Source: Phycisphaeraceae bacterium
GTDB taxonomy: Bacteria; Planctomycetota; Phycisphaerae; Phycisphaerales; Zrk34
Reading direction: 5' to 3'
DNA: 64,000 bases
NCBI GenBank assembly: GCA_028282805.1
Contig: JANQHD010000024.1
Span: 1 to 64,000 of the forward strand
Translations under genes and position numbers: made by a program
Part shown: positions 1 to 64,000 of the stretch, piece by piece
How positions within the stretch are numbered: the stretch's first letter is position 1
Layout of the letters: every line of letters starts with the position of its first letter
Notes under the pieces: model-generated
What the model saw: the letters and a program-made list of their open reading frames with translations, nothing else
Databases searched by the model: none
Told to the model about the DNA's origin: nothing

Positions 1-144
1 CTGAACTTCATCGGCACCAACTTCGGCAGCAGCATCACGGCCCCCGCCCCCGCCCCCGGAAGCGCCCCGGCCGTGCCCGAACCGGCGAGCCTGATGTTGC
101 TGGGGCTGGGCGGTCTGGCGCTAAGCCGCAAGCGGCGGGAATGA
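1..144 (+). CDS. C-terminus of a dockerin-like/PEP-CTERM exported protein (5' end outside window)
   Basis: Only the last 47 residues are visible. They begin with LNFIGTNFG, the end of the 'DLNxLGxNFG' EF-hand/dockerin-like repeat found complete in three other proteins of this window. A Pro/Ala linker follows, then a canonical PEP-CTERM tail: VPEPASL, a hydrophobic stretch (MLLGLGGLAL) and a basic end (SRKRRE). PEP-CTERM tails are sorting signals processed by exosortase-type enzymes at the cell envelope. The catalytic part lies outside the window, so the function is unknown; a sulfatase or glycosidase would fit the neighbours, but that is inference. Confidence 0.85.
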   Translation: MNFIGTNFGSSITAPAPAPGSAPAVPEPASLMLLGLGGLALSRKRRE

Positions 145-175
145 GTAGCGGTAGTTCGTTGTGTGGGTAGATACC

Positions 176-207
176 AACGGCTGTGCCTCGTGAGGGGCGC
201 AGCCGTT
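176..207 (+). terminator. Hairpin after the first PEP-CTERM gene
   Basis: A 12-bp stem (AACGGCTGTGCC pairing with GGCGCAGCCGTT, one G-U pair) has an 8-nt loop and lies 31 nt after the stop codon at 144. It is followed by only a short T run, so it is a probable but weak intrinsic terminator. Confidence 0.45.
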
Positions 208-257
208 TAAGCGACTAAGAAGCCTTGTTTGTTGTCGGTCGACGCCACTAGGATTCT

Positions 258-3200
258 GTGAATCAGGGATTGGATGCTTTCATGTTTACACTGTCGCGTC
301 GAGTGTGGTTTGGCTTGGTGATCATGATCGCGATGGGCGTGGCCTGTGCCGCCGCTAACGCCCAGCAGCCTAACATCGTGTTAATCTTTACCGACGACCA
401 GCAGTTCAATGCGCTGGCGGCGAACGGCAACGCGATCATCGAGACGCCGACCATCGACCAGATCGCCAGTCAGGGCGTGCGATTCACGCAGGCTCGTGCG
501 GCGCTGCCGGTGTGCAGCCCGTCGCGCGCCACGATCATGACCGGCCAGTACAACCAGACCAACGGCGTGGAGAACCTGGGCCAGAGCGTCAACGCGAGCT
601 CGCCGCGGTTAGGCGTTGAGTTGCAGAACGCGGGTTACACGACCGGCGTGACCGGCAAGTGGCACCTCGGCGGCGCGCTGGACCAAGCCGACCTCGGTTT
701 CGACTACTACGCGACGTTCAATTCCAACGGCAGCTACTACGACCGCAACTACAACGTCAACGGCACGACGGTGAACCTGCCGCCGGAGTCGAACCCGGGT
801 TCGATCCACATCGATATCTACGCGGCGGACCGGGCGTCGGACTTTATCGACCAGGCCAACACGCAGTCCAAGCCGTTCTTCCTCTGGCACAACACGCAGA
901 CGCCGCACGTCAACGGCGCTCACGCGTGGGACGCGCTGCCGGCCAATCATGCGCTGTATCCCGGCTCGATCTTCTACGATCCCGGTAATAGCGTCAACGA
1001 GTTGCCTGTATCGTGGGACGACGATTTGGAGAACAAGCCGGAGTACTACGCGACCATCCGCAACCGTGACCTTGCGCAGAACGACCCGAGGTACGACTAC
1101 GGCGACCCGAACGAGCTTGCGGATGCAACGGGCGAATACTACGCGGTGATCAAAGAGCTGGACGACATGCTCACGCCGCTGATGGACAAGCTGAACACCA
1201 CCGCCGACCCGCGCAACCCGGGGCGCATGCTGGTTGACAACACGTACGTGATCTTCATGTCGGACAACGGCTGGCTGATGGGCGATCACGGGATGACGAG
1301 CAAATCGCTGCCGTTCGACCAGGCGGCGCGGGTGCCGATGCTGGTGATGGGGCCGGGCGTGGACGTGGGGCGGACGGACGACCGGCAGGTGTCGAACGTG
1401 GACATCGCGCCGACGATCCTGGCGATGGCGGGCGGATCGGTTCCCGTGGCGATGCAGGGCGAGAGCATCCTGCCGTTGTTGAGCGACGGGGGGAGCGGCG
1501 CGGGGGTGCGTGAGACGAACATCGTGGAGATCTGGGAGTCGACGTTCGCGGGCAACAAGCCGATCCTCGCGGGGTACGACGGGCGGTACGAGGTGTTTTA
1601 CACCTACGACAGCGAGAGCGGTGCGTTGCCGAGCTACGTGGAGGTCTACGACACGCAGGCCGACCCGTGGGAGCTGAACAACCTCGCCGGCGAGATGCAG
1701 AACCACCCGGGCGCGTATCAGGCGTGGAAGAACATCCAGGCCGACATCCAGGCGCACCGCACGGGCAACATCGGCACGTTCTCGCACGCGACGCACACGG
1801 TGAGCAGCGGGCAGACGTTTACGATCGTGACCACGACCCCGACGCCCGACGGTGTGGCGGACCAGACCATCCCGGAGGTGATCGCGGCGAACGTCGTGGC
1901 GCAGGGCGGTTCGATCGTGCGGGGTGAGGGCATCATCCTCGGCGACCTGACCGTGGAGAGCGGGGCGCAGCTCAACGTCGGCCCGGCGGCGGTGCAGTCT
2001 GGCTTCGCATCGGCCGACTTCAACGACCACAGCGCCGGTGTGTTGACCGGGCAGGCCGGCGGGGTGGGTTGGTCGGACGCGTGGGCATCGGTCGACGCCG
2101 GGTCGGGCGGGGACATCGACGTGGTGTCGGGTGACTTGAGCCCCGCGGCCGGCACGAACTACGGCCTGGCGCAGGGGCCGAGCGTGGCGCAGCACATCGG
2201 CCGCACCGCGAGCGGCGCGAGCACCGACCGGCGCACGCTGACCGGCGATATGGACGGCGAGATCTGGTTCTCGTTCCTCGCCAGGCTGGACGCCGACGGC
2301 CGAGCCGGCATCAACATCGACGGCCACACCAGCTTCGATGACAACCGTTTCTTGCTGCGGGCGCAGAGCGGCGGGGCCGCGCTCGACTTCTTCGTGCAGG
2401 GTTCACCCAACGACCTAGCCGACTTCGTGCCTACCACGGCGGGCTTGACCGACACGCAGCTCGTCGTCGGCAAGCTGTCGCTGGCGACGGGCAATGACCT
2501 GCTCGAATGGTGGGTAAACCCGGACCTGAGCCTGGGGGAGACGGGGCTGACGACGAGGGCAGACATGGCCTACTCGCTCAACGACCGCGACTTCGACGAA
2601 GACGACGGTCTCGCGGGCGTGCAGAAGTGGTCGGTCCACGTGTACTCGGGCGGCGAATTGGACAACCTGGTGATCAGCAACGGGCCCGATGGTTTTGCCG
2701 ACGTGACGGGCGTGGGCGGCGGCGAGGGGCCATTCACGCCGGCGGCGACGATCACGGAGGTGGGCGAGCTGCGTGTGAACGGCGACTTTACCATGCAAGC
2801 CAACGCCACCCTTGCGATGGACGTGCTCAGCTTGAGCGAAACGGACCGGTTCATCGTCGACGGCGCGTTCGACGTGCTCGGCGGCACGTTTGACGTGACC
2901 TTCGATGAAAGCTACACGCCCGCCGCGGGGCACGTGTTCGACCTGTTCGACTTCGGCTCGGCGACCGGTGGTTTCGACACGGTCGCGCTGCCGGCGCTGG
3001 GGGCGGGGCTGCGGTGGGACACGGACAACCTGCTCGTCGACGGCACCCTCGCGGTTGCGGCCGTGGCGCCCGGCGACTTCGACAGCGACGGCGACGTGGA
3101 CGAAACCGACATCGACGCCTACATCGGCGAGCTCGGGGCCAGCGTGCCGCCCGCCGACGCCGCGCTCGACCTCAACGGCGACACCGTCGTCGACCTCGCC

Positions 3201-3620
3201 GACTACACGCAGCACGCGACGACGCTGTTGGCGTGGTCGAACGCCGGCAACGGCCAGGGCGGCTCCGGCACCTTGCGGGGTGACTTCAATCGGGACGGCG
3301 TGGTCTCGCTGATCGACCTGAACCAGCTCGGCGCGAGCTTCGGGCAGCCCGGCGGCTGGGGCGACGGCGATGCCAACGGCGATGGCGCGATCACATTGTC
3401 GGACCTCAACACGCTGGGCGTGAACTTCGGCAACGACGTGTTCGCCGCGCCGGGCTCTCCGCCAGCCGTGCCCGAGCCCGCGAGCTTGTTGCTGCTCGGC
3501 CTGGGCGGGTTGTGCCTGGCCAATCGGCGACACCGATCGATGATTTGGATCGTCTGTCATCACGGACGGCGTGGTGGTGTTGCCGGGTCAGGCGTAAATG
3601 CAACCGTTTGCTCGAGGTGA
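258..3620 (+). CDS. Exported multidomain sulfatase with dockerin-like repeats and PEP-CTERM tail
   Basis: This 1120-aa protein starts at GTG 258; an in-frame ATG at 282 (MFTLSRRV...) gives a cleaner signal peptide and is equally possible. After the signal peptide comes a type I sulfatase domain (about residues 37-510). It has the metal-binding pair DD46-47 and the formylglycine motif CSPSR with Cys86, the residue a maturase converts to formylglycine. Residues about 590-800 look like a LamG/jelly-roll carbohydrate-binding module, and 810-910 like autotransporter-type beta strands. Residues 915-1065 carry four Asp/Asn-rich calcium loops of dockerin type. The PEP-CTERM tail begins at VPEPASL (about 1072). 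Oddly, about 27 residues run on past the basic RRHR end, as if the original stop were lost. The next sulfatase overlaps its end. It probably removes sulfate esters from an algal polysaccharide; the substrate is unknown. Confidence 0.9.
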   Translation: MNQGLDAFMFTLSRRVWFGLVIMIAMGVACAAANAQQPNIVLIFTDDQQFNALAANGNAIIETPTIDQIASQGVRFTQARAALPVCSPSRATIMTGQYNQTNGVENLGQSVNASSPRLGVELQNAGYTTGVTGKWHLGGALDQADLGFDYYATFNSNGSYYDRNYNVNGTTVNLPPESNPGSIHIDIYAADRASDFIDQANTQSKPFFLWHNTQTPHVNGAHAWDALPANHALYPGSIFYDPGNSVNELPVSWDDDLENKPEYYATIRNRDLAQNDPRYDYGDPNELADATGEYYAVIKELDDMLTPLMDKLNTTADPRNPGRMLVDNTYVIFMSDNGWLMGDHGMTSKSLPFDQAARVPMLVMGPGVDVGRTDDRQVSNVDIAPTILAMAGGSVPVAMQGESILPLLSDGGSGAGVRETNIVEIWESTFAGNKPILAGYDGRYEVFYTYDSESGALPSYVEVYDTQADPWELNNLAGEMQNHPGAYQAWKNIQADIQAHRTGNIGTFSHATHTVSSGQTFTIVTTTPTPDGVADQTIPEVIAANVVAQGGSIVRGEGIILGDLTVESGAQLNVGPAAVQSGFASADFNDHSAGVLTGQAGGVGWSDAWASVDAGSGGDIDVVSGDLSPAAGTNYGLAQGPSVAQHIGRTASGASTDRRTLTGDMDGEIWFSFLARLDADGRAGINIDGHTSFDDNRFLLRAQSGGAALDFFVQGSPNDLADFVPTTAGLTDTQLVVGKLSLATGNDLLEWWVNPDLSLGETGLTTRADMAYSLNDRDFDEDDGLAGVQKWSVHVYSGGELDNLVISNGPDGFADVTGVGGGEGPFTPAATITEVGELRVNGDFTMQANATLAMDVLSLSETDRFIVDGAFDVLGGTFDVTFDESYTPAAGHVFDLFDFGSATGGFDTVALPALGAGLRWDTDNLLVDGTLAVAAVAPGDFDSDGDVDETDIDAYIGELGASVPPADAALDLNGDTVVDLADYTQHATTLLAWSNAGNGQGGSGTLRGDFNRDGVVSLIDLNQLGASFGQPGGWGDGDANGDGAITLSDLNTLGVNFGNDVFAAPGSPPAVPEPASLLLLGLGGLCLANRRHRSMIWIVCHHGRRGGVAGSGVNATVCSR

Positions 3621-3622
3621 TC
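3614..3622 (+). promoter_or_regulatory. Strong ribosome binding site deciding the start of the second sulfatase
   Basis: GAGGTGATC matches the anti-Shine-Dalgarno sequence almost perfectly and lies just before GTG 3625. It contains the TGA stop (3618-3620) of the upstream sulfatase, so the two genes are probably translationally coupled. It argues against the in-frame ATG at 3598. Confidence 0.6.
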
Positions 3623-3624
3623 GC

Positions 3625-5088
3625 GTGTACATCAAAAGCTTGCTCTTCGTTTTCGGTGCCGTGTCGGTGTTTCATGGGCACGCTTCGGCGCAGGGTGTGG
3701 GCGGGCCACAACGGCCGAACATCATCTGGGTCATCGGCGAAGACATGGGCCCCGACCTCGGATGCTGGGGTGTGGGCGTGCACACGCCGAACATCGACCG
3801 GCTCGCGACCGAGGGGATGCGCTTCACCCAGGTGATGGGAACGGCCAGCGTCTGCATGCCCAACCGCACGGCGATGATCACCGGCGTCACACAGACCACG
3901 CTGGGCGCGGTGACCATGCGGCCGCCCGCACGGTTCATGCGGCCTCTGCCGGAGAAGGTCAAACCCCTGCCCGCCGTGTTGCGCGAGCTCGGTTACTTCA
4001 CCGGCAACATCCGCGATCGGCAGATCGGCTCGACCGGCAAAGACGACTGGAACTTCCGCTACGCCGGCAAGGGCTGGGACACGTACAAGCTCGCCGACCT
4101 CAAGGCGAACCAGCCGTTTTATGCGCAGTTCAACTTTCAGATGTCGCACCGCCCGTTCAAGCAGGACCACGAGCACCCGGTGGACCCGAAGACCGTGGAC
4201 CTGCCGCCGTATTACCCCGACCACCCGGTCGCGCGAGAGAGCTGGGCGGATTACCTTGAGTCGATACAGCACCTCGACCGCAACGTCGGCCGCGTGTTGG
4301 CGTGGCTCGAGCGCGAGGGGTTGGCGGATAACACCATCGTCATCTTCCTGTCCGATCACGGCGAGGCGTTCTTGCGTGGCAAGTACTTCCTCTACGATTG
4401 CAGCCTCAACCAGCCGGTGATCGTGCGCTGGCCCGAGGGCTGCCAGCCGCCCGAGGCGTTCGAGCCCGGCGCGAAAGACGGAAGGCTGCTCGCCGCCATC
4501 GACTTGACCGCGCAGACGGTGGCGTGCGCCGGGGGCGAGGTCCCATCATGGATGCACGGCCGACCGTTCTTCGGGCCGCAGGCCCGACCGCGCAACGAGG
4601 TGTTTTCCGCGGCGGACTGGTACGGCGGCGCCTGCCGGTTGAAAAGCCGGTCGATCCGCACCGAGCGCTACAAGTACATCCGCAACTTCAACACCGCCCA
4701 TTCCGTGCACAGCGCCTCGACCGAGTACCGCCGGGCGCTGCACCCGATGTATCACCTCGTCGAACTGCTCGCCGATCGCGGCGAGCTCGGCCCGCTGCAC
4801 CGCAAGCTGCTGTACGAACCGTTGCCCGAAGAAGAGCTGTACGACCTGAAGGCGGACCCGCACGAGTTGAATAACCTCGCCGCCGACCCCGCGGCCGCGC
4901 AAGTGAAGCGGGCGTTGCGCCGGCAACTCGAAGAGTGGATCGAGCGCTCCGGCGACCTCGGCTTCGAGCGGATCGACCCCGAACACGTCGCGTTCTTCGA
5001 CGACTACCGCGCCAAGAGCAAGCGGCAGCAGGCCGACCGGTTCAACGCGTTGCGGGAATCGGTGCGACGCCGTGTCGAGTCGGAATGA
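3625..5088 (+). CDS. Exported sulfatase (arylsulfatase A-like)
   Basis: I choose GTG 3625 because of its strong Shine-Dalgarno; the longer ATG start at 3598 adds nine residues. From GTG the protein is 487 aa and begins with a signal peptide (MYIKSLLFVFGAVSVF...ASA). The sulfatase fold starts at PNIIWVIGEDMGPDLGCWG, with ED in place of the commoner DD metal pair. The maturation motif is CMPNR (Cys77 by this numbering): it keeps the C-x-P-x-R core but has Asn where Ser is usual. SDHGEAF and the C-terminal EELYDLKADPHELNNLA block are typical of the family. It lacks the dockerin and PEP-CTERM tail of its neighbour, so it is probably periplasmic or free. It likely acts with the upstream sulfatase on the same sulfated glycan. 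Confidence 0.9.
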   Translation: MYIKSLLFVFGAVSVFHGHASAQGVGGPQRPNIIWVIGEDMGPDLGCWGVGVHTPNIDRLATEGMRFTQVMGTASVCMPNRTAMITGVTQTTLGAVTMRPPARFMRPLPEKVKPLPAVLRELGYFTGNIRDRQIGSTGKDDWNFRYAGKGWDTYKLADLKANQPFYAQFNFQMSHRPFKQDHEHPVDPKTVDLPPYYPDHPVARESWADYLESIQHLDRNVGRVLAWLEREGLADNTIVIFLSDHGEAFLRGKYFLYDCSLNQPVIVRWPEGCQPPEAFEPGAKDGRLLAAIDLTAQTVACAGGEVPSWMHGRPFFGPQARPRNEVFSAADWYGGACRLKSRSIRTERYKYIRNFNTAHSVHSASTEYRRALHPMYHLVELLADRGELGPLHRKLLYEPLPEEELYDLKADPHELNNLAADPAAAQVKRALRRQLEEWIERSGDLGFERIDPEHVAFFDDYRAKSKRQQADRFNALRESVRRRVESE

Positions 5089-5341
5089 ACAGCCCGATAT
5101 CGCGTGGGGACTCATATGCAGCCGCTTACACGCGCAATAAGCCGTGTTCTCTTGGTTATCCGGTCGTTGCGCGCAAACGGTCTGCGGGGGGTGCGCATCG
5201 CGTCGAAATTGCCGCGTGTCCGTCATGCGGGCGATCCGAAGCCCGGGTTCAACTTGGGGGCGTATCTGCCCGAAAAAACAAGACAGCAGCGGCTTGTAGC
5301 GACGCTGGACCACGTGTGTGCATCAGGGTGCGAGACGTTCC

Positions 5342-5746
5342 ATGAGTAGGCTGATCCTGGTAATCGACGATGACCGCCACATCGTCCATATCCTCAAGAG
5401 AAGGTTAGAAAGTCTGGGGTTCTCTGTGATCACTGCGCGCAACGGATCACAAGGCGTTGAGATGGCTCGGAACCATCGGCCGGACCTGATCGTCAGCGAC
5501 TTCCAGATGCCGATCTGCAACGGTTATGAGATGGCGGTCGAGTTGCATCGAGACGAGCAGACGTCGGATATCCCGATCCTCATGCTCACGGCGCGCGGCC
5601 ACAAGCTGTCGCCGTCCGAGTTGATCAAGACGAACATCCAGGCCGTCATGGCCAAGCCGTTCAGCGCCAGGGAACTGATCGCGACGGTCAACGAGATGCT
5701 GGGGATGAACGCAGAGGTCGAACAGGGTCCGGGCGATCACGCGTAG
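5342..5746 (+). CDS. Single-domain response regulator (CheY-like receiver)
   Basis: This 134-aa protein is a stand-alone receiver domain. Visible landmarks are the acidic cluster DDD9-11, the phospho-acceptor Asp53 in LIVSDFQMP, Thr83 in MLTAR and Lys105 in MAKPFS. There is no output domain. ATG 5342 is chosen because the receiver fold starts there; an in-frame upstream start at 5318 adds eight unconserved residues. The HD-GYP gene follows after 10 bp, so the pair is probably one transcript and this receiver may control c-di-GMP breakdown. No histidine kinase is visible nearby. Confidence 0.9.
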   Translation: MSRLILVIDDDRHIVHILKRRLESLGFSVITARNGSQGVEMARNHRPDLIVSDFQMPICNGYEMAVELHRDEQTSDIPILMLTARGHKLSPSELIKTNIQAVMAKPFSARELIATVNEMLGMNAEVEQGPGDHA

Positions 5747-5756
5747 GCGGCAAGCC

Positions 5757-7364
5757 ATGGGTGCAACAGCAAGTCTAACCTCATCGCTCAACGAAACCCT
5801 TGCCGGGCGTGCCCGGGCGTTGGGGGTGTTTTGCTGGGTGCGCGATCGCGAGTCGGGCATCGAACCGTTGTCGGGTGGGGGCGAGCCGGCGGATCGCTTC
5901 TTCCACGCCCCGCAATGGCGTCGCGCGGTCGAATCGGCCGTGGCACAACCCGACGGGCACACGCACGAACCGTTCCCCGGTTGCACGATGATGCGCTTCG
6001 TCGTGGCCGTGGGCGATCGCGAGGTCGACCTCGTCGTGGCCGCGTTGACCCGTGAGTTCCGCAATGAAGAGGTCGCCGAAGCGATCGGCCGCAGCGCGGC
6101 CTTGGCCAAGCAGGAACTCGGGCAAACGCTCGACCGGTGGGCGTGTCACACCGCCCAGACGATCCGCTACTGCTCAAACGCGCTGCGCTGGACGATCGAA
6201 GACCTAGCCAGGGTGTCGGACGACGAGATCGCGATCGACCTGTTCAGCGAGGAGCTGCTGCAGTCGTATGAGCAGTGCCAGATGATGTACAAGATCGTCC
6301 GGCTGGCCAACGGCGACAGGGACCCGATCGAGGTGATCCAAGTCATCGGCAACCAGCTGTGCCAGGTGTTGCCGTACTCGTGGGTGGGTTTCCATTTCTT
6401 CGACGACACCAAGGCGCTAAGCGTCTTGCAGGACCGGACGGTGCTTTGCGGCGAGGCCGGTGTGAGCGAGGCGCTGGTCCACGAAATGACCCGGTCGCTC
6501 AGTTCCGAAACCGTGTTCGACGATTGGACGAAGATCCTCAAGCCCGGCGAATCCGCGCTGGCGGACCTGCTGGGCGGTGAGGTCATCCTCGAGACGATCG
6601 CGCACCAAGGCGAATCGATCGGGATCATCTTCGCGGGCGGCAAGACCGGCGACGACGCCGAGGCCAGCAGCGTCGAGATGCAGTTCCTCGACGCGACCGC
6701 GGAGTTCATCGGCGTTTATCACGAAAACATCAGCCGCTTCATCGAGCAGAAACGCATGTTCCTCGGCACCCTGCGGGCGCTGACCGCTTCGATCGACGCG
6801 AAGGACCCGTACACCCGCGGCCACTCCGAGCGGGTCGCGTTGCTCGGGCACATGCTCGCGCTGGCGGCGGGCCTCGACGAACAGGCCGCCGAGCGCGTGC
6901 GCATCTCCGGGCTGGTCCACGACGTGGGCAAGATCGGCGTGCCGGGTTACGTGCTGTGCAAGAACGGCCGGCTCACCGACCACGAGTACGACCTGATCAA
7001 GCAGCACCCCGCCATCGGTCACAAGATCATCCGCGACATCCCCTCGATGGACGACATCCTGCCCGGCGTGCTCTACCACCACGAACGCTACGACGGCCGC
7101 GGCTACCCCGAAGGCCTCGCGGGCGAGCAGATCCCGCTGTTCGGCAGGATCCTGGCGCTGGCCGACAGCTTCGACGCCATGAGCTCCAACCGCGCCTACC
7201 GCTCGGCGCTCTCGCGCGAAGACGTGCTCGCCGAGATCGAGGAGTGCGCCGGTTCGCAGTTCGACCCCGAATTGGCCAAGGTTTTTCTGAAACTCGAGCT
7301 GACCGAGTACGACAACATGATCGCCGAGCACATGCGGCGCGAGCGTGAAGACCAGGCCGCCTGA
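5757..7364 (+). CDS. GAF/HD-GYP domain cyclic-di-GMP phosphodiesterase
   Basis: This is a 535-aa cytoplasmic protein. The N-terminal 180 residues are poorly conserved. Residues about 185-325 look like a GAF sensory domain. The C-terminal third is an HD-GYP domain: HSERV near 356, the metal pair H388-D389 in HDVGKIGVP, and HHERYDGRGYP at 441-451. HD-GYP enzymes hydrolyse c-di-GMP to pGpG or GMP, lowering this second messenger and typically favouring motility over sessile growth. No membrane segments are seen. It follows the receiver gene by 10 bp, which suggests a receiver-plus-effector split across two proteins. Confidence 0.92.
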   Translation: MGATASLTSSLNETLAGRARALGVFCWVRDRESGIEPLSGGGEPADRFFHAPQWRRAVESAVAQPDGHTHEPFPGCTMMRFVVAVGDREVDLVVAALTREFRNEEVAEAIGRSAALAKQELGQTLDRWACHTAQTIRYCSNALRWTIEDLARVSDDEIAIDLFSEELLQSYEQCQMMYKIVRLANGDRDPIEVIQVIGNQLCQVLPYSWVGFHFFDDTKALSVLQDRTVLCGEAGVSEALVHEMTRSLSSETVFDDWTKILKPGESALADLLGGEVILETIAHQGESIGIIFAGGKTGDDAEASSVEMQFLDATAEFIGVYHENISRFIEQKRMFLGTLRALTASIDAKDPYTRGHSERVALLGHMLALAAGLDEQAAERVRISGLVHDVGKIGVPGYVLCKNGRLTDHEYDLIKQHPAIGHKIIRDIPSMDDILPGVLYHHERYDGRGYPEGLAGEQIPLFGRILALADSFDAMSSNRAYRSALSREDVLAEIEECAGSQFDPELAKVFLKLELTEYDNMIAEHMRREREDQAA

Positions 7365-7469
7365 TCCGTTGCGCACGACCATTTGTGCTGGGTCGCACCA
7401 TTCCATATTCTGGCACGCGTCCCCGTCCTGTGTCTGCGGTTCGAGTGATCGCGAAGGAAACGCACCGCC

Positions 7470-8144
7470 ATGCCGCCGCCCGTCGAACAACTCAAGCAAC
7501 TGATGTGCGAGGTCGGCCACCGCATCTGGCTGCGTGGGTACTGCGCGGGCAATGAGGGCAACCACTCCGTCCGCCTCGACGACGGCCGCGTGCTCTGCAC
7601 GCCGACGAACATCAGCAAGGGGTTCATGACGCCCGACGACCTGTGCGTGGTCGACATGGACGGCAACCCCGCCGAACCCAACCCCAACGGCCGGCGGCGC
7701 ACCAGCGAGGTCATGATTCACCTGGCGTTGTACAAGGTGCGTCCCGACGTCCGCGCAGTCGTGCACTCTCACCCGCCGCACGCGGTCGCGTTCTGCCTGG
7801 CGAACGTGCCGCTGCCGGTCGGCGTCCACCCCGAGGCCGAGCTGTTCCTCGGGCAAACCGTGTTCGCCGATTACGCCACGCCGGGCAGCCTCGATCTGAC
7901 CGACAGCTTCATCGGCCGGGTCACCGACGCGACCACCACCATCCTCCTGGCCAACCACGGCTCGGTCAGCATGGGCGCCGACCTGCTCGACGCGTACCAC
8001 AAGCTCGAGATCCTCGACAACTACTGCAAGCAGCTGATCCTCGCACGCTCCGTGGGGCAGCTGAACGTGCTCGACGAGCAGCAGATGCGCGACCTGCTCG
8101 AAGCGAAGCAGCGCTGGGGCTTGAAAGACGACCGCACGCCGTGA
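7470..8144 (+). CDS. Class II aldolase/adducin family protein (fuculose-1-P aldolase-like)
   Basis: This 224-aa protein has the normal length for bacterial class II sugar-phosphate aldolases and L-ribulose-5-P 4-epimerases. The zinc ligands are visible as H99 and H101 (VVHSHPPH) and H163 (ANHGS), with E80 at the active-site position. The phosphate-binding GNEGNHSVR lies near residue 28. GAAGGAAA precedes ATG 7470 at good spacing. It converges on kbl, only 16 bp away. Family members cleave L-fuculose- or rhamnulose-1-phosphate or epimerise ribulose-5-P. The decayed fucose permease at 19279 makes a deoxysugar role attractive, but the substrate cannot be fixed from sequence. Confidence 0.85.
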   Translation: MPPPVEQLKQLMCEVGHRIWLRGYCAGNEGNHSVRLDDGRVLCTPTNISKGFMTPDDLCVVDMDGNPAEPNPNGRRRTSEVMIHLALYKVRPDVRAVVHSHPPHAVAFCLANVPLPVGVHPEAELFLGQTVFADYATPGSLDLTDSFIGRVTDATTTILLANHGSVSMGADLLDAYHKLEILDNYCKQLILARSVGQLNVLDEQQMRDLLEAKQRWGLKDDRTP

Positions 8145-8160
8145 ACCCCCGTCGGCGCAA

Positions 8161-9348
8161 TCACAGCGCCATGTCGGCCTTGACCTGCGCAAATTGCGCC
8201 ATGGCGAAGTCGAGGTCATCGGTGGTGTGCGCGGCGGAGACCTGTGTGCGGATGCGGGCCTGGCCCTGGGGCACGACCGGGTAGCTGAACGCGATCACGT
8301 ACACGCCGCGCTCGAGCATGCGGTCGGCGAACTGCGCGGCGGTGGCCGCGTCGGGGATCATCACCGGCGCGATCGGGTGCGAGCCGGGCAGCACGTCGAA
8401 GCCGAGCTCGGCCATGCCCCGACGGAAGTGTTGTGTGTTCGATTCAAGCTTGTCGCGCAGCTCGGTCGAGCGCTCGAGCAGCTCGAGCACCTTGAGCGAC
8501 GCCCCGGCGATGCACGGCGCGACGGTGTTGGAGAATAGGTACGGCCGCGAACGCTGGCGCAACAGGTCGACGACCTCCTGCCGCGCCGCGGTGTACCCGC
8601 CCGACGCGCCGCCGAGCGCCTTGCCCAGCGTACCGGTGATGATGTCGACCCGACCCATCACATCGTGGTGCTCGTGCGTGCCGCGGCCGGTGGGGCCCAT
8701 GAAGCCCACGGCGTGCGAGTCGTCGACCATCACCATTGCTTTGTACCGGTCGGCGACTTCGCAGATGTCGGCCAGCGGGGCGATGTAGCCGTCCATCGAG
8801 AACACGCCGTCGGTCACGATCAGTTTCTGCCGAACGCCCACCGCGTCGGCGTCACGCAGCTTCGTTTCGAGGTCGGCCATGTCACGGTTGGCGTAGCGGT
8901 AGCGTTTGGCCTTGCACAGCCGGATGCCGTCGATGATCGACGCATGGTTGAGCTGGTCGGAGATCACGGCGTCCTCGTCGGTCAGCAGCGTTTCGAACAA
9001 GCCACCGTTGGCGTCGAAGCACGAGGTGTACAAGATTGTGTCGTCGGCGCCGAGAAACCTGCTCAGCGCCGCCTCGAGTTGGCGGTGCACGGTCTGGGTG
9101 CCGCAGATGAAGCGCACCGACGCCATGCCGTAACCCCATTGTTCGAGCGCGTCGATCGCCGCCTGTTTGACGGCGGGGTGCTGCGCTAGGCCGAGGTAGT
9201 TGTTGGCGCACAGGTTGAGCACCTCGCGCTCGGCGACGTGGATGCGCGTGTCTTGCGGGCCGTCGATGACGCGCTCGGACTTGTACAGGCCGGCCTCGCG
9301 GATGGTTTGCAGTTCGTGGGCGAGTTGCGGTTGCATGGTGGCGTACAT
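8161..9348 (-). CDS. kbl: 2-amino-3-ketobutyrate CoA ligase (glycine C-acetyltransferase)
   Basis: This 395-aa PLP enzyme of the alpha-oxoamine synthase family is collinear with E. coli Kbl. The PLP lysine is K243 in [20 protein letters not shown] supplies the Asp and His that contact the cofactor, and the N-terminal [10 protein letters not shown] motif is intact. It cleaves 2-amino-3-ketobutyrate with CoA to glycine plus acetyl-CoA. It follows tdh by 34 bp, giving the complete two-step threonine-to-glycine pathway. The pair is the distal end of the minus-strand run starting at 16016. Confidence 0.95.
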
Positions 9349-9382
9349 GGCGGTGTTCCCACGGGTGTGGTGTTGGTAGGGG

Positions 9383-10414
9383 TCAGTCGCGCGACCACTT
9401 GAGCACGACCTTGCCGCAGTCGCCGGCGCGCATCGCGTCGAAGCCCCGCTGGAACTCGGTGTGGTCGAGGCGGTGGGTGATCACGGGCGCGATGTCGAGG
9501 CCGGACTGGATCATGACGGACATCTTGTACCACGTGTCGTAGATCTCGCGGCCGTAGATGCCCTTGATGGTCAGCATGTTGAACACGATCAGGTTCCAGT
9601 CGACCGGCATCTCGTCGTCGGGGATGCCGAGCACGGAGATCTTCCCGCCGTGGCACATGTTCTCGATCATCTGCTCGAGCGCCTGGGCCTTGCCGGACAT
9701 CTCCAGTCCGACGTCGAAGCCCTCGTGCATGTTGAGTTCGTGTTGCACGTCGGCCAGCGATGTGCTGCGCACGTCGACGGCGCGCGTTGCGCCCATCTTC
9801 AGCGCCAGTTTCAGGCGCCACGGGTTCACGTCGGTAACCACCACGTGCCGTGCGCCGGCGTGCTTGCAGACCGCCGCGGCCATCAGCCCGATGGGGCCCG
9901 CGCCGGTGATGAGCACGTCCTCGCCGAGCAGGTCCCACTGCAGCGCCGTGTGCGCCGCGTTGCCGAACGGGTCGAAGATCGACGCCACGTCCCGGCTGAT
10001 GCCCTCGTAGTGCTCCCACACGTTGGCGTAAGGGATCGCGATGTACTCGGCGAACGCGCCGGGCCGGTTGACGCCGATGCCCTTGGTGTCGGCGCACAGG
10101 TGCCGGCGCCCGGCCATGCAGTTGCGGCAGCGCCCGCACACGACGTGGCCCTCGCCGCTGACGACCATGCCGGGCTTGAAGTCGTTGACGTTCGATCCGA
10201 CCTCGACGATCTCGCCGACGAACTCATGGCCGACGACCATGGGCACGGGGATCGTCTTCTGCGCCCACGCGTCCCAGTTGTAGATGTGCAGGTCGGTGCC
10301 GCAGATGCCCGTGCGGTCGACGCGGATCAGCACGTCGTTGATGCCGACGGTCGGCCTGGGCACGTCCTCCAGCCAGAGGCCGGGCTCCGACTTGGCTTTG
10401 ACTAACGCTTTCAT
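9383..10414 (-). CDS. tdh: L-threonine 3-dehydrogenase
   Basis: This 343-aa zinc-dependent medium-chain dehydrogenase matches the E. coli Tdh length. The catalytic zinc ligands C38 and H63-E64 are present, as are the structural zinc cysteines C93, C96, C99 and C107. [10 protein letters not shown] is the Rossmann glycine motif. It oxidises L-threonine with NAD+ to 2-amino-3-ketobutyrate, the substrate of the downstream kbl product. It lies 14 bp after the DUF1080 gene, so it may be cotranscribed with the sugar genes upstream. Related zinc polyol dehydrogenases are similar, but the adjacent kbl settles the assignment. Confidence 0.94.
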
Positions 10415-10428
10415 GTGAAGCTCGCGAC

Positions 10429-11748
10429 CTAGTCGAGTGGTTTGATGTAAAGGTTACGGTACGCGATCGGCTTACCGTGACCGGCGAGGCCGAAGTGGCC
10501 CTCGGTGCGCATCCGCCCCTTGAACTTCGCCGCCTTGTACATGAACGTCTTCGGGTCGACCTTCGACAGGTCGGCGTCGGTGATGACGGCGCCGTTGAGT
10601 TCGACGATGACGCGGTGGCCGCGCACGGTCACGGTCTGGTAGTTCCACTCGCCCGGTTTTCGCAGGTAACCGCGCAGCGCGGGCGCCATGCCGTAGGCCG
10701 AGCCGTGGAACTGGTGCGGCTTGAGCTTGGCGTAGGCGGGGTGGGTGTTGTCGAGCACCTGCAACTCGCACATGCCGACGTAGGCGGTGTCGCCCTCGCC
10801 GGGGTAGCGGATGGCCAGCCCGTTGTTCCCCCCGGGCGGCAGCTTGAACTCGAACTTGATCACGAAGTCTTCGTAGCGCTCGGCGGTGTAGATCGTGCCA
10901 CGGCTCGAGTGGATCGCGCCATCGACGACCGCGTTGCGCTCGGTCGGGCCCGCCCACCCGGTGAAATCCTTGCCGTTGAAGATCGATCGGTAACTTTCGG
11001 TGTCCAAGCCCGCGAGGTACGCATTAGCCTCGTCGGCGCCGATCTCGCGGATGAACACGTTGCGCCAGCGGATCTCACCGCCGTGCGTCTGCAACTGGAT
11101 CGGCCCGTCGGCGGGCACGGGTTTGTCACGCTCGAAGTAGTTCGACAGCTTCGCGTCCTTCACCACGTGCTGGCCGTTGAGGGTAACGTTGACGTACGAG
11201 CCGACCATGGTGATGCGCAGGTTGTTCCACTGCCCGAACGGTTTGTCGGCGTGGGCGAGCGGGTCCTTGCCGTGGGCGCCCTTGGGGTTGTTCCACAGAC
11301 CGCCCGAGCCCTTGTCAGCGCCGATCTTCCACTTGCCGCCGGCCTCGGTCGTGTCCCAGATCTGCACCTGCGGGATGCCGCGCAGGTACACGCCGCTGTC
11401 GGCCCCGGCGACCGTTTTGTACTGTAAACGCAGCTCAAAGTCGCGGTAAAACTTGTTGGTCGTCAGGTACAGGCCTTCGCCGTCGTTGACCAGTTCGCCG
11501 CTCTCAACCCGCCAGTGCTTGTTGACGTCGGCGCGGCTGTCGGCCCGCATCTTCGCGAGCCGGTCACCCGACAAGTTGCGGTACTTGCGGTAATGCGTCG
11601 TGCCCAAACCCCACCAGCCGTCGAGGTCATCGCCGTTGAACAGGGCGACAAACCCTTCGGGCGCTTCGTTGAGTGGCGGGGCGGCGCACGCCGTCGTGGT
11701 CAGCATGCCACACAGCACGAGCCCCACGAAACATGCTTGTCGTCTCAT
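10429..11748 (-). CDS. Exported protein with two DUF1080 (3-keto-disaccharide hydrolase) domains
   Basis: This 439-aa protein has a signal peptide ending in TTTACAAPP, possibly a weak lipobox. Two tandem DUF1080 domains (PF06439, concanavalin-like fold) span about 30-240 and 245-438. Each starts with a 'FNGxDLDGWWG/[11 protein letters not shown]' block and ends with a '[19 protein letters not shown]' block. Single-domain proteins of about 220-250 aa are commonest, so this is an internal duplication. Pfam names the family 3-keto-disaccharide hydrolase: it cleaves glycosides after C3 oxidation. The Gfo/Idh gene 24 bp upstream could supply that oxidation. AGGAG lies 7 bp before the ATG. Confidence 0.88.
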
Positions 11749-11772
11749 CGCGTGCTCCTTGGCGGCGAGCGC

Positions 11773-13068
11773 TTACGCGGGCTTCGGCTTCTGCTGGCCC
11801 GGCATGGCGACCGGGTGTTGCGGGGCCGGGCCCCACTCGTACTTCTCGGGCGCGAGCGATTCTTCGCTGTTCCACGCCTGATCCCACGTGATCTTCTGGC
11901 CGGTGTACGCCGCCATGCGCCCCATGATCGCGAGCATGTTGCTCTTGCACATGTATTCGCCGTTGTTGATCGGCTCGCCCGCGCGGATCGACTTGAACAG
12001 CTCGACGTGTTCGTTGCGGTACATGTTGCCGCCCTTGCCCTTGAAACGCCACATCACGTCGCCGCTGTGCGACACGAGCTTGTGGCCGAACACGTCGGCG
12101 ATGCCCTTGGTGCCCATGATGTAGTCGCGCACCTGGCCGCGTGTGCCGGCCATCTGGCGGCACTGGTGGTACGCACGCACGCCGCTGTCGTACTCGTAAG
12201 TGAAGTGGAAGTGGTCGTACACGTTGCCCCACATCTCGTCGGTGCGCACCTGCCGGCCGCCGACGCCGATGCAACTCTTCGGCGCGACCTCGCGCATCGC
12301 CCAGCCCTGCTTGTCGATCGAGTGGATCGCCTGCTCGCACGGCTGGTCGCCGCTGAGCCAGTTGTAGTACAACCAGTTGCGGTTCTGGTACTCCATGGGC
12401 GTCCAACTCGGGTCGTCGCCCCGGTGCCAGAGCGTGCCGGCGAGGTACGCGGTCTCGATCGCCACGACCTCGCCGATCTCGCCGTCGAGCACGCGCCGCA
12501 TCGTTTCAACCTTCGGTTTGTGGTAACGCCAGCACAGCCCCGACACGATCGCCAGGTTCTTCCGCTTGGCCCGCTGGCACGTCTCGTACACGTCGCGCAG
12601 CATCGGCGCGTCGGTCGCCACGGGTTTTTCGGCGAATACGTGCACGCCCTTGTCGACCGCGTACCTCAGGTGCGGCGCCCGGTAGTGCGGCGACGTCGCC
12701 AGAAGCACCACGTCGGCGTTATCGATCACCCCCTTGTACGCGTCGAACCCGGTGAAGCTGGTGTCCGGCGTCACGCGGACGCGGTCGGCCACACGCTGGT
12801 CGCGCTTGAGCTTCTCCAGCGATCCGGCCAAGCGATCGGCGAACAGGTCGCCCATCGCCACAAGTTGCGTGTTCTCGTCGGCGAACAGCGCGTCGAACGC
12901 CGCGCCCGTGCCGCGCCCGCCGCAGCCGACCAGCCCGACGCGCAACACGTCGTTGCCCGCGGCAAACGCGCGGCTGGTGATCCCGCTGGCCAGCGTGCCC
13001 GCGGCGACCACCGCCGCCGACCCTTTGAGAAAATCGCGCCGTGATGTGGGGTGGGTTGAGTCGTTCAT
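11773..13068 (-). CDS. Tat-exported Gfo/Idh/MocA-family oxidoreductase
   Basis: From ATG 13068, preceded by AGGAG, the protein is 431 aa. The longer open frame upstream has no conserved sequence. It begins with a twin-arginine signal (TSRRDFLKG followed by an alanine-rich core). A Rossmann domain follows (VGLVGCGGRGTG), then the family's EKP motif in HVFAEKPVAT and a C-terminal alpha/beta substrate domain. Members are NAD(P)-dependent sugar or polyol dehydrogenases. Tat export of a folded protein with pre-bound cofactor fits oxidation of glycosides outside the cytoplasm, feeding the DUF1080 hydrolase next door. The substrate is not determinable. Confidence 0.9.
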   Translation of the reverse strand: MNDSTHPTSRRDFLKGSAAVVAAGTLASGITSRAFAAGNDVLRVGLVGCGGRGTGAAFDALFADENTQLVAMGDLFADRLAGSLEKLKRDQRVADRVRVTPDTSFTGFDAYKGVIDNADVVLLATSPHYRAPHLRYAVDKGVHVFAEKPVATDAPMLRDVYETCQRAKRKNLAIVSGLCWRYHKPKVETMRRVLDGEIGEVVAIETAYLAGTLWHRGDDPSWTPMEYQNRNWLYYNWLSGDQPCEQAIHSIDKQGWAMREVAPKSCIGVGGRQVRTDEMWGNVYDHFHFTYEYDSGVRAYHQCRQMAGTRGQVRDYIMGTKGIADVFGHKLVSHSGDVMWRFKGKGGNMYRNEHVELFKSIRAGEPINNGEYMCKSNMLAIMGRMAAYTGQKITWDQAWNSEESLAPEKYEWGPAPQHPVAMPGQQKPKPA

Positions 13069-13108
13069 GGTGTCGCTCCTCGTTCGTCTCCGCCCGGCGC
13101 TGTCTTGT

Positions 13109-14053
13109 TTACAGGTTGAATACCTTGTCCATGTTCGCGGCGACCTCCGCCATACGCTTGCGGTCGCCACCGCCCACTTCCGCCGCCGCCCAGCCGTGGT
13201 AGCCAATGTCGGCCAAAGCTTGGCACACGTCGTCCCAGTCCACGTCGCCGTCGCCGATCTTGCTAAAGCCGCTGCGTTTGCCCCAATCCTTTACGTCCAG
13301 CTTGATGATGCGCTTGCCCAGCGTGCGGATCCACTCGGCGGGCCTGCCGAACCGCTGGTGGTTACCAATGTCGAACTGCATACCCACCCACGGGCTGTTG
13401 ATCCGGTCGACGTACGCCGCGAACCGGTCGGCGCTCTGGTCGTCCGGCCCCTTCGGGTCGTACAGCATGTTGTTCCAAACGTTCTCGATCGCGATCGCCA
13501 CACCCAGCTCCGCGCACAACGGCAAACACTTGCGGATCTCGGCGATCGAGCGCTCGGCGACCTCCTGGATCGAACCGTCCTTGCCGTGGCCCGGCACAAG
13601 CAGCACGGTGTGGCCGTGGCAGCGGTAGCACTGGCGGATCGCTTCGAGCATGTGCGCCGTGCTCTTGGCGCGGACCTTCGGGTCACGGTCGGTCATGCGC
13701 ACCTTCCAGTGCACGTCGTTGACCATGCCGTCGATCTTCAGGCCCGTCGCCTCCGACGCGGCGAGGCACGCGTCCTTGTCCGGCCCGTGCGGGGCGTTGA
13801 GCTCGACGCCGTCGAAACCCACGTCCTTGAGTATCTTGAACTTCTCGGCGATGGGCAGCTTCTCGTTGAACATGCCGAACTTCAGGCTCTTGTAGATCTT
13901 GGGCTTGACCGGCGCGCCCGGCGCCACGGCGACGGGCGCGCCATCCGCGCAAGAAATGCTCGACCCGACCATCGCGGCGGTAGCGACGCCGGCGGCCGTG
14001 GTCAGAAAGCTGCGTCGGTCAAGCGCGGGCGTGTGATGCGTCGGCTGTGTCAT
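13109..14053 (-). CDS. Sugar phosphate isomerase/epimerase, hydroxypyruvate-isomerase-like, with Tat-type signal
   Basis: This is a 314-aa xylose-isomerase-like TIM barrel. The N-terminus DRRSFLTTAAGVATAAM is a plausible Tat signal. The barrel includes FGMFNEKLP at its start, GVELNAPHG, AIENVWNN with a metal-binding Glu, QFDIGNH, and KLDVKDWGKR. These sequences resemble the hydroxypyruvate isomerase branch. The start ATG overlaps the stop of the upstream isomerase gene as ATGA, indicating translational coupling. It probably isomerises or epimerises a keto sugar produced by the Gfo/Idh enzyme; that role is inferred from context. Confidence 0.85.
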   Translation of the reverse strand: MTQPTHHTPALDRRSFLTTAAGVATAAMVGSSISCADGAPVAVAPGAPVKPKIYKSLKFGMFNEKLPIAEKFKILKDVGFDGVELNAPHGPDKDACLAASEATGLKIDGMVNDVHWKVRMTDRDPKVRAKSTAHMLEAIRQCYRCHGHTVLLVPGHGKDGSIQEVAERSIAEIRKCLPLCAELGVAIAIENVWNNMLYDPKGPDDQSADRFAAYVDRINSPWVGMQFDIGNHQRFGRPAEWIRTLGKRIIKLDVKDWGKRSGFSKIGDGDVDWDDVCQALADIGYHGWAAAEVGGGDRKRMAEVAANMDKVFNL

Positions 14054-14892
14054 GCGATGGGCTCCTGCGTGATAGACAAGACGTGCGCCGCGGCGGTCTC
14101 GATGTCAGCGGTGCGATGATCGCCCGCCTCGCGCTCGATCATGGCGCCGCCCGCAAATCCTGCACCGCTTAGCACGCCGAAGAACGCCGACCAATCGACC
14201 TCGCCCGTGCCGACGACGACCTCCGTGCCCCACGCGCCGGGTTCGGTCGGGCGCTGCGCGTCCTTGATGTGAACCTGTTGAACCCAGGGCAACAGGTGTT
14301 CGAGCGACGCGATCGGGTCGCCCATGTCGTACAGCAGCATGTTCGCCGGGTCGAAGTTGACGCTGACGTGGGGGTGGTCGAGCTCCTCTAAAAACTCGGC
14401 GAGCGTCTCGGCGGTTTCCTGTCCGGTCTCCAACAGCGTGGCACACCCCGCGGTGTCGTAGAACGTGTCGGCGATCTGGCGTAGGCGATCGGCCACCACG
14501 CCCCGGCTCGCGTCGTGCGGGTCGTGGGGGATGAAGCCCGCGTGGAAGCTGACGATCTCGATGCCGAGCGCCGCGGCAGCCTGCGCGTCTTTCTCGGCCG
14601 CGGCGAGGTTGGCCCGCCAGTGTTCGTCGGGCACGACCCCGCCCGTGTCACGGATCGTGGCGGGGGTTGAGTAATCTTCGCCGATCGGCGTGAACATACC
14701 CGAGGCGATACGGAAACCTTCGTTGCTTAACTTGGCGCCCGTGTCGCGCCAGCCCTCGGCATCCCGATGTAACGGGTCGAGGTGCAGCTGCACCGCCCGC
14801 ACGGGCAGCCTGACCAGGTGCGCCAGAAGGGCATCGATGTCCTTCGGCTGCAAAGACCAACTGCACACGCCCAGTTCCATCGCCAAACTCAT
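14050..14892 (-). CDS. Sugar phosphate isomerase/epimerase (xylose isomerase-like TIM barrel)
   Basis: The true start is ATG 14892, preceded by GGAGGT and overlapping the ROK gene stop as ATGA. The frame is open much further upstream but only as a shadow of the ROK gene. The 280-aa product is a TIM barrel with ELGVCSWSLQP at the start, EIVSFHAGF, TLLETGQETAETL with a metal Glu, SVNFDPANML and QVHIKDAQRP. No signal peptide is seen, so it is cytoplasmic. That splits the two isomerases of the operon between compartments. Family members interconvert keto/aldo sugars; the substrate is unknown. Confidence 0.87.
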   Translation of the reverse strand: MSLAMELGVCSWSLQPKDIDALLAHLVRLPVRAVQLHLDPLHRDAEGWRDTGAKLSNEGFRIASGMFTPIGEDYSTPATIRDTGGVVPDEHWRANLAAAEKDAQAAAALGIEIVSFHAGFIPHDPHDASRGVVADRLRQIADTFYDTAGCATLLETGQETAETLAEFLEELDHPHVSVNFDPANMLLYDMGDPIASLEHLLPWVQQVHIKDAQRPTEPGAWGTEVVVGTGEVDWSAFFGVLSGAGFAGGAMIEREAGDHRTADIETAAAHVLSITQEPIA

Positions 14893-16016
14893 CGCGCCAC
14901 CTCCGCTTGCGGGCTCGGCCGGGTCACCGCGCCCCACGATCGGTTCTGGTACAGGTGCGCCAGCGCCAAGTAGCCGGCGTCTTCCGCGGGCTCCGCCGCC
15001 GAGTTGGTCCACAGCTCCGTCCGCATGCGGTCGATCAGCGGGCCGAGCGTGTACGACTCGACCGATGTCATCAGCCGGCTGATAAATCGGCTGTAACACG
15101 CGTACTCGCTGGCGATCACCAGGCAGCCGGGCCGGATCAGGTTCACGCTGTTGGCCAGGCCCAGCGCCAGCAGGTCGACGACCTTCGCCAGCGCCACGTC
15201 GTCGTCGGCGCACAGCCGGAGCCGCTGTTCAAGCCGGCCGGGCTTGCTCCCGTTGGACCACTGCTCGAGCGTGTTCGAGCTGAACACTTGTTCCAGGCGA
15301 TACCGTTGGTCGTCGACGGGCAGGTAGGTGTTGCCCAGTTCGTTGCCGCCGACCACGCTGCCGCGGTTGGGTTGGCCGTCGATGAGCAGGGCGGCCCCGA
15401 TCGCGCCGTCGCGCAAGTGCACGATCAACAGGTCTTCGTCTTCGTCCACGTCGTGCGTCAGCAGCCAGCGCGACGCCAGGGCGTGCATGTCGTTGTCGAA
15501 CACCATCGGCACCTCGCCCGCCGCGTGGATGATCGGTTCGATGCTCAACGCCGACTTGCCCGGCACGGCGAAGCTGTAAAGGATCGTCTGTTGCTCGCTG
15601 TCGAGCAGCCCCGTCACGCTCAAGCCGAACGCCACGATCTCGGGGTCGATCATCTGCCGCACGAGCTGTTCGACCTGCGCGACAGGGTTCTGGCCCTCGC
15701 GCGTGCGTAGCGTGATCGCGTCGCCGAGGCGTTGGCCCAGCAGGTTCATCCGGCACGCTTCGACCCGGCCCGGCCGAACCGCCACGCCCAGCACGCACCG
15801 CCGGTTGCCATCGATGTGCAAAGGCACCGATGGCCGACCCGGCCCCATCGCAACCGGCTCGCCTTCACAAACCAAGCCCACCTCGATCATCGTCGACGTC
15901 ACATCCCCCACGGTGTTCGGCCGCCAGCCGGTCAATTCCGACAACTGCTGGCGGCTCCGTGGGCCGTGCCGGTGTAGCAGGTACAGCAGGTTGGACTGCG
16001 ATTGGGTTAAGTGCAT
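14889..16016 (-). CDS. ROK-family transcriptional regulator (NagC/XylR type)
   Basis: This 375-aa protein has an N-terminal winged helix (QSNLLYLLHRHGPRSRQQLSELTG, then NTVGDVTSTMIEVGL) and a C-terminal ROK sugar-kinase-like fold, with AFGLSVTGLLD and FDNDMHALA. The usual ROK zinc motif (GH...CxCGxxGC) is absent; the equivalent stretch is GGNELGNTYLPVDD. So the metal-stabilised effector site has been lost or replaced. It heads the minus-strand run to kbl and diverges from the glucosamine-6-P deaminase fusion. It probably represses one or both directions from the AT-rich intergenic region and responds to a sugar or sugar phosphate. Confidence 0.88.
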   Translation of the reverse strand: MHLTQSQSNLLYLLHRHGPRSRQQLSELTGWRPNTVGDVTSTMIEVGLVCEGEPVAMGPGRPSVPLHIDGNRRCVLGVAVRPGRVEACRMNLLGQRLGDAITLRTREGQNPVAQVEQLVRQMIDPEIVAFGLSVTGLLDSEQQTILYSFAVPGKSALSIEPIIHAAGEVPMVFDNDMHALASRWLLTHDVDEDEDLLIVHLRDGAIGAALLIDGQPNRGSVVGGNELGNTYLPVDDQRYRLEQVFSSNTLEQWSNGSKPGRLEQRLRLCADDDVALAKVVDLLALGLANSVNLIRPGCLVIASEYACYSRFISRLMTSVESYTLGPLIDRMRTELWTNSAAEPAEDAGYLALAHLYQNRSWGAVTRPSPQAEVAR

Positions 16017-16187
16017 GCGGGAATAATAACGAATGAAAGATTAAATGTCCAGTATGATCGCCCGTAAATCACTATTCGTACGCAATATGCTCAAAAATGA
16101 TCAAAAATGCTTGACAATATATAACTATAACGATATTAATCAGGCGGTGAAGGCCCGCATCCCCGTCGACCGCCAAAGGAGACCGTC
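16017..16187. promoter_or_regulatory. Divergent control region between the ROK operon and nagB fusion
   Basis: This 171-bp region is strikingly AT-rich against its surroundings. It contains two exact copies of TCAAAAATG with starts 10 bp apart (16091 and 16101), i.e. on the same helix face. It also has the dyad TATT-N7-AATA at 16073-16087 and a stretch AATAATAACGAATGAAAG next to the ROK start. AT-rich dyads are typical operators of ROK regulators such as NagC and Mlc, so I infer the binding sites of the adjacent ROK protein lie here. Confidence 0.55.
16111..16139 (+). promoter_or_regulatory. Sigma70-type promoter for the nagB/PIG-L operon
   Basis: A perfect -35 hexamer TTGACA (16111-16116) is followed by a 17-bp spacer and TATTAA (16134-16139) as the -10. 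It starts just after the tandem TCAAAAATG repeats, a typical place for an operator or activator site. The start codon is about 48 bp further on. Confidence 0.6.
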
Positions 16188-18182
16188 ATGAACAGTCCCC
16201 AACCATCGTCGGACGCCTCGTGCGAGAAGATCGCCACGCACATCCTTCACGACGCCGGCGAAGCCAGCCGGGCTATCGCCGGCCAGATCGCTCGGATCAT
16301 CCGTGATCGTCAGGCCTCTGGCGCGCGCTGCGTGCTGGGCCTGGCCACGGGTTCCACACCCGTCGGCGTGTACGACGAACTGGTCCGCCTGCACCGCGAA
16401 GAAAACCTGAGCTTTGCGAACGTGGTGACCTTCAATCTCGACGAATACTTCCCGATGCAGCCGAACGAGTTGCAGAGCTACCACCGGTTTATGCAAGAGT
16501 ACCTGTTCGACCGCGTCGACATCGACCCGGCCAACGTGCACATCCCCGATGGCACGCTCAGCGCCGAGCAGGTGCCCGCGTATTGCAAGGCCTACGAGCG
16601 GGCCATCGAAAAGGCCGGCGGCATCGATGTGCAGTTGCTCGGCATCGGCCGATCGGGGCACATCGGCTTCAACGAGCCCGGCTCGTCGCGCGAAAGTCTC
16701 ACCCGATTGATCTCGCTCGACCACATCACGCGTATGGACGCGGCCAGTGATTTTTTCGGCGAAGAGAACGTGCCGCGCCGCGCCATCACGATGGGCGTGG
16801 GCACGATCATGAACGCGCGCCGCGTGATCATGATGGCGTTCGGCGAACACAAGGCGCCGGTCATCGCCCAGGCCGTCGAAGGCCCGGTCACGCCGACCGT
16901 CGCCGCCAGCTTCCTGCAGCAGCACGCCGCGGCGGAGATCTACCTCGACACCGCGGCCGCGGCCGAGCTGACGCGCTGCAAGTCACCGTGGGTGCTCGGG
17001 CCCGTGGCGTTCGACGAGCGCCTCGTGCGTAAGGCCGTGATCTGGCTTGCGAAGCGGGTGGGCAAGCCGATCCTCAAGCTCACCGACGAGCACTACAACG
17101 AAAACCACCTGCAGGACCTGCTGGCCGAGCAGGGCCCGGCCTACCACATCAACCTGCGCGTGTTCCGCGACCTGCAGCGCACGATTAACGGCTGGCCGGG
17201 CGGCAAGCCCGCCGACTCGCGGCTGCCGGGCGACATCGTGCGGGTCGGCGACGACGTGTTCCCCAAGCGGGTGCTCATCTTCTCGCCGCACCCCGACGAC
17301 GACGTGATCTCGATGGGCGGCACGCTCATCCGCCTCGTCGACCAGGGCCACGCGGTGCACGTCGCTTACCAGACCTCCGGCAACATCGCGGTGTTCGACC
17401 ACGACGCGATCCGGTTCGCCGACTTCGCCGTCGAGTTCAACCGGTTGTTCGGCATCGAGCCGCGGCGCAGCGACGAGATCGAAGAACACATCGAGCAGTT
17501 CCTCAAGAACAAGGCGCCCGGGCAGATCGACTCGCCCGAGGTGCAGCAGATCAAGGGCGTCATCCGGCGGGGCGAAGCGCGGGCGGCTGGCCGGCATTGC
17601 GGGGTGGGCGTCGAGAACCTGCACTTCCTCGACATGCCGTTCTACGAGACGGGGCGGGTGCGCAAGAAGCCGTTGGGCGACGAGGATGTGCGGATCATCG
17701 TCGACCTGTTGCGCGAGGTGCGCCCGCACCAGGTGTACGCCGCGGGCGACCTGTCGGACCCGCACGGCACGCACCGCACGTGCTTGCAGGCGATCGAGCG
17801 CGCGCTCGACACCGTCGAAGACGACGACTGGTACCACGGCTGCGAGGCATGGCTGTACCGCGGGGCCTGGCAGGAGTGGGAGCCGGAGCAGGTGGACATG
17901 GCCGTGCCCCTCAGCCCCGAGGAACTGGACCGCAAACGCCACGCGATCTTCAAGCACGAGTCGCAGAAGGACAAGGCCCTGTTCCCCGGCCACGACGAAC
18001 GCGAGTTCTGGCAACGCGCCGAGACCCGCAACCAGAATACGGCCAAGCTGTACGACCAATTGGGCTTCGCCGAGTACGAGGGCATCGAGGCGTTCGTGCG
18101 CTGGGAAAAACAGCAGAACGGGGTGGGCAGTTTTAAGCCTTCGCGTGCATCGACCGTGGCCCACCCGCTGCCAAACGGTTAA
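16188..18182 (+). CDS. nagB: Glucosamine-6-phosphate deaminase fused to a PIG-L/LmbE-type deacetylase
   Basis: This 664-aa protein joins two enzymes. Residues about 15-280 are a NagB domain with ATGSTPVGVYDEL, NLDEYF (D85) and GIGRSGHIGFNEPGSS. H158 is the catalytic histidine; the Asp of the usual 'NDGH' motif is Ser156. Residues about 355-600 are a PIG-L/LmbE domain starting at SPHPDDDVISMGG, whose His-Asp-Asp binds zinc. NagB converts glucosamine-6-P to fructose-6-P and ammonia; PIG-L enzymes remove N-acetyl groups from GlcNAc derivatives. The fusion could act on N-acetylated and free amino sugars in one polypeptide. Similar long NagB proteins are known in Bacteroidetes. AGGAG precedes the ATG. 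Whether the NagB half is active is uncertain. Confidence 0.88.
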   Translation: MNSPQPSSDASCEKIATHILHDAGEASRAIAGQIARIIRDRQASGARCVLGLATGSTPVGVYDELVRLHREENLSFANVVTFNLDEYFPMQPNELQSYHRFMQEYLFDRVDIDPANVHIPDGTLSAEQVPAYCKAYERAIEKAGGIDVQLLGIGRSGHIGFNEPGSSRESLTRLISLDHITRMDAASDFFGEENVPRRAITMGVGTIMNARRVIMMAFGEHKAPVIAQAVEGPVTPTVAASFLQQHAAAEIYLDTAAAAELTRCKSPWVLGPVAFDERLVRKAVIWLAKRVGKPILKLTDEHYNENHLQDLLAEQGPAYHINLRVFRDLQRTINGWPGGKPADSRLPGDIVRVGDDVFPKRVLIFSPHPDDDVISMGGTLIRLVDQGHAVHVAYQTSGNIAVFDHDAIRFADFAVEFNRLFGIEPRRSDEIEEHIEQFLKNKAPGQIDSPEVQQIKGVIRRGEARAAGRHCGVGVENLHFLDMPFYETGRVRKKPLGDEDVRIIVDLLREVRPHQVYAAGDLSDPHGTHRTCLQAIERALDTVEDDDWYHGCEAWLYRGAWQEWEPEQVDMAVPLSPEELDRKRHAIFKHESQKDKALFPGHDEREFWQRAETRNQNTAKLYDQLGFAEYEGIEAFVRWEKQQNGVGSFKPSRASTVAHPLPNG

Positions 18183-18215
18183 CCTGCCACCTAGAGCAAA
18201 TCGGAGGACTCGCAC

Positions 18216-19223
18216 ATGGTGCAGGTTGGCGTGATCGGCTTGGGCATGATGGGAGCGACCCACTTGGGCGTGTACGCCAAGCGCGACGACGTCGACGTCG
18301 TCGCGGTGGCGGAGAAGAACCCCGACCTGTTGCACGGCAAGGCGCAGGCCGAGGGCAACATCGAGGGTCAGGCGCAGCGGGGCGCCGACCTATCGACCGC
18401 GGCGAAGTACGCCGAGGGCCTTGACCTCATCGCCGATGCACGCGTGCAGCTGGTCGACATCTGTTTACCGACGCCGTTACACGTACCGTTCGTGACCGCG
18501 GCGCTCGACGCGGGCAAGCACGTGCTGATCGAAAAACCGTTGGCGCGTACGCACGCCGACGCGATGAAGATCGTCGAGGCCGCGGCGCAGAGTGATCGCG
18601 TCGTGATGTGCGCGATGTGCATGCGGTTCTGGCCCGGGTGGGCGTGGTTGAAGCGAGCGATCGACGAAGGGCGCTACGGGCGTGTGCTCGCGGCGCACTT
18701 CCGCCGGCTGGCCAGCCACCCCGGTGGGCCGTTCTACTCCAGCGCCGAGGCGTGTGGCGGGGCGATCCTCGACCTGCACATCCATGACACCGACTTTGTG
18801 CAATACTGTTTTGGCAAGCCCGACGCCGTGACCAGCGCCGGCTACGCGCACCCGACCGAGGGCATCGACCACGTGTTCACGCGCTACGAGTACGACGGCG
18901 GGCCGATGGTGACCGCCGAGGGGGGGTGGGCGATGGCGCCGGGTTTCGGTTTTGTCATGCAGTACACGGTGAACTTCGAACGCGCGACCGCGGTGTTCGA
19001 CTTGGCCGGCGAGCACACGCTGAAGCTGTTCGAGAGCGGTCGGGTTGAGCACGTCGAGCTGCCCGCGGGCATGGGTTACGAACACGAGATCGACTACCTC
19101 GTGCGTTGCATCGCCGAAGGGCGACAGCCGCAGGCCGTCACGGTGGCGCAGGCGGCGGAGTCCGTACGGCTGGTTGAAGCGGAAACATCGAGCATCGTCA
19201 GCGGCCGACGGGTCGCGCTCTAG
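18216..19223 (+). CDS. Gfo/Idh/MocA-family oxidoreductase (cytoplasmic)
   Basis: This 335-aa protein starts with a Rossmann fold directly at the N-terminus (VGVIGLGMMGATHLG), so no export signal is present. The EKP motif is in HVLIEKPLAR, followed by the family's C-terminal alpha/beta domain with AILDLHIHDTDF. GGAGG lies 7 bp upstream, 34 bp after the nagB fusion, so the two form an operon. It likely oxidises or reduces an amino sugar, inositol or uronate derivative; the substrate is unknown. It differs from the Tat-exported relative at 11773, so the two are not recent duplicates. Confidence 0.88.
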   Translation: MVQVGVIGLGMMGATHLGVYAKRDDVDVVAVAEKNPDLLHGKAQAEGNIEGQAQRGADLSTAAKYAEGLDLIADARVQLVDICLPTPLHVPFVTAALDAGKHVLIEKPLARTHADAMKIVEAAAQSDRVVMCAMCMRFWPGWAWLKRAIDEGRYGRVLAAHFRRLASHPGGPFYSSAEACGGAILDLHIHDTDFVQYCFGKPDAVTSAGYAHPTEGIDHVFTRYEYDGGPMVTAEGGWAMAPGFGFVMQYTVNFERATAVFDLAGEHTLKLFESGRVEHVELPAGMGYEHEIDYLVRCIAEGRQPQAVTVAQAAESVRLVEAETSSIVSGRRVAL

Positions 19224-19278
19224 CCGCTTATTCGGCGGGGGTTGCGATGTCGAACCAGGCCGATGGCAACAACCGCGA

Positions 19279-19820
19279 TCAGACCCAGTGGTGCTTGCGT
19301 TCGACGTGCATGTCGAAGAACCCGTATGCCGCAACGATCACAAAGCACACCAACGGAACGGAATAGGACACGGCGGCCCCAAACGCATCCACCATCGCCC
19401 CTTGGAGCAGCGGGAGCAGCGGGAACAGCGCGCCGCCAAGGATCGCCATCACCAGGCCTGCCCCGCCGAGTTTGGTGTCGTCGCCCAACCCGTGCAGCGC
19501 GATGCCGTAGATGGTCGGAAACATGAGCGACATGCACGCCGAGACGCCGATCAATGCCGCGACACCGATGATCCCCGGAAGCCCGATGATCACCCCACAG
19601 AGCACGATCGCCAAGCAGAAGTAGGCGCCATAAAATGCGAATTGCACGAGCGACGACTGGAACGTCGTCATCGTGAAGACCCGGCTAAACACCTTGACCA
19701 GTGGGTCGGTTATGTTATTTGCCAACCCCACGCGGCAAAACAGGTGGTCAGAAGGATGAACGGCAACAGCACGCCGCGTGGCAGCATGTCGGTTTTGCCT
19801 TGTTCGGTAGGCTGATTCAT
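19279..19820 (-). pseudogene. Decayed L-fucose permease-like MFS transporter (fucP family)
   Basis: From ATG 19820 the frame reads MNQPTEQGKTDMLPRGV then a transmembrane segment ending FAAWGW and soon hits a stop. Restoring one base near 19724 continues it as LANNITDPLVKVFSRVF and LVQFAFYGAYF, the highly conserved first loop and helix 2 of FucP. The sequence then jumps straight to helices near the C-terminus (GLGDDTKLGGAGLVMAILGGA... ending SYSVPLVCFVIVAAYGFF). About 55% of a normal transporter of roughly 430 aa is missing. Both a frameshift and a large internal deletion are therefore present, and it cannot be functional. It converges on the Gfo/Idh gene and abuts an AraC remnant. Confidence 0.85.
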
Positions 19821-19929
19821 TGACGAGCCGATCTATTGTAGTATGGGAACGGAGCCATTGTTTCGGTTCTTTGTCAAAACAGGCCGCGCCCTTGACACAC
19901 TTGCACGACGCCATCGGCGCGTACGACCG

Positions 19930-20040
19930 GTCGACGTCGTTGAGGTCGAAGCGGTGGGGTATTCTGGCCCGTACCATTTCTTTCGTGTGTTCAAACGGGT
20001 GCACGGCCTGGCGCTTCGTCGCGTACGTGGCGCGTGGCGT
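19930..20040 (+). pseudogene. Remnant of an AraC-family regulator (C-terminal helix-turn-helix)
   Basis: One forward frame reads VGYSGPYHFFRVFKRVHG, an almost perfect copy of the second helix-turn-helix of AraC/XylS regulators (consensus 'GYSDPYYFSRVFKKxxG'). Upstream the frame quickly loses similarity, and after LRRVRGAWR it runs into unrelated sequence. No complete regulator can be built in any frame. It sits beside the broken fucose-permease gene and was probably its regulator. Confidence 0.6.
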
Positions 20041-20266
20041 TTGAACCCAATTGCGCCTAAGCCCGGGGTGTAGCTGAATGCGCAGGTAGCGGGTTGTTTC
20101 GCGTTAATTTGCGATTCAGGTGTCCTCTCGGCGTGCGATCAGGCATATTTAGATGGGGGGAGCAATCCCCGAGCGTTTTACCCTGCGCGATATAGCGTAT
20201 GAGTTGGCCTTCGTAGGGCCAGCCCACCCCGTGACTAGGCCGTCAATCCGGAGAAAGACCCTGCGC

Positions 20267-23200
20267 ATGCGAACCCTCATCCCCGTTAGTGTCGTCGGCC
20301 TCGTGATGCTGTGCGGCGTTGTCGGTGTGAAGGCCGACAGCCCGAATATTTTGTTCATCCTCAGCGACGACGTGGGGGTGGGGGATCTGGGCGTGACCGG
20401 TCAGCTGGCGCGGGCGGCGCAGGGGTTGCCGGCGATCAGCACGCCGAATATCGACAGCATTGCCAACAACGGTCTGCGCTTCAACAGCGTCTATGCGACC
20501 GCGCCGATGTGCGAGCCGACGCGCACGGCGTTTTTGACCGGCTTCCACCAAGGCCACGCCGTCAACGACCGCAACGACACCGCCAAGTGGATCCGCAACG
20601 GCGACGAAGACAAGACCTACGGCCAGGTCGTGCAGGAAGCCGGGTATGCGACGGGCTACTTCGGCAAGATGCACGCGTCGGGCGTGATGGGGTGGAGGAG
20701 CACGATCGAGGATGTCAACTCGCTGCCCACCGCCAAGGGGTTCGAAGACGTGATGCTGACCGACGGCTACCGAGGCAACGACCAGTGGGAAGACGACGGG
20801 CTTGGCGGCATGGTCAACCTCGGCAACCCGACCGGCATCTACAACCAACAGACGGTCGGCGATCGCGCGGTGAGCATGATCCAGGCCAAGGCCGCGGCCA
20901 ACGAGCCGTTCATGATCACCACGTCGTTTTACGGTGTGCACTCGGACGTGAACCAGGTGCCCGAGCCGCACGATTACTCTTCCGAGAGCTGGTCGGAAGC
21001 GGAGAAGGACTACGCGGCGACACTGACATACCTCGACGGCCAGGTCGGCCGCATGCTCGCGGCGCTCGACGACCCGAACGATGACGGCGACAACGCCGAC
21101 TCGATCCTCGACAACACCATCATTATTTTCGGCTCTGACAACGGCAACCAGAACGTCGACGGTCACAGCCCCAACTTTTTCGACAGCACGCTGGACCTGC
21201 GGGGGGTGAAGTTCAACGTGTACGAGGGCGGCATCCGTTCGCCGTTCTTCGTGCAGTGGGGCGATCAGATCAAGCCGGGCGCGGTCAACGAACCGGGCGA
21301 CGTGAACGACACGTTCATCGGCACGTTCGCCGACCTGCTGCCGACGTTTGCCGAGGTCGCGGGCGCCGACGTACCGCTGGGCATCGACGGGCGGTCGATG
21401 TTGTCGGACCTGACGGGCGAGGGCCCGAGCGATCGGCCGGACTATTTTGTGTGGGGCACGAACGTCGCCAGGGCCGGCGGCTCGCGCGGCTGGGCGATCC
21501 GCATGGGCGACTGGAAGCTGGTCAAGCGCATGGGCGGCGGCGCGTTCGAGCTGTACAACCTCGCCACCGACGAGTCGGAGACGACCAACCTGGTGAGCAG
21601 CCGGCCGGACATCAAGGTCGCGCTTGAAACCATTGCGCTGGCTGAGGGCGCGCAGGACATGGGCGAGACCAACGGATCGGGTGGCGGCAACACGTATTTC
21701 GTGCAGTACAAGGATTGGAGCCCGGCGGGTGGTTCTGATGATTTTAATGCCGCGGCCAACTGGTCGGGCGGCACACCGAGCCAGAACAACGACGGTTCGG
21801 GCTTGCCCGCCGACAACTACGCGACCGGACCGGCGAACAACTGGCTGGCGACGGTCGTCAACGATGGGGGCGGCGGTGGGCCGTTTGCGCCGGGCGATGA
21901 CGTGGTCAACGTGACCGACGACGCGGAGGTGCTCGCGCTGGAAGTGCGCGGCGTGGCGAACAAGATGACCGTCAACATCGAGCGTCACCACGAACTGGCG
22001 GCGCGCAACGAGTTCCGCATCGGCGCGAACGGCCGGGTCAACCTCGACGACGCCACGCTGAACACGATGCGCACCGTGGACGTGCGCGACGGTGGCGAGC
22101 TGACCGGTCACGGCACGGTCACCGGCAACCAGGACATCATCGCGGGCATCGCCGAGTTTGCGGACCAGGGTTTGCTCGAGCCGCACGTGGTCAACAGCGG
22201 CCTGGTGGCGCCCGGCCGGCCCGACGACCTGCCCGCGGCGCCCGACCCCGGCCCGACGCCGACGGAGACGGTGATCGACATCGACAATGGTGACTTCGAG
22301 TTGCCCGTGTACGAGGGGCCACCGGGCATCGCGTCGAACACGGTTATCGGCTGGAACGAAGAATCGGCGAGTCACTCGAGCATCGACGACCAGGTCGGCA
22401 ACCTTGCGCCGAGCGATTTCACGCAGACCGGCCGTTTGCACGACAACACCGGCGCGGCGATCAACCAAAACCTCGGCTACAACTGGTCGCTGGGCGAGAC
22501 GCTGACGCTCTCGTTTGGCGCGTGGGAGGCCGGCTGGCGGATCGGCGACGTGGGCGATGCGTTCGTGGTCGAGCTGCGGCAGGCCGACGGCACGGTGCTG
22601 TGGGATTCGGGCACGCTGAACGTCGACGACACGCTCGCGGGCACGACCGGCAACGTCACGCTCGGCCCGGCCAACGATACCTTCGTGTTAGCCATCGACA
22701 CCGACACGTTTACGGCGGGCACGCCGGGATCGGAGCTGAACCTGCGCTTCAGGCACGCGGGCGGCGTGACGTGGTTCGACGACCTGTCGCTGGTGTCGGA
22801 TTTGGTGGTCGTGCTGCCGAACGTCGACCTCGATTCGACGGGTGTGCTGACGATCGAGGGCGATTACACGCAAACCACCGAAGGGGAGTTGGCGATTCAG
22901 CTGGCGGGCACGGACCAGTCGGACCCGCTCGACGTGCAGCACGACCAACTCGTGGTGACGGACGCGGTCGAACTGGCGGGGGCGTTGAGTTTGTCGACCG
23001 ATGATGGGTTTACGCCGGCGCTGGGCGACGAGTTTGTCATCATCACCGGCGACACGCTGACCGGCAATTTCGACAACGCACAGGTCAGCGGCGCGGCGAT
23101 CGACGCCAGCACTTCGTTGGCGGTGCTGTACGAAGACGGGCCCGACGGCGACGCGTTGACCGACCGCGTGCGGCTGGTGGCGACCTACAACGGTGACGCC

Positions 23201-23473
23201 AACGGTGACGGTGAGGTAAGCTTGGTCGACCTCAATGCGCTTGGCGCGAACTTCGGTTCGGTAAATGCAACGTGGCAGAGCGGCGACTTCAATTACGACG
23301 GCGAGGTGAGCTTGTTGGACCTCAACGCTTTGGGCGCCAATTTCGGCCAATCGGTCGCTTCGGCAACGCCCGCGGTGCCTGAGCCGGCGGGCTTGTTTTA
23401 CGTGTGGTTCGGCGCAATATTTTTGCTTCGCCAACGATCGCGGGCTATGGTTAAACACGCGATTGACGCATAA
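20267..23473 (+). CDS. Exported multidomain sulfatase with dockerin-like repeats and PEP-CTERM-like tail
   Basis: ATG 20267 is chosen because it begins a clear signal peptide (MRTLIPVSVVGLVMLCGVVGVKA); the frame is open from 20153 without conserved sequence. The 1068-aa product has a sulfatase domain (about 24-510) with DD34-35 and the formylglycine motif CEPTR (Cys82), which keeps the C-x-P-x-R core. Residues about 670-850 resemble a jelly-roll carbohydrate-binding domain (DIDNGDFELPV...WFDDLSLV). A beta-rich segment follows, then two calcium loops (GDANGDGEVSLVDLNALG and a second copy) and a degenerate PEP-CTERM tail (VPEPAGLFYVW...LLRQRSRA). The last 150 residues are nearly the same as those of the glycosidase that follows. 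Confidence 0.9.
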   Translation: MRTLIPVSVVGLVMLCGVVGVKADSPNILFILSDDVGVGDLGVTGQLARAAQGLPAISTPNIDSIANNGLRFNSVYATAPMCEPTRTAFLTGFHQGHAVNDRNDTAKWIRNGDEDKTYGQVVQEAGYATGYFGKMHASGVMGWRSTIEDVNSLPTAKGFEDVMLTDGYRGNDQWEDDGLGGMVNLGNPTGIYNQQTVGDRAVSMIQAKAAANEPFMITTSFYGVHSDVNQVPEPHDYSSESWSEAEKDYAATLTYLDGQVGRMLAALDDPNDDGDNADSILDNTIIIFGSDNGNQNVDGHSPNFFDSTLDLRGVKFNVYEGGIRSPFFVQWGDQIKPGAVNEPGDVNDTFIGTFADLLPTFAEVAGADVPLGIDGRSMLSDLTGEGPSDRPDYFVWGTNVARAGGSRGWAIRMGDWKLVKRMGGGAFELYNLATDESETTNLVSSRPDIKVALETIALAEGAQDMGETNGSGGGNTYFVQYKDWSPAGGSDDFNAAANWSGGTPSQNNDGSGLPADNYATGPANNWLATVVNDGGGGGPFAPGDDVVNVTDDAEVLALEVRGVANKMTVNIERHHELAARNEFRIGANGRVNLDDATLNTMRTVDVRDGGELTGHGTVTGNQDIIAGIAEFADQGLLEPHVVNSGLVAPGRPDDLPAAPDPGPTPTETVIDIDNGDFELPVYEGPPGIASNTVIGWNEESASHSSIDDQVGNLAPSDFTQTGRLHDNTGAAINQNLGYNWSLGETLTLSFGAWEAGWRIGDVGDAFVVELRQADGTVLWDSGTLNVDDTLAGTTGNVTLGPANDTFVLAIDTDTFTAGTPGSELNLRFRHAGGVTWFDDLSLVSDLVVVLPNVDLDSTGVLTIEGDYTQTTEGELAIQLAGTDQSDPLDVQHDQLVVTDAVELAGALSLSTDDGFTPALGDEFVIITGDTLTGNFDNAQVSGAAIDASTSLAVLYEDGPDGDALTDRVRLVATYNGDANGDGEVSLVDLNALGANFGSVNATWQSGDFNYDGEVSLLDLNALGANFGQSVASATPAVPEPAGLFYVWFGAIFLLRQRSRAMVKHAIDA

Positions 23474-23568
23474 AAAGCGGGTCGCGCCCGGCCGGTCGCG
23501 GACCGTCGGCCGCATCAACCGCGGGGATCGAAGGACGTGCTCGAACCACAGTTGAAGGCGAGGCCGCG

Positions 23569-26500
23569 ATGTCGAAACACTTGTGCGGGGTGGTGTTGGC
23601 GGTCGGTCTGTGGGCGGGCCCGCTGCGGGCGACCACGGTGACCATCGACCCCCAAGCCGCCGCGGGCCCGACCGTGCAGCGGTGGGGCTGGGACCTTAAG
23701 GGCAGCGCCGGGCTGGCGGACACGCTCGCCGAAGCGCAGCTCTATTACCAGCAAGGCCCGGCCAACCTCGTGCGCGTGCCGATCTTTGTGGATGCACACT
23801 TTTCAAACGGTTCGGTGACCGCGTCGCGTTACGCGACCGTGATCAGCTCGATCAACAACATCAAATCGGTCAACCCGGACGTCGAGGTGTTCGTCAGCCT
23901 GAAGTTGCAGGGCGCCGACACGTTCATCGGCCCCGCGTCGGAGCCGGGTTGGGTCACCGCGCCGTCGGTCGAGTGGGGCGCGGAGACGGGCAATATCTTT
24001 GGCAACACCGTCGACAAGCCCAACCCCGTGCACTACAGCAAGCTGGTGGCCGACTTCTTCGACTACTTCGACGGCCAGGGCATCGCGATCGATTACGTGG
24101 GCCTGAACAACGAGACCAACGGGGCGCTGACGTTCGATCGCTACGCCGATTCCGTCAACCGGTTGAACGCCGAGCTGACCGGCCGGGGCTACGACCTCAA
24201 CGATTTCAAGTACATCGGGCCCGACACGTTCAGCCCGACCGGGGCCGACAACTTCGTGCTCAACTTGCAGGGCATCGGCCAGGGCGACACGATCGATATC
24301 GGCGGCACGCACATGTATTCCGGCCACCCCAGCCACACGCGCAACCACATCACCAACCTGGTCAACGTGACCGGCGGGAACGTGTGGCACACCGAGGTGC
24401 ACTTCCAGGACACCAGCACGTCGAACATCCGCAAGAAGATGGGCATCGCGTTTGCGGCGAACCTGGCCGGGGCGGACTCGTTCGTGTGGTGGCAACCGGG
24501 CTCGGGCGCGAACGACATCGGCGACACGATCAAGCGCGACATCACCGCGTCGATGGTCGGCGCCACGCCGCTGGTGACCACGCCCGGTTTCAACGAGCAG
24601 GACCCCGACGACGACGCGCCGCTTTACCAGGCGTACATGAACGAAGACGGCCGGGTGACGCTGTGGATCGCCAACCCCGGCAGCACCGATGCCGGCTTCA
24701 GCGTGGAGATGCTTAGCGGCGGGGTGTTCGTGTCGCCAGGGCCGTTTTCGCCGTCGGACCCGTCGAGCGTGTACTGGCAGGGCGTGGGCGCGATCACCGG
24801 CTCGAACAGCGGTTCGTTGAACCTGACCGTCGACGCCGACCAGCGCGGCTTCACGGTCGACGAGATCCCCGCGGGCTCGATCGCCAAGGTGGTGTTCGAC
24901 AAGGCCGTGCTGACACGCAAGTGGAGCGGCACGTTCGGCGTCGGCACCTGGGACGTGCAGGCCACGCCGCACTTTCAAGAGTCCGACATGCTGTTCTACG
25001 ACCACGACCGCGCGGTGTTCGACGACACCAGCCCGGGTGATAATGTCGTCGATGTCGTGGGCACGGTCACGCCCGACTCGGTCGCGATCACCACCGCGGA
25101 GGGCTACTCGATGCTGGGTTCCGGCACGATCGTCAGCGCCGGCGACCTGAACAAGTCGGGCACGGCCGTCGCGATGATTTCTGCGAACCTCATGATCGCC
25201 GGCAGCACCAACGTCAACCAGGGCACGCTGATCATCGCTCACGACAGCTCGGCCAACCCCGGCGACTACAGCGTCGCTTCCGGCGGCGTATTGCAGGTCG
25301 GCAACGCCACCCTCGCCGGCAACCTGGCGGCGAACCACATCGATATCGCCGCGGGCGGCACGCTCGAGATCGTCGACGACGACGGCACGCTCGCTGGCAC
25401 GCTGACCGGCGGCGGCACGATCAACGCCCACGAGACCGTGCTGTACTCGGCCGACACCACCGCCTTCACGGGCACGGTCAACCAGCTGTCAGGCAACCTC
25501 GACATCGACGCCAACGCGCAGAACTTCAACGCCGCGGCGACGATCAACCTCAACGGCGGAAACCTCAATTCGTTCCCCGGCACGCTGGACCGCACCGTCA
25601 ACGGCGCCGTCAACGTGATCGACGGCAACGTGCGCGTCGGCAACAACGACGCGATCCTGACCTTCGCCGGCCAGGTCAACGTGACCGATCCGTCGTCGCA
25701 GTTCCGCACCGACGCCAACTCCGAGATGGTCATCAACGGCCTCGACCTCGGCGCGGGCGTGGACCTGAACCTGCGCGCGATGGCGCCGCTCGCCAGCGGA
25801 CGCGGCACGTACATCAACGGCAACGTCACCGGCAGCGGCGGCCTGACCAAGAACGATTCCGGCGGGTTGCAACTCAACGGCGCGGCCAACACGTACACCG
25901 GCAACACCACCGTCAACGCGGGCACGCTCGTGGTCGGCGCCGGCTCGAGCCTGGGGGCTTCGGCGGTGATCACCGTCAACGCGGGCGCGACGCTCGACGT
26001 GTCGGCCGGCGGCCTGACGCTCAGCGGCCAGACCCTCGCGGGCGCCGGCAGCGTGGTCGGGTCGGTGACCGCCGACGCGGGCGCGACGGTCGGCCCCGGC
26101 GCCAGCGCGGGCGTGCTGAGCGTCGACGACATGACGTTCAACGCCGGCTCAACGTTCGCGGTCGAACTCGGCGGCACCACCCCCGGCGGCGGGCACGACC
26201 GGTTACAGGTGACCCACACCGCGACGCTCGGCGGCGGCGTGGCGATCTCGGCGATCAACCCGTTCACGCCCTCGCTCGGCGAGACGTTCGTGGTGTTGAC
26301 GGCGAACACTGTCGATGGCGGATTCGACCAGACCGCCGTCACCGGCGCGTCGCTCGGCGCGAACACCTCGCTGGCGCTGCTGTACGCGCCCGGTGAGGTT
26401 CGGCTGTACGCGACGTACAACGGCGATGCCAACGGCGATGGCGAGGTCAGCCTGATCGACCTCAACGTGCTGGGCGCAAACTTCAGCGACACCGACGCGA

Positions 26501-26667
26501 CCTGGCAGACCGGCGACTTCAACTACGACGGGGTGGTGAGCCTGGCCGACCTCAACGCGCTGGGGGCGAACTTCGGCCAGTCGGTGCCCGCGGCGCCCGC
26601 GGTGCCCGAGCCGGCTTCGCTGGTGTTGCTGGGGCTGGGTGGCTTGGCGCTGGCGCGTTGCCGTTAA
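23569..26667 (+). CDS. Exported glycoside hydrolase (clan GH-A, GH30-like) with beta-strand repeats, dockerin-like repeats and PEP-CTERM
   Basis: This 1032-aa protein has a signal peptide, then a (beta/alpha)8-type domain (about 25-450). GLNNETNG carries the candidate acid/base E182 and VWHTEVHF the nucleophile E276, the Asn-Glu/Glu pattern of clan GH-A and closest in look to GH30. Residues 500-930 consist of autotransporter-associated beta-strand repeats (NVNQGTLIIAHD, TYTGNTTVNAGTLVVG). Two dockerin-type calcium loops and a full PEP-CTERM tail (VPEPASLVLLGLGGLALARCR) end it. The long beta-helix probably spaces the enzyme from the cell surface. It lies between a sulfatase and a second GH30-like enzyme, fitting one polysaccharide substrate. 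The exact GH family is not certain. Confidence 0.82.
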   Translation: MSKHLCGVVLAVGLWAGPLRATTVTIDPQAAAGPTVQRWGWDLKGSAGLADTLAEAQLYYQQGPANLVRVPIFVDAHFSNGSVTASRYATVISSINNIKSVNPDVEVFVSLKLQGADTFIGPASEPGWVTAPSVEWGAETGNIFGNTVDKPNPVHYSKLVADFFDYFDGQGIAIDYVGLNNETNGALTFDRYADSVNRLNAELTGRGYDLNDFKYIGPDTFSPTGADNFVLNLQGIGQGDTIDIGGTHMYSGHPSHTRNHITNLVNVTGGNVWHTEVHFQDTSTSNIRKKMGIAFAANLAGADSFVWWQPGSGANDIGDTIKRDITASMVGATPLVTTPGFNEQDPDDDAPLYQAYMNEDGRVTLWIANPGSTDAGFSVEMLSGGVFVSPGPFSPSDPSSVYWQGVGAITGSNSGSLNLTVDADQRGFTVDEIPAGSIAKVVFDKAVLTRKWSGTFGVGTWDVQATPHFQESDMLFYDHDRAVFDDTSPGDNVVDVVGTVTPDSVAITTAEGYSMLGSGTIVSAGDLNKSGTAVAMISANLMIAGSTNVNQGTLIIAHDSSANPGDYSVASGGVLQVGNATLAGNLAANHIDIAAGGTLEIVDDDGTLAGTLTGGGTINAHETVLYSADTTAFTGTVNQLSGNLDIDANAQNFNAAATINLNGGNLNSFPGTLDRTVNGAVNVIDGNVRVGNNDAILTFAGQVNVTDPSSQFRTDANSEMVINGLDLGAGVDLNLRAMAPLASGRGTYINGNVTGSGGLTKNDSGGLQLNGAANTYTGNTTVNAGTLVVGAGSSLGASAVITVNAGATLDVSAGGLTLSGQTLAGAGSVVGSVTADAGATVGPGASAGVLSVDDMTFNAGSTFAVELGGTTPGGGHDRLQVTHTATLGGGVAISAINPFTPSLGETFVVLTANTVDGGFDQTAVTGASLGANTSLALLYAPGEVRLYATYNGDANGDGEVSLIDLNVLGANFSDTDATWQTGDFNYDGVVSLADLNALGANFGQSVPAAPAVPEPASLVLLGLGGLALARCR

Positions 26668-26739
26668 TTGCATGTCATAAATGCTCAGCCGGGGCGTCCT
26701 GTTGACCGTAGCGATCCCCCGGTCGACCAGGTGCCGTTG

Positions 26740-28395
26740 ATGCGTTTGTTCTGTTTCATATTCGTGCTCAGCCTCACCACGCTCGCCGGCGCCGAGGCGC
26801 CAAGCCTGGCCGGTGACGCCGAGCCGGTGGTGACCTTCGAGGTTGACTTGCGCAAGCGGCACCAGGTGATCCGCAACTTCGGTTCGTCGAGCGGGATGCG
26901 CAGCGGTTACCTGGCCAAGTACTGGCCGCGTGAGTCGGTCGACCAGTTGGCCGAGTGGCTGTTCAGCCGGGAGTTCGACGCGGACGGGTCGCCGAAGGGG
27001 GCGGGGCTGTCGTGCTTCCGTGTGCAGATCGGCGCCGGCACGTGGTACCAGGGGCAGCGCGGCAAAGACAGCGGCATCTCCACCGAATGGCGGCGGACCG
27101 AGTGTTTCCTCCAGCCCGACGGTTCGTACGACTGGGACGCGTGCGCCGGCGAGGTGTATTGGATGCGCCAAGCGCGCGAATACGGTGTCGAGACCGTGAT
27201 CGGCTATGCGAACTCGCCGCCGGTCTATTTCACGATGAGCGGTTACGGCTACCGCACGCCCGGTACGCCGATCGGCAACCTGAAAGACGACAAGTACGAC
27301 GACTACGCGCAGTTCCTGGCCAACGTCGCGGCGCACTTCGAGCGTCAGCGCATCGGCTTCGACTACATCAGCCCGGTCAACGAGCCGCAGTGGGCGTGGC
27401 AGTACCCCAGGGGCGGGCCGGCCAAGCAAGAGGGCAGCGAGTGGCACAACACGCAGATCAAGCGCATCGTCGTTGAGTTGAACCGCGCGCTGAACGCCAA
27501 GGGGTCGAAGGCGAAGATTCTCATCCCCGAGTCCGCCGACCTGCACGCGGTCAACGGCCGCGACGCGAGCAAGCACGGCCACCAGTTGAACTTCTTCAAC
27601 CCGCGCAGCGAGTTGTACGTCGGGCGCATCCGCCGGGTCGCGCCGGCGATCGCGGCGCACAGCTACTTCACGGACAAGTCCGACAAGCAGATCGTCGAGG
27701 TCCGCCGCAAGTTGCGCAAGGACATCGAGGCGGTCAAGCCGAAGGTCGAGTATTGGCAGACCGAGTACTCGATGCTGCAGGACGGCTACCGCGAGGGGCG
27801 ACAGACGGTCACGGAGATGGACGGGGCGCTATTTTTAGCGAAGATCATCCACTTCGACCTGACCGAGGCGAACGCGTCGGCGTGGCAGTTCTGGGCGTCG
27901 AACAACGGCGGGCCGAAGGCGGGGCAGGTCAACCGCTATTCGCTGAACACGCCCAACGCGCCCAACGATATCCGCGCGTCGAAGAACCTGTGGGCGCTGG
28001 GGCACTACAGCCGGTTCGTCCGGCCGAACATGGTGCGGGTGGGCTTGAACCGCTCCGACAAGCTCCGCGCGGTCCAGTCGGGCCGCAAGCAGATGGCTTC
28101 GGCCTACTTCGACAAGCGGGCGTACCGGGTCGTGGTGGTCGTGATCAATTACGAAGACCGCGAAGTGCCGATCCGGGTGACGGGTTTCAACCAGACGGCC
28201 ACGCTGCTCAAGCGGCGCGGGCTGACGCCGTTCGTGACCACCGCCGAGCCCGCGGTCAACATGCGGCGTTACGCGAAGGTGACGCCGAGCGACACGGTCG
28301 TGCTGCCGCCGCGTTCGATCGTGACGTTCGCCACCGACCCCGACGCGGGCGTGCGGGGGCGCGGCGTCGATAAAAAACAAGCACCGGCCGACTGA
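26740..28395 (+). CDS. Secreted GH30-like endo-glycosidase
   Basis: ATG 26740 starts a clean signal peptide (MRLFCFIFVLSLTTLAGAEA) with AGGTG seven bases upstream; the frame is open from 26668. The 551-aa product has a GH30-type layout: IRNFGSSSGMRS near the start, SPVNEPQW with acid/base E215, YWQTEYSML with nucleophile E342, and a C-terminal beta domain with VVVINYEDREVPI. Family members include beta-1,6-galactanases, glucuronoxylanases and glucosylceramidases; I cannot choose among them. No PEP-CTERM or dockerin tail is present, so it is probably freely secreted or periplasmic, unlike its upstream neighbour. Confidence 0.85.
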   Translation: MRLFCFIFVLSLTTLAGAEAPSLAGDAEPVVTFEVDLRKRHQVIRNFGSSSGMRSGYLAKYWPRESVDQLAEWLFSREFDADGSPKGAGLSCFRVQIGAGTWYQGQRGKDSGISTEWRRTECFLQPDGSYDWDACAGEVYWMRQAREYGVETVIGYANSPPVYFTMSGYGYRTPGTPIGNLKDDKYDDYAQFLANVAAHFERQRIGFDYISPVNEPQWAWQYPRGGPAKQEGSEWHNTQIKRIVVELNRALNAKGSKAKILIPESADLHAVNGRDASKHGHQLNFFNPRSELYVGRIRRVAPAIAAHSYFTDKSDKQIVEVRRKLRKDIEAVKPKVEYWQTEYSMLQDGYREGRQTVTEMDGALFLAKIIHFDLTEANASAWQFWASNNGGPKAGQVNRYSLNTPNAPNDIRASKNLWALGHYSRFVRPNMVRVGLNRSDKLRAVQSGRKQMASAYFDKRAYRVVVVVINYEDREVPIRVTGFNQTATLLKRRGLTPFVTTAEPAVNMRRYAKVTPSDTVVLPPRSIVTFATDPDAGVRGRGVDKKQAPAD

Positions 28396-28409
28396 CGCCG
28401 GTCGGTGCT
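28371..28409. terminator. Bidirectional intrinsic terminator
   Basis: An 11-bp stem (AGCACCGGCCG with CGGTCGGTGCT, one G-U pair) with an 8-nt loop contains the TGA stop of the GH30-like gene. On the minus strand it is followed by TGTTTTTTAT, a strong T run, so it should mainly stop transcripts leaving rluD; on the plus strand the T run is short. Confidence 0.65.
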
Positions 28410-28771
28410 GTTTGGACCTCCTCCCCATGAGGACCGCATCCTTCCCCTTCTCCAGGCATCCAACACCCCTCAAAAGGGCGCCCCTCCATCGTGTCATCTT
28501 TCTTGGCTCAGCGGATGCTGAAGGTCCTTGAACTGATCGTCGGCGACGTGCGCGAACGCGCCGCCGCCGTAGCGTTTGTTTTCCGCTTCCGTGCAGAACA
28601 GTTGCCCCGACCTTCCGTGCTCAGCGTCGATGTGAACTGACGCCGGGTTAGACAGTATCCCTAAAAGTACCCGCAAGCTGACCAAAGTCAACCACAACTT
28701 ATCGGAATAAACGACGGTTAATCCTGTTTTGCGAAATTGGTTGGTCTTGCGCACCGCGCGCCGCGGCGGGG
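28410..28771. other. 362-bp stretch without a confident gene
   Basis: The left part (28425-28490) is purine-rich on the minus strand with repeated GGGGAGG-like runs. The right part holds a possible short minus-strand reading frame (listed separately) and a relatively AT-rich piece at 28640-28740. I see no promoter, RNA gene or repeat that I can name. Confidence 0.4.
28494..28676 (-). CDS. Possible small hypothetical protein
   Basis: The frame could start at TTG 28676, although no Shine-Dalgarno supports it. The last 40 residues (HIDAEHGRSGQLFCTEAENK, then RYGGGAFAHVADDQFKDLQ) have a composition like real protein, with a predicted amphipathic end, and do not resemble a random shadow. The first 20 residues are hydrophobic and less convincing. 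It may be a genuine short ORF or the end of a decayed gene. I recognise no family. Confidence 0.22.
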   Translation of the reverse strand: MRVLLGILSNPASVHIDAEHGRSGQLFCTEAENKRYGGGAFAHVADDQFKDLQHPLSQER

Positions 28772-29974
28772 CTATTGCCCATTTCCACAACCGACCTGAT
28801 CGAGGTCCACGCATGCCCCTTCGGCGATCAGCGGGCCAGTCTTTCGGCGGTGCGTGCGCAACTCGTGAACTACGTTCTTCATGTCGTCGTAAAACGGGGC
28901 GGTAAACGACATCGGCTTATCCGTGATCGGGTGATTGAAGGCCAACACCGCCGCGTGCAGCGCGGGGCGTGCGATCAGCAGGTCGTCGCGCAGGTCCACC
29001 TTGGCCCAGATCTTCTGCCCCTCGTCCTTGGCGCGGGCGAAGGTGAGCATTGGTTGCGCGCCCGCGGCGGTTGGGGGCGCTTCGAGCTCGGGCCGGCCGA
29101 CCAGCTCGCCGCCGTAGATGATGTCGCTGATGATGGGGAAACCCAACCACGTCAGGTGCACGCGGATCTGGTGGGTGCGGCCGCTCTTGAGTTCGAGCTC
29201 GACCAGCGAATAGCCGTCGAACACCTCGCGCACGCGGTAGAGCGTGACCGACTCGCGGCCGGCGCCGTCGTTGCGCACGGCGTAGGCCTCGGCGACGGCG
29301 GGGTGCTTGCCGATGGGCTGGTCGATCACGCCGCCGGGCGGGGTCACCTCGCCGTGCACGATGGCCAGGTAATACTTCTGCACCTGGCGCTGCTCGAACA
29401 TGCGGCCGAGCCGCCAGTGGGCTTCGTCGGTCTTGGCCACGACGATCGCGCCGGTGGTGTCCTTGTCGAGCCGGTGCACGATGCCCGGGCGGAACTCATC
29501 GACGCCGACGCTCGACAGCGCCTCAAGGCCGTTTTCCTGCACGTCCTTGAAGTGCCAAGCTAGGGCGTTGACCAGCGTGCCCGACAGGTTCGAACGCGCC
29601 GGGTGGACGATGAGGTTGGGCTGCTTGTTGATGACGATCAGGTAATCGTCTTCGTAGAGCACGCTGAGCGGGATGTCCTCGGCGGGGATCTGCTTGATGG
29701 GCGGGGGGGGCACGACCACGTCGATCACGTCGTCGGCACGGATGACGGTCGAGGCCTTGGGCTCCCGGCCGTTGACGGTGACCGCGCCGGCGTTGATGAG
29801 TTTCTGCAGGCGCGAGCGCGACAGGCCCGGCAGCCGCGCGGTGAGGTAGCGGTCGAGGCGTTTTTTCACGTCGCGGTGGATCACGAACCGGCGGTGCTGG
29901 GCGCCGTCGGACTCTTCTGTGACTTCCGGGTTGGTGATTTCATGATCGTCGCCGTCTTGCGGGGGTGCGATCAT
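28772..29974 (-). CDS. rluD: RluD-family 23S rRNA pseudouridine synthase
   Basis: This 400-aa protein has an S4 RNA-binding domain at about 35-90 (RLDRYLTARLPGLSRSRLQKLI) and a pseudouridine synthase domain from about 105. The catalytic Asp170 lies in HRLDKDTTG, and SGRTHQIRVHL is the conserved RNA-contact motif. RluA/RluC/RluD enzymes isomerise uridines in 23S rRNA; RluD modifies helix 69. The exact target is assumed from family. The C-terminus has about 40 extra residues. The start overlaps the upstream stop as ATGA, so it is the last gene of the run that starts with obgE. Confidence 0.9.
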   Translation of the reverse strand: MIAPPQDGDDHEITNPEVTEESDGAQHRRFVIHRDVKKRLDRYLTARLPGLSRSRLQKLINAGAVTVNGREPKASTVIRADDVIDVVVPPPPIKQIPAEDIPLSVLYEDDYLIVINKQPNLIVHPARSNLSGTLVNALAWHFKDVQENGLEALSSVGVDEFRPGIVHRLDKDTTGAIVVAKTDEAHWRLGRMFEQRQVQKYYLAIVHGEVTPPGGVIDQPIGKHPAVAEAYAVRNDGAGRESVTLYRVREVFDGYSLVELELKSGRTHQIRVHLTWLGFPIISDIIYGGELVGRPELEAPPTAAGAQPMLTFARAKDEGQKIWAKVDLRDDLLIARPALHAAVLAFNHPITDKPMSFTAPFYDDMKNVVHELRTHRRKTGPLIAEGACVDLDQVGCGNGQ

Positions 29975-30792
29975 GGGGTGGGTTGGCTGGCGGGCGCCTC
30001 GGGCTGCGTGGTGGGCGCTTGGGGTGTCTCGGCCGGTTGCGTGGTGGGCGCTTCGACGGGCTTGGGCGGGGTCAGGCCCTCGATGGTCGGCGAATCGGGG
30101 AAGGGCTTGGTGCCGCCCAGCGTGTCGGGCACCGGGGGTAACGACAAGGCGGGAGCGGGCGCGGCGAACGCGATCGTGCCGGCCAACTGGCTCAACCGTT
30201 CTTTTTTGCTTTCCGCGATGCTGGCGAGGGTCTTGTACACGCCGGCTTCGGCGATGATCAGGTCGTACTGCTCGCCGGCTTCGTTGATCTGGCCGATCGA
30301 GGTGAGCGTCGCGGCCAGGCCGAAGCGGGCGTTGAGCTTGACCAGGGACGGCTCGTGTGCGTGCGGGCCGTTGATCACCTTTTCGTAGAGCGGCACGACT
30401 TCCGTGCTGAGCTTTTTGACCTTCTCCTCCGACAGGCGCGGCACGGTTGCGTCGGGCACGGTGCCCGGCTCGATGCCGTACACGACCTCGCCGTACATCT
30501 GGTCGGCGGCGTTCAGCAGCGCGTAGCCCGATGCGCCCGGCAGCTTGGCGTGGGTGTTGGCGGCGCTGCTGTAAGCGGCGGGCGTCTCCGCGACGTAGAT
30601 CTCCGTCCAGGCGGCTTCCTGGTTTTTGCGGTCCTTGGTGCGGTACCAGTTGGTCAATACGTACGCGGCCACCGCGACCAGCACGACGACCAGGATCGTC
30701 ATGCTGTGCTTCTGCCAGAACTCGCCGAGGTGCGTGAGAAACTCGCGCAGGTCGTTCTGTTCCAGCTCTTCTTTGTGTTGCTTGTCCATCAT
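29971..30792 (-). CDS. Membrane-anchored TPR-like protein with Pro/Thr/Gln-rich tail
   Basis: The start is ATG 30792 (tandem ATGATG), 5 bp after the upstream gene; the frame is open to 31329 only as a shadow. The 273-aa product has a cytoplasmic N-terminus (LREFLTHLGEFWQKH), one transmembrane helix (MTILVVVLVAVAAYVLTNWY), then helical TPR-like repeats to about residue 205. This layout resembles YfgM/Tol-associated scaffold proteins. The last 60 residues are low-complexity, with repeats of PTTQPAE/APTTQPEAP, and likely a flexible or wall-spanning tail. The function is unknown. Confidence 0.75.
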   Translation of the reverse strand: MMDKQHKEELEQNDLREFLTHLGEFWQKHSMTILVVVLVAVAAYVLTNWYRTKDRKNQEAAWTEIYVAETPAAYSSAANTHAKLPGASGYALLNAADQMYGEVVYGIEPGTVPDATVPRLSEEKVKKLSTEVVPLYEKVINGPHAHEPSLVKLNARFGLAATLTSIGQINEAGEQYDLIIAEAGVYKTLASIAESKKERLSQLAGTIAFAAPAPALSLPPVPDTLGGTKPFPDSPTIEGLTPPKPVEAPTTQPAETPQAPTTQPEAPASQPTP

Positions 30793-30797
30793 GTCGG

Positions 30798-31307
30798 TCA
30801 GTTCGTTTCTGGTGTGGCGTTGGCGGGGCCGAACGGCTGGACGTGGATCGCCACGTTCGTGCGTTTGCCGGTCAGGCCGCCGACCTCGGTGATGCGCACT
30901 TCGCACCGCTCGGTCGCGTTGGTAAAGTTCAGCGTGTATATGCCGCGCGTCGTGCGGCGGTCCTGCATGGTCCAGCCCGCGTCGGGCATCTGCGTCTGGT
31001 AGAAGCGGTCGACGTCGATCTTCGCGTCGCGCCCCTGGTAGGTGTGGTCCACCAGCCGGCCCGCGGCCAGCGTGTAGTCGCGGCTGATCGATTCGACCAG
31101 CACGAACCCGATCGGCACCGGCAGGTCGTCGATCGGCGGCTTGGCCTGAGGCATCAGGCCGGGGCCCGCCACCGCCTGGCTTTGGCCGCCGAGGTCGAGC
31201 AGGCCGCCGCCGTTGCCGCCGTTGCCGTTCGACAGCTTCGACTCGCACCCGAGGTTCAGGGCGAAGGCAAGCGCGAGGGCTAGGCTGGTTAGCGTCGTGC
31301 GTTGCAT
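30798..31307 (-). CDS. Putative lipoprotein, conserved hypothetical
   Basis: This 169-aa protein has a signal sequence ending LALAFALNLGC. The Cys with preceding Gly suggests lipidation, though Asn at -3 is unusual. A Gly/Asn-rich linker follows (SNGNGGNGGG), then a compact domain. That domain includes PVPIGFVLVESISRDYTLAAGR, DRFYQTQMPDAGWTM and a beta-rich end. The 'fyqxqMpxxGW' pattern recalls small envelope lipoproteins found next to membrane scaffold genes. The gene is followed after 5 bp by the TPR-like protein. I do not recognise a function. Confidence 0.7.
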   Translation of the reverse strand: MQRTTLTSLALALAFALNLGCESKLSNGNGGNGGGLLDLGGQSQAVAGPGLMPQAKPPIDDLPVPIGFVLVESISRDYTLAAGRLVDHTYQGRDAKIDVDRFYQTQMPDAGWTMQDRRTTRGIYTLNFTNATERCEVRITEVGGLTGKRTNVAIHVQPFGPANATPETN

Positions 31308-31369
31308 GGCTTCCGATCGAAAGCGACAAGTTTAGTCACATGCCACGCTTGCGGCAACGCGGCGCCCGC

Positions 31370-32416
31370 TCAGCCGCCCTGGTAGCGGGCCAACCCTTGC
31401 AGATCGGCCCCGGCGGTCAATTGCTTTAGTCTATCGCTGAACGCCCACAAAGGCCCGGGCGGTGGCTCATCGAAACCCAACACGCCCGCCACCGCCGCGC
31501 CCAGCGGCTCCAGGCCCACCCCGTCGGTGGCGCAGGTCGTCAGCAGGGGTCGTTTGGCCGGGTGCGCCGCGCCTTCGTCCGGCTCTTTTAAGTCCACCTT
31601 GTTCCACACCGCCAGGTCGGCCGGGCGGGGCAGGTCGTCACCGCTCGGCCAATCGCGCTCGCCGTCGCGGATCGCGATCAACACCTCAGCCCCCCCGATC
31701 ACCGCACGCGCCAGGCCGATGGCGCGCTGCTCGATTGCGTCGGGCGACCGGCGCAGGCCCGGCGTGTCGTGCCATCGCACCGCCAGTTCGCCCATTGGCG
31801 TCGGCAACTCCGCCAGCGCCGCGACCCAGTCGCGCGTCGTGCCCGGCAGGTCGGCGGTGATGCTCGCCGCCCGGCCCACCACGAGGTTCGTCAGCGTGCT
31901 CTTGCCCACGTTCGCCCGCCCGACCAGCACCACCGACGGCGGCGTCACCAAGTGGTCCAGCACCCGGCTGTCGCCGAGCACCTGTGCCGCATCGATCGCG
32001 CCGCTTGCGATCGCGTCGCGCCACCGCTGCGGTTGCGCCAACAGCAGGTCGCACGCCGCCGGGCTCGCCGCTTGCGCGAGCGTGGCGAGCATGTCGGCTT
32101 CGAACTCGCTCGCCGCTTCGGGGTAGCGTGTACGTGCGTCGACTTGTTCGACGGGGTTGGCACCGAGTTCGCTTAGCCGTTCACACAACCGCTGCACCAC
32201 GCGTGGCCCGCCGTGCGGCATGAGTTGACACCAGTCGTCGTGCAGCGCCACGACCAAGCCTTCGTCGATGTCTTCGAATTGCGCCAGCGCCGCACGTCGT
32301 GTCGGCTGCACGCCCGTGAGCTTTTCAATAACAGCCGCCACACCGTCGCCGAACACTTGCACGATCGCGATCGCGCCGGGGGCCGGCGCGGTGACGAGCT
32401 GGTAATGCACGCTCAC
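31370..32416 (-). CDS. MnmE/TrmE-like GTPase lacking the C-terminal catalytic tail
   Basis: The start is GTG 32416, overlapping the upstream stop as GTGA; earlier in-frame codons are a shadow. The 348-aa protein has an N-terminal domain resembling the MnmE folate-binding domain (VTAPAPGAIAIVQVFG) and a G domain with GRANVGKST (G1), PGTTRDW (G2), DTPGLRR (G3) and NKVD (G4). True MnmE (about 450 aa) modifies wobble uridines in tRNA with MnmG and ends in C-[ILV]-G-K. That cysteine end is missing here: the protein stops at LQGLARYQGG. So it is probably a paralogue with another job rather than MnmE itself. Confidence 0.75.
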   Translation of the reverse strand: MSVHYQLVTAPAPGAIAIVQVFGDGVAAVIEKLTGVQPTRRAALAQFEDIDEGLVVALHDDWCQLMPHGGPRVVQRLCERLSELGANPVEQVDARTRYPEAASEFEADMLATLAQAASPAACDLLLAQPQRWRDAIASGAIDAAQVLGDSRVLDHLVTPPSVVLVGRANVGKSTLTNLVVGRAASITADLPGTTRDWVAALAELPTPMGELAVRWHDTPGLRRSPDAIEQRAIGLARAVIGGAEVLIAIRDGERDWPSGDDLPRPADLAVWNKVDLKEPDEGAAHPAKRPLLTTCATDGVGLEPLGAAVAGVLGFDEPPPGPLWAFSDRLKQLTAGADLQGLARYQGG

Positions 32417-32877
32417 GGTTGTTGTCGGTAGGGGTTGTCGGCGTCGATATCGTCGGCGTACATCGCCCGGCCCGTGGGCAGCAGCAACACCAGCACCGCC
32501 AGGGCCACGGCAGCGGCGATCAAGGCCCACCATGATTCGTTCGCGGTGAACCAGAGAATCAGTGATTGGATCGCCGCGCCTTCGCACAGGGCCATCGCGA
32601 TGACGTTGCCCGTGAAGTATTGCGCCGGCAACACCACGCCACCCGCCGCGCCCTTACGGTATACCGCCTGCCGCACCAAAAAACCCGCGGGGATGGCGCA
32701 CAACATGGTGCCGCAAGCGATAAACGTGAGCGGCCCCGGCGGTTTTTGCTCGACGGGCTCGTGCGATTGGTGCAGGAAGACCAGCATGCCGCCGATCGTT
32801 ACCACGCCCATCACCAGCGCGAACCAGATGATCCGCAGGTTGAGCAGCGCGGTTTTGGGGTTGTTCATCTCGGCCAT
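32413..32877 (-). CDS. Four-helix integral membrane protein, hypothetical
   Basis: The 154-aa protein has four predicted transmembrane helices: IIWFALVMGVVTIGGMLVFL, LTFIACGTMLCAIPAGFLV, the segment around YFTGNVIAMALCEGAAIQSL, and WWALIAAAVALAVLVLLLP. It begins 2 bp after coaX ends and overlaps the GTPase start as GTGA. That tight packing suggests a planctomycete housekeeping operon member. I recognise no family motif. Confidence 0.75.
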   Translation of the reverse strand: MAEMNNPKTALLNLRIIWFALVMGVVTIGGMLVFLHQSHEPVEQKPPGPLTFIACGTMLCAIPAGFLVRQAVYRKGAAGGVVLPAQYFTGNVIAMALCEGAAIQSLILWFTANESWWALIAAAVALAVLVLLLPTGRAMYADDIDADNPYRQQP

Positions 32878-32879
32878 GG

Positions 32880-33656
32880 TTATGCGTCCGTTTGCTCCAG
32901 TTGGTAACGCCGGGTCACGGCCATGCCACGCAGCGTCAGGTCGTCGACGATCGATTCGACCAGCTCGTAGCCATCGAACAGCGTGTGTGCGTCGCCGCCG
33001 GTGGCGATGATGTTTGGGTATGCGCCGTAAACCTCGGCGTACTTCTCGGTCAGCTCACGGACGGCGCCGCGGATGCCGTGGAACACGCCGTCGAGCATGG
33101 CCTCGGTGGTGTTGTGGCCGATCGCCTCGGCGGGCTTGCGGAACTTCAGCTCGGGCAGCAGGGCGGTGTGTTCGTGCATGGCTTCGAGCTGCATCTGCGC
33201 CCCGGGCAGGATCGCGCCGCCGTGGAACGTGCCCTCGCCGTCGACGAAGTCGACCGTGACCGCCGAGCCGGCGTCGACCACGACGCACGCCTGCTTGACC
33301 CGGTCGTAGGCCGCGGCCGCGTTGAGCAGGCGGTCGGCGCCCACGATCGACTCGGGGTCGAGCTTGCGGCCGATGGGGATCGGCACGTGCTCGTCGACCT
33401 TGGCGGTGGGGCACTGCAAGACGGTCAGCGCCTCGAGCGCCGCCTTGGCCGCGTCGTCGTTGACCGCCGAGAGAAACGCGATCGGCTCGCCGCCCTCGGC
33501 CTCGGTGACCTGCGCGTGCACCTCGCCCAGCGCGTCGGCCAGGTCGTCGTCGTGGTCGTGCGTGAGGTGGTGCAGGTCGCCGACTTGCTCGTCGATCACC
33601 GCCGCGAACTGCGTGCGGGTGTTGCCGACGTTGATTGCGATGAGGTTGACGCTCAT
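32880..33656 (-). CDS. coaX: Type III pantothenate kinase
   Basis: This 258-aa protein has the length and motifs of CoaX: a first phosphate motif NVGNTRTQ, IVGADRLLNA with the catalytic Asp, VVDAGSAVTVDFV and GAILPGAQMQ, ending with IIATGGDA. CoaX phosphorylates pantothenate, the first step of coenzyme A synthesis, and is insensitive to CoA feedback. The first motif normally reads D-x-G-N-T; here Asn10 replaces the Asp that helps hold Mg-ATP. This could change cofactor needs. The gene overlaps obgE as ATGA. Confidence 0.87.
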   Translation of the reverse strand: MSVNLIAINVGNTRTQFAAVIDEQVGDLHHLTHDHDDDLADALGEVHAQVTEAEGGEPIAFLSAVNDDAAKAALEALTVLQCPTAKVDEHVPIPIGRKLDPESIVGADRLLNAAAAYDRVKQACVVVDAGSAVTVDFVDGEGTFHGGAILPGAQMQLEAMHEHTALLPELKFRKPAEAIGHNTTEAMLDGVFHGIRGAVRELTEKYAEVYGAYPNIIATGGDAHTLFDGYELVESIVDDLTLRGMAVTRRYQLEQTDA

Positions 33657-34690
33657 GGTTGGGTTTGTGCCTTTGCGAATGAATCTTCTTCGGGGTGCAG
33701 CATCAGCCAGCAGTCTTCGAACAGCTCACGCGTGCCCTCGCCGGTCGCCGCGGAGATCGGGTACATCTTCCGGCCGATGCCGTCGTGGAGCAATTCGATC
33801 GCCGCCTCGTGGTCGGCCCGGTCCGTGCCCAGCAGGTCGACCTTGTTGACCGCGACCAGCATCTGTTTATCAGCCAGCACGGGCGAGTACCGCTTCAGCT
33901 CGGCGTTGATCGCGTGGAAGTTTTCAATCGGGTCGCTGCCGTCGGCCGGTTCGACCTCGATCAAGTGAACGAGGATGCGCGTGCGTTCGATGTGCCGCAG
34001 GAACGCGTGGCCCAGCCCCGCGCCGTCGGCGGCGCCCTCGATCAGGCCCGGGATGTCCGCGACAACCAGCCGGCGGTAGCCCGGCAGCTCGGCGATGCCC
34101 AATTGCGGCTCGAGCGTGGTAAACGGGTAGTCGGCGGTCTTCGGCCGGGCCCGCGAGATCGCGCTGAGCAGCGTGCTCTTGCCGGCGTTGGGCTTGCCGA
34201 CCAGGCCGATGTCGGCGATGAGTTTCAGTTCCAGGCGCAGCGTGCGCTGCTCACCGGGTTCGCCGGGCGTCGCGTGGCGGGGGGTCTGTTGCGTGGCGGA
34301 CTTGAAGCGCTCGTTGCCGTAGCCGCCCTTGCCGCCGGCCGCGGCGAGCATGCGTTTGTCGTCGGCGTCGAGGTCGCAAAGCAACTCGCCGGTCTCGTCG
34401 TCGTAGATCAGCGTGCCCGGCGGCACCTCGATGACCAGGTCCGCCCCCGCCTTGCCGAACCGGCTCTTGGTGCGGCCGTCCTGGCCCTTCTCGGCGTTCC
34501 AGTGATGGCGGCCGGCCATGTCCAGCAGGGTGTCGACGCCCGCCTTGGCCAGCAGGATCACCGAGCCGCCGTCGCCGCCGTCGCCGCCGTCGGGCCCGCC
34601 TTTGGGCTCGAAGGCCTCGCGCCGGAAGCTGACCATGCCGTCGCCTCCCTTGCCCGCTTTGACGTAGATGATTGCCTGGTCGACCAGCAT
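33653..34690 (-). CDS. obgE: Obg family GTPase
   Basis: ATG 34690 starts the 345-aa protein; the frame is open to 34810 but without conserved sequence. The N-terminal Obg fold (VDQAIIYVKAGKGGDG, then glycine-rich turns such as GGPDGGDGGDGGSV) is intact to about 158. The G domain follows, with GKPNAGKST, the G3 DIPGLIEGA and NKVDLLGTDR. The variable C-terminal domain is nearly absent, which is common outside proteobacteria. Obg associates with the 50S ribosomal subunit and (p)ppGpp signalling. It is the first gene of the seven-gene minus run ending at rluD. Confidence 0.93.
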   Translation of the reverse strand: MLVDQAIIYVKAGKGGDGMVSFRREAFEPKGGPDGGDGGDGGSVILLAKAGVDTLLDMAGRHHWNAEKGQDGRTKSRFGKAGADLVIEVPPGTLIYDDETGELLCDLDADDKRMLAAAGGKGGYGNERFKSATQQTPRHATPGEPGEQRTLRLELKLIADIGLVGKPNAGKSTLLSAISRARPKTADYPFTTLEPQLGIAELPGYRRLVVADIPGLIEGAADGAGLGHAFLRHIERTRILVHLIEVEPADGSDPIENFHAINAELKRYSPVLADKQMLVAVNKVDLLGTDRADHEAAIELLHDGIGRKMYPISAATGEGTRELFEDCWLMLHPEEDSFAKAQTQP

Positions 34691-34762
34691 GGCCTCGGTG
34701 ATCCCAAATGGGGGTGAAAAACAGGGTATCCTAGCCGTTGGTCGACCAGTTCCCAAGTGTGG

Positions 34763-34806
34763 CCAATTATGACCTTGACGCGGGGTGGGAAATATCCCAT
34801 AATTGG
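34763..34806 (+). promoter_or_regulatory. Rrf2 gene promoter framed by a perfect 9-bp dyad (candidate operator)
   Basis: TTGACG (34775-34780), a 17-bp spacer and CATAAT (34798-34803) form a good sigma70 promoter reading toward the Rrf2 gene. CCAATTATG (34763-34771) and its exact reverse complement CATAATTGG (34798-34806) flank it, the right arm covering the -10. This is what one expects of an autorepressed regulator, and it could also affect divergent obgE expression. Confidence 0.6.
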
Positions 34807-34884
34807 ACAAGCAAATCGCATTTACATCGCTCTTGGCTCCGGCAGGTTAGATAAGCCTCGTGGCCGCAAAAGGATCGGGTTTCC

Positions 34885-35364
34885 ATGATATCACAGACAA
34901 CCGAGTACGCTTTGAGAGCGGTGGTCTATTTGGCCCAGCACGCCAGCGAAGCTTGGACCACCAAGCAGATCGCCGCCGCGACCCGTGTACCGGCGGGGTA
35001 CCTGTCTAAGGTCCTGCAAGGTCTCAGCCGCGCGGGGTTGATCACCAGCCAGCGCGGTAGGCACGGCGGGTTCCAACTCCACGCCGACCCCGACAAGCTC
35101 ACGCTCCTCGAGGTCGTCAACGCCGTCGAACCCATCCGCCGCATCACGCGTTGCCCGTTGAACCTCAGTTCGCACGGCGATGACCTCTGCCCGCTGCACC
35201 GCAAGCTCGACGAGACCATCGCCGCCGTGGAAAAACAGTTCGCCGAGACGCCCGTCTCCGAGCTGCTCGGCCGGGAAGACACGCCCGAACCGCTCTGCGA
35301 GTTCCCCGCCGGGCGTAACGTCGGCACCGGTCGCAAGGTCAACCTCCGCGTCGACGCCGAGTAA
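34885..35364 (+). CDS. Rrf2-family transcriptional regulator
   Basis: This 159-aa protein begins MISQTTEYALRAVVYLA, the Rrf2 hallmark, followed by a winged helix (TTKQIAAATRVPAGYLSKVLQGL) and the wing SQRGRHGGF. The linker has two cysteines (RCPLNLSSHGDDLCPLH) and a third near LCEF. Iron-sulfur Rrf2 sensors (IscR, NsrR) use three clustered cysteines; the spacing here is wider, so cluster binding is possible but not shown. Members sense Fe-S status, nitric oxide or cysteine. It is divergent from obgE, with its own promoter framed by a dyad. Confidence 0.87.
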   Translation: MISQTTEYALRAVVYLAQHASEAWTTKQIAAATRVPAGYLSKVLQGLSRAGLITSQRGRHGGFQLHADPDKLTLLEVVNAVEPIRRITRCPLNLSSHGDDLCPLHRKLDETIAAVEKQFAETPVSELLGREDTPEPLCEFPAGRNVGTGRKVNLRVDAE

Positions 35365-35386
35365 ACACATTCGTCCCGCCATTCCG

Positions 35387-35414
35387 TTGCCAACGCTTCG
35401 GCGTTGCGTATACT
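35387..35414 (+). promoter_or_regulatory. Promoter of tRNA-Cys
   Basis: TTGCCA (35387-35392) and TATACT (35409-35414) with a 16-bp spacer lie 12 bp before the mature tRNA start. Confidence 0.55.
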
Positions 35415-35425
35415 GACCCGTCCCC

Positions 35426-35499
35426 GGCCGCGTAGCCAAGTGGACTAAGGCAACGGTTTGCAAAACCGTCATTCGTGGGTTCGAATCCCACCGCGGCCT
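35426..35499 (+). tRNA. tRNA-Cys (anticodon GCA)
   Basis: A 74-nt cloverleaf with acceptor stem GGCCGCG/CGCGGCC, D arm with AGCC...GGACT, and anticodon stem ACGGT/ACCGT enclosing loop TTGCAAA. The anticodon GCA (35460-35462) reads UGC/UGU codons. The T arm GTGGG-TTCGAAT-CCCAC is canonical. CCA is not encoded. Confidence 0.96.
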
Positions 35500-35509
35500 T
35501 CGATCGATC

Positions 35510-35537
35510 AACCGCCCACCAACCGGGCGGTTTTTTC
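35510..35537 (+). terminator. Intrinsic terminator of tRNA-Cys
   Basis: A perfect 8-bp stem AACCGCCC/GGGCGGTT with a 7-nt loop runs directly into TTTTC. It ends the tRNA transcript 11 nt after the tRNA. Confidence 0.85.
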
Positions 35538-35618
35538 TTTGCGCAACGCGATTGCGATAAAGCGGGGCGCTGCGCATCGTGCGCCGCGCCCCAGCAGGAA
35601 CCGATTCGTGATTTCGGC

Positions 35619-36356
35619 TTATTCGCGCTCGCTGACCAGCACGTACGCGCAGCCGTTCGGCTCGGACCAGACCCGCACGTCGTACGCGTCGGCTCGCTCG
35701 ACGGTGTGCGTCGAATCGCCCAGCGCCATCGGCATGCGGAAGTCGCTCGGGCAGAACTGGTACAGCACGTGCAGCCGGCCCGCGTGCATCCAGTGCGTAC
35801 AGAGCACCGTGTGCCCCGCGAACCGGCATACCCGCGCTCCCTGCAACTCGTAGCCGAACTCGCCCGACAGGTCCGGCACGTCCACCGGCCAGTCCACGGT
35901 GTTGGCGAACTTGAGCTCGACCTCGTGCGGGTCGTGCGTCATCGCCTGCACGTAACTATGGCGCAGGTGGTTGTCCACGGCCAACTCAGCGATCTGGTCC
36001 ACGGTGTAGGCGTGGCCCGTGTTCACCACCCACACCGTCACGCCGATCGCCAGCGCCGCGGCCAGCGGGCCCGCCCACCTAGTGATGCGCCCCACCCACG
36101 GGCTGCGCAGCGGCGCCTCGTCGGGCATGCGCTTCAGCCGGTCGGCCAAGCCCCCCGGCACCTCGCCGTGACGCAGCGCCATACGCACGTCTTCGTCGAA
36201 CCGTTGCAGCGACAGCCACTCGGCTTCCGCCCATGCGCCGGCCGCGGTGACCTCGGCCATCACCGCCAGCCGCAGCGGGTTGTCCGGCGAAAGCGCCGCC
36301 ACCTCGCCCATGCGCTGGCGGAGCAACTCGACCTGTTCCTGGTTCATCTCGTTCAT
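35619..36356 (-). CDS. Probable anti-sigma factor (single-pass membrane protein)
   Basis: ATG 36356 is used; it lies 1 bp after the stop of the ECF sigma gene. The 245-aa protein has a helical cytoplasmic N-terminus (about 1-90), one transmembrane helix (AGPLAAALAIGVTVWVV) and an extracytoplasmic domain with several cysteines and aromatic strands (GARVCRFAGHTVLCTHW, LYQFCPSDF). The topology and gene pairing are those of anti-sigma factors, although no HxxxCxxC zinc anti-sigma motif is present. It probably holds the upstream sigma factor inactive until an envelope signal arrives; this is inferred from context. Confidence 0.7.
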   Translation of the reverse strand: MNEMNQEQVELLRQRMGEVAALSPDNPLRLAVMAEVTAAGAWAEAEWLSLQRFDEDVRMALRHGEVPGGLADRLKRMPDEAPLRSPWVGRITRWAGPLAAALAIGVTVWVVNTGHAYTVDQIAELAVDNHLRHSYVQAMTHDPHEVELKFANTVDWPVDVPDLSGEFGYELQGARVCRFAGHTVLCTHWMHAGRLHVLYQFCPSDFRMPMALGDSTHTVERADAYDVRVWSEPNGCAYVLVSERE

Positions 36357-36357
36357 G

Positions 36358-36945
36358 TCACGCACCTCGCAAACGCAGGTCCCGGGTGCCGCTGCTGTTT
36401 CGTTCGCTGGCCCGTTCCTGCTGGGCCAGGCTCGCACGCAGCGCCTGCCGCGCGCGGTGGATCCGGCTGAGTACCGTGCCCAACGGCACGCCCAAGCGCT
36501 CCGCCGCCTCCCGGCAACTCAAACCCTCGAGGAACACCATCAAGAACGGCGTGCGAAAACGCTCGTCCAAGTCGTCGAGCGCCAGTTGCAACGACTCGTG
36601 GCGCGTCATCCGTTCCAGCGTGCTCGCCCGGTCCTTGCCCGGGCGGTTCTCGATCGGTTCGGCCGGCGCCGTGGTCTTGACCTGTCGGCCCTTGTCCCGC
36701 AGCCAGTGCGAGTAGCGGTACCGCAAGATCTGAAACAGCCACGCCCGCGCCCGGCTCGGATCACGCAGCGACTTCATCGAACGCCACGCGTGATAAAAAG
36801 TCTCCTGCGTCAGGTCCTCGGCGATCTCGCCACGGCCGGTCATCCGCAGGGCGAAACGGTACAACTCCACCGAGTGGTCGGTCACCCAACGCTCGTAACG
36901 GGCGCGGGGGCTGGTATCCGTGTTATCGGGTTCTGGTGCGTTCAT
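36358..36945 (-). CDS. ECF-type RNA polymerase sigma factor
   Basis: This 195-aa protein starts at ATG 36945; an in-frame TTG lies nine bases upstream. Region 2 is LYRFALRMTGRGEIAEDLTQETFYHAW with RAWLFQILRYRYSHWLRDK, and region 4 is LDERFRTPFLMVFLEGLSCREAAERLGVPLGTVLSRIHRAR. A 30-residue tail rich in Arg and Ser follows. It is placed between a glycosyltransferase fusion (33 bp upstream) and the anti-sigma candidate (1 bp downstream). It might drive the whole minus-strand run, but no promoter match was tested. Confidence 0.92.
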   Translation of the reverse strand: MNAPEPDNTDTSPRARYERWVTDHSVELYRFALRMTGRGEIAEDLTQETFYHAWRSMKSLRDPSRARAWLFQILRYRYSHWLRDKGRQVKTTAPAEPIENRPGKDRASTLERMTRHESLQLALDDLDERFRTPFLMVFLEGLSCREAAERLGVPLGTVLSRIHRARQALRASLAQQERASERNSSGTRDLRLRGA

Positions 36946-36978
36946 GGCTCGCAAACGAAGTGCAACGGTGCCGGCGGT

Positions 36979-39720
36979 TTATTCCATGATATCTGCCAAA
37001 CCGTAGCGATCCGCGACCCACAGGTCGCTCGGCAGGTCCACATCGGGCAAGCTGGGCAATACACAGACGCTCAAACCGAGCTCCGCCGCCCGCGCCAGGG
37101 TCTGTTCGAGCACCCGTTCGCCACCCCAGGCAATGCCGCGGAACAGCGCGGGTTGTGGGCGTTTGAGCCCGACCAGGTAGTACCCGCCGTCGTGCGCCGG
37201 GCCGACGACCAGGTCGCGCCGCGACAGGCCACGTGCGGCCTGTTGAACAAGCGCCGCCGTCAACGCCGGGCAATCCGCGCCGACCGCGATCACCTTGCCG
37301 CAGCCCGAGGCGAAGGCCTCGTCGAACGCGCTGTCGAGCTTCCTGCCAAGGTCGCCTTCGCCCTGCGGTTGCAAGTTCAACTCGTCGCCGAACAGCTCAC
37401 GCATCTGACTCGCACCGCCGCCGGTGTACCGCACCTCGAGCGGCAGCGGGCGCAGGCGCTGCAACGCGTGGCGCGTCAACCGCGTTTGCAACTCGGCTGC
37501 GCCGCGTTCGCCCAGCGCCGAAATCATGCGTGTCTTGGTCTGCCCCGCCACCGGGTACCGCGTGAACAGCACCACGCGCAGCCGCTTGCGGCTTAGCGCC
37601 TCACGCGCATGCGCCGCCGCCTCGACCCCGATCGTGTACAAAATCTTCGTCCCCGCGCCCCACACCCCGCGCAGCGTGCCCGATATCTTCGACTTGCCGA
37701 TGCGGTTGCGGTAGGGCGTGGGCACCTCGAGCTGGCGCAGGCCGAACCGCGCGGCGCGGGCCTGCATCTGTACCGTCCACCCGTAGTTGCGGTCGTCCAT
37801 GCCGAGCTTATGCAGCGACGCGTAACGGATCGCACGGAACGGCCCCAGGTCCGTCGAACGCACCCGCCACACCGCGCCGAGCAGGGCGTTCGCCAGCCAG
37901 TTGCCGAAACGCTGCGTGGCGCTCAGCGCGCCGCGTTCGGCGGTGCCCCGCACGCGCGAGCCGATCACCAGGTCCGCCTCGCCCCGCGCAATCGGCCCGA
38001 CCAGGTCGCCCATCGTCTCGGGGTGATCGGAATAATCGCCGTCGCAGAACACGACGATGTCGGGTGCGTGTAACGCTCCGATGCCTTTCAGGCAAGCCGC
38101 GCCGTAACCGCGTTCGTCTTCGTGAACGACCCGTGCGCCGTGTTGTGCGGCGACCTCGGCGGTGCGGTCCGTCGAGCCGTTGTCGACGACAACGGTTTCG
38201 CCGACCCACGGCGGTATCGCGTCGAGTACCTTGCCGATGGCCCGCTCCTCGTTGAGCACCGGGATGATGACAGCGATGTTGAGATGTTCGATCTGCGATC
38301 TTCGAAGTGCGATCTTGCCCGTGTTTTCAGATCGCAGATCGCAGATTGCAGATCGTACATTCCGATGCTTCCACCACATCGCCACGAGCCCCGCGATCAC
38401 CGGCCCGTGTTCCAGCCACACGATCGAAGCGTGCGCGTGCTGCACGTAGTACAACGGCAGCAGGGCGCTGTATGCGATCAACGGCCAAACCGGCGCCAGC
38501 GCCACCAGCGGGGCGAACCACGTGTAGTACCACGGGAACTGCGTCGGGCTGATCATGAACGCGAACACCAGCACCGCCAGGCAGCGCACCGCCAGTTGCT
38601 CGGCACGCACGATGCGCCTCACGCTCAGCGCCAACGTAAACGCGACGACCAAGCCCACCGTCACGGCGCGCGTCATGTGCTTCGCGGCCCCTTCGTGCAG
38701 GCCGACCGACGAGCCGAGCTGTTGCCACATGTTCGCGTGCAGGCGGAACAGCGCCTCGTTGTTGTACCAGTAAGCCGCGAACTGAACCGTCCCCGAGTGG
38801 CCGCCGCCCGACAGCAGCATGGGCAGGTACAGAACGGTCACGCCGCCGACCAGCACGGCCGACGCTACGGCCAGTTCACGCCACCGCCCCCACGACGGGC
38901 GCAGCAACAGCGGCGCGAGCAACAACGGCCACGCCTTCGTGCCGATCGCCAACGCCAGCGCCACGGCGCACAACGCGGGTCGGCGTTTGATCGCCGCGAC
39001 GATCGCCGCCAGCGCGAACGCCGTGGGTACAAGGTCCATGTGCAGCGAGCCGAACACCTGTTGCACCACCAGCGGGTTGCACCAGTAGATCGCCACCCAC
39101 ACCAGCGGCTTGCCTATGTGGCGCAGCAGTGCCACCACCGACAAAGCGATCAAGCAGTCGAATAGCAAAAAAACAAACCGCAACCCCAGCGGCTGCCACG
39201 GCGCAAGCTCGTGCGCCACCGCGAAAACCGCTTGCGTGACCGGCGGGTAGATCGTGCGCAGGTGCGGGTGGTTGATCTGTCGCAGCGTGTCTTCGCCCGA
39301 CTTGGCCAATTCGTCAAGGGGCGGTGTGTGGTGCGCTTTGCTCGGTGCGTGGGCGTAAGGGTTTTCGCCCGTGGCGGTGACCGCGCCATCCCACAGGTAG
39401 CGGTGGTAGTCGTCTTCGGCGATCGGCAGGGCCGTGAACATCGCCAGTCGCATGCCCACGCCCGCGGCGATCAACACCAGCCACGCCGTGCGCGATGCGC
39501 CGAGCCGTTTGACGAGGTACACCCACAACGTGAACAACAACCCGGCCCCCATCACCAGCGCGGTCAGCCGACCGGCCGGCGGGGCCAGGCCCGGGCGCGT
39601 CTGCAGTTCGGGCGACAGGCGGGCCAACACGATGAACAACACCACGAGCCCGGCGCCCCCGAGGCAAAGCCCGGCGCGTTCGGCGATCGAGGCGGGTTGA
39701 TCCGATTGGTTCACCGGCAT
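36979..39720 (-). CDS. Three-domain fusion: GT87-like membrane glycosyltransferase + GT2 glycosyltransferase + DUF2064 (TIGR04282-like)
   Basis: This 913-aa protein starts at ATG 39720 (a GTG precedes it). Residues 1-455 form a polytopic GT-C/GT87-like domain with about ten helices and an acidic loop (PIAEDDYHRYLWDG) resembling the catalytic loop of polyprenyl-phosphate-dependent transferases. Residues about 456-478 are a linker encoded by a heptamer hairpin (SAICDLRSE). Residues 480-715 are a GT2 domain like dolichyl-phosphate glucosyl/mannosyltransferases (IPVLNEERAIGKVLDAIP, VVDNGSTDRT, FCDGDYSDHP). Residues 725-913 are DUF2064 (LFTRYPVAGQTKTRM, VGADCPAL, GPAHDGGYYLVGL). TIGRFAMs describes such GT2 and DUF2064 proteins as partners of the rSAM/Cys-rich family now called ArsS, which lies 18 bp upstream here. 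Confidence 0.85.
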   Translation of the reverse strand: MPVNQSDQPASIAERAGLCLGGAGLVVLFIVLARLSPELQTRPGLAPPAGRLTALVMGAGLLFTLWVYLVKRLGASRTAWLVLIAAGVGMRLAMFTALPIAEDDYHRYLWDGAVTATGENPYAHAPSKAHHTPPLDELAKSGEDTLRQINHPHLRTIYPPVTQAVFAVAHELAPWQPLGLRFVFLLFDCLIALSVVALLRHIGKPLVWVAIYWCNPLVVQQVFGSLHMDLVPTAFALAAIVAAIKRRPALCAVALALAIGTKAWPLLLAPLLLRPSWGRWRELAVASAVLVGGVTVLYLPMLLSGGGHSGTVQFAAYWYNNEALFRLHANMWQQLGSSVGLHEGAAKHMTRAVTVGLVVAFTLALSVRRIVRAEQLAVRCLAVLVFAFMISPTQFPWYYTWFAPLVALAPVWPLIAYSALLPLYYVQHAHASIVWLEHGPVIAGLVAMWWKHRNVRSAICDLRSENTGKIALRRSQIEHLNIAVIIPVLNEERAIGKVLDAIPPWVGETVVVDNGSTDRTAEVAAQHGARVVHEDERGYGAACLKGIGALHAPDIVVFCDGDYSDHPETMGDLVGPIARGEADLVIGSRVRGTAERGALSATQRFGNWLANALLGAVWRVRSTDLGPFRAIRYASLHKLGMDDRNYGWTVQMQARAARFGLRQLEVPTPYRNRIGKSKISGTLRGVWGAGTKILYTIGVEAAAHAREALSRKRLRVVLFTRYPVAGQTKTRMISALGERGAAELQTRLTRHALQRLRPLPLEVRYTGGGASQMRELFGDELNLQPQGEGDLGRKLDSAFDEAFASGCGKVIAVGADCPALTAALVQQAARGLSRRDLVVGPAHDGGYYLVGLKRPQPALFRGIAWGGERVLEQTLARAAELGLSVCVLPSLPDVDLPSDLWVADRYGLADIME
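38289..38355. repeat. Heptamer-built inverted repeat inside the glycosyltransferase fusion
   Basis: Four 7-bp units of CGATCTG type (38289-38316), an 11-bp spacer, then four units of CAGATCG type (38328-38355). The arms are inverted copies matching at 23 of 28 positions. The element is in frame and forms the interdomain linker. Confidence 0.85.
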
Positions 39721-39738
39721 CACACGACCAGTGTAACG

Positions 39739-40734
39739 TCAAGTCAGCGCCCCGCCGCACGACGAGCCGCAGCCGGCGGTGCAACCGAAGCAGTGGTCGC
39801 CGGTCGCGACGCGGCGGTTGGCGTGCGCCGCGGGGTCGAAGTCGCGGATGTGCCGCGCCGCGCCGCCGGTGGTGGTCATGCCCAGCGCGTAGTTGAAGTC
39901 GCAGTCGTGCAACAGCCCGTCGTAGCTCACGTGCACCTGGTGCCGACACATCAGCGGGCCGATCGTGGCGGGGTTGAACGCGTCGGCCAGCGTCGCCATG
40001 TACCGTTCGGCCAAACCGTCGCGGTGCAGGTCGTGGTGGAACCGGCCGATCGGCATGTTGGTGATGGTCAATAGGTTATTAAAACGGATGCCGAATCGCG
40101 CGTCGAGCTCACGCTTGTACGCCGCCTCCAATACGCCGGTTTCCGGCGGCAGCGACGGCCCGAGCGGATTGTACACCAGGTCCAGCGTCAACCCCTCGGC
40201 GACGCCGTAACCGACTGCGTTGAGCTTGCGGATCACGGCGACGGAATCTTCGTACACGTGCACCCCGCGCTGCTTGTTGACGTTGTCCGGCAGGTAACAC
40301 GGCAGCGACGCCACCAGGTGCACGCGGTGATCGGCGAAGAACGCGGGCAGGTCGGCGTACCCATCCTCGAGCATGATGGTCAGATTGGTCCGCACCATCA
40401 CGTGCAAACCGCGCGCAACGCCTTGCGCGACGAACCAGCGAAAGTGCGGGTTCATCTCCGGCGCACCGCCCGTGATGTCGAGCGTGGCGGCCCCGGCTCG
40501 CTCGGCGGCCTCGAGCACGAGCCGCATCGTCTGCCGGTCCATCTGCTCGGTTCGCTTCGGTGACGACTCGACGTGGCAGTGGTGGCACGCGAGGTTGCAC
40601 GTCAAGCCGACGTTGACCTGGAACGTGGCCAACGACCCTGCGTACAGGTCGTCGCCCGTCGCCCGCCGCACGGCGTCGTCGAAAGCGTTACGCCCCTCGA
40701 CGGTCAGCGTCGTGATGTCTTCGGTGATGGTCAT
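39739..40734 (-). CDS. arsS: ArsS-type radical SAM protein (arsenosugar biosynthesis)
   Basis: From ATG 40734 the protein is 331 aa. The radical SAM cluster is CNLACHHC (C46, C50, C53), followed by the glycine-rich DITGGAPEMNPHFRWFV. The C-terminus ends in the family's Cys-rich block (CFGCTAGCGSSCGGAL). In some organisms one cysteine of that block is selenocysteine; all are Cys codons here. ArsS attaches a 5'-deoxyadenosyl group to dimethylarsinous acid, the first committed step to arsenosugars. It starts 27 bp after the ArsM-type gene, its expected partner, and is followed by the glycosyltransferase fusion. Confidence 0.85.
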   Translation of the reverse strand: MTITEDITTLTVEGRNAFDDAVRRATGDDLYAGSLATFQVNVGLTCNLACHHCHVESSPKRTEQMDRQTMRLVLEAAERAGAATLDITGGAPEMNPHFRWFVAQGVARGLHVMVRTNLTIMLEDGYADLPAFFADHRVHLVASLPCYLPDNVNKQRGVHVYEDSVAVIRKLNAVGYGVAEGLTLDLVYNPLGPSLPPETGVLEAAYKRELDARFGIRFNNLLTITNMPIGRFHHDLHRDGLAERYMATLADAFNPATIGPLMCRHQVHVSYDGLLHDCDFNYALGMTTTGGAARHIRDFDPAAHANRRVATGDHCFGCTAGCGSSCGGALT

Positions 40735-40761
40735 GTCGTGGGCGCTAAGCCGCAAACGGCT

Positions 40762-41970
40762 TTAGCAGCAGTCGTCGTCGGCGCAGCAGCCGCCGCCTTC
40801 GGTCATGGTCAGCTTGTAGTCCTCGCCCTTGGTCTGCCTTGGGTGACGGATCGCCGCCCGCTTGCAGTCGAACTGCTCCGCCTTTTCCGCGGGCACTTCG
40901 TTCAACGGCGGCACGGCCTCGAACTGCGCCGCGTACGGCCCGTTGGGGTCGGTGTAGATGCGATACGTCTTGTCGCACACCGCCATGCGCCGGCCGCGGT
41001 AGAGCGTGTGGCCGTCGTCGTCGACCACTTGCTTGAACGGGCCCTTGTAGATCACCGCCTGGTTGCGCTCGAGGCACGGGCCCTCCTTGCCCTTGAACGC
41101 ACGCACGGTCATCGAGCGGAACTCGACGCCGTCGATCACGTGCCACGGCTCGTCCTGCCGCTCGAGGACCTCCACGCCGTACAGGCCCGCCTCGCGGAAC
41201 ATCTCTAAAAACTCGTCTTCCACGAACGCCCCGGCGATGCACCCCGACCACAGCTTCGGGTCGTTGCGGATCGCCTCGGTCGGCGGCTCGTCGCACACGA
41301 TGTCGCTGATAACCGCCCGCCCGCCGCGCCGCAGCACGCGGTGAATCTCCTTGAAAAGCTGCTTCTTCTGCTCCGGTCGCACCAGGTTCAACACGCAGTT
41401 GCTCACCACGACGTCGACCGACTCGGTCTCGATCAATGGTTGCGTCTGGCGCAGCTTCTCGCACTCGGCGTGGTAGGCGTCGAAGCCCTCCACGCTCGTC
41501 GCCGGGTGGTCGGCCAGCCAGGCGTCGGCCTTCTCCAAGTCGAGCGCCAAGTCCTGGATCTTGCCCTTGGCGAAGCGTGTGTTGGCGTAGCCGAGCTTGT
41601 CGGCCATCTCCTGCTGGTACTTGCGGGCGAGGGTGAGCATGGCGTCGTTGAAGTCGATGCCGATGACCTGCCCCGACGAGCCGACCTTCTGCGCGAGGAT
41701 GTAGCAGGCCTTACCCGCGCCGCTGCCGAGGTCGAGCACGGTGTCGCCGGCGTTGACGTACCGGCTCGGGTCGCCGCAGCCGTAGTCCTTGTCGATGATC
41801 TCCTGCGGGATCGCCTCGAGGTACTCGGCGTCGTAACTCACGGGGCAACACAGCGCCGGCTCGACGCTGTTGGCGCCCGCCGCGTAGCGGTCGCGCACCT
41901 CGTCTTCCACGTTCCAGCCCGCTTGCGTCAACGGTTGGCAACAGTCCTTGCCGTTGTTCGGTTCAGTCAC
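40762..41970 (-). CDS. arsM: ArsM-type arsenite S-adenosylmethionine methyltransferase
   Basis: This 402-aa protein starts at GTG 41970 with GGGAG upstream. The SAM-binding motif is VLDLGSGAGKACY (about 78-90). The arsenic-binding cysteines match ArsM: the ALCCPVSYD pair (C41/C42), C192 in SNCVLNLV and C244 in WSGCIAGA. The C-terminal 130 residues continue into a domain typical of the longer ArsM branch and end in GGGCCADDDCC, an extra metal-binding cysteine cluster. It methylates As(III) stepwise to mono-, di- and trimethyl forms. With arsS immediately downstream it more likely supplies dimethylarsenic for arsenosugar than serves only for detoxification. Confidence 0.9.
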   Translation of the reverse strand: MTEPNNGKDCCQPLTQAGWNVEDEVRDRYAAGANSVEPALCCPVSYDAEYLEAIPQEIIDKDYGCGDPSRYVNAGDTVLDLGSGAGKACYILAQKVGSSGQVIGIDFNDAMLTLARKYQQEMADKLGYANTRFAKGKIQDLALDLEKADAWLADHPATSVEGFDAYHAECEKLRQTQPLIETESVDVVVSNCVLNLVRPEQKKQLFKEIHRVLRRGGRAVISDIVCDEPPTEAIRNDPKLWSGCIAGAFVEDEFLEMFREAGLYGVEVLERQDEPWHVIDGVEFRSMTVRAFKGKEGPCLERNQAVIYKGPFKQVVDDDGHTLYRGRRMAVCDKTYRIYTDPNGPYAAQFEAVPPLNEVPAEKAEQFDCKRAAIRHPRQTKGEDYKLTMTEGGGCCADDDCC

Positions 41971-42045
41971 AGGTCAAACTCCCATTTGTTCGCTGCGGCA
42001 CCGATAGGGGTGTGCAGAGATTGTAGGCGTTTATTCGCCGGTGTG

Positions 42046-44670
42046 TCACACTTTTTGACCGTTAACCCGCAGCTCCGCCATCTGCACAGGTGACGCGGCC
42101 AACTTGTCGGTGCCGATCACGTCGCCGGTTTTTCGGTCGACCCTGCCAAAGGTCAGCACGCCGGTGGGGCAGCTCTGCACGCACGCCGAGCAGCGCACGC
42201 ACTGCGGGTCTTCCATGCCCAGGCCCTTGTTGGCGAAGTTCATGATGTCGATGCCCTGGTGGCAGACGCTGGTGCACACGTTGCACGAGATGCACTTCTT
42301 CTTGTCGGCGAGGATGCGGAACTGGCTGAACCGCGCATACAGGTGCATCAGCGCCGCCAGCGGGCAGGCGAACCGGCACCACACGCGCCCCGAGAAGTGG
42401 AAGTACAGACCGAAGCCGATGATCCCCGCGAACAGCAGGTCGATGAACCACGTGTAATTCAGGGCCGGCACGCCTTTGAGCAGGGCGGCGTACGCACTTT
42501 GCGCGAACGACTCGGGCCAGACCCAACCGATCACCCGGAACGCGAGGATGGCCAGGCAGACGGCGAGGAAGAACTGGCCGATGAGGTTCACCCGGTTCCA
42601 CACCGGGCCGTGTGGCATCTTGTGCCGGTGCGCATCGCCGAGCGTCTCGGCCATGCCGCCGCAAGAACAGATCCACCCGCAGTAGGCGCCCTTGCCCCAA
42701 CGCCGGATGATCAGGGGGATGATGACGAACGTCTGCACCAGGCTGATGATCAGCCACGTCCACATCGGCTGCGCGGTGAACACGTTCCACACGAACAGCG
42801 GCCACGCGAGGATGAACCCGAACGAACGCCAGTACTCCCGCCCGTGACCGTAGTCGGCCAACGGGAACAGCGCGTCGCCGACCGTCGAGTTGGGCTTCGT
42901 GTAGTCGGTCACGTAGATCGCGCCGGTGGTGGTGTTGTACGCGAGTCGGCCCTGGTCGCCGGCGCCGATGACCACGCCGGGCCAGCTTGCGCTGGGTTGG
43001 CCCAACGGCCAATCGCCGACCTGAGCGGGTAGTTGCGGCATCGCCGCGTCAGCCGATGGATCGCGGAGCGCGTCGGTGTACGCCCGCCACTGTCGGTTCT
43101 GATCGGCGTCAAGGTAGACGATCTGTTTCTGTTCGCCGAACGCGCCGTTGTTCCCGAGCAACGGGAAGACGATGTAAGGGAGCAGGAACAGGGGGATGAT
43201 CTGCACCGCCACCAACGTCCAGGTTTGTACCTTCACGTAAGGCGTCTTGCGGCGTTTGATGCGCCGGATGCCGAACACGAGCATGAGCAGGCAGTAAGCG
43301 GTCGAGTAGTAAAAGCCCGGCTCGCCCACGCTCACCTTCAGCACGCCGAGCAGGGTTGTGGGGTCGTTGAAGGAGGCGGCCACGCCGGCCCACCAGTCGG
43401 GCACGTTGTAGGGGAACCAGCCGTTGGCTTCGAACGCGTCGCCGATGCCGAGCCAGACGTCGGGCTTCTTCCAGTGGTAGATGAAGACGAACAGGGCGAG
43501 GATCGCGACCAGCCCCGCCCACCAGTGCGGCCCGCGGTCGCCGGTGATGTGCACACCACTTCGGCGGAAGAAGTCGAGCGGGGCCTCTCGGCCGATCATG
43601 GTGAACACCGCGTCGTTGGGCAGCGTCACCGCCCGCTTGTCTGCGTCGATCAGCGTGACGGTGTCGTCTTCGATCTGTTTGACGTTCGACGCCATCATCA
43701 GCGTCAGCTTGCCGGTGTGCGCCGGGTGCATGAACTGGCCCGAGGGCGTGGTGGTGCGGTCGCCGGAGACGGTCTCGACGTCGACCTCGGCGCCGGGGTT
43801 GGTGGACAGCTCGTTGATCTTTTCGATGTTTTCGGGCTTGGGCCGGGCGAACTGGGGTTTGCGGTAGCTGAGCGTGACGTTGGAGCCGCACATGGTCAGG
43901 GCGATCGCGGTCTCCATGGCGCTGTCGCCGCCGCCGACGATGAGGATGTTCTGGTCGCAGAAATCCTTGGGGTCGTGCAGGCGGTTGTAGACCTTGGGCT
44001 TGTCCTCGCCGCTCACGCCGAGCTTGCGGAAGTTGCCGGAGCGGCCGATGGCGACGACGACGCGGTGAGCCTTGATGATTTGCGATTTTCGATTGTCGAT
44101 TGCCGATTTGAGGTGGGTTTGTAGTTCGAACAGGCCGGCGGTGCGGGTGACTTTGTCGATGCGCGCGAGGGTGGGTTCGATGCCGGCTTGCAGGGTTTGT
44201 GCGTGCAGGTCATCGAGCAGGCCTTCCTTGATGTCGGATTGCTCGTGGAACTGAAGGTCGCCGGCCGGGGTCATGTCGGTCGGGTAGGTGTAGATCGGCT
44301 TGGCCTTGGGGAAGTTGACGATGGTGCTGAACGGTTCGGCGGCCTCGAAGAGCTCGAAGCTCAGGCCGTGTTTTTTCGCTTCGAGCGCGGCGGCGAAACC
44401 GGAGACGCCGCCGCCGATGATCGCCACGTCGAGCACTTCGTCGGCTTGGTTGCGTTTCTCGAACGCCGGGTCGACCACGATGGTCTTGATCGCGCGTGCG
44501 CCGGTGTCGGCGGAGAACTTGAGCAGCGGCACGCCCGTCAGGTCGCCGGTGATGTAGAGGCCCGGCACGTTGGTCGAGCCGTCGGCGTTGACCAGCGGCA
44601 GCTTCTCGACTGTGCCCGCCGGCCACTGCGTGTGCAGCCAGCGCGTGTATCGACGGAGTAGTCCAACCAT
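42046..44670 (-). CDS. FAD/NAD(P) oxidoreductase fused to a membrane polyferredoxin (NapH/NosR-like)
   Basis: ATG 44670 is used; a TTG lies further upstream. The 874-aa protein begins with a piece like the end of a thioredoxin reductase-type protein (GLYITGDLTGVPLLKFSADTG). Then come an FAD-binding motif (AIIGGGVSGFAAA, about 83-95) and an NAD(P) motif (ILIVGGGDSAMETA). Membrane helices start near residue 400. CGWICSCGG and the RFACPLAAL motif are NapH/NosR-type cysteines. Two 4Fe-4S motifs follow (CISCNVCTSVCHQG and CVRCSACVQSCPTG). It likely passes electrons from NAD(P)H through FAD and clusters across or along the membrane. In this context it could serve as reductant for the radical SAM or arsenic chemistry; that link is inferred. 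Confidence 0.8.
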   Translation of the reverse strand: MVGLLRRYTRWLHTQWPAGTVEKLPLVNADGSTNVPGLYITGDLTGVPLLKFSADTGARAIKTIVVDPAFEKRNQADEVLDVAIIGGGVSGFAAALEAKKHGLSFELFEAAEPFSTIVNFPKAKPIYTYPTDMTPAGDLQFHEQSDIKEGLLDDLHAQTLQAGIEPTLARIDKVTRTAGLFELQTHLKSAIDNRKSQIIKAHRVVVAIGRSGNFRKLGVSGEDKPKVYNRLHDPKDFCDQNILIVGGGDSAMETAIALTMCGSNVTLSYRKPQFARPKPENIEKINELSTNPGAEVDVETVSGDRTTTPSGQFMHPAHTGKLTLMMASNVKQIEDDTVTLIDADKRAVTLPNDAVFTMIGREAPLDFFRRSGVHITGDRGPHWWAGLVAILALFVFIYHWKKPDVWLGIGDAFEANGWFPYNVPDWWAGVAASFNDPTTLLGVLKVSVGEPGFYYSTAYCLLMLVFGIRRIKRRKTPYVKVQTWTLVAVQIIPLFLLPYIVFPLLGNNGAFGEQKQIVYLDADQNRQWRAYTDALRDPSADAAMPQLPAQVGDWPLGQPSASWPGVVIGAGDQGRLAYNTTTGAIYVTDYTKPNSTVGDALFPLADYGHGREYWRSFGFILAWPLFVWNVFTAQPMWTWLIISLVQTFVIIPLIIRRWGKGAYCGWICSCGGMAETLGDAHRHKMPHGPVWNRVNLIGQFFLAVCLAILAFRVIGWVWPESFAQSAYAALLKGVPALNYTWFIDLLFAGIIGFGLYFHFSGRVWCRFACPLAALMHLYARFSQFRILADKKKCISCNVCTSVCHQGIDIMNFANKGLGMEDPQCVRCSACVQSCPTGVLTFGRVDRKTGDVIGTDKLAASPVQMAELRVNGQKV
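44074..44108. repeat. Five tandem heptamers (NNCGATT type) inside the oxidoreductase fusion
   Basis: GATGATT, TGCGATT, TTCGATT, GTCGATT, GCCGATT follow without gaps. They encode SAIDNRKSQII on the minus strand, an insertion-like loop in the FAD domain (about residues 188-199). Confidence 0.8.
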
Positions 44671-44724
44671 GACCAACCTTTTTCGGCTAAACCCCAAGTC
44701 CCAACGATGCTCGGCACGGAGATT

Positions 44725-45585
44725 TTACGGCTTGTTCGCCTTGTCGTTCAATTCCCACGAGTAAGACAGGTAACCGATCGCGGGCTTGCGGCCCTCGAGT
44801 TCGTCGCGCTGCTCGGTCACGTACGCCAGCACGCTACCCGAGGTCTGCTCGAAGTCGCCGGCGTACCACTGGTACAACGCGGTCAGCTCCAGCTTGTTGC
44901 GCTCCGCGTCATAACGATACCAGCGCGGGTGCGTGTGCACGTATTCGGTCTGCGCGGCCAACTGCTTTTCCAGGTCCTCTTCGGTAAACGCCTCGTTGCG
45001 CAGCGGTGGGCAACTCTCGGCGGCGCACACCAGCGCGAAGTGGATGCGCGGCTCCTTGAAGTTCGGGCGGATCAGCTCGTGCTCGATCTGGTTCAGCGAG
45101 TACCGCTTGCCCGCGATCTGCCAACGCGCGTGATCCCAGCGTTTTTCCTTGGGGATGTCGCGGATCGATCGCAGTTCGCCGTCGTCGTAGTATTCGGCGA
45201 TCAGGCGCAGCGTAAAGGCGTTGTAGGCGTTGATCAGCAAAGTCAGTTTGCCATTGCGGGTCAGATCGTCGAACGGGGCGTCGGCGAGCTTGGCGATGTA
45301 CGCGTCGAGGTCGGCCGTATCTTTGACGATTGCGGCGTAGTCGACCCAGCCGGCGTCGTCGACGTGCTGGCGGACGATGTTGTGCAGCAGGCCGTGGTCG
45401 AACTCGGCGGGCCGCGTGGCCGGTGGGTCGGCGTGGGCTTCGGTCATGGCCACGGCGGGGGGGCCGAACCACTTGACGGCGAGGCCGTACAGCGCGTCGC
45501 GGCTTAGCATGCCGGCGGCGAACGCCACGATCAGCAGCACGCCGAGGCGCTTGGGCCATCTGTGTTTTGCGGTTTTTTCGTTCAC
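44725..45585 (-). CDS. DUF547 domain protein, membrane-anchored
   Basis: GTG 45585 is preferred because GGAG lies about 9 bp upstream; GTG 45612 adds nine residues. The 286-aa protein has an N-terminal signal anchor (LGVLLIVAFAAGMLS) and a DUF547 domain (about 65-280) with LTLLINAYNAFTLRLI, the LNQIEHELIRP block and FALVCAAESCPPLRNEAF. The function of DUF547 is unknown; the conserved Asn, His and Cys suggest an enzyme. It is separated by 54 bp from the reductase fusion, so it may be the first gene of the run down to the anti-sigma factor. Confidence 0.85.
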   Translation of the reverse strand: MNEKTAKHRWPKRLGVLLIVAFAAGMLSRDALYGLAVKWFGPPAVAMTEAHADPPATRPAEFDHGLLHNIVRQHVDDAGWVDYAAIVKDTADLDAYIAKLADAPFDDLTRNGKLTLLINAYNAFTLRLIAEYYDDGELRSIRDIPKEKRWDHARWQIAGKRYSLNQIEHELIRPNFKEPRIHFALVCAAESCPPLRNEAFTEEDLEKQLAAQTEYVHTHPRWYRYDAERNKLELTALYQWYAGDFEQTSGSVLAYVTEQRDELEGRKPAIGYLSYSWELNDKANKP

Positions 45586-45681
45586 GGTTTCGGCTCCGTC
45601 ACCGGTGTGCACGAGAGGGGGCGGGTTATTCCCTGAGCGATGGCATCGACAAAACTTGCGATGCGGGCGGCGGTGTGGCGG

Positions 45682-46398
45682 TTACGCCCGAGGTGTCGAA
45701 AACCGCCGGGCGAGGTTGTCGAGCACGGTGCGGATCAGGGGGGCGAGCCGGTCGTAGGCCGCGGTGTTTGAGCGCATCTGCTCGGCGGACTGGATGCCGG
45801 GCGCATCGACGAGTTCGTGGGCGCAATGGTGGATCAGCCGATCGGCGCTGGCGGGCGTGGTTTCGAGGTGGAATTGCAAGCCCAGCACGCGGCCTTCGTA
45901 GCTGAAGGCCTGGTTCACGCACGCGTCGGTCTGGGCCAGGTGCGCAGCGCCCTCGGGCAGGTCGAAGGTGTCGCCGTGCCAGTGGTAGGCGATGAACGTG
46001 TCAGGCAAGCCGGCAAACAAACCGCTGGCCCGGCCCGCTTCGGTGAGCGTCACGTCGAACCAGCCGATCTCTTTTTGGGTGTGCGGGTACACCGTTGCGC
46101 CCAACGCGTCGGCGATCAGTTGCGCACCGAGGCAGATGCCGACGACCGAACGGCCCGCGTCGATCGTGGCGCGGATGAAACGCTTTTCATCAACGAGCCA
46201 CGGGTGCGGGTCGACATCGCCCACGCTCATCGGCCCGCCCATGACCACCAGCAGGTCGAACGCATCGATCGCCGGGAGCGGTTGGTTCTCGTAGACCCGC
46301 GTGCCGGTCATCGGGTGGCCGTGTTCGTTGGCCCAGTCGGTGACGGCCGCGGGGTCTTCGAACGGCACGTGTTGCAGGTAGTGGATGCGCACGGCCAC
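45682..46398 (-). CDS. Class I glutamine amidotransferase (GMP synthase-like)
   Basis: This 238-aa protein starts at GTG 46398; GTG 46392 is an alternative. It carries a complete catalytic triad: the nucleophile Cys in VGICLGAQL, and the His and Glu in LQFHLE. LLVVMGGPMSVGD is the oxyanion strand. It is a stand-alone domain of the YfeJ/GMP synthase-like group, whose acceptor substrates are mostly unknown. It lies 96 bp from the DUF547 gene and may or may not be cotranscribed with it. Confidence 0.88.
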   Translation of the reverse strand: MAVRIHYLQHVPFEDPAAVTDWANEHGHPMTGTRVYENQPLPAIDAFDLLVVMGGPMSVGDVDPHPWLVDEKRFIRATIDAGRSVVGICLGAQLIADALGATVYPHTQKEIGWFDVTLTEAGRASGLFAGLPDTFIAYHWHGDTFDLPEGAAHLAQTDACVNQAFSYEGRVLGLQFHLETTPASADRLIHHCAHELVDAPGIQSAEQMRSNTAAYDRLAPLIRTVLDNLARRFSTPRA

Positions 46399-46451
46399 AG
46401 TTTACACGCTGCGCCGGCGGGCGTGCGAGTGGGCGGTGGCGATGGTTGGTG

Positions 46452-47894
46452 TCAGTTTTCCTTGACCGCGGCGACGATCTCTTCGACGGCCTCTTTGCCG
46501 TCGCTGAAGAACATCAGCGTGTTGTCGAGGGCGAACAGCGGGTTGGGGATGCCCGCGAAGCCCGGCGACAGCGAACGCTTGATCACCACGACGGTGCGGC
46601 ACTTGTCGACGTCGACGATGGGCATGCCCGCGATGGCCGAATCTTCCTCGCGCGCCACCGGGTTGACCACGTCGTTGGCCCCGAGCACGATCGCCATGTC
46701 GACGGTGTCGAGCGACGGGTTGATGTCGTCCGACTCGATCAGCTTCTCGTAGGGGATGTCGACCTCGGCCAGCAGCACGTTCATGTGACCGGGCATGCGG
46801 CCGGCCACCGGGTGCACCGCGAACTCGACGTTCACGTCGCGCGCCTCGAGCTCGTTGTACAGGTGTCGGACGGCGTGCTGCGCCTGCGCGACCGCCATGC
46901 CGTAGCCCGGCACGATCACGACGCGCTGGACGCCGTCGAGCATCATGCCGATCTCTTCGCCGCTGGTCGCCTTGATCTTGCCCGCGTAGATATCGTCGGC
47001 GCTGACGGACTTGGTCGCGTCGATCTTGCCGAAGATCACGTTGGCCAGCGAGCGGTTCATCGCCTTGCACATGATGGCCGTGAGGATCAGCCCCGACGCG
47101 CCGACCAGCGAACCGGCGATGATGAGCACGGTGTTGTTGATCACGAAGCCGGTCGCCGCCGCGGCGAGGCCCGAATAGCTGTTGAGCAGGGCGATGACCA
47201 CCGGCATGTCGGCCCCGCCGATCGGGCAGGTCAGCGTCACACCCAACACCAGCGCGATGATCACCAGCGGGATGTACCACCACACCGCGCCGCCCGGGTA
47301 CGCGATCACCAGCACGGCCATCGTAACCACGGCGACGCCGAGCACGGCGTTGAGCAACTGGTGGCCGGGCAGCACCCAGGGGTTCCAGAAGATCTTGAAC
47401 TCCTGCAACTTGCCGTAAGCGATGAACGAGCCGGAGAACGTCACCGCGCCGATCAGCCCGGCCAGCGCGGTGGCGATGAGCATCTGCGAGCCGGCGGCCT
47501 GCGTGGGGCCGGTGGCGGTCAGTTCCGCCCAGGCGACGAAGATCGACGCGCCGCCGCCGAAGCCGTTGAAGATGGCGACCATCTGCGGCATGGCGGTCAT
47601 CTGCACCTTGGTCGCGGCCACGACGCCGATCGCGCCGCCGACGGCCACGCCACCGATCACCAGGCCCCAGCCCAGCCCACCCAGCACGGCGGGCAGCGTG
47701 ACGACCACGGCGATGAACATGCCGACGGCGCTCATCAGGTTGCCGCGCACCGCGGTGCGCGGGTGGGTCAGGCCCTTGATGCCGAGGATGAACAACACCG
47801 ACGCCACGAGGTACGCGATCAGCGCCCACATGGGCAGGGCTTGTTCGGTGGATTCGACTAGAGCTAACAGCATTGGGTTCGTCACGTTCAGCAT
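46452..47894 (-). CDS. pntB: NAD(P) transhydrogenase, beta subunit
   Basis: This 480-aa protein matches PntB: nine predicted membrane helices, then the NADP-binding domain III from about residue 300. That domain contains RVVIVPGYGMAVAQAQH, FAVHPVAGRMPGHMNVLLAEVDIPY, the DINP motif and VLGANDVVNP. With PntAA and PntAB it uses the proton gradient to reduce NADP+ with NADH at the inner membrane. It starts 7 bp after pntAB. Confidence 0.95.
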   Translation of the reverse strand: MLNVTNPMLLALVESTEQALPMWALIAYLVASVLFILGIKGLTHPRTAVRGNLMSAVGMFIAVVVTLPAVLGGLGWGLVIGGVAVGGAIGVVAATKVQMTAMPQMVAIFNGFGGGASIFVAWAELTATGPTQAAGSQMLIATALAGLIGAVTFSGSFIAYGKLQEFKIFWNPWVLPGHQLLNAVLGVAVVTMAVLVIAYPGGAVWWYIPLVIIALVLGVTLTCPIGGADMPVVIALLNSYSGLAAAATGFVINNTVLIIAGSLVGASGLILTAIMCKAMNRSLANVIFGKIDATKSVSADDIYAGKIKATSGEEIGMMLDGVQRVVIVPGYGMAVAQAQHAVRHLYNELEARDVNVEFAVHPVAGRMPGHMNVLLAEVDIPYEKLIESDDINPSLDTVDMAIVLGANDVVNPVAREEDSAIAGMPIVDVDKCRTVVVIKRSLSPGFAGIPNPLFALDNTLMFFSDGKEAVEEIVAAVKEN

Positions 47895-47901
47895 CTCGAT
47901 A

Positions 47902-48183
47902 TCAGCCCTTCTTCCTGAACATGCCGAGCATGCGGTGGGTCACCATGTATCCGCCGACGACGTTGATGGTCGCCATCACCACGGCGATGGTGCCGAAGAT
48001 CGCGGCGGCGGTGGTCGCGTGTTGGCCGGCGGAGATCACCGCGCCAACGAGCGTGATGCCGCTGATCGCGTTCGAGCCGCTCATGAGCGGCGTGTGCAGC
48101 GTGGGCGGCACCTTCGTGATGATCTCGAAGCCGAGGAAGATGGCCAGCATGAGGATCGTTAACAGCAGGACGAGCAGTAACAT
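47902..48183 (-). CDS. pntAB: NAD(P) transhydrogenase, alpha subunit, membrane part
   Basis: This 93-aa protein has three helices, including ISGITLVGAVISAG and IFGTIAVVMATINVVGGY. It corresponds to the membrane part of PntA in E. coli and is encoded separately, as in Rhodospirillum. The start ATG shares one base with the pntAA stop (TGATG). Confidence 0.93.
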   Translation of the reverse strand: MLLLVLLLTILMLAIFLGFEIITKVPPTLHTPLMSGSNAISGITLVGAVISAGQHATTAAAIFGTIAVVMATINVVGGYMVTHRMLGMFRKKG

Positions 48184-49418
48184 CAGCTATCGCTCCCTTC
48201 CGCCGCTTGCGGCTTGGCGGGGTCGTCGGGTGCCGGGTCTCGGGTCTCGGGTTCCGGTGTTTCCAACGCCGGCAGGCCCATCAGGCCGCGGACCTGCGGG
48301 TTGACGACCTGGCCATCGCGGCAGACCAGGATGCCCGCGGTGATCTCGTTTTCGACCGGGTCGAGCACGAACTCGCCTTCCTTGTTCACCAACTCCTGCA
48401 TCAGCTTGACGATGTTGCCGGAATACATGGCGCTGGCGTCGGCGGCGACGTAGGAAGGGATGTTGTTGGTGCCGATGATGGTCACGCCGTGCTTGCGGAT
48501 GACCTGGCCCGGCTCGGTGGTCTCGACGTTGCCGCCGCGCTCGGCGGCGAGGTCGACGATGACGCTGCCCGGTTTCATGCGGGTGACCACGTCGTCGGTG
48601 ATCAGCACGGGGCTGCGTTTACCGGGGATCGCGGCGGTGGTGATGACCACGTCGGACTCGGCGACGGTGTCGGCCATCAGCGCCTGCTGCTTGCGCTTCT
48701 GGTCTTCGGTCTGCTCGGCCGCGTAGCCTCCCTCGCCGCTGGCGGACTCCGGCGGTTCGACGAACTTGGCGCCGAGCGACTCGACCTGTTCCTTGGTCTC
48801 CGGCCGCACGTCGATGGCGCTGACCTGTGCTCCGAGGCGTTTGGCGGTGGCGATGGCCTGGAGGCCCGCGACGCCGACGCCGACGATGAACACCTTGGCG
48901 GGCTTGAGGGTGCCCGCGGCGGTCATCATCATGGGGAAGATCTTGCCCAGCGCATCACCAGCCATGAGCACGGCCTTGTAGCCCACCAGGTTCGCCTGGC
49001 TGGACAGCACGTCCATGGCCTGGGCCCGGGTGATGCGGGGCACCAGCTCCAACGCCAGCAGCGTCAGGCCTCGCTCGGCGCAGGTCTGGTTCGCCTCGTG
49101 GGCGAGCAGGGGGTCGGCGTGGCCGATGAGCACGGCGCCGGGCTTGAGGTGCGCCAGGTCTTGCTGGCCTTGTTCCGGGTTTGCGCCGAGGCAGCGGACC
49201 TGGCAGACGATGTCCGCCTGGCCCAGGAGCGTCGCCCGGTCGTCGACCAGGTTGGCCCCGCGTTGCTCGTACTGCTCGTCCGTGTAGCCGGCGGCCAGGC
49301 CCGCGCCCCGTTGCACGGAGACGGTCAGGCCGAGCTTGGTCAGCATCGGCACGGACGCCGGCACGAGCGCAACACGCCGCTCATCGGCATACGTTTCAGT
49401 GGGGATAGCGATATGCAC
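48183..49418 (-). CDS. pntAA: NAD(P) transhydrogenase, alpha subunit, NAD-binding part
   Basis: This 411-aa protein starts at GTG 49418. It resembles alanine dehydrogenase/PntA domain I: PTETYADERRVALVP, IVGVGVAGLQAIATAKRLGAQVSAIDVR as the NAD motif, and ITTAAIPGKRSPVLI. The product binds NAD(H) and contacts PntB domain III during hydride transfer. The last 30 residues (TPEPETRDPAPDDPAKPQAA) are unusual and come from a heptamer array in the gene. The gene is divergent from sthA over 191 bp. Confidence 0.94.
   Translation of the reverse strand: MHIAIPTETYADERRVALVPASVPMLTKLGLTVSVQRGAGLAAGYTDEQYEQRGANLVDDRATLLGQADIVCQVRCLGANPEQGQQDLAHLKPGAVLIGHADPLLAHEANQTCAERGLTLLALELVPRITRAQAMDVLSSQANLVGYKAVLMAGDALGKIFPMMMTAAGTLKPAKVFIVGVGVAGLQAIATAKRLGAQVSAIDVRPETKEQVESLGAKFVEPPESASGEGGYAAEQTEDQKRKQQALMADTVAESDVVITTAAIPGKRSPVLITDDVVTRMKPGSVIVDLAAERGGNVETTEPGQVIRKHGVTIIGTNNIPSYVAADASAMYSGNIVKLMQELVNKEGEFVLDPVENEITAGILVCRDGQVVNPQVRGLMGLPALETPEPETRDPAPDDPAKPQAAEGSDS
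48228..48255. repeat. Four tandem heptamers (GGGTNNC) in the 3' end of pntAA
   Basis: GGGTGCC, GGGTCTC, GGGTCTC, GGGTTCC without gaps. They encode the PEPETRDPAP stretch near the PntAA C-terminus. Confidence 0.8.
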
Positions 49419-49609
49419 AGCTCAATAGCCTCGCATCGCGACGGACGGAAGTGGTGTGGGTGGGGAGCCGTCGCCTTTGCTCGGAAAGTTACCCGCAAAA
49501 TCCGCCCGCGCCTAGACCCACGGGTTCACTTTTCTTGGTAAGTTGGCTGCGGTATCGATTTAGCCGATACTCCCCCCAGCAACCGCTCGTTTGAAGGTGC
49601 CGCAAGGAT

Positions 49610-51025
49610 ATGAGTGAGTTTGATTACGATGTGATTGTGATCGGCAGCGGGCCCGCCGGCGAAGGGGCCGCGATGACCGTTGCCAAGCAGGGCGCGCAGG
49701 TCGCCGTGGTCGAACGCCACATGCGGGTCGGCGGCGGCTGCACCCACTGGGGCACCATCCCCTCCAAGGCCCTCCGCCACGCCATCCAGTTGATCGGCGA
49801 ACTCCGCACGAACCCCCTGTTCAAGAACCTCAACCCCGCCAAGGCCAACGGCCGCGTCGAGGTCCCCCAGCTGCTATCGACCGCGCGCGGCGTGATCGAA
49901 CGCCAGGTCGCCATGCGCGAGGGGTTTTACGAGCGAAACAGCGTGCCCGTCATCGCCGGCGCCGCCTGTTTCCTCGACCCCCACACCCTCGAGATCACCG
50001 AGCCCGACGGCAGCGCCACCACCCTCAGCGCCAGCAAGTTCGTCATCGCCACCGGTTCCCGGCCGTGGCGCCCCCCGGCCGTCGACTTCACCCACCCCCG
50101 CGTGTTCGACGCCGACAAGATCCTGACCCTCGACTTCACCCCCCGTTCGATCACCGTGTACGGCGCGGGCGTGATCGGCTGCGAGTACGCCTCGATGTTC
50201 CGCAGCCTCGGCATCAAGGTCAACCTCGTCAACACACGCGACAAGCTGCTCGAAATCCTCGACGACGAGATCATCGACGCCCTGGCCTACCACCTGCGCG
50301 ACATGGGCACCATCATCCGCCACAACGAGCAGTTCGAGTCCGTCGAGCCGCTCGACGACGAGGTCCTGCTCAACCTCAAGAGTGGCAAACGCCTCCGCAC
50401 CGACATCGTGCTCTGGGCCAACGGCCGCACCGCCAACTCCGACACGCTCGCCCTCGACAACATCAACATCGACGTCGACAGCCGCGGCCGCGTCGACGTC
50501 AACGACCACTACCAGACCGTCCACGAGCACATCTACGCCGTGGGCGACGTCATCGGCCCCCCGGGCCTGGCCTCGGCCAGCTACGACCAGGGCCGCTTCG
50601 CCGCCACGCACCTGATGACCGGCCATTGCGAGTACCAGCTCATCCGCGACATCCCCTCGGGCATCTGGACCAGCCCCGAGATCAGCTCCGTCGGCAAGAA
50701 CGAGCGCGAGCTGACCGACGAGAAAACCCCCTACGAAGTCGGCACCGCGCACTTCAAGTCGCTTGCCCGCGCCCAGATCACCGGCCGGACCACCGGCATG
50801 CTCAAGCTGCTGTTCCACCACGACACGCTCGAACTGCTGGGCATCCACTGCTTCGGCCACAACGCCGCCGAGATCGTGCACATCGGTCAGGCCATCATGT
50901 GTCAGCCGCGCCCCCACAACTCGCTGATGTATTTCGTCAACACCACCTTCAACTACCCCACCATGGCCGAGGCGTACCGCGTCGCCGCCCTCAACGGCCT
51001 CAACCGCCTCCGCGGCGTGGTCTAA
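49610..51025 (+). CDS. sthA: Soluble pyridine nucleotide transhydrogenase (Si-specific)
   Basis: This 471-aa flavoprotein has an FAD motif ([15 protein letters not shown]), the SthA-specific [17 protein letters not shown] and an NAD(P) motif ([14 protein letters not shown]). In lipoamide dehydrogenases the second motif is a redox disulfide C-x4-C. Here only one Cys remains, as expected for SthA, so it is not a disulfide reductase. [23 protein letters not shown] closes the FAD site. It re-equilibrates NADPH and NADH in the cytoplasm, typically oxidising excess NADPH. Its divergent neighbour is the proton-pumping enzyme that makes NADPH. Confidence 0.94.
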
Positions 51026-51033
51026 CCCCCAAG

Positions 51034-51062
51034 CACCGGGGCGAGTGTAACGAGCCCCGGTG
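51034..51062. terminator. Inverted repeat between convergent sthA and DUF2400 genes
   Basis: Perfect 9-bp arms CACCGGGGC/GCCCCGGTG with an 11-nt loop, 9 nt after the sthA stop. No T run on either side. Probably a shared terminator or 3'-end stabiliser. Confidence 0.5.
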
Positions 51063-51069
51063 GTCAGCG

Positions 51070-51852
51070 TTAAACATCAAACGCTTCCCTCAATATCCCC
51101 GGTCGCGTCAGCGCAAAGTCGTACCGCAACGGGTCCGCCGCGCACAGCGCGCGCAGCGCTTCGGTCACATCCAACGCCGTGTTCAGCGTCACCTGCTTGC
51201 GCTTGGTCCACCCGAACCGCACCGCCACCCGGTGCATGTGCACGTCGACGGGCGCGATCAACTGCGAAGCGCACACCCCCGCCCACCCGCCGGGGTCGAT
51301 CTCGTCTTGCCGCACCATCCACCGCAGGTACAGGCACAACCGCTTGCACGCGCTGCCGCGCGCGGGGCTGGCCAGCAGGTGGCTCAGCGGCCGGCCGGCG
51401 CGTTTCGCCAGGTCCGCCGACCAGCGCGTCATCGCTCCGAGCATGTCGCCGTCGTAGCCCCGCACGAACGCCGCGCCCAGCGAACCGTGTGCGATCAGTT
51501 GCCCACGCACGCCGACCAGCAGGCCCGCCATGTCGCCGCCGCCGGTCACGCGGTAGCGCCACCCCCGCAAGCGCGCGCGGATCGCGTGGGGCTTGTGTGT
51601 CGTTAACCAATGAAACGGCTCGCCGCCCATCGCGTCTAACACCCCGGCGATCCCGCCGAGTATCGCCTTGACGTTGCCGTATGCCAGCGACGCGGCGACC
51701 AGGCCCACGACCTCGCGGTCGGCCGGCTGCGAATAGTCGTAAACCACGCGTAGGGGGTCCGACCCGAGGTACCGCCGGTGGTGATAACGACGATAAAGCC
51801 GTTCGAACAACGCGCGTTGCGTTTCGACGGGATGTACGGCGGCGCGGCTCAC
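51070..51852 (-). CDS. TIGR02757 (DUF2400) family protein
   Basis: The probable start is GTG 51852; the frame is open to 51969 but without conserved residues. The 260-aa protein has DPLRVVYDYSQPADREVVGLVAASLAYGN at its start and CLYLRWMVRQDEIDPGGW, then IAPVDVHMHRVAVRFGW. These are the signature of this family, distantly related to helix-hairpin-helix DNA glycosylases of the endonuclease III type (the 'P-D-x-H' segment). The biochemical role is not established. Confidence 0.82.
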   Translation of the reverse strand: MSRAAVHPVETQRALFERLYRRYHHRRYLGSDPLRVVYDYSQPADREVVGLVAASLAYGNVKAILGGIAGVLDAMGGEPFHWLTTHKPHAIRARLRGWRYRVTGGGDMAGLLVGVRGQLIAHGSLGAAFVRGYDGDMLGAMTRWSADLAKRAGRPLSHLLASPARGSACKRLCLYLRWMVRQDEIDPGGWAGVCASQLIAPVDVHMHRVAVRFGWTKRKQVTLNTALDVTEALRALCAADPLRYDFALTRPGILREAFDV

Positions 51853-52034
51853 CCCGCCATGATAGCAGTGCCGCGGGGCGGCCCGACCGGTTTTGGCAGT
51901 GACCCGCCTAACATAGCGAGCCCACGCCGGGCACGGCGTTTGCAAAAAAATCGTTATGGCCGCACACACGCCGTTGGCCTGCGTACCATTGACCGAGCCC
52001 AGGGTGCGGCTCGAAACACAAGGGAGTGATTAAA

Positions 52035-52739
52035 ATGTACACGCTCGCTTTCTTCCTCGACCCCGTCTACATCATCTTCGTGATGCTGCCGTCGCTGGCG
52101 CTGGCGCTGTGGGCGCAGGCCAAGGTGAAAGGCGCCTACGCCAAAGCCTCGAAAGTCCCCAGCCTCAGCGGCATGACCGGCGCGCAAGTGGCGCAACAGA
52201 TCATGCACGCCGACGGCATCACCGACGTGCGCGTCGAGCAGGTCCAGGGCTTCCTCTCCGACCATTACGACCCCCGCCAGAAGGTGCTGCGGCTGAGCCC
52301 CGACGTGTACAACGGCCGGTCGCTGGCGGCGCTGGGCATCGCCGCGCACGAGGCCGGCCACGCCCTGCAGGACGCCAAGGCCTACGCGCCGTTGGCCATC
52401 CGCAACGGCATCGTGCCGATCGCCAGCATCGGTTCGGGCCTCAGTTTCTTCGTCATCATCGCCGGCCTGCTGCTCCAGGCGTACACGCTGGCGTGGGTGG
52501 GCGTGCTGCTGTTCGCCACGGTCGTGCTGTTCCAACTGGTGAACCTGCCGGTCGAGTTCAACGCGTCCAAGCGCGCCCGCGAGCGTTTGCTGGCCCTGAG
52601 CATGGTCACCGGCGACGAAGACCGCACGGTCGCCAAGGTGCTCAACGCCGCGGCCCTCACCTACGTCGCCGCCATGGTCGGCGCCGTACTCAACCTCGCC
52701 TACTACGCCATGCTCGTCGCCGGCGCCAGCCGCGAGTAA
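52035..52739 (+). CDS. Membrane zinc metallopeptidase (YugP family)
   Basis: ATG 52035 is chosen because GGAGTGAT lies at the right distance. The 234-aa protein has an N-terminal helix (DPVYIIFVMLPSLALALWA), the zinc motif HEAGH at 105-109 in GIAAHEAGHALQD, and two or three further helices. VNLPVEFNASKRARERL is the family's conserved stretch with the third ligand Glu. YugP-like proteins (about 225 aa) are presumed membrane proteases; their substrates are unknown. Confidence 0.9.
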   Translation: MYTLAFFLDPVYIIFVMLPSLALALWAQAKVKGAYAKASKVPSLSGMTGAQVAQQIMHADGITDVRVEQVQGFLSDHYDPRQKVLRLSPDVYNGRSLAALGIAAHEAGHALQDAKAYAPLAIRNGIVPIASIGSGLSFFVIIAGLLLQAYTLAWVGVLLFATVVLFQLVNLPVEFNASKRARERLLALSMVTGDEDRTVAKVLNAAALTYVAAMVGAVLNLAYYAMLVAGASRE

Positions 52740-52754
52740 CGGTCTGACCATTAG

Positions 52755-52780
52755 CCCCCGGTTCTACCGGGGGTTATTTT
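52755..52780 (+). terminator. Intrinsic terminator of the YugP-like gene
   Basis: Stem CCCCCGGT/ACCGGGGG (8 bp) with a 3-nt loop and then TTATTTT. It overlaps the stop codon of the convergent PEP-CTERM gene. Confidence 0.8.
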
Positions 52781-53697
52781 CTGCGCCGCCCAACCGCCGA
52801 CGCCCCCACCACCAACAGCCCCAGCGCCCCCGGCTCCGGCACCGGCGATTGCAGCACCGCCACGTGCCACCCGAAGATGTCCGTGCCCGCGTGGACCGTC
52901 GCCGAGTTGGCGTTGTTGCCCGCCAGCGTCGTCACCGGCACCGACACGATCGACGACGTGTTCGAGATCGGGTCGAGGTTGCCGTCGAGGATCGTGTGCA
53001 CGGTCGAGCCGTTGAAGTCCAGCGTTTCGTTCGCGTTGGGCGGCGGGTCCATCGCGTCGTCGCCCAGCGTGAGGATCGCCAGCGTGCCCGAGCCGGCGCC
53101 GATCGGTGTGCCCGGCTGGTCGGGGAACGAAACCGTCTGGCTGGTGTGACCGCTTCCGGGGCTGATGCCGTCGAGGTACTCGGCGCCGTGCATCACCGTG
53201 ATCGTGCTCTGCGGCAGCGTCGGGTGCGAGTAGACCACCAGCATGCCCGCGCCGTGCATCTGCGCCGTCGACGGCGGGACCAACACCGACGGCGTGAAGC
53301 TGATGCCGTACAGACCGCTGGTCAGGCCCACCGGGTTCAGCGGCACCTCCCACCCGAAGTTGAACGGCGCACTCGGCGGGTCCTGGCTGGTGGGGCTCAC
53401 GTTGTTCGCCGTCAGGATCGGTGTCAGGCTCGGGTCGGTCACCGTGATGTTCGATTGACCGCCGCCGTTGGGCACGAAGTCGTCGCTGTACACCGCGGCG
53501 AAGTGCACCGTCGACCCCGGCAGGATGTTGTTGATCAACACGTTGCCCACCGCCTGCGTGCCGCCCGGCTGGCCGAAGCCGACCAGTTCGAAGCCGACCT
53601 GCCCGCTGATCTGGAAACCGAGGCTCATGTTGGCTCGCGCCTCGGCGACGCACAAACCCAACGCCAGGCACACCACGCATGTGAAACGGGTAACCAT
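52774..53697 (-). CDS. PEP-CTERM exported protein of unknown function
   Basis: ATG 53697 has an excellent GGGAGGT upstream. The 307-aa product has a signal peptide (MVTRFTCVVCLALGLCVAEARA), a beta-rich middle of low Cys content, and a PEP-CTERM tail (PVPEPGALGLLVVGASAVGRRRK). The middle contains SGLYGISFTPSVLVPPS and TSSIVSVPVTTLAGNNANS. I recognise no catalytic motif; it is likely a structural or adhesive surface protein. It is divergent from the metallopeptidase candidate, which carries a tail of the same type. Confidence 0.8.
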   Translation of the reverse strand: MVTRFTCVVCLALGLCVAEARANMSLGFQISGQVGFELVGFGQPGGTQAVGNVLINNILPGSTVHFAAVYSDDFVPNGGGQSNITVTDPSLTPILTANNVSPTSQDPPSAPFNFGWEVPLNPVGLTSGLYGISFTPSVLVPPSTAQMHGAGMLVVYSHPTLPQSTITVMHGAEYLDGISPGSGHTSQTVSFPDQPGTPIGAGSGTLAILTLGDDAMDPPPNANETLDFNGSTVHTILDGNLDPISNTSSIVSVPVTTLAGNNANSATVHAGTDIFGWHVAVLQSPVPEPGALGLLVVGASAVGRRRK

Positions 53698-54118
53698 GAC
53701 CGACCTCCCGTCGACCGAACGCAACCACCGCGGCCCGTTGCCGGCGGCTCGGTCTCCCTCTGTTCCGCGTGATCCCGGATTTGAACGAACACTCGCGACA
53801 GAATGAATATTAACCCACGGTTAAGGCTTGAGCGAGAAAAAACGGGCATGGCTTGCGTTTTCGGCAATCGTAGCGGCGCACTCGTTCAATATCAGCACAC
53901 GCCTGCCGATCGCACGCCCTAGCCAGAAAACAATTGCCGACAGATTGTGCGTGAGGGTATATTCAGCGCAGCCGTGTTCCCGGCTGGATCGCGTTGCCCC
54001 GTGCCGCGGGCGACGGGGAAGCGAGAAACCCACGGAAGCGAGAGCGGGCCGAGCCGCGGTGCTTTGCGTTGCGCGCGCCACGCACCCGCGGCGGGTTCAT
54101 GTGCCAAGGGAGTTCGCC
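53698..54118. other. 421-bp divergent intergenic region between two PEP-CTERM genes
   Basis: No credible gene. It contains a fairly AT-rich block (53795-53830) that could hold the promoter for the minus-strand gene. A candidate plus-strand promoter is listed separately. The remainder (53965-54110) is GC-rich leader DNA of the metallopeptidase gene, with no repeat or RNA I can name. Confidence 0.5.
53934..53963 (+). promoter_or_regulatory. Candidate promoter for the PEP-CTERM metallopeptidase gene
   Basis: TTGCCG (53934-53939), an 18-bp spacer and TATATT (53958-53963). The implied 5' leader is about 150 nt, long for this genome. Confidence 0.4.
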
Positions 54119-55804
54119 ATGAAACGCCTCGCCACTCGTTTGATGTGCGCGTGTGTCGTTGCGCTGCCCGCCGCGACCGCGACAGCGCAAACGACCATCA
54201 CCACCAACCCCATCAATTACACCGACAGCGCCGGCGCCACGCACCCGATGCACGGCATCGTCGTCGAGTTGTACGACCAGGACGACATCACCGCCGATGA
54301 CCTGCTGGGCAGCACGACCACCAACGCCGCGGGCCTGGCGACGGTGACCACCAACACCGACGACGGCGTGCTCAACTTCGAGTTCGAGGTGTACAGCCAG
54401 GTGTACGCGCGCGTGCCGGGCGTGGCCAGCGTGCGTAACACGTTCGGCTCGGCCGACTACTCGGTGCGCAACCCGACCAGCGGGTTCACCTCGGTGACCA
54501 TCGGCACGAACACCCTCGGCGTCAACCCCACGCTCACCCTCGACAACTCGACGTTCATCGGCACGTCGATGACTATGCTCATGCCCGCCCACTTCATGCA
54601 CGACTACTACCGCGATACCCACGGCGCCAACTGGCCCGAGATCCCCATCGTCTACAACAACGACAACAACGGCGAGCCGACCGATGTCGGCACTAACTAC
54701 ACGGGCGATCGGGTGAACATCGAGTTGCAGGTCTGGGCCTCCAGCGACGTGGTCATGCACGAGTTCGGCCACCATCTCGCCGAGAACTTCAACCTCGACA
54801 GCGACACCAACTGGGGAGACAGCCACTCGTTCGGCCGCGACAACATCGGCGCGCTGGCCGGCGGACGCGACTACGGGCGGACCAAGGGCTCGCACCTGGC
54901 GTGGGGCGAGGCGGTGGCGACGTTCCTCGGCTTGATGGCGATCGACGACGGCAATTACGCCGGCTTCGTCAGCGGCGCGCTGCCCGGGCGCGACACCGAC
55001 AACATCGCGCACACGCTCGAAACCCTCTCGTCGACCGCCGGTGCTTCGGATATCACCATCGCGGTCAGCGCAGAGTCGAACGCCCCGGCGACCGGCGCCA
55101 AGCCGCCCGGAATCGGCACCGGCGAGGGCGACGAGTTGAGCGCGTTGCGCGTGCTGTGGGACTTTTATGATTCGACCGGGGAGAACTACGGCGGTGGTCT
55201 GACCGACAACGTCGACCTGACCGCGGCCAACATGTGGGCGGCGATGACCGATTCGGACACGCTGCACGACTTCTGGGAACGCACCGCCGGCACCATCGCC
55301 GCCGACCCGACGCTCATCGGCCTGCCCGCAGGGGCCAAGAAGGGCCAGGTGCTCACCACGCTCGGCGAGACCCTCGAAGCGTACAACGTGTCGGCCGATC
55401 CGGTCACCGCCGGCATGACCAACGACACCACGCCCGAGCTGCGCTTCGATGAGTTGAACAACAACAACTCGCACCAGTACATCTTCGTGCTGTTCGATGA
55501 CGAGTGGGACCTCGTGGGCAGCCAACTCGTCAACAACCCCAACGCGGAGCAGGACGTGGCGCTGGGCTTCCAGACCTGGGACGCCATGCCCGAGCTGACC
55601 GTGGGCGAGGATTACTACTTCGCCGTGCTCAACTCGGCGGCGATCAACACGAACACGACCGGCCTCGACTTCGCGGACTGGGAGGACTGGTACTGGTCGA
55701 GCGCGAACCTGATCACGATCACGCCCGAGCCGGGCGCGGTGGCGTTGCTGGGCGCGGGGCTGTGCTTTGTCGCGAACCGGCGTCGCGAGCGTCGGCCGTG
55801 GTGA
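54119..55804 (+). CDS. Exported zinc metallopeptidase candidate with PEP-CTERM tail
   Basis: ATG 54119 follows AAGGGAG; the frame is open from 53828 only by chance. The 561-aa protein has a signal peptide (MKRLATRLMCACVVALPAATATA), a beta-sandwich-like region (about 30-150) and a peptidase-like domain. The zinc motif is HEFGHH at 214-219 (H214, E215, H218), with E264 in HLAWGEAVATF as a likely third ligand, the gluzincin pattern. The C-terminus is beta-rich and ends with a PEP-CTERM tail (PEPGAVALLGAGLCFVANRRRERRPW). It may process surface or polysaccharide-matrix proteins. The peptidase family is not certain. Confidence 0.78.
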   Translation: MKRLATRLMCACVVALPAATATAQTTITTNPINYTDSAGATHPMHGIVVELYDQDDITADDLLGSTTTNAAGLATVTTNTDDGVLNFEFEVYSQVYARVPGVASVRNTFGSADYSVRNPTSGFTSVTIGTNTLGVNPTLTLDNSTFIGTSMTMLMPAHFMHDYYRDTHGANWPEIPIVYNNDNNGEPTDVGTNYTGDRVNIELQVWASSDVVMHEFGHHLAENFNLDSDTNWGDSHSFGRDNIGALAGGRDYGRTKGSHLAWGEAVATFLGLMAIDDGNYAGFVSGALPGRDTDNIAHTLETLSSTAGASDITIAVSAESNAPATGAKPPGIGTGEGDELSALRVLWDFYDSTGENYGGGLTDNVDLTAANMWAAMTDSDTLHDFWERTAGTIAADPTLIGLPAGAKKGQVLTTLGETLEAYNVSADPVTAGMTNDTTPELRFDELNNNNSHQYIFVLFDDEWDLVGSQLVNNPNAEQDVALGFQTWDAMPELTVGEDYYFAVLNSAAINTNTTGLDFADWEDWYWSSANLITITPEPGAVALLGAGLCFVANRRRERRPW

Positions 55805-55965
55805 AAGAGTTTGTTCGGCGGGGCGGATTTCACATCTTTCGGCTTGCCCCGGGGCACCCGGCCGCGAGACAATGAATAGGGTCTCAGCGGGTGCCGCCGC
55901 GCGACCGCACATCTTTGTTCGTTTGGCAGGCTGACCGCGTTGTCCCATGCACAGGAGGCATCATC

Positions 55966-57438
55966 ATGACGATCGCCGCTGCGCCGCCGCGCGTGACACA
56001 AACCCGCAACCTGATCGACGGCCAATGGGTCGAGGCCCGGTCGGGCAAGACCTTCGACGTGTTCAACCCTTCCACCGAACAGGTGATCGCACAGGTCGCC
56101 GACTCGGACGCGGCCGACGTGGACGCGGCGGTGATCGCGGCGCGGCGGGCGTTCGACGAAGGGCCCTGGTCGCGCATGGCCGCGCGCGAGCGGGGCAAGC
56201 TGCTGTACCGGCTCGCCGACCTGATCGAGCAGCACGCCGACGAGCTGGCGGCGCTCGAGGTGCTCAACAACGGCAAGCCCATCGGCGAGGTGCGCTTCGC
56301 CGACATCCCGCTGGTGGTCTCGACGTTCCGTTACTTCGCCGGCTGGGCCGACAAGATCCACGGCGACACCATCCCCGTCGACAACCACTTCGGCCGATTC
56401 TTCTGCTACACGAAGAAGGAGCCGGTCGGCGTGTGTGCGCAGATCATCCCCTGGAACTTCCCCATGCTCATGGTGACGTGGAAGTGGGGCCCGGCGCTGG
56501 CCGCGGGCAACACGGTGGTGCTCAAGCCAGCCGAGCAGACGCCGCTGACCGCGCTGCGCCTGGCGGAGCTGGCGCAGGAAGCGGGCTTCCCCGACGGCGT
56601 GATCAACGTGGTCAACGGATTCGGTGAAACCGCCGGCGCGTCGTTGGTCAAGCACCGCGGCGCCGACAAGGTCGCCTTCACCGGCCACTACCAGACCGCG
56701 CAGCACATCATGCGCGACGCGGCCGACACCCTCAAACGCATCACCTTCGAACTGGGCGGCAAGAGCCCCAACGTGGTGTTCGCCGACGCCGACCTCGACC
56801 AGGCCGTGGCCGGCGCGATGACGGGCATCTTCTTCAACCAGGGCGAGGTGTGCTGCGCCGGTAGCCGGCTGTTCGTCGAGCGGTCTGTGCACGACGAGTT
56901 CGTGCTCAAGTTCGCCGCGGCCGCCGACGCCCGCCGGGTGGGCGACCCGTTCGACGAGAACACCGAGCAGGGGGCGCAGGTGTCGCAGGAGCAGTTCGAC
57001 AAGGTGATGGGCTACATCGAGCTCGGCAAGCAGGAGGCGAACTGCGTGGCCGGTGGCGAACGCGCCGCCGACACCGGCTGGTTCGTCCGCCCGACGATCT
57101 TTACCGGTGTGACCAACGACATGCGGATCGCGCGTGAGGAGATCTTCGGCCCCGTGGTCAGCGTGCTGCCGTTCACCGACCGGCGCGAGGTCATCGAACA
57201 GGCGAACGACACCGACTACGGCCTGGCCGCGGCGGTGTGGACGAGGGACATCACCAAGGCGTTTGCGCTGGCCGACTCGGTGCGCGCGGGCACGGTGTGG
57301 GTCAACTGCTTCAACACGTTCGACGCCGCGGCGCCGTTCGGCGGCTACAAGTTTTCGGGCCAGGGGCGCGAGCTCGGCGCCGAAGCGCTGAAGGCGTACA
57401 CCGAGACGAAGACGGTGTGGGTCAACCTGGGCGATTGA
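55966..57438 (+). CDS. NAD(P)-dependent aldehyde dehydrogenase
   Basis: ATG 55966 follows AGGAGG. The 490-aa protein has normal length for the ALDH superfamily. It has [21 protein letters not shown] (cofactor loop) and the general base E262 in FELGGKSPN. The catalytic Cys is C296 in [11 protein letters not shown], the spacing of ALDH1/2-type enzymes. [14 protein letters not shown] is the conserved C-terminal stretch. It resembles betaine-aldehyde/retinal-type ALDHs with broad substrates. It stands alone between a PEP-CTERM gene and a terminator, so the context gives no substrate. Confidence 0.92.
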
Positions 57439-57477
57439 GCGGGCGGGGACAAGTGCAACCGACCTGCGGTGAACCGT

Positions 57478-57504
57478 GGCCACGCCTGGTGCGTGGCCTT
57501 TTTT
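57478..57504 (+). terminator. Intrinsic terminator of the aldehyde dehydrogenase gene
   Basis: Perfect 8-bp stem GGCCACGC/GCGTGGCC, 5-nt loop, then TTTTTT. Confidence 0.9.
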
Positions 57505-57570
57505 GTCGCGCCCGTAACCACGGGGAATCGGTGACATCCAATCGGGCACACCGGGTGACGGAGACGCCGC

Positions 57571-58434
57571 GTGGCACAGACGACCAGCGAGCAATTCGAG
57601 ACGCACCACATGCGGTGCATGGAGGTCTGGGGTGGCACGGCCGCGGCCGACGAGGCCGTCAGCGCGCCCGGTCTCGACGTGTTTGTGCGTGCCGAGCCGT
57701 ACCACGGCGACGCAGCGGGGGGCGACATCCACTACCTGTCGATGTGCGGTTCGGGCAGCATCACGCGTTTCCTGGTGGCGGACGTTGCCGGTCACGGCGA
57801 ACAGGTCGCCGGGTTGGCCGCGAGCCTGCGGGCGCTGGTGCGCCGCCACATCAACCGTGTCGACGGCACGAAGCTGGCGCGCTCACTCAACGACGAGTTC
57901 GCGGCGCTTTCGAGCTCGGGCCGGTTCGCCACGGCGATCAGCTGCACGTATTTCGCGCCGACCGATCAGATGGTTGTGGTCAACGCCGGGCACCCCCGGC
58001 CGCTGTGGTACCGGGCGGCGACGGGCACGTGGCAACTGCTCGATACCGAGTGCGAGGCGGTCGACGACGCCGGGCCGAAGAACCTGCCGCTGGGCGTGAT
58101 CGGGGGCACGGGTTACGAGCAGTTCGCCGTCACGCTCGAACGCGGCGACGTGGTGCTGTTGTACACCGATGCGCTGATGGAGGCCGCCGACCCGACCGGC
58201 CGACAGCTGGGCGAACAGGGCCTGCTCGCACTGGCCCGCACGACCGGGGCGGATCGGCCGTCGTGTGTGTCGCGGCAGTTGTTGCAGGCCGTGGCCACGT
58301 ACCGGGGCGGCGCGCCGGCCGACGACGACGTGACGCTCGTGGCCATCCACCACAACGCCAGCGACCCGCCGACGCCTTCCCTGGGCGAGTTGGTGACCAC
58401 GGTGGCCAAGATGATGGGGCTCAAGCGGGTCTAG
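57571..58434 (+). CDS. PP2C-type (SpoIIE/RsbU) serine phosphatase
   Basis: GTG 57571 has GGAG upstream. The 287-aa protein is a single SpoIIE/RsbU-type phosphatase domain: GGDIHYLSM, VADVAGHGEQVAGLAASLRALVR (metal Asp), VVVNAGHPRPL, the LYTDALMEA motif and DDDVTLVAI near the end. No sensor domain is attached. Such phosphatases dephosphorylate anti-sigma-factor antagonists or similar regulators. No STAS or kinase partner is visible nearby. Confidence 0.88.
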   Translation: MAQTTSEQFETHHMRCMEVWGGTAAADEAVSAPGLDVFVRAEPYHGDAAGGDIHYLSMCGSGSITRFLVADVAGHGEQVAGLAASLRALVRRHINRVDGTKLARSLNDEFAALSSSGRFATAISCTYFAPTDQMVVVNAGHPRPLWYRAATGTWQLLDTECEAVDDAGPKNLPLGVIGGTGYEQFAVTLERGDVVLLYTDALMEAADPTGRQLGEQGLLALARTTGADRPSCVSRQLLQAVATYRGGAPADDDVTLVAIHHNASDPPTPSLGELVTTVAKMMGLKRV

Positions 58435-58534
58435 TTCAGTTCTCCGGCGCTAATTGAAAAAACAACCCCGCGCTTCACATCCGGGCCGGTTTGACGTACC
58501 TTTCCGCTCCGAGCCTTAGCGAGGAGCCGAAGAC

Positions 58535-59725
58535 ATGTTTCAAAGCATCCAACCCGCACCGCCGGACCCGATCCTCGGGCTGACCGAGGCGTTCGTCGCC
58601 GACCCCAGCCCCGACAAGATCAACCTTGGCGTGGGCATCTACAAGGACGCGGAGGGCAAGACGCCCGTGCTCCAATGCGTCAAGCGGGCCGAGCAACGCA
58701 TCCTCGAGACCGAAGCGACCAAGGCCTACAAGCCCATCGCCGGCGACCCGGCCTACGGCAAAGCGGTCCAGGCGCTGCTGTTCGGCGCCGACCACCCGGT
58801 CGTCGCGTCCGGGCGTGCCGTGACGTGCCACACGCCCTCGGGCACCGGCGCGCTGCGCGTCGTCGGCGATTACCTCAAGCAGAACCACGACGGCGTCACG
58901 CTGCACCTGCCGGGCCCGACGTGGGCGAACCACCCGTCGGTCTTCAAGTCCGCCGGCGTGCCGACCACGACCTACACCTACGCCAACGCCGACGTGACCG
59001 GCCTCGACTTCGACGGCATGATCGAAGCGCTCGCGCAGGTGCCCGCCGGCGACGTCGTGCTGCTGCACGGCTGCTGCCACAACCCCACCGGCATCGACCC
59101 GACCGCCGAGCAGTGGCAAAAGATCGCCGAGACGCTGGCCGGGCGCGGCGTCACGCCCATGCTCGACTTCGCCTACCAGGGCTTCGCCGACAGCCTCACC
59201 GACGACGCGGTCGGCCTGCACGCCTTGGCCGAAAAATGCCCCGAGCTGATCGTTTGCACCAGCTTCTCGAAGAACATGGCGCTGTACAACGAGCGCGTCG
59301 GTTCGGTCACGTTCGTGGGCGAAACCGCCGAGGCGGCGCAGGCCGTGCTCAGCCACGTCAAGCTCGCCATCCGCACCAACTACTCCAACCCGCCGGCGCA
59401 CGGCGGCGCGATCGCCATCACCGTGCTCGGCGATGACGCGCTGCGCAGCCTGTGGGAGCAAGAGTTGGCCGGCATGCGCGACCGCATCAACGGCATCCGC
59501 CAGACCTTCGCCGACACCATGGCCGCCAAGGGCTCGCCCGTCGACTTCGCGTTCCTCACCGCCCACCGCGGCATGTTCTCCATGTCCGGCCTCAACAAGG
59601 ACCAGGTGATGCAACTGCGTGAGAAGTACGCGATCTACATGGTCGGCTCGGGCCGGGTCAACGTCGCCGGCATGACCGAAGCGAACATGGACCGCCTGAC
59701 CGACGCGATCGTCAGCGTGCTTTAA
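58535..59725 (+). CDS. Aspartate/aromatic amino acid aminotransferase (class I)
   Basis: ATG 58535 follows AGGAG. The 396-aa protein has E. coli AspC/TyrB length and motifs: LGVGIYKDAEGKTPVL, SGTGALRVV, HGCCHNPTGIDPT, DFAYQGFADSL and the PLP lysine K246 in TSFSKNMALYNERVG. RVNVAGM contains the substrate-carboxylate Arg. It transfers the amino group of aspartate (or Tyr/Phe) to 2-oxoglutarate. AspC versus TyrB cannot be separated from sequence alone. Confidence 0.93.
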   Translation: MFQSIQPAPPDPILGLTEAFVADPSPDKINLGVGIYKDAEGKTPVLQCVKRAEQRILETEATKAYKPIAGDPAYGKAVQALLFGADHPVVASGRAVTCHTPSGTGALRVVGDYLKQNHDGVTLHLPGPTWANHPSVFKSAGVPTTTYTYANADVTGLDFDGMIEALAQVPAGDVVLLHGCCHNPTGIDPTAEQWQKIAETLAGRGVTPMLDFAYQGFADSLTDDAVGLHALAEKCPELIVCTSFSKNMALYNERVGSVTFVGETAEAAQAVLSHVKLAIRTNYSNPPAHGGAIAITVLGDDALRSLWEQELAGMRDRINGIRQTFADTMAAKGSPVDFAFLTAHRGMFSMSGLNKDQVMQLREKYAIYMVGSGRVNVAGMTEANMDRLTDAIVSVL

Positions 59726-59727
59726 AC

Positions 59728-59757
59728 ATATAGCCCCCGGCGTGCCGGGGGCTATAT
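59728..59757. terminator. 13-bp perfect hairpin after the aminotransferase gene
   Basis: ATATAGCCCCCGG and its exact complement with a 4-nt loop. No T run follows. The core CCCCCGG/CCGGGGG is shared with the hairpin at 52755. Confidence 0.6.
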
Positions 59758-59775
59758 ACTGCTATCATGCGGCGC

Positions 59776-59803
59776 CTCAAGACTCACCCCTCACCCCTCA
59801 AGA
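59776..59803. repeat. Four tandem heptamers (CTCANNN) in the prfB leader
   Basis: CTCAAGA, CTCACCC, CTCACCC, CTCAAGA without gaps, ending 10 nt before the prfB start codon. They occupy the place where a Shine-Dalgarno would be expected, and none is visible. Confidence 0.75.
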
Positions 59804-59813
59804 CTGAACAACC

Positions 59814-60930
59814 ATGCTTCACGAAAACCTCAAAGCCGACCTCGAACAGCTGCAGGCGCGGATCTTAACCATCCGCGACTCTCTTTAACATCGACCAACG
59901 CACCGAAGAGCAAGCCAAGCTCGAAGCGCAGATGAACGCGCCCGATTTCTGGAACGACCAGGCCGCGGCGCAGAAGGTCGTCCAGCAACTCAAGGTCGTC
60001 AAGGCCATGGTCGATCCGGTCACCGCGTTGCACTCGGAGATCGACGACCTGGTCGAACTGCACGAAATGGCCGCCGAAGAGGGCGACGCCGACACCATCG
60101 CCGAGGTCGACGAGCAATTGGCCGAGCTGGAGCAGCGCTACGAGAAGGTGGAGCTGCAATCGCTGCTGGCCGGCAAGCACGACCACCGCAACTGCTACCT
60201 GTCGATCTACTCCGGCGACGGCGGCACCGAGGCCAACGACTGGGCCGAGATGCTCATGCGCATGTACCTGCGTTACTGCGAGACCGCGGGGTACAAGGTC
60301 GAGGAGCTCGACAAGCACCACGGCGAAGAGGCCGGCATCTCCGACGTCACCCTGCACATCCGCGGCGAGTACGCCTACGGCTACCTCATCTGCGAGCGCG
60401 GCACCCACCGCCTCGCACGCGTCAGCCCGTTCAACGCACAGGGCAAGCGCCAGACCTCGTTCGCCACCGTCGACATCGTGCCCGAGTACGAGGAGTCGGA
60501 CATCTCGGTCAACGAGAAGGAGTGCGAGATCGAGTTCTTCGCCCGCTCGTCGGGCCCCGGCGGCCAGAACGTCAACAAGGTCGCCACCGCCTGCCGCATC
60601 GTACACAAGCCCACCGGCCTGTCGGTCGTCTGCTCCAACGAGAAGTCGCAGGTGCAGAACAAGAAGATCGCGCTGGGCATCTTGCAGGCCAAGCTCGAAC
60701 AGGCCGAGGAAGAGAAACGCGCCAAGGAACGCCAGGACGACGCCGGCGCCTTGGCCATGGGCTGGGGCACACAGATCCGCAGCTACGTCATCTACGACAA
60801 CCGCGTGAAGGACACCCGCACCGGCCACGAGGTCGGCAACCCCCAGCGCGTCCTCGACGGCGAGCTGCAAGGCTTCATCGACGCCGAACTGAGAAGGCGG
60901 CAGGAACTCAAGGCGAAGCAGACGGCGTAG
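59814..60930 (+). CDS. prfB: Peptide chain release factor 2, expressed by programmed +1 frameshift
   Basis: Translation from ATG 59814 reads MLHENLKADLEQLQAR... to CTT (59883-59885) and an in-frame TAA at codon 25 (59886-59888). Slipping +1 on CTT-T continues at AAC 59887 as NIDQRTEEQAKLEAQMNAPD, the normal RF2 sequence, to 60930. The product is 372 aa. It contains the RF2 stop-codon motif SPF (RVSPFNAQG) and the peptidyl-hydrolysis motif GGQ (GPGGQNVNK). RF2 reads UGA and UAA. The shift normally happens at CUU-UGA-C when RF2 is scarce; here the stop is UAA. No purine-rich Shine-Dalgarno-like stimulator is visible before CTT. Confidence 0.9.
59883..59889 (+). promoter_or_regulatory. prfB frameshift site CTTTAAC
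   Basis: CTT codon, in-frame TAA, then C. The position (codons 24-25) is the same as in known prfB genes, but the usual TGA is TAA. Confidence 0.8.
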
Positions 60931-60940
60931 GGCATTGTTT

Positions 60941-60966
60941 GGCGTGGTCACTTAAGTGACCACGCC
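60941..60966. terminator. 26-bp perfect palindrome between convergent prfB and secretin genes
   Basis: GGCGTGGTCACTT followed by its exact reverse complement. As RNA it makes an 11-bp stem with a TTAA loop in both directions. There is no T run, so it may be a factor-assisted shared terminator. Confidence 0.55.
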
Positions 60967-60973
60967 GTCCGGG

Positions 60974-63900
60974 CTACTCTTTCAACGGCCTCAAGTGAAT
61001 GCGCGGCACGAACGGGTCGGGCTGGGGGATCGGCTCGGAGTCGAGGTACTTGTAGATCTCCGGCAGCTGCAGCGCGTTGCGCAACGCGATCAGGTCGCGG
61101 TTGAGCTCCTTCTGCAACGCCGGGTAGTACAGGTCGGTGTAGAAGAAGTACATCGCCACCTGGTCGTCGACGAGGTACACCTTGTTCTCCTTGACCGTGG
61201 GCATCAGCAGCAGCCGGCCGATGGAGAAGTTGGTCATGGTCAACGCCTGGCGGTTGGCGTTGAGCTGCACGACGCGCTTCAGCAGCACGGCGCGTTTCAG
61301 GCGGGTCAGGTCGTCTTCGTCCTGCAAGAGGATCGTGTGCACGGGCCGGCCCTGTTCGTCGGACTGGTTCATCCGCCACATCAACTGTTCCCACTGCTTG
61401 CGGTCGGCGCAGTCGATCAGCATCACGCGCGGCACGGGCTGGTCGAGCATGTTGCGCAGGTCCTCGTGGTGCTGGCTGGTGTAGGTCAGCGCCAGCGCCT
61501 TGCCGGTCGCTTGCAGCGCATCGAACAGCGGGGCGGGGTCGTCGGGGTCGTCGAACAGGCCGGGCTTGGGCGCGTCGACGATCTCGTTGAGGTACTCCCA
61601 CAGGAACGTCACGTCGAAGCCCGCCGCGGCCTCGGGGTCGGGCTTGAAGAAGATCATCTTCTGCGTGGTCACCCGGTCGTCGAGGCGGAGGCGCTTGATC
61701 ACCTCGTACATCTGGCGGTAGACTAGGATGCGCTCGCCCGGCACGCGGTTGCCCGTGAACCGGTTGAACGGGTAACGCCCGGCCAGCAGGTAGTTGCGGC
61801 TGACCGCGAGGCCCGCCAGCCGCTTCATCTCTCGCAGCTGCGGGTTGTCGAAGATGAAGCCCAGGTCGAACACGTCCTCGGCCCGGATGCGGTAGGCGTC
61901 GCGGAACAGCTTGTTGCCGAAGCTGTCGAACGCGTCCTCGTCCTTGGGCATGTTCCGGCCGACCGTGCGGTTGTCCGGCAGCACGTAGGGGGTGATGACG
62001 ATGATGACCTCGCGCTTCTGCGTGCGGACCTCGTCGCTGCGGAACGCCCCGCCCACGACGGGCAGGTCGCCGAGCAGCGGCACCTTGTCGCGCACGGAGG
62101 TCATGTCTTTCTCGACGAGGCCGCCGATGATGAACGGCGTGTTGTTGGCGATGCGGCCGTAGGTCTGCACGCGCCGCGTGGCGATGGTGGGGGCCTCGGC
62201 GAGGATGTCGCCGCCGGCGTCGCGGATGATCAGCTCTTCGCCGGGCACCTCGGCGGAGACGATGCCGTCGATCTGCATCGACACCTCCTCGTCGTCCGCG
62301 GCGATGCGCGGGCGCACGTTCAGCAGGATGCCCACGGGGATGTACGAGAACTGGAAGCTGATGCGGTCGCCGCCGCGCAGGCCCGAGGCGCTGGTGGCGA
62401 CGGGGATCTCACGCCCCACACGCAGCGACGCCTGGCGGTTGTCCAGCGTCAGCACGCTCGGGCGGGAGAGGATCTCCGCCTGGCCGTTGCGGATCAGCGC
62501 CTGGAGTTGTGCGTTGAAATGGCCGAACACGTCGTTGATCGAGATGTCGAGCGTCGGCTCATCACCCGTCGCGAAATCGGGCAGCCGGCCGAGCTTGATG
62601 TCGTCGACGTTGCTGAACGGTTCGTTGTTGAAGGGCGTGTTCAGTTCCCACTTGACGCCGAGTTCCTTGAGGCCGGTCTCGCTGATCTCGAGCACCATGG
62701 CCTCGATGAGGATCTGCTTGGCGGGCACGTCGATGGTCTTGCGGATGCGGTCGACGACCTCGGAGAACTGCTCGGGGTGGGCGGGGTGGTACATGACCAT
62801 CAGGTCCATGACCGGCGCCGCGGAGGTGCGTGCGGGCAGGCTGGTTGGCAGCGAGGGTGTCATGGTCAGGCCGAACGCGCCCTTCGTGCCGCCGGTGCCG
62901 CCGACGAGGTCGGTGCTGGACGCGCCGGGCATCGACACGATCACGGGCAGCTTTTTGACGTCGATGTTGCCGGAGGGCTGGACGATCTCTTCCTTGCCCA
63001 GCCCCTTGCCGCCGGGCTTGTACTCGACGGTCTGGTAGCCGAGCGTTTTGAGCATGCCCAGGCAGCGGTCGGCCTCGATGTAGCTGAGCGTGAGGGTGCT
63101 GGTCGCCAGGTCGCGCGGGGCGACGGTGGCGTACTGCTTGTCGAGCGCCTTGCGCCCTTCGGCGAGGTGTTTTTCGACGGCGCTGATGTCGGCGTTGGCC
63201 TTGGGTTGGGCGCCGTCGGCGAGGGTCAGGCCGTGCACGTAGATGTGCGGGGGCTGGCTGCGGAAGGTCTTGTAACCGATGCGGATCATGCGCAGGCCGC
63301 CGGGCGCCTGGCGTGCGAGGGTGCGGATGCCGTGCACGCCCTCGGGGGTGGCGGTGAGGTTCGCGGCCAGCGCGTCGCCGGCCTCGGTGTAGCCGTGCTG
63401 TGTGCTGAGGCGGGTGATGGCCACGTCGATCAGCTCTTCGACCTCGATGCGGTTGAGGCCGGGCATGGGGATGAAGGTGCTGATCGCGGGTTGAGCTTTG
63501 GGCTGGGGTTTGGGGGCCGGTTTCGGCGCGGGCTTGGGTGGCGCTTTGGGCGCGGGCTTCGGTTGGGCCGCCGGTTGCTTGGCGGGTGGGGCGGCCTTGG
63601 GCGTTTGCTTGGGCGCGGGCCTGGCGTCCTGGGCCAGCGCGGGCGTCGCAACGTAGCTCATCAAGCCCATCAGCACCCCGACGAGCAACAGGCGCAGCGT
63701 CGGCCAAGTGCCGCTGGCTTCGGGGTCCCGCTGATCGGGTGCGGGCGGTGGGTCGAACGGGCTTTCGTTGAGGGCGTCGTTGACACCGGTGCGCATCATG
63801 TCCTCCGCGTCGGCGTCCGGCGGGCCGGTGAACTCGATGCGCCCGTCGACGAGTTGCACGACCACGTCCGCGTGGCGGATCAGGTCGGGGTTGTGGGTGA

Positions 63901-64000
63901 TCATGAGGGTGGTCTTGCCTCGCATGAATTGCCGGATGGCGGGGATGATCTGGTCCTGGCTGGCCGCGTCGATGGAGGCGGTGGCCTCGTCGAGGATGAG
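60974..64000 (-). CDS. ABC ATPase C-terminal end in one frame with a secretin (type II/III secretion family); 5' end outside window
   Basis: The visible 1008 residues begin with the end of an ABC ATPase: Walker B/D-loop LILDEATASID, then the H-loop TLMITHNPDLIRHADVVVQL. With no stop, the frame continues through DAEDMMRTGVNDALNE to a hydrophobic segment (LRLLLVGVLMGLMSYVATPALAQ), a Pro/Lys/Ala-rich linker and secretin N-domains (about 180-440). The secretin core follows (ILSRPSVLTLDNRQASLRVG, then NTPFIIGGLVEKD and VPLLGDLPVVGGAF). About 300 further residues form a unique C-terminal extension. Secretins form outer-membrane channels. An internal start at ATG 63804, with GGAGG just upstream, could release a separate secretin with its own signal peptide. 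Either a fusion or an overlapping in-frame gene pair is present. Confidence 0.8.
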   Translation of the reverse strand, partial: LILDEATASIDAASQDQIIPAIRQFMRGKTTLMITHNPDLIRHADVVVQLVDGRIEFTGPPDADAEDMMRTGVNDALNESPFDPPPAPDQRDPEASGTWPTLRLLLVGVLMGLMSYVATPALAQDARPAPKQTPKAAPPAKQPAAQPKPAPKAPPKPAPKPAPKPQPKAQPAISTFIPMPGLNRIEVEELIDVAITRLSTQHGYTEAGDALAANLTATPEGVHGIRTLARQAPGGLRMIRIGYKTFRSQPPHIYVHGLTLADGAQPKANADISAVEKHLAEGRKALDKQYATVAPRDLATSTLTLSYIEADRCLGMLKTLGYQTVEYKPGGKGLGKEEIVQPSGNIDVKKLPVIVSMPGASSTDLVGGTGGTKGAFGLTMTPSLPTSLPARTSAAPVMDLMVMYHPAHPEQFSEVVDRIRKTIDVPAKQILIEAMVLEISETGLKELGVKWELNTPFNNEPFSNVDDIKLGRLPDFATGDEPTLDISINDVFGHFNAQLQALIRNGQAEILSRPSVLTLDNRQASLRVGREIPVATSASGLRGGDRISFQFSYIPVGILLNVRPRIAADDEEVSMQIDGIVSAEVPGEELIIRDAGGDILAEAPTIATRRVQTYGRIANNTPFIIGGLVEKDMTSVRDKVPLLGDLPVVGGAFRSDEVRTQKREVIIVITPYVLPDNRTVGRNMPKDEDAFDSFGNKLFRDAYRIRAEDVFDLGFIFDNPQLREMKRLAGLAVSRNYLLAGRYPFNRFTGNRVPGERILVYRQMYEVIKRLRLDDRVTTQKMIFFKPDPEAAAGFDVTFLWEYLNEIVDAPKPGLFDDPDDPAPLFDALQATGKALALTYTSQHHEDLRNMLDQPVPRVMLIDCADRKQWEQLMWRMNQSDEQGRPVHTILLQDEDDLTRLKRAVLLKRVVQLNANRQALTMTNFSIGRLLLMPTVKENKVYLVDDQVAMYFFYTDLYYPALQKELNRDLIALRNALQLPEIYKYLDSEPIPQPDPFVPRIHLRPLKE

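Follow-up and report, generated by a model that had tools for sequence, protein, structure and literature searches.

Which genes, besides those for the arsenite methyltransferase ArsM and the radical SAM enzyme ArsS, belong to the arsenic pathway encoded in the window (the whole 64-kb stretch analysed here, out of a 3.9-Mb planctomycete genome)? The original prediction was of a candidate arsenosugar operon of seven minus-strand genes, encoding a DUF547 protein, an FAD-reductase/polyferredoxin, ArsM, ArsS, a GT87-GT2-DUF2064 fusion, an ECF sigma factor and an anti-sigma factor. An ORF and start-codon check confirmed all seven genes, each with coding-type GC3, together with their coordinates and the intergenic gaps of 54, 75, 27, 18, 33 and 1 bp. 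These gaps were reproduced with chosen starts (GTG 45585, ATG 44670, ATG 40734, codon 2 of the fusion, ATG 36945 and ATG 36356), and several of them shrink when longer start codons are taken. Domain searches upheld every label except that of the anti-sigma factor. The genes are real, but the predicted extent was cut short at its upstream end, where the same strand carries a gene for a class I glutamine amidotransferase-like protein (45682..46398; Pfam GATase, 8e-22) and then, at 46452-49418, the NAD(P) transhydrogenase genes pntB (beta subunit, 46452..47894; Pfam PNTB, 1e-172), pntAB (4TM subunit, 47902..48183; Pfam PNTB_4TM) and pntAA (alpha subunit part 1, 48183..49418; Pfam AlaDh_PNT). With the longest starts, the successive gaps are 69 bases between DUF547 and GATase, 53 between GATase and pntB, and 7 between pntB and pntAB, and pntAB and pntAA overlap by 1 base. 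Scanning the run for promoter and terminator patterns gave counts close to those in shuffled sequence.

The core of the run is formed by ArsM (40762..41970, minus strand; family profile and cysteines) and ArsS (39739..40755, minus strand; TIGR04167, 2e-124), and the diagnostic cysteines predicted for both were found residue by residue. ArsS scored 414.8 bits against the curated TIGR04167 cut-off of 300, and contains the radical SAM CxxxCxxC motif (C53, C57, C60) and a Cys-rich C-terminal tail (C322, C325, C329, C333; DUF3641, 6e-50). Comparison with solved ArsM revealed the arsenic-binding Cys 41/42, 65, 192 and 244 and the SAM fold, and ArsM fell below the cut-offs of both ArsM models, that for arsenosugar (NF038099, 121.5 bits, cut-off 400) and that for arsinothricin (NF040538, 337.5 bits, cut-off 500). 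As expected from family membership, ArsM would methylate arsenite to dimethylarsenic, onto which ArsS would transfer the 5'-deoxyadenosyl group of SAM. Adjacent, co-directional ArsM and TIGR04167 ArsS genes also characterize the cyanobacterial arsenosugar pathway, whose ArsS was studied by Cheng et al. 2021 (as cited in PMC12159101), whereas the window adds DUF547, the reductase, GT87, an AglJ-like GT2 and the upstream pnt genes. The arsinothricin and bisenarsan clusters likewise serve organoarsenical biosynthesis, the former with an ArsM-like enzyme, but arsinothricin involves a different radical SAM enzyme and bisenarsan none (PMC12159101). The gene run very probably builds arsenic-containing sugars. 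In the literature found, no pathway enzyme downstream of ArsS was established, and among the papers covered by our search none dealt with an arsS + arsM arsenosugar gene cluster.

The sugar steps after ArsS would fall to the GT87-GT2-DUF2064 fusion (36979..39723, minus strand), in which all three domains lie in one frame of 914 aa. Its DUF2064 domain belongs to TIGR04282 (200.3 bits, cut-off 134; 2e-59), one of the NCBIfam pair TIGR04282/TIGR04283 named "arsenosugar biosynthesis glycosyltransferases", which in the literature we found for TIGR04282 only as an annotation (PMC8801600). The window departs from this pair in that its GT2 domain fails TIGR04283 (39 bits, cut-off 182), being closer to AglJ and GpgS/DPMS types, and in that DUF2064 and GT2 are both fused to GT87. 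DUF2064, which resembles CofC and nucleotide-sugar transferases, would serve to activate the arseno-ribose; GT2 would then move the activated moiety onto an acceptor, either phosphoglycerol or polyprenyl phosphate, a role suggested by its closeness to glucosyl-3-phosphoglycerate synthases and dolichyl-phosphate-sugar synthases; and GT87, of the polyprenyl-phosphate-sugar dependent type, would complete the transfer at the membrane. Among the loci examined, the three-domain fusion was present only in the window's genome: in the sibling locus L121, read by eye, the GT87 gene ends where the overlapping ATG of a GT2-like frame lies. The GT87-GT2 junction is a linker of two short in-frame arrays of heptamer repeats (38283..38355, minus strand; repeat analysis). 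Such imperfect heptamers (AATCGGC/GATCTGC type) are dispersed through the genome, with 72 pattern matches and none in a reversed control; another in-frame tandem repeat lies within the reductase gene (44077-44109), and long arrays occupy the first bases of contigs C10 and C50.

To examine how widely these genes accompany ArsS, we took a census of ArsS neighbourhoods in 392 Planctomycetota genomes, 131 of which encode ArsS. Neighbours were labelled with profiles built on window or locus genes, with TVP38, MerA-like, PHO4 and other founders named by Pfam; clustering every ORF near ArsS had yielded mostly shadow ORFs, which is why the profiles were founded on real genes. Within 8 kb of 116 ArsS loci we found ArsM at 54, DUF2064 at 43, GT2 at 40, TVP38 (VTT) at 31, DUF547 at 30, a MerA-like flavoprotein at 29, GT87 at 12 and the reductase, hereafter RED, at 9, all of these counts being lower bounds, as many contigs stop near ArsS. 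The GT2 and DUF2064 proteins predicted as ArsS partners thus recur, as does DUF547 as a member of the extended cluster; and since DUF547 and RED both reappear beside arsS in other genomes, absence of a conserved neighbourhood is excluded. Domain fusions at these loci (GT2-DUF2064 in 23 cases, DUF547-TVP38 in 9, GT87-GT2 in 2, and ArsM-DUF2064 in 1) tie GT2 to DUF2064, GT87 to GT2 and DUF547 to TVP38 as pathway partners. The single ArsM-DUF2064 case (L156, 2762-4696) is a 645-aa frame, which links DUF2064 to arsenic methylation.

RED (42046..44697, minus strand; Pyr_redox + NapH/Fer4) joins a flavin domain matching TrxR/YpdA/FNR folds to a NapH-like membrane polyferredoxin. Both domain kinds are familiar from TrxR-like ferredoxin-NADP reductases and NapH/MauN-type polyferredoxins (TIGR02163, 60 bits), but RED is one membrane polypeptide, scores far below the NapH cut-off, and has a flavin domain devoid of any conserved redox-active cysteine pair; its 13 invariant cysteines all lie in the membrane/ferredoxin part and none in the FAD domain. 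RED would be a membrane electron wire, leading from NAD(P)H through the TrxR/FNR-like flavin domain to iron-sulphur sites formed by the 13 cysteines, and would supply reducing power to the ArsS cluster or to As(V) intermediates. RED occurs in 43 of the 392 Planctomycetota genomes, and 34 of these 43 encode ArsS, compared with 97 of the 349 without RED (P 9e-11, uncorrected for kinship). The two genes lie within ~6 kb of each other in 12 of the 34 genomes having both, which belong to five families: seven are of one genus, in which 5-6 kb containing other genes separate ArsS from RED, two come from different genera of a second family, and three further families, including that of the window, contribute one each. 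On a RED tree of 88 rows, at least 5 changes are needed to explain linkage to ArsS and 15 to explain linkage to DUF547, in support of the predicted membrane reductase as part of the extended ArsS neighbourhood. Among 93 RED loci across phyla, DUF547 was the top neighbour (16/93), with ArsS, GT2 and GT87 also recurring, and 17 of 18 DUF547 genes beside RED were on the same strand, at a median gap of 81 bp.

The DUF547 protein (44725..45612, minus strand; 2e-25), the only one of its family found in the genome, scored 89.4 bits against PF04784 (gathering cut-off 27) and has an N-terminal membrane anchor, with the soluble domain predicted to lie outside the cytoplasm, where it would partner the redox step of RED. 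Its conserved residues are N128/Y130/N131, R189, H191, C196 and C201. An AlphaFold2 model had a pLDDT of 87, mostly above 95 in the core; comparison with solved structures (Foldseek, VIA-align) gave weak, tied matches only (best Z 4.4), and for that reason no structural relative is claimed. None of the papers covered by a literature search joined arsenosugar and DUF547, and the linkage described here provides a first functional hint for DUF547.

Planctomycete ArsS clusters containing DUF547, TVP38 and the MerA-like protein (L124, L125, L128, L146, L169 and others) share ArsM, ArsS, DUF547 and GT genes with the window, which differs from them in gene order and in having RED in place of TVP38 and the MerA-like protein. 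What is new here is that RED is never found beside this pair, although clusters with DUF547 otherwise contain it: at none of the ten ArsS loci that have RED was TVP38 or a MerA-like protein present, and among DUF547-bearing ArsS loci the pair occurred in 0 of 6 with RED versus 19 of 25 without (P 0.001, uncorrected for kinship). The family to which the window belongs itself contains both forms of the swap, the order being pnt-GATase-DUF547-RED-ArsM-ArsS-fusion in the window, pnt-GATase-DUF547-RED-ArsM-ArsS-GT87 in the sibling L121, and pnt-ArsM-ArsS-DUF547-TVP38-MerA-GT87-GT2/DUF2064 in L125 (genome G209). The sole TVP38-type match in the window's genome is weak and lies outside the ars cluster. 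Given this mutual exclusion and the swap, RED looks like an alternative redox module to the TVP38 and MerA-like pair. The MerA-like protein keeps a CxxxxC disulfide motif, and the two modules would use different electron outlets.

The GATase-like protein is 53% identical to its counterpart at the same position in L121. In four family members (the window, L121, L123 and L125), pntAA-pntAB-pntB immediately precede the ars genes, whereas no other ArsS locus examined has them there. With linkage confined to the family, we rejected a general role for pnt in the pathway; in these bacteria, the transhydrogenase may make more NADPH available.

Taken as a whole, the run is moderately likely to be an arsenosugar-type cluster with an ArsM/ArsS core, in which the fusion would carry out sugar steps, RED and DUF547 redox steps, and pnt NADPH supply, with the sigma pair a bystander. 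Within it, RED and DUF547 are good candidates for later pathway steps. We put forward more tentatively, as a possibility, that they form an unrecognised membrane module delivering electrons to arsenosugar biosynthesis, a non-orthologous displacement of the TVP38/MerA-like pair, and that GT2, GT87 and DUF2064 build, at the membrane, an arsenosugar linked to polyprenyl or phosphoglycerol. Against the favoured reading stand the sub-cut-off scores of ArsM and of GT2, the limitation of pnt linkage to one family, and the 9 of 43 Planctomycetota RED genomes without an ArsS match. The arsenic pathway might instead consist of ArsM and ArsS only, with DUF2064 and GT2, and RED with DUF547 be a membrane redox module of general function, present in Planctomycetota and other phyla and often located near ars genes since the two share a role in envelope lipid or thiol redox chemistry. 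Such a general module would account for the cross-phylum sample, in which ArsS was found in 31 of 50 RED genomes and had no match in 19; moreover, RED and DUF547 occur together without an ArsS match in the genomes of L027, L034, L039, L083 (Uabimicrobium, a complete genome) and L085, suggesting that their role may extend beyond arsenic. We consider this account somewhat unlikely in view of the repeated RED-ArsS linkage, the strong co-occurrence and the swap with the TVP38/MerA-like pair.

The nature of the product, which like the roles of enzymes acting after ArsS we infer from sequence, bears on a further alternative, namely another organoarsenical (an adenosyl- or glycosyl-arsenic antibiotic, or an arsenolipid) to which GT87/GT2 adds an unrelated sugar. 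The best-matching model for ArsM is the arsinothricin-type NF040538 (337 bits, cut-off 500), and GT87 and the AglJ-like GT2 lie outside the named TIGR04282/TIGR04283 pair, but ArsS at 415 bits to TIGR04167 and a DUF2064 domain over the TIGR04282 cut-off make such a product distinctly unlikely. As to regulation, the original prediction had the sigma pair control an envelope-responsive locus. The ECF sigma domain was confirmed (36358..36954, minus strand), but the anti-sigma label (35619..36437, minus strand) follows from position after the ECF gene, the protein having no Pfam or NCBIfam match and, in a simple hydropathy scan, no clear TM segment. That the pair is a dedicated regulator and the whole run one envelope-stress-responsive regulon would fit the shared strand and short gaps in the window, the ECF genes just upstream of ArsM at a few ArsS loci (L146, L234, L174, L139, L169) and, as the only hint from family homologues, the arrangement in G185, where the pair follows one of the two ars clusters on the same strand at a distance of ~11 kb. 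Yet ECF gene density near ArsS equals the background (0.0128 versus 0.0125 per kb in control loci, which have RED without ArsS). Homologues of the putative anti-sigma protein occur in four family members, with the pair inside the ars cluster in none seen, one of these contigs (in G394) being too short to judge; in G395 and G392 (78% complete) the pair is present beside another shared neighbour, with no ArsS match. A regulon of this kind is accordingly very improbable, and neither the regulatory nor the envelope-responsive part of the prediction is supported. We rejected the pair as part of the ars module on grounds of conservation; it is probably a passenger, a downstream bystander. Of the proposed ArsM/ArsS system with additional partners, the conserved partners thus stand, while the sigma pair and the envelope response are not supported.

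The recurring, mutually swapping ArsS neighbours (RED, TVP38/MerA-like, DUF547, GT87 and GT2-DUF2064) make up a short list for the steps after ArsS, turning the question of how the arsenosugar/arsenolipid pathway continues into one about specific, testable proteins.

A PiT-type phosphate transporter (PHO4) was present at 14 ArsS loci, in several of them between or beside ArsM and ArsS (L124, L145, L146, L166, L169, L173, L174, L209 and L234), where it possibly serves arsenate/phosphate uptake. One genome of the window's family, G185, encodes two different ArsS clusters (L123 and L124), one with pnt, and the other with PHO4 and a fatty-acid-hydroxylase-like gene.
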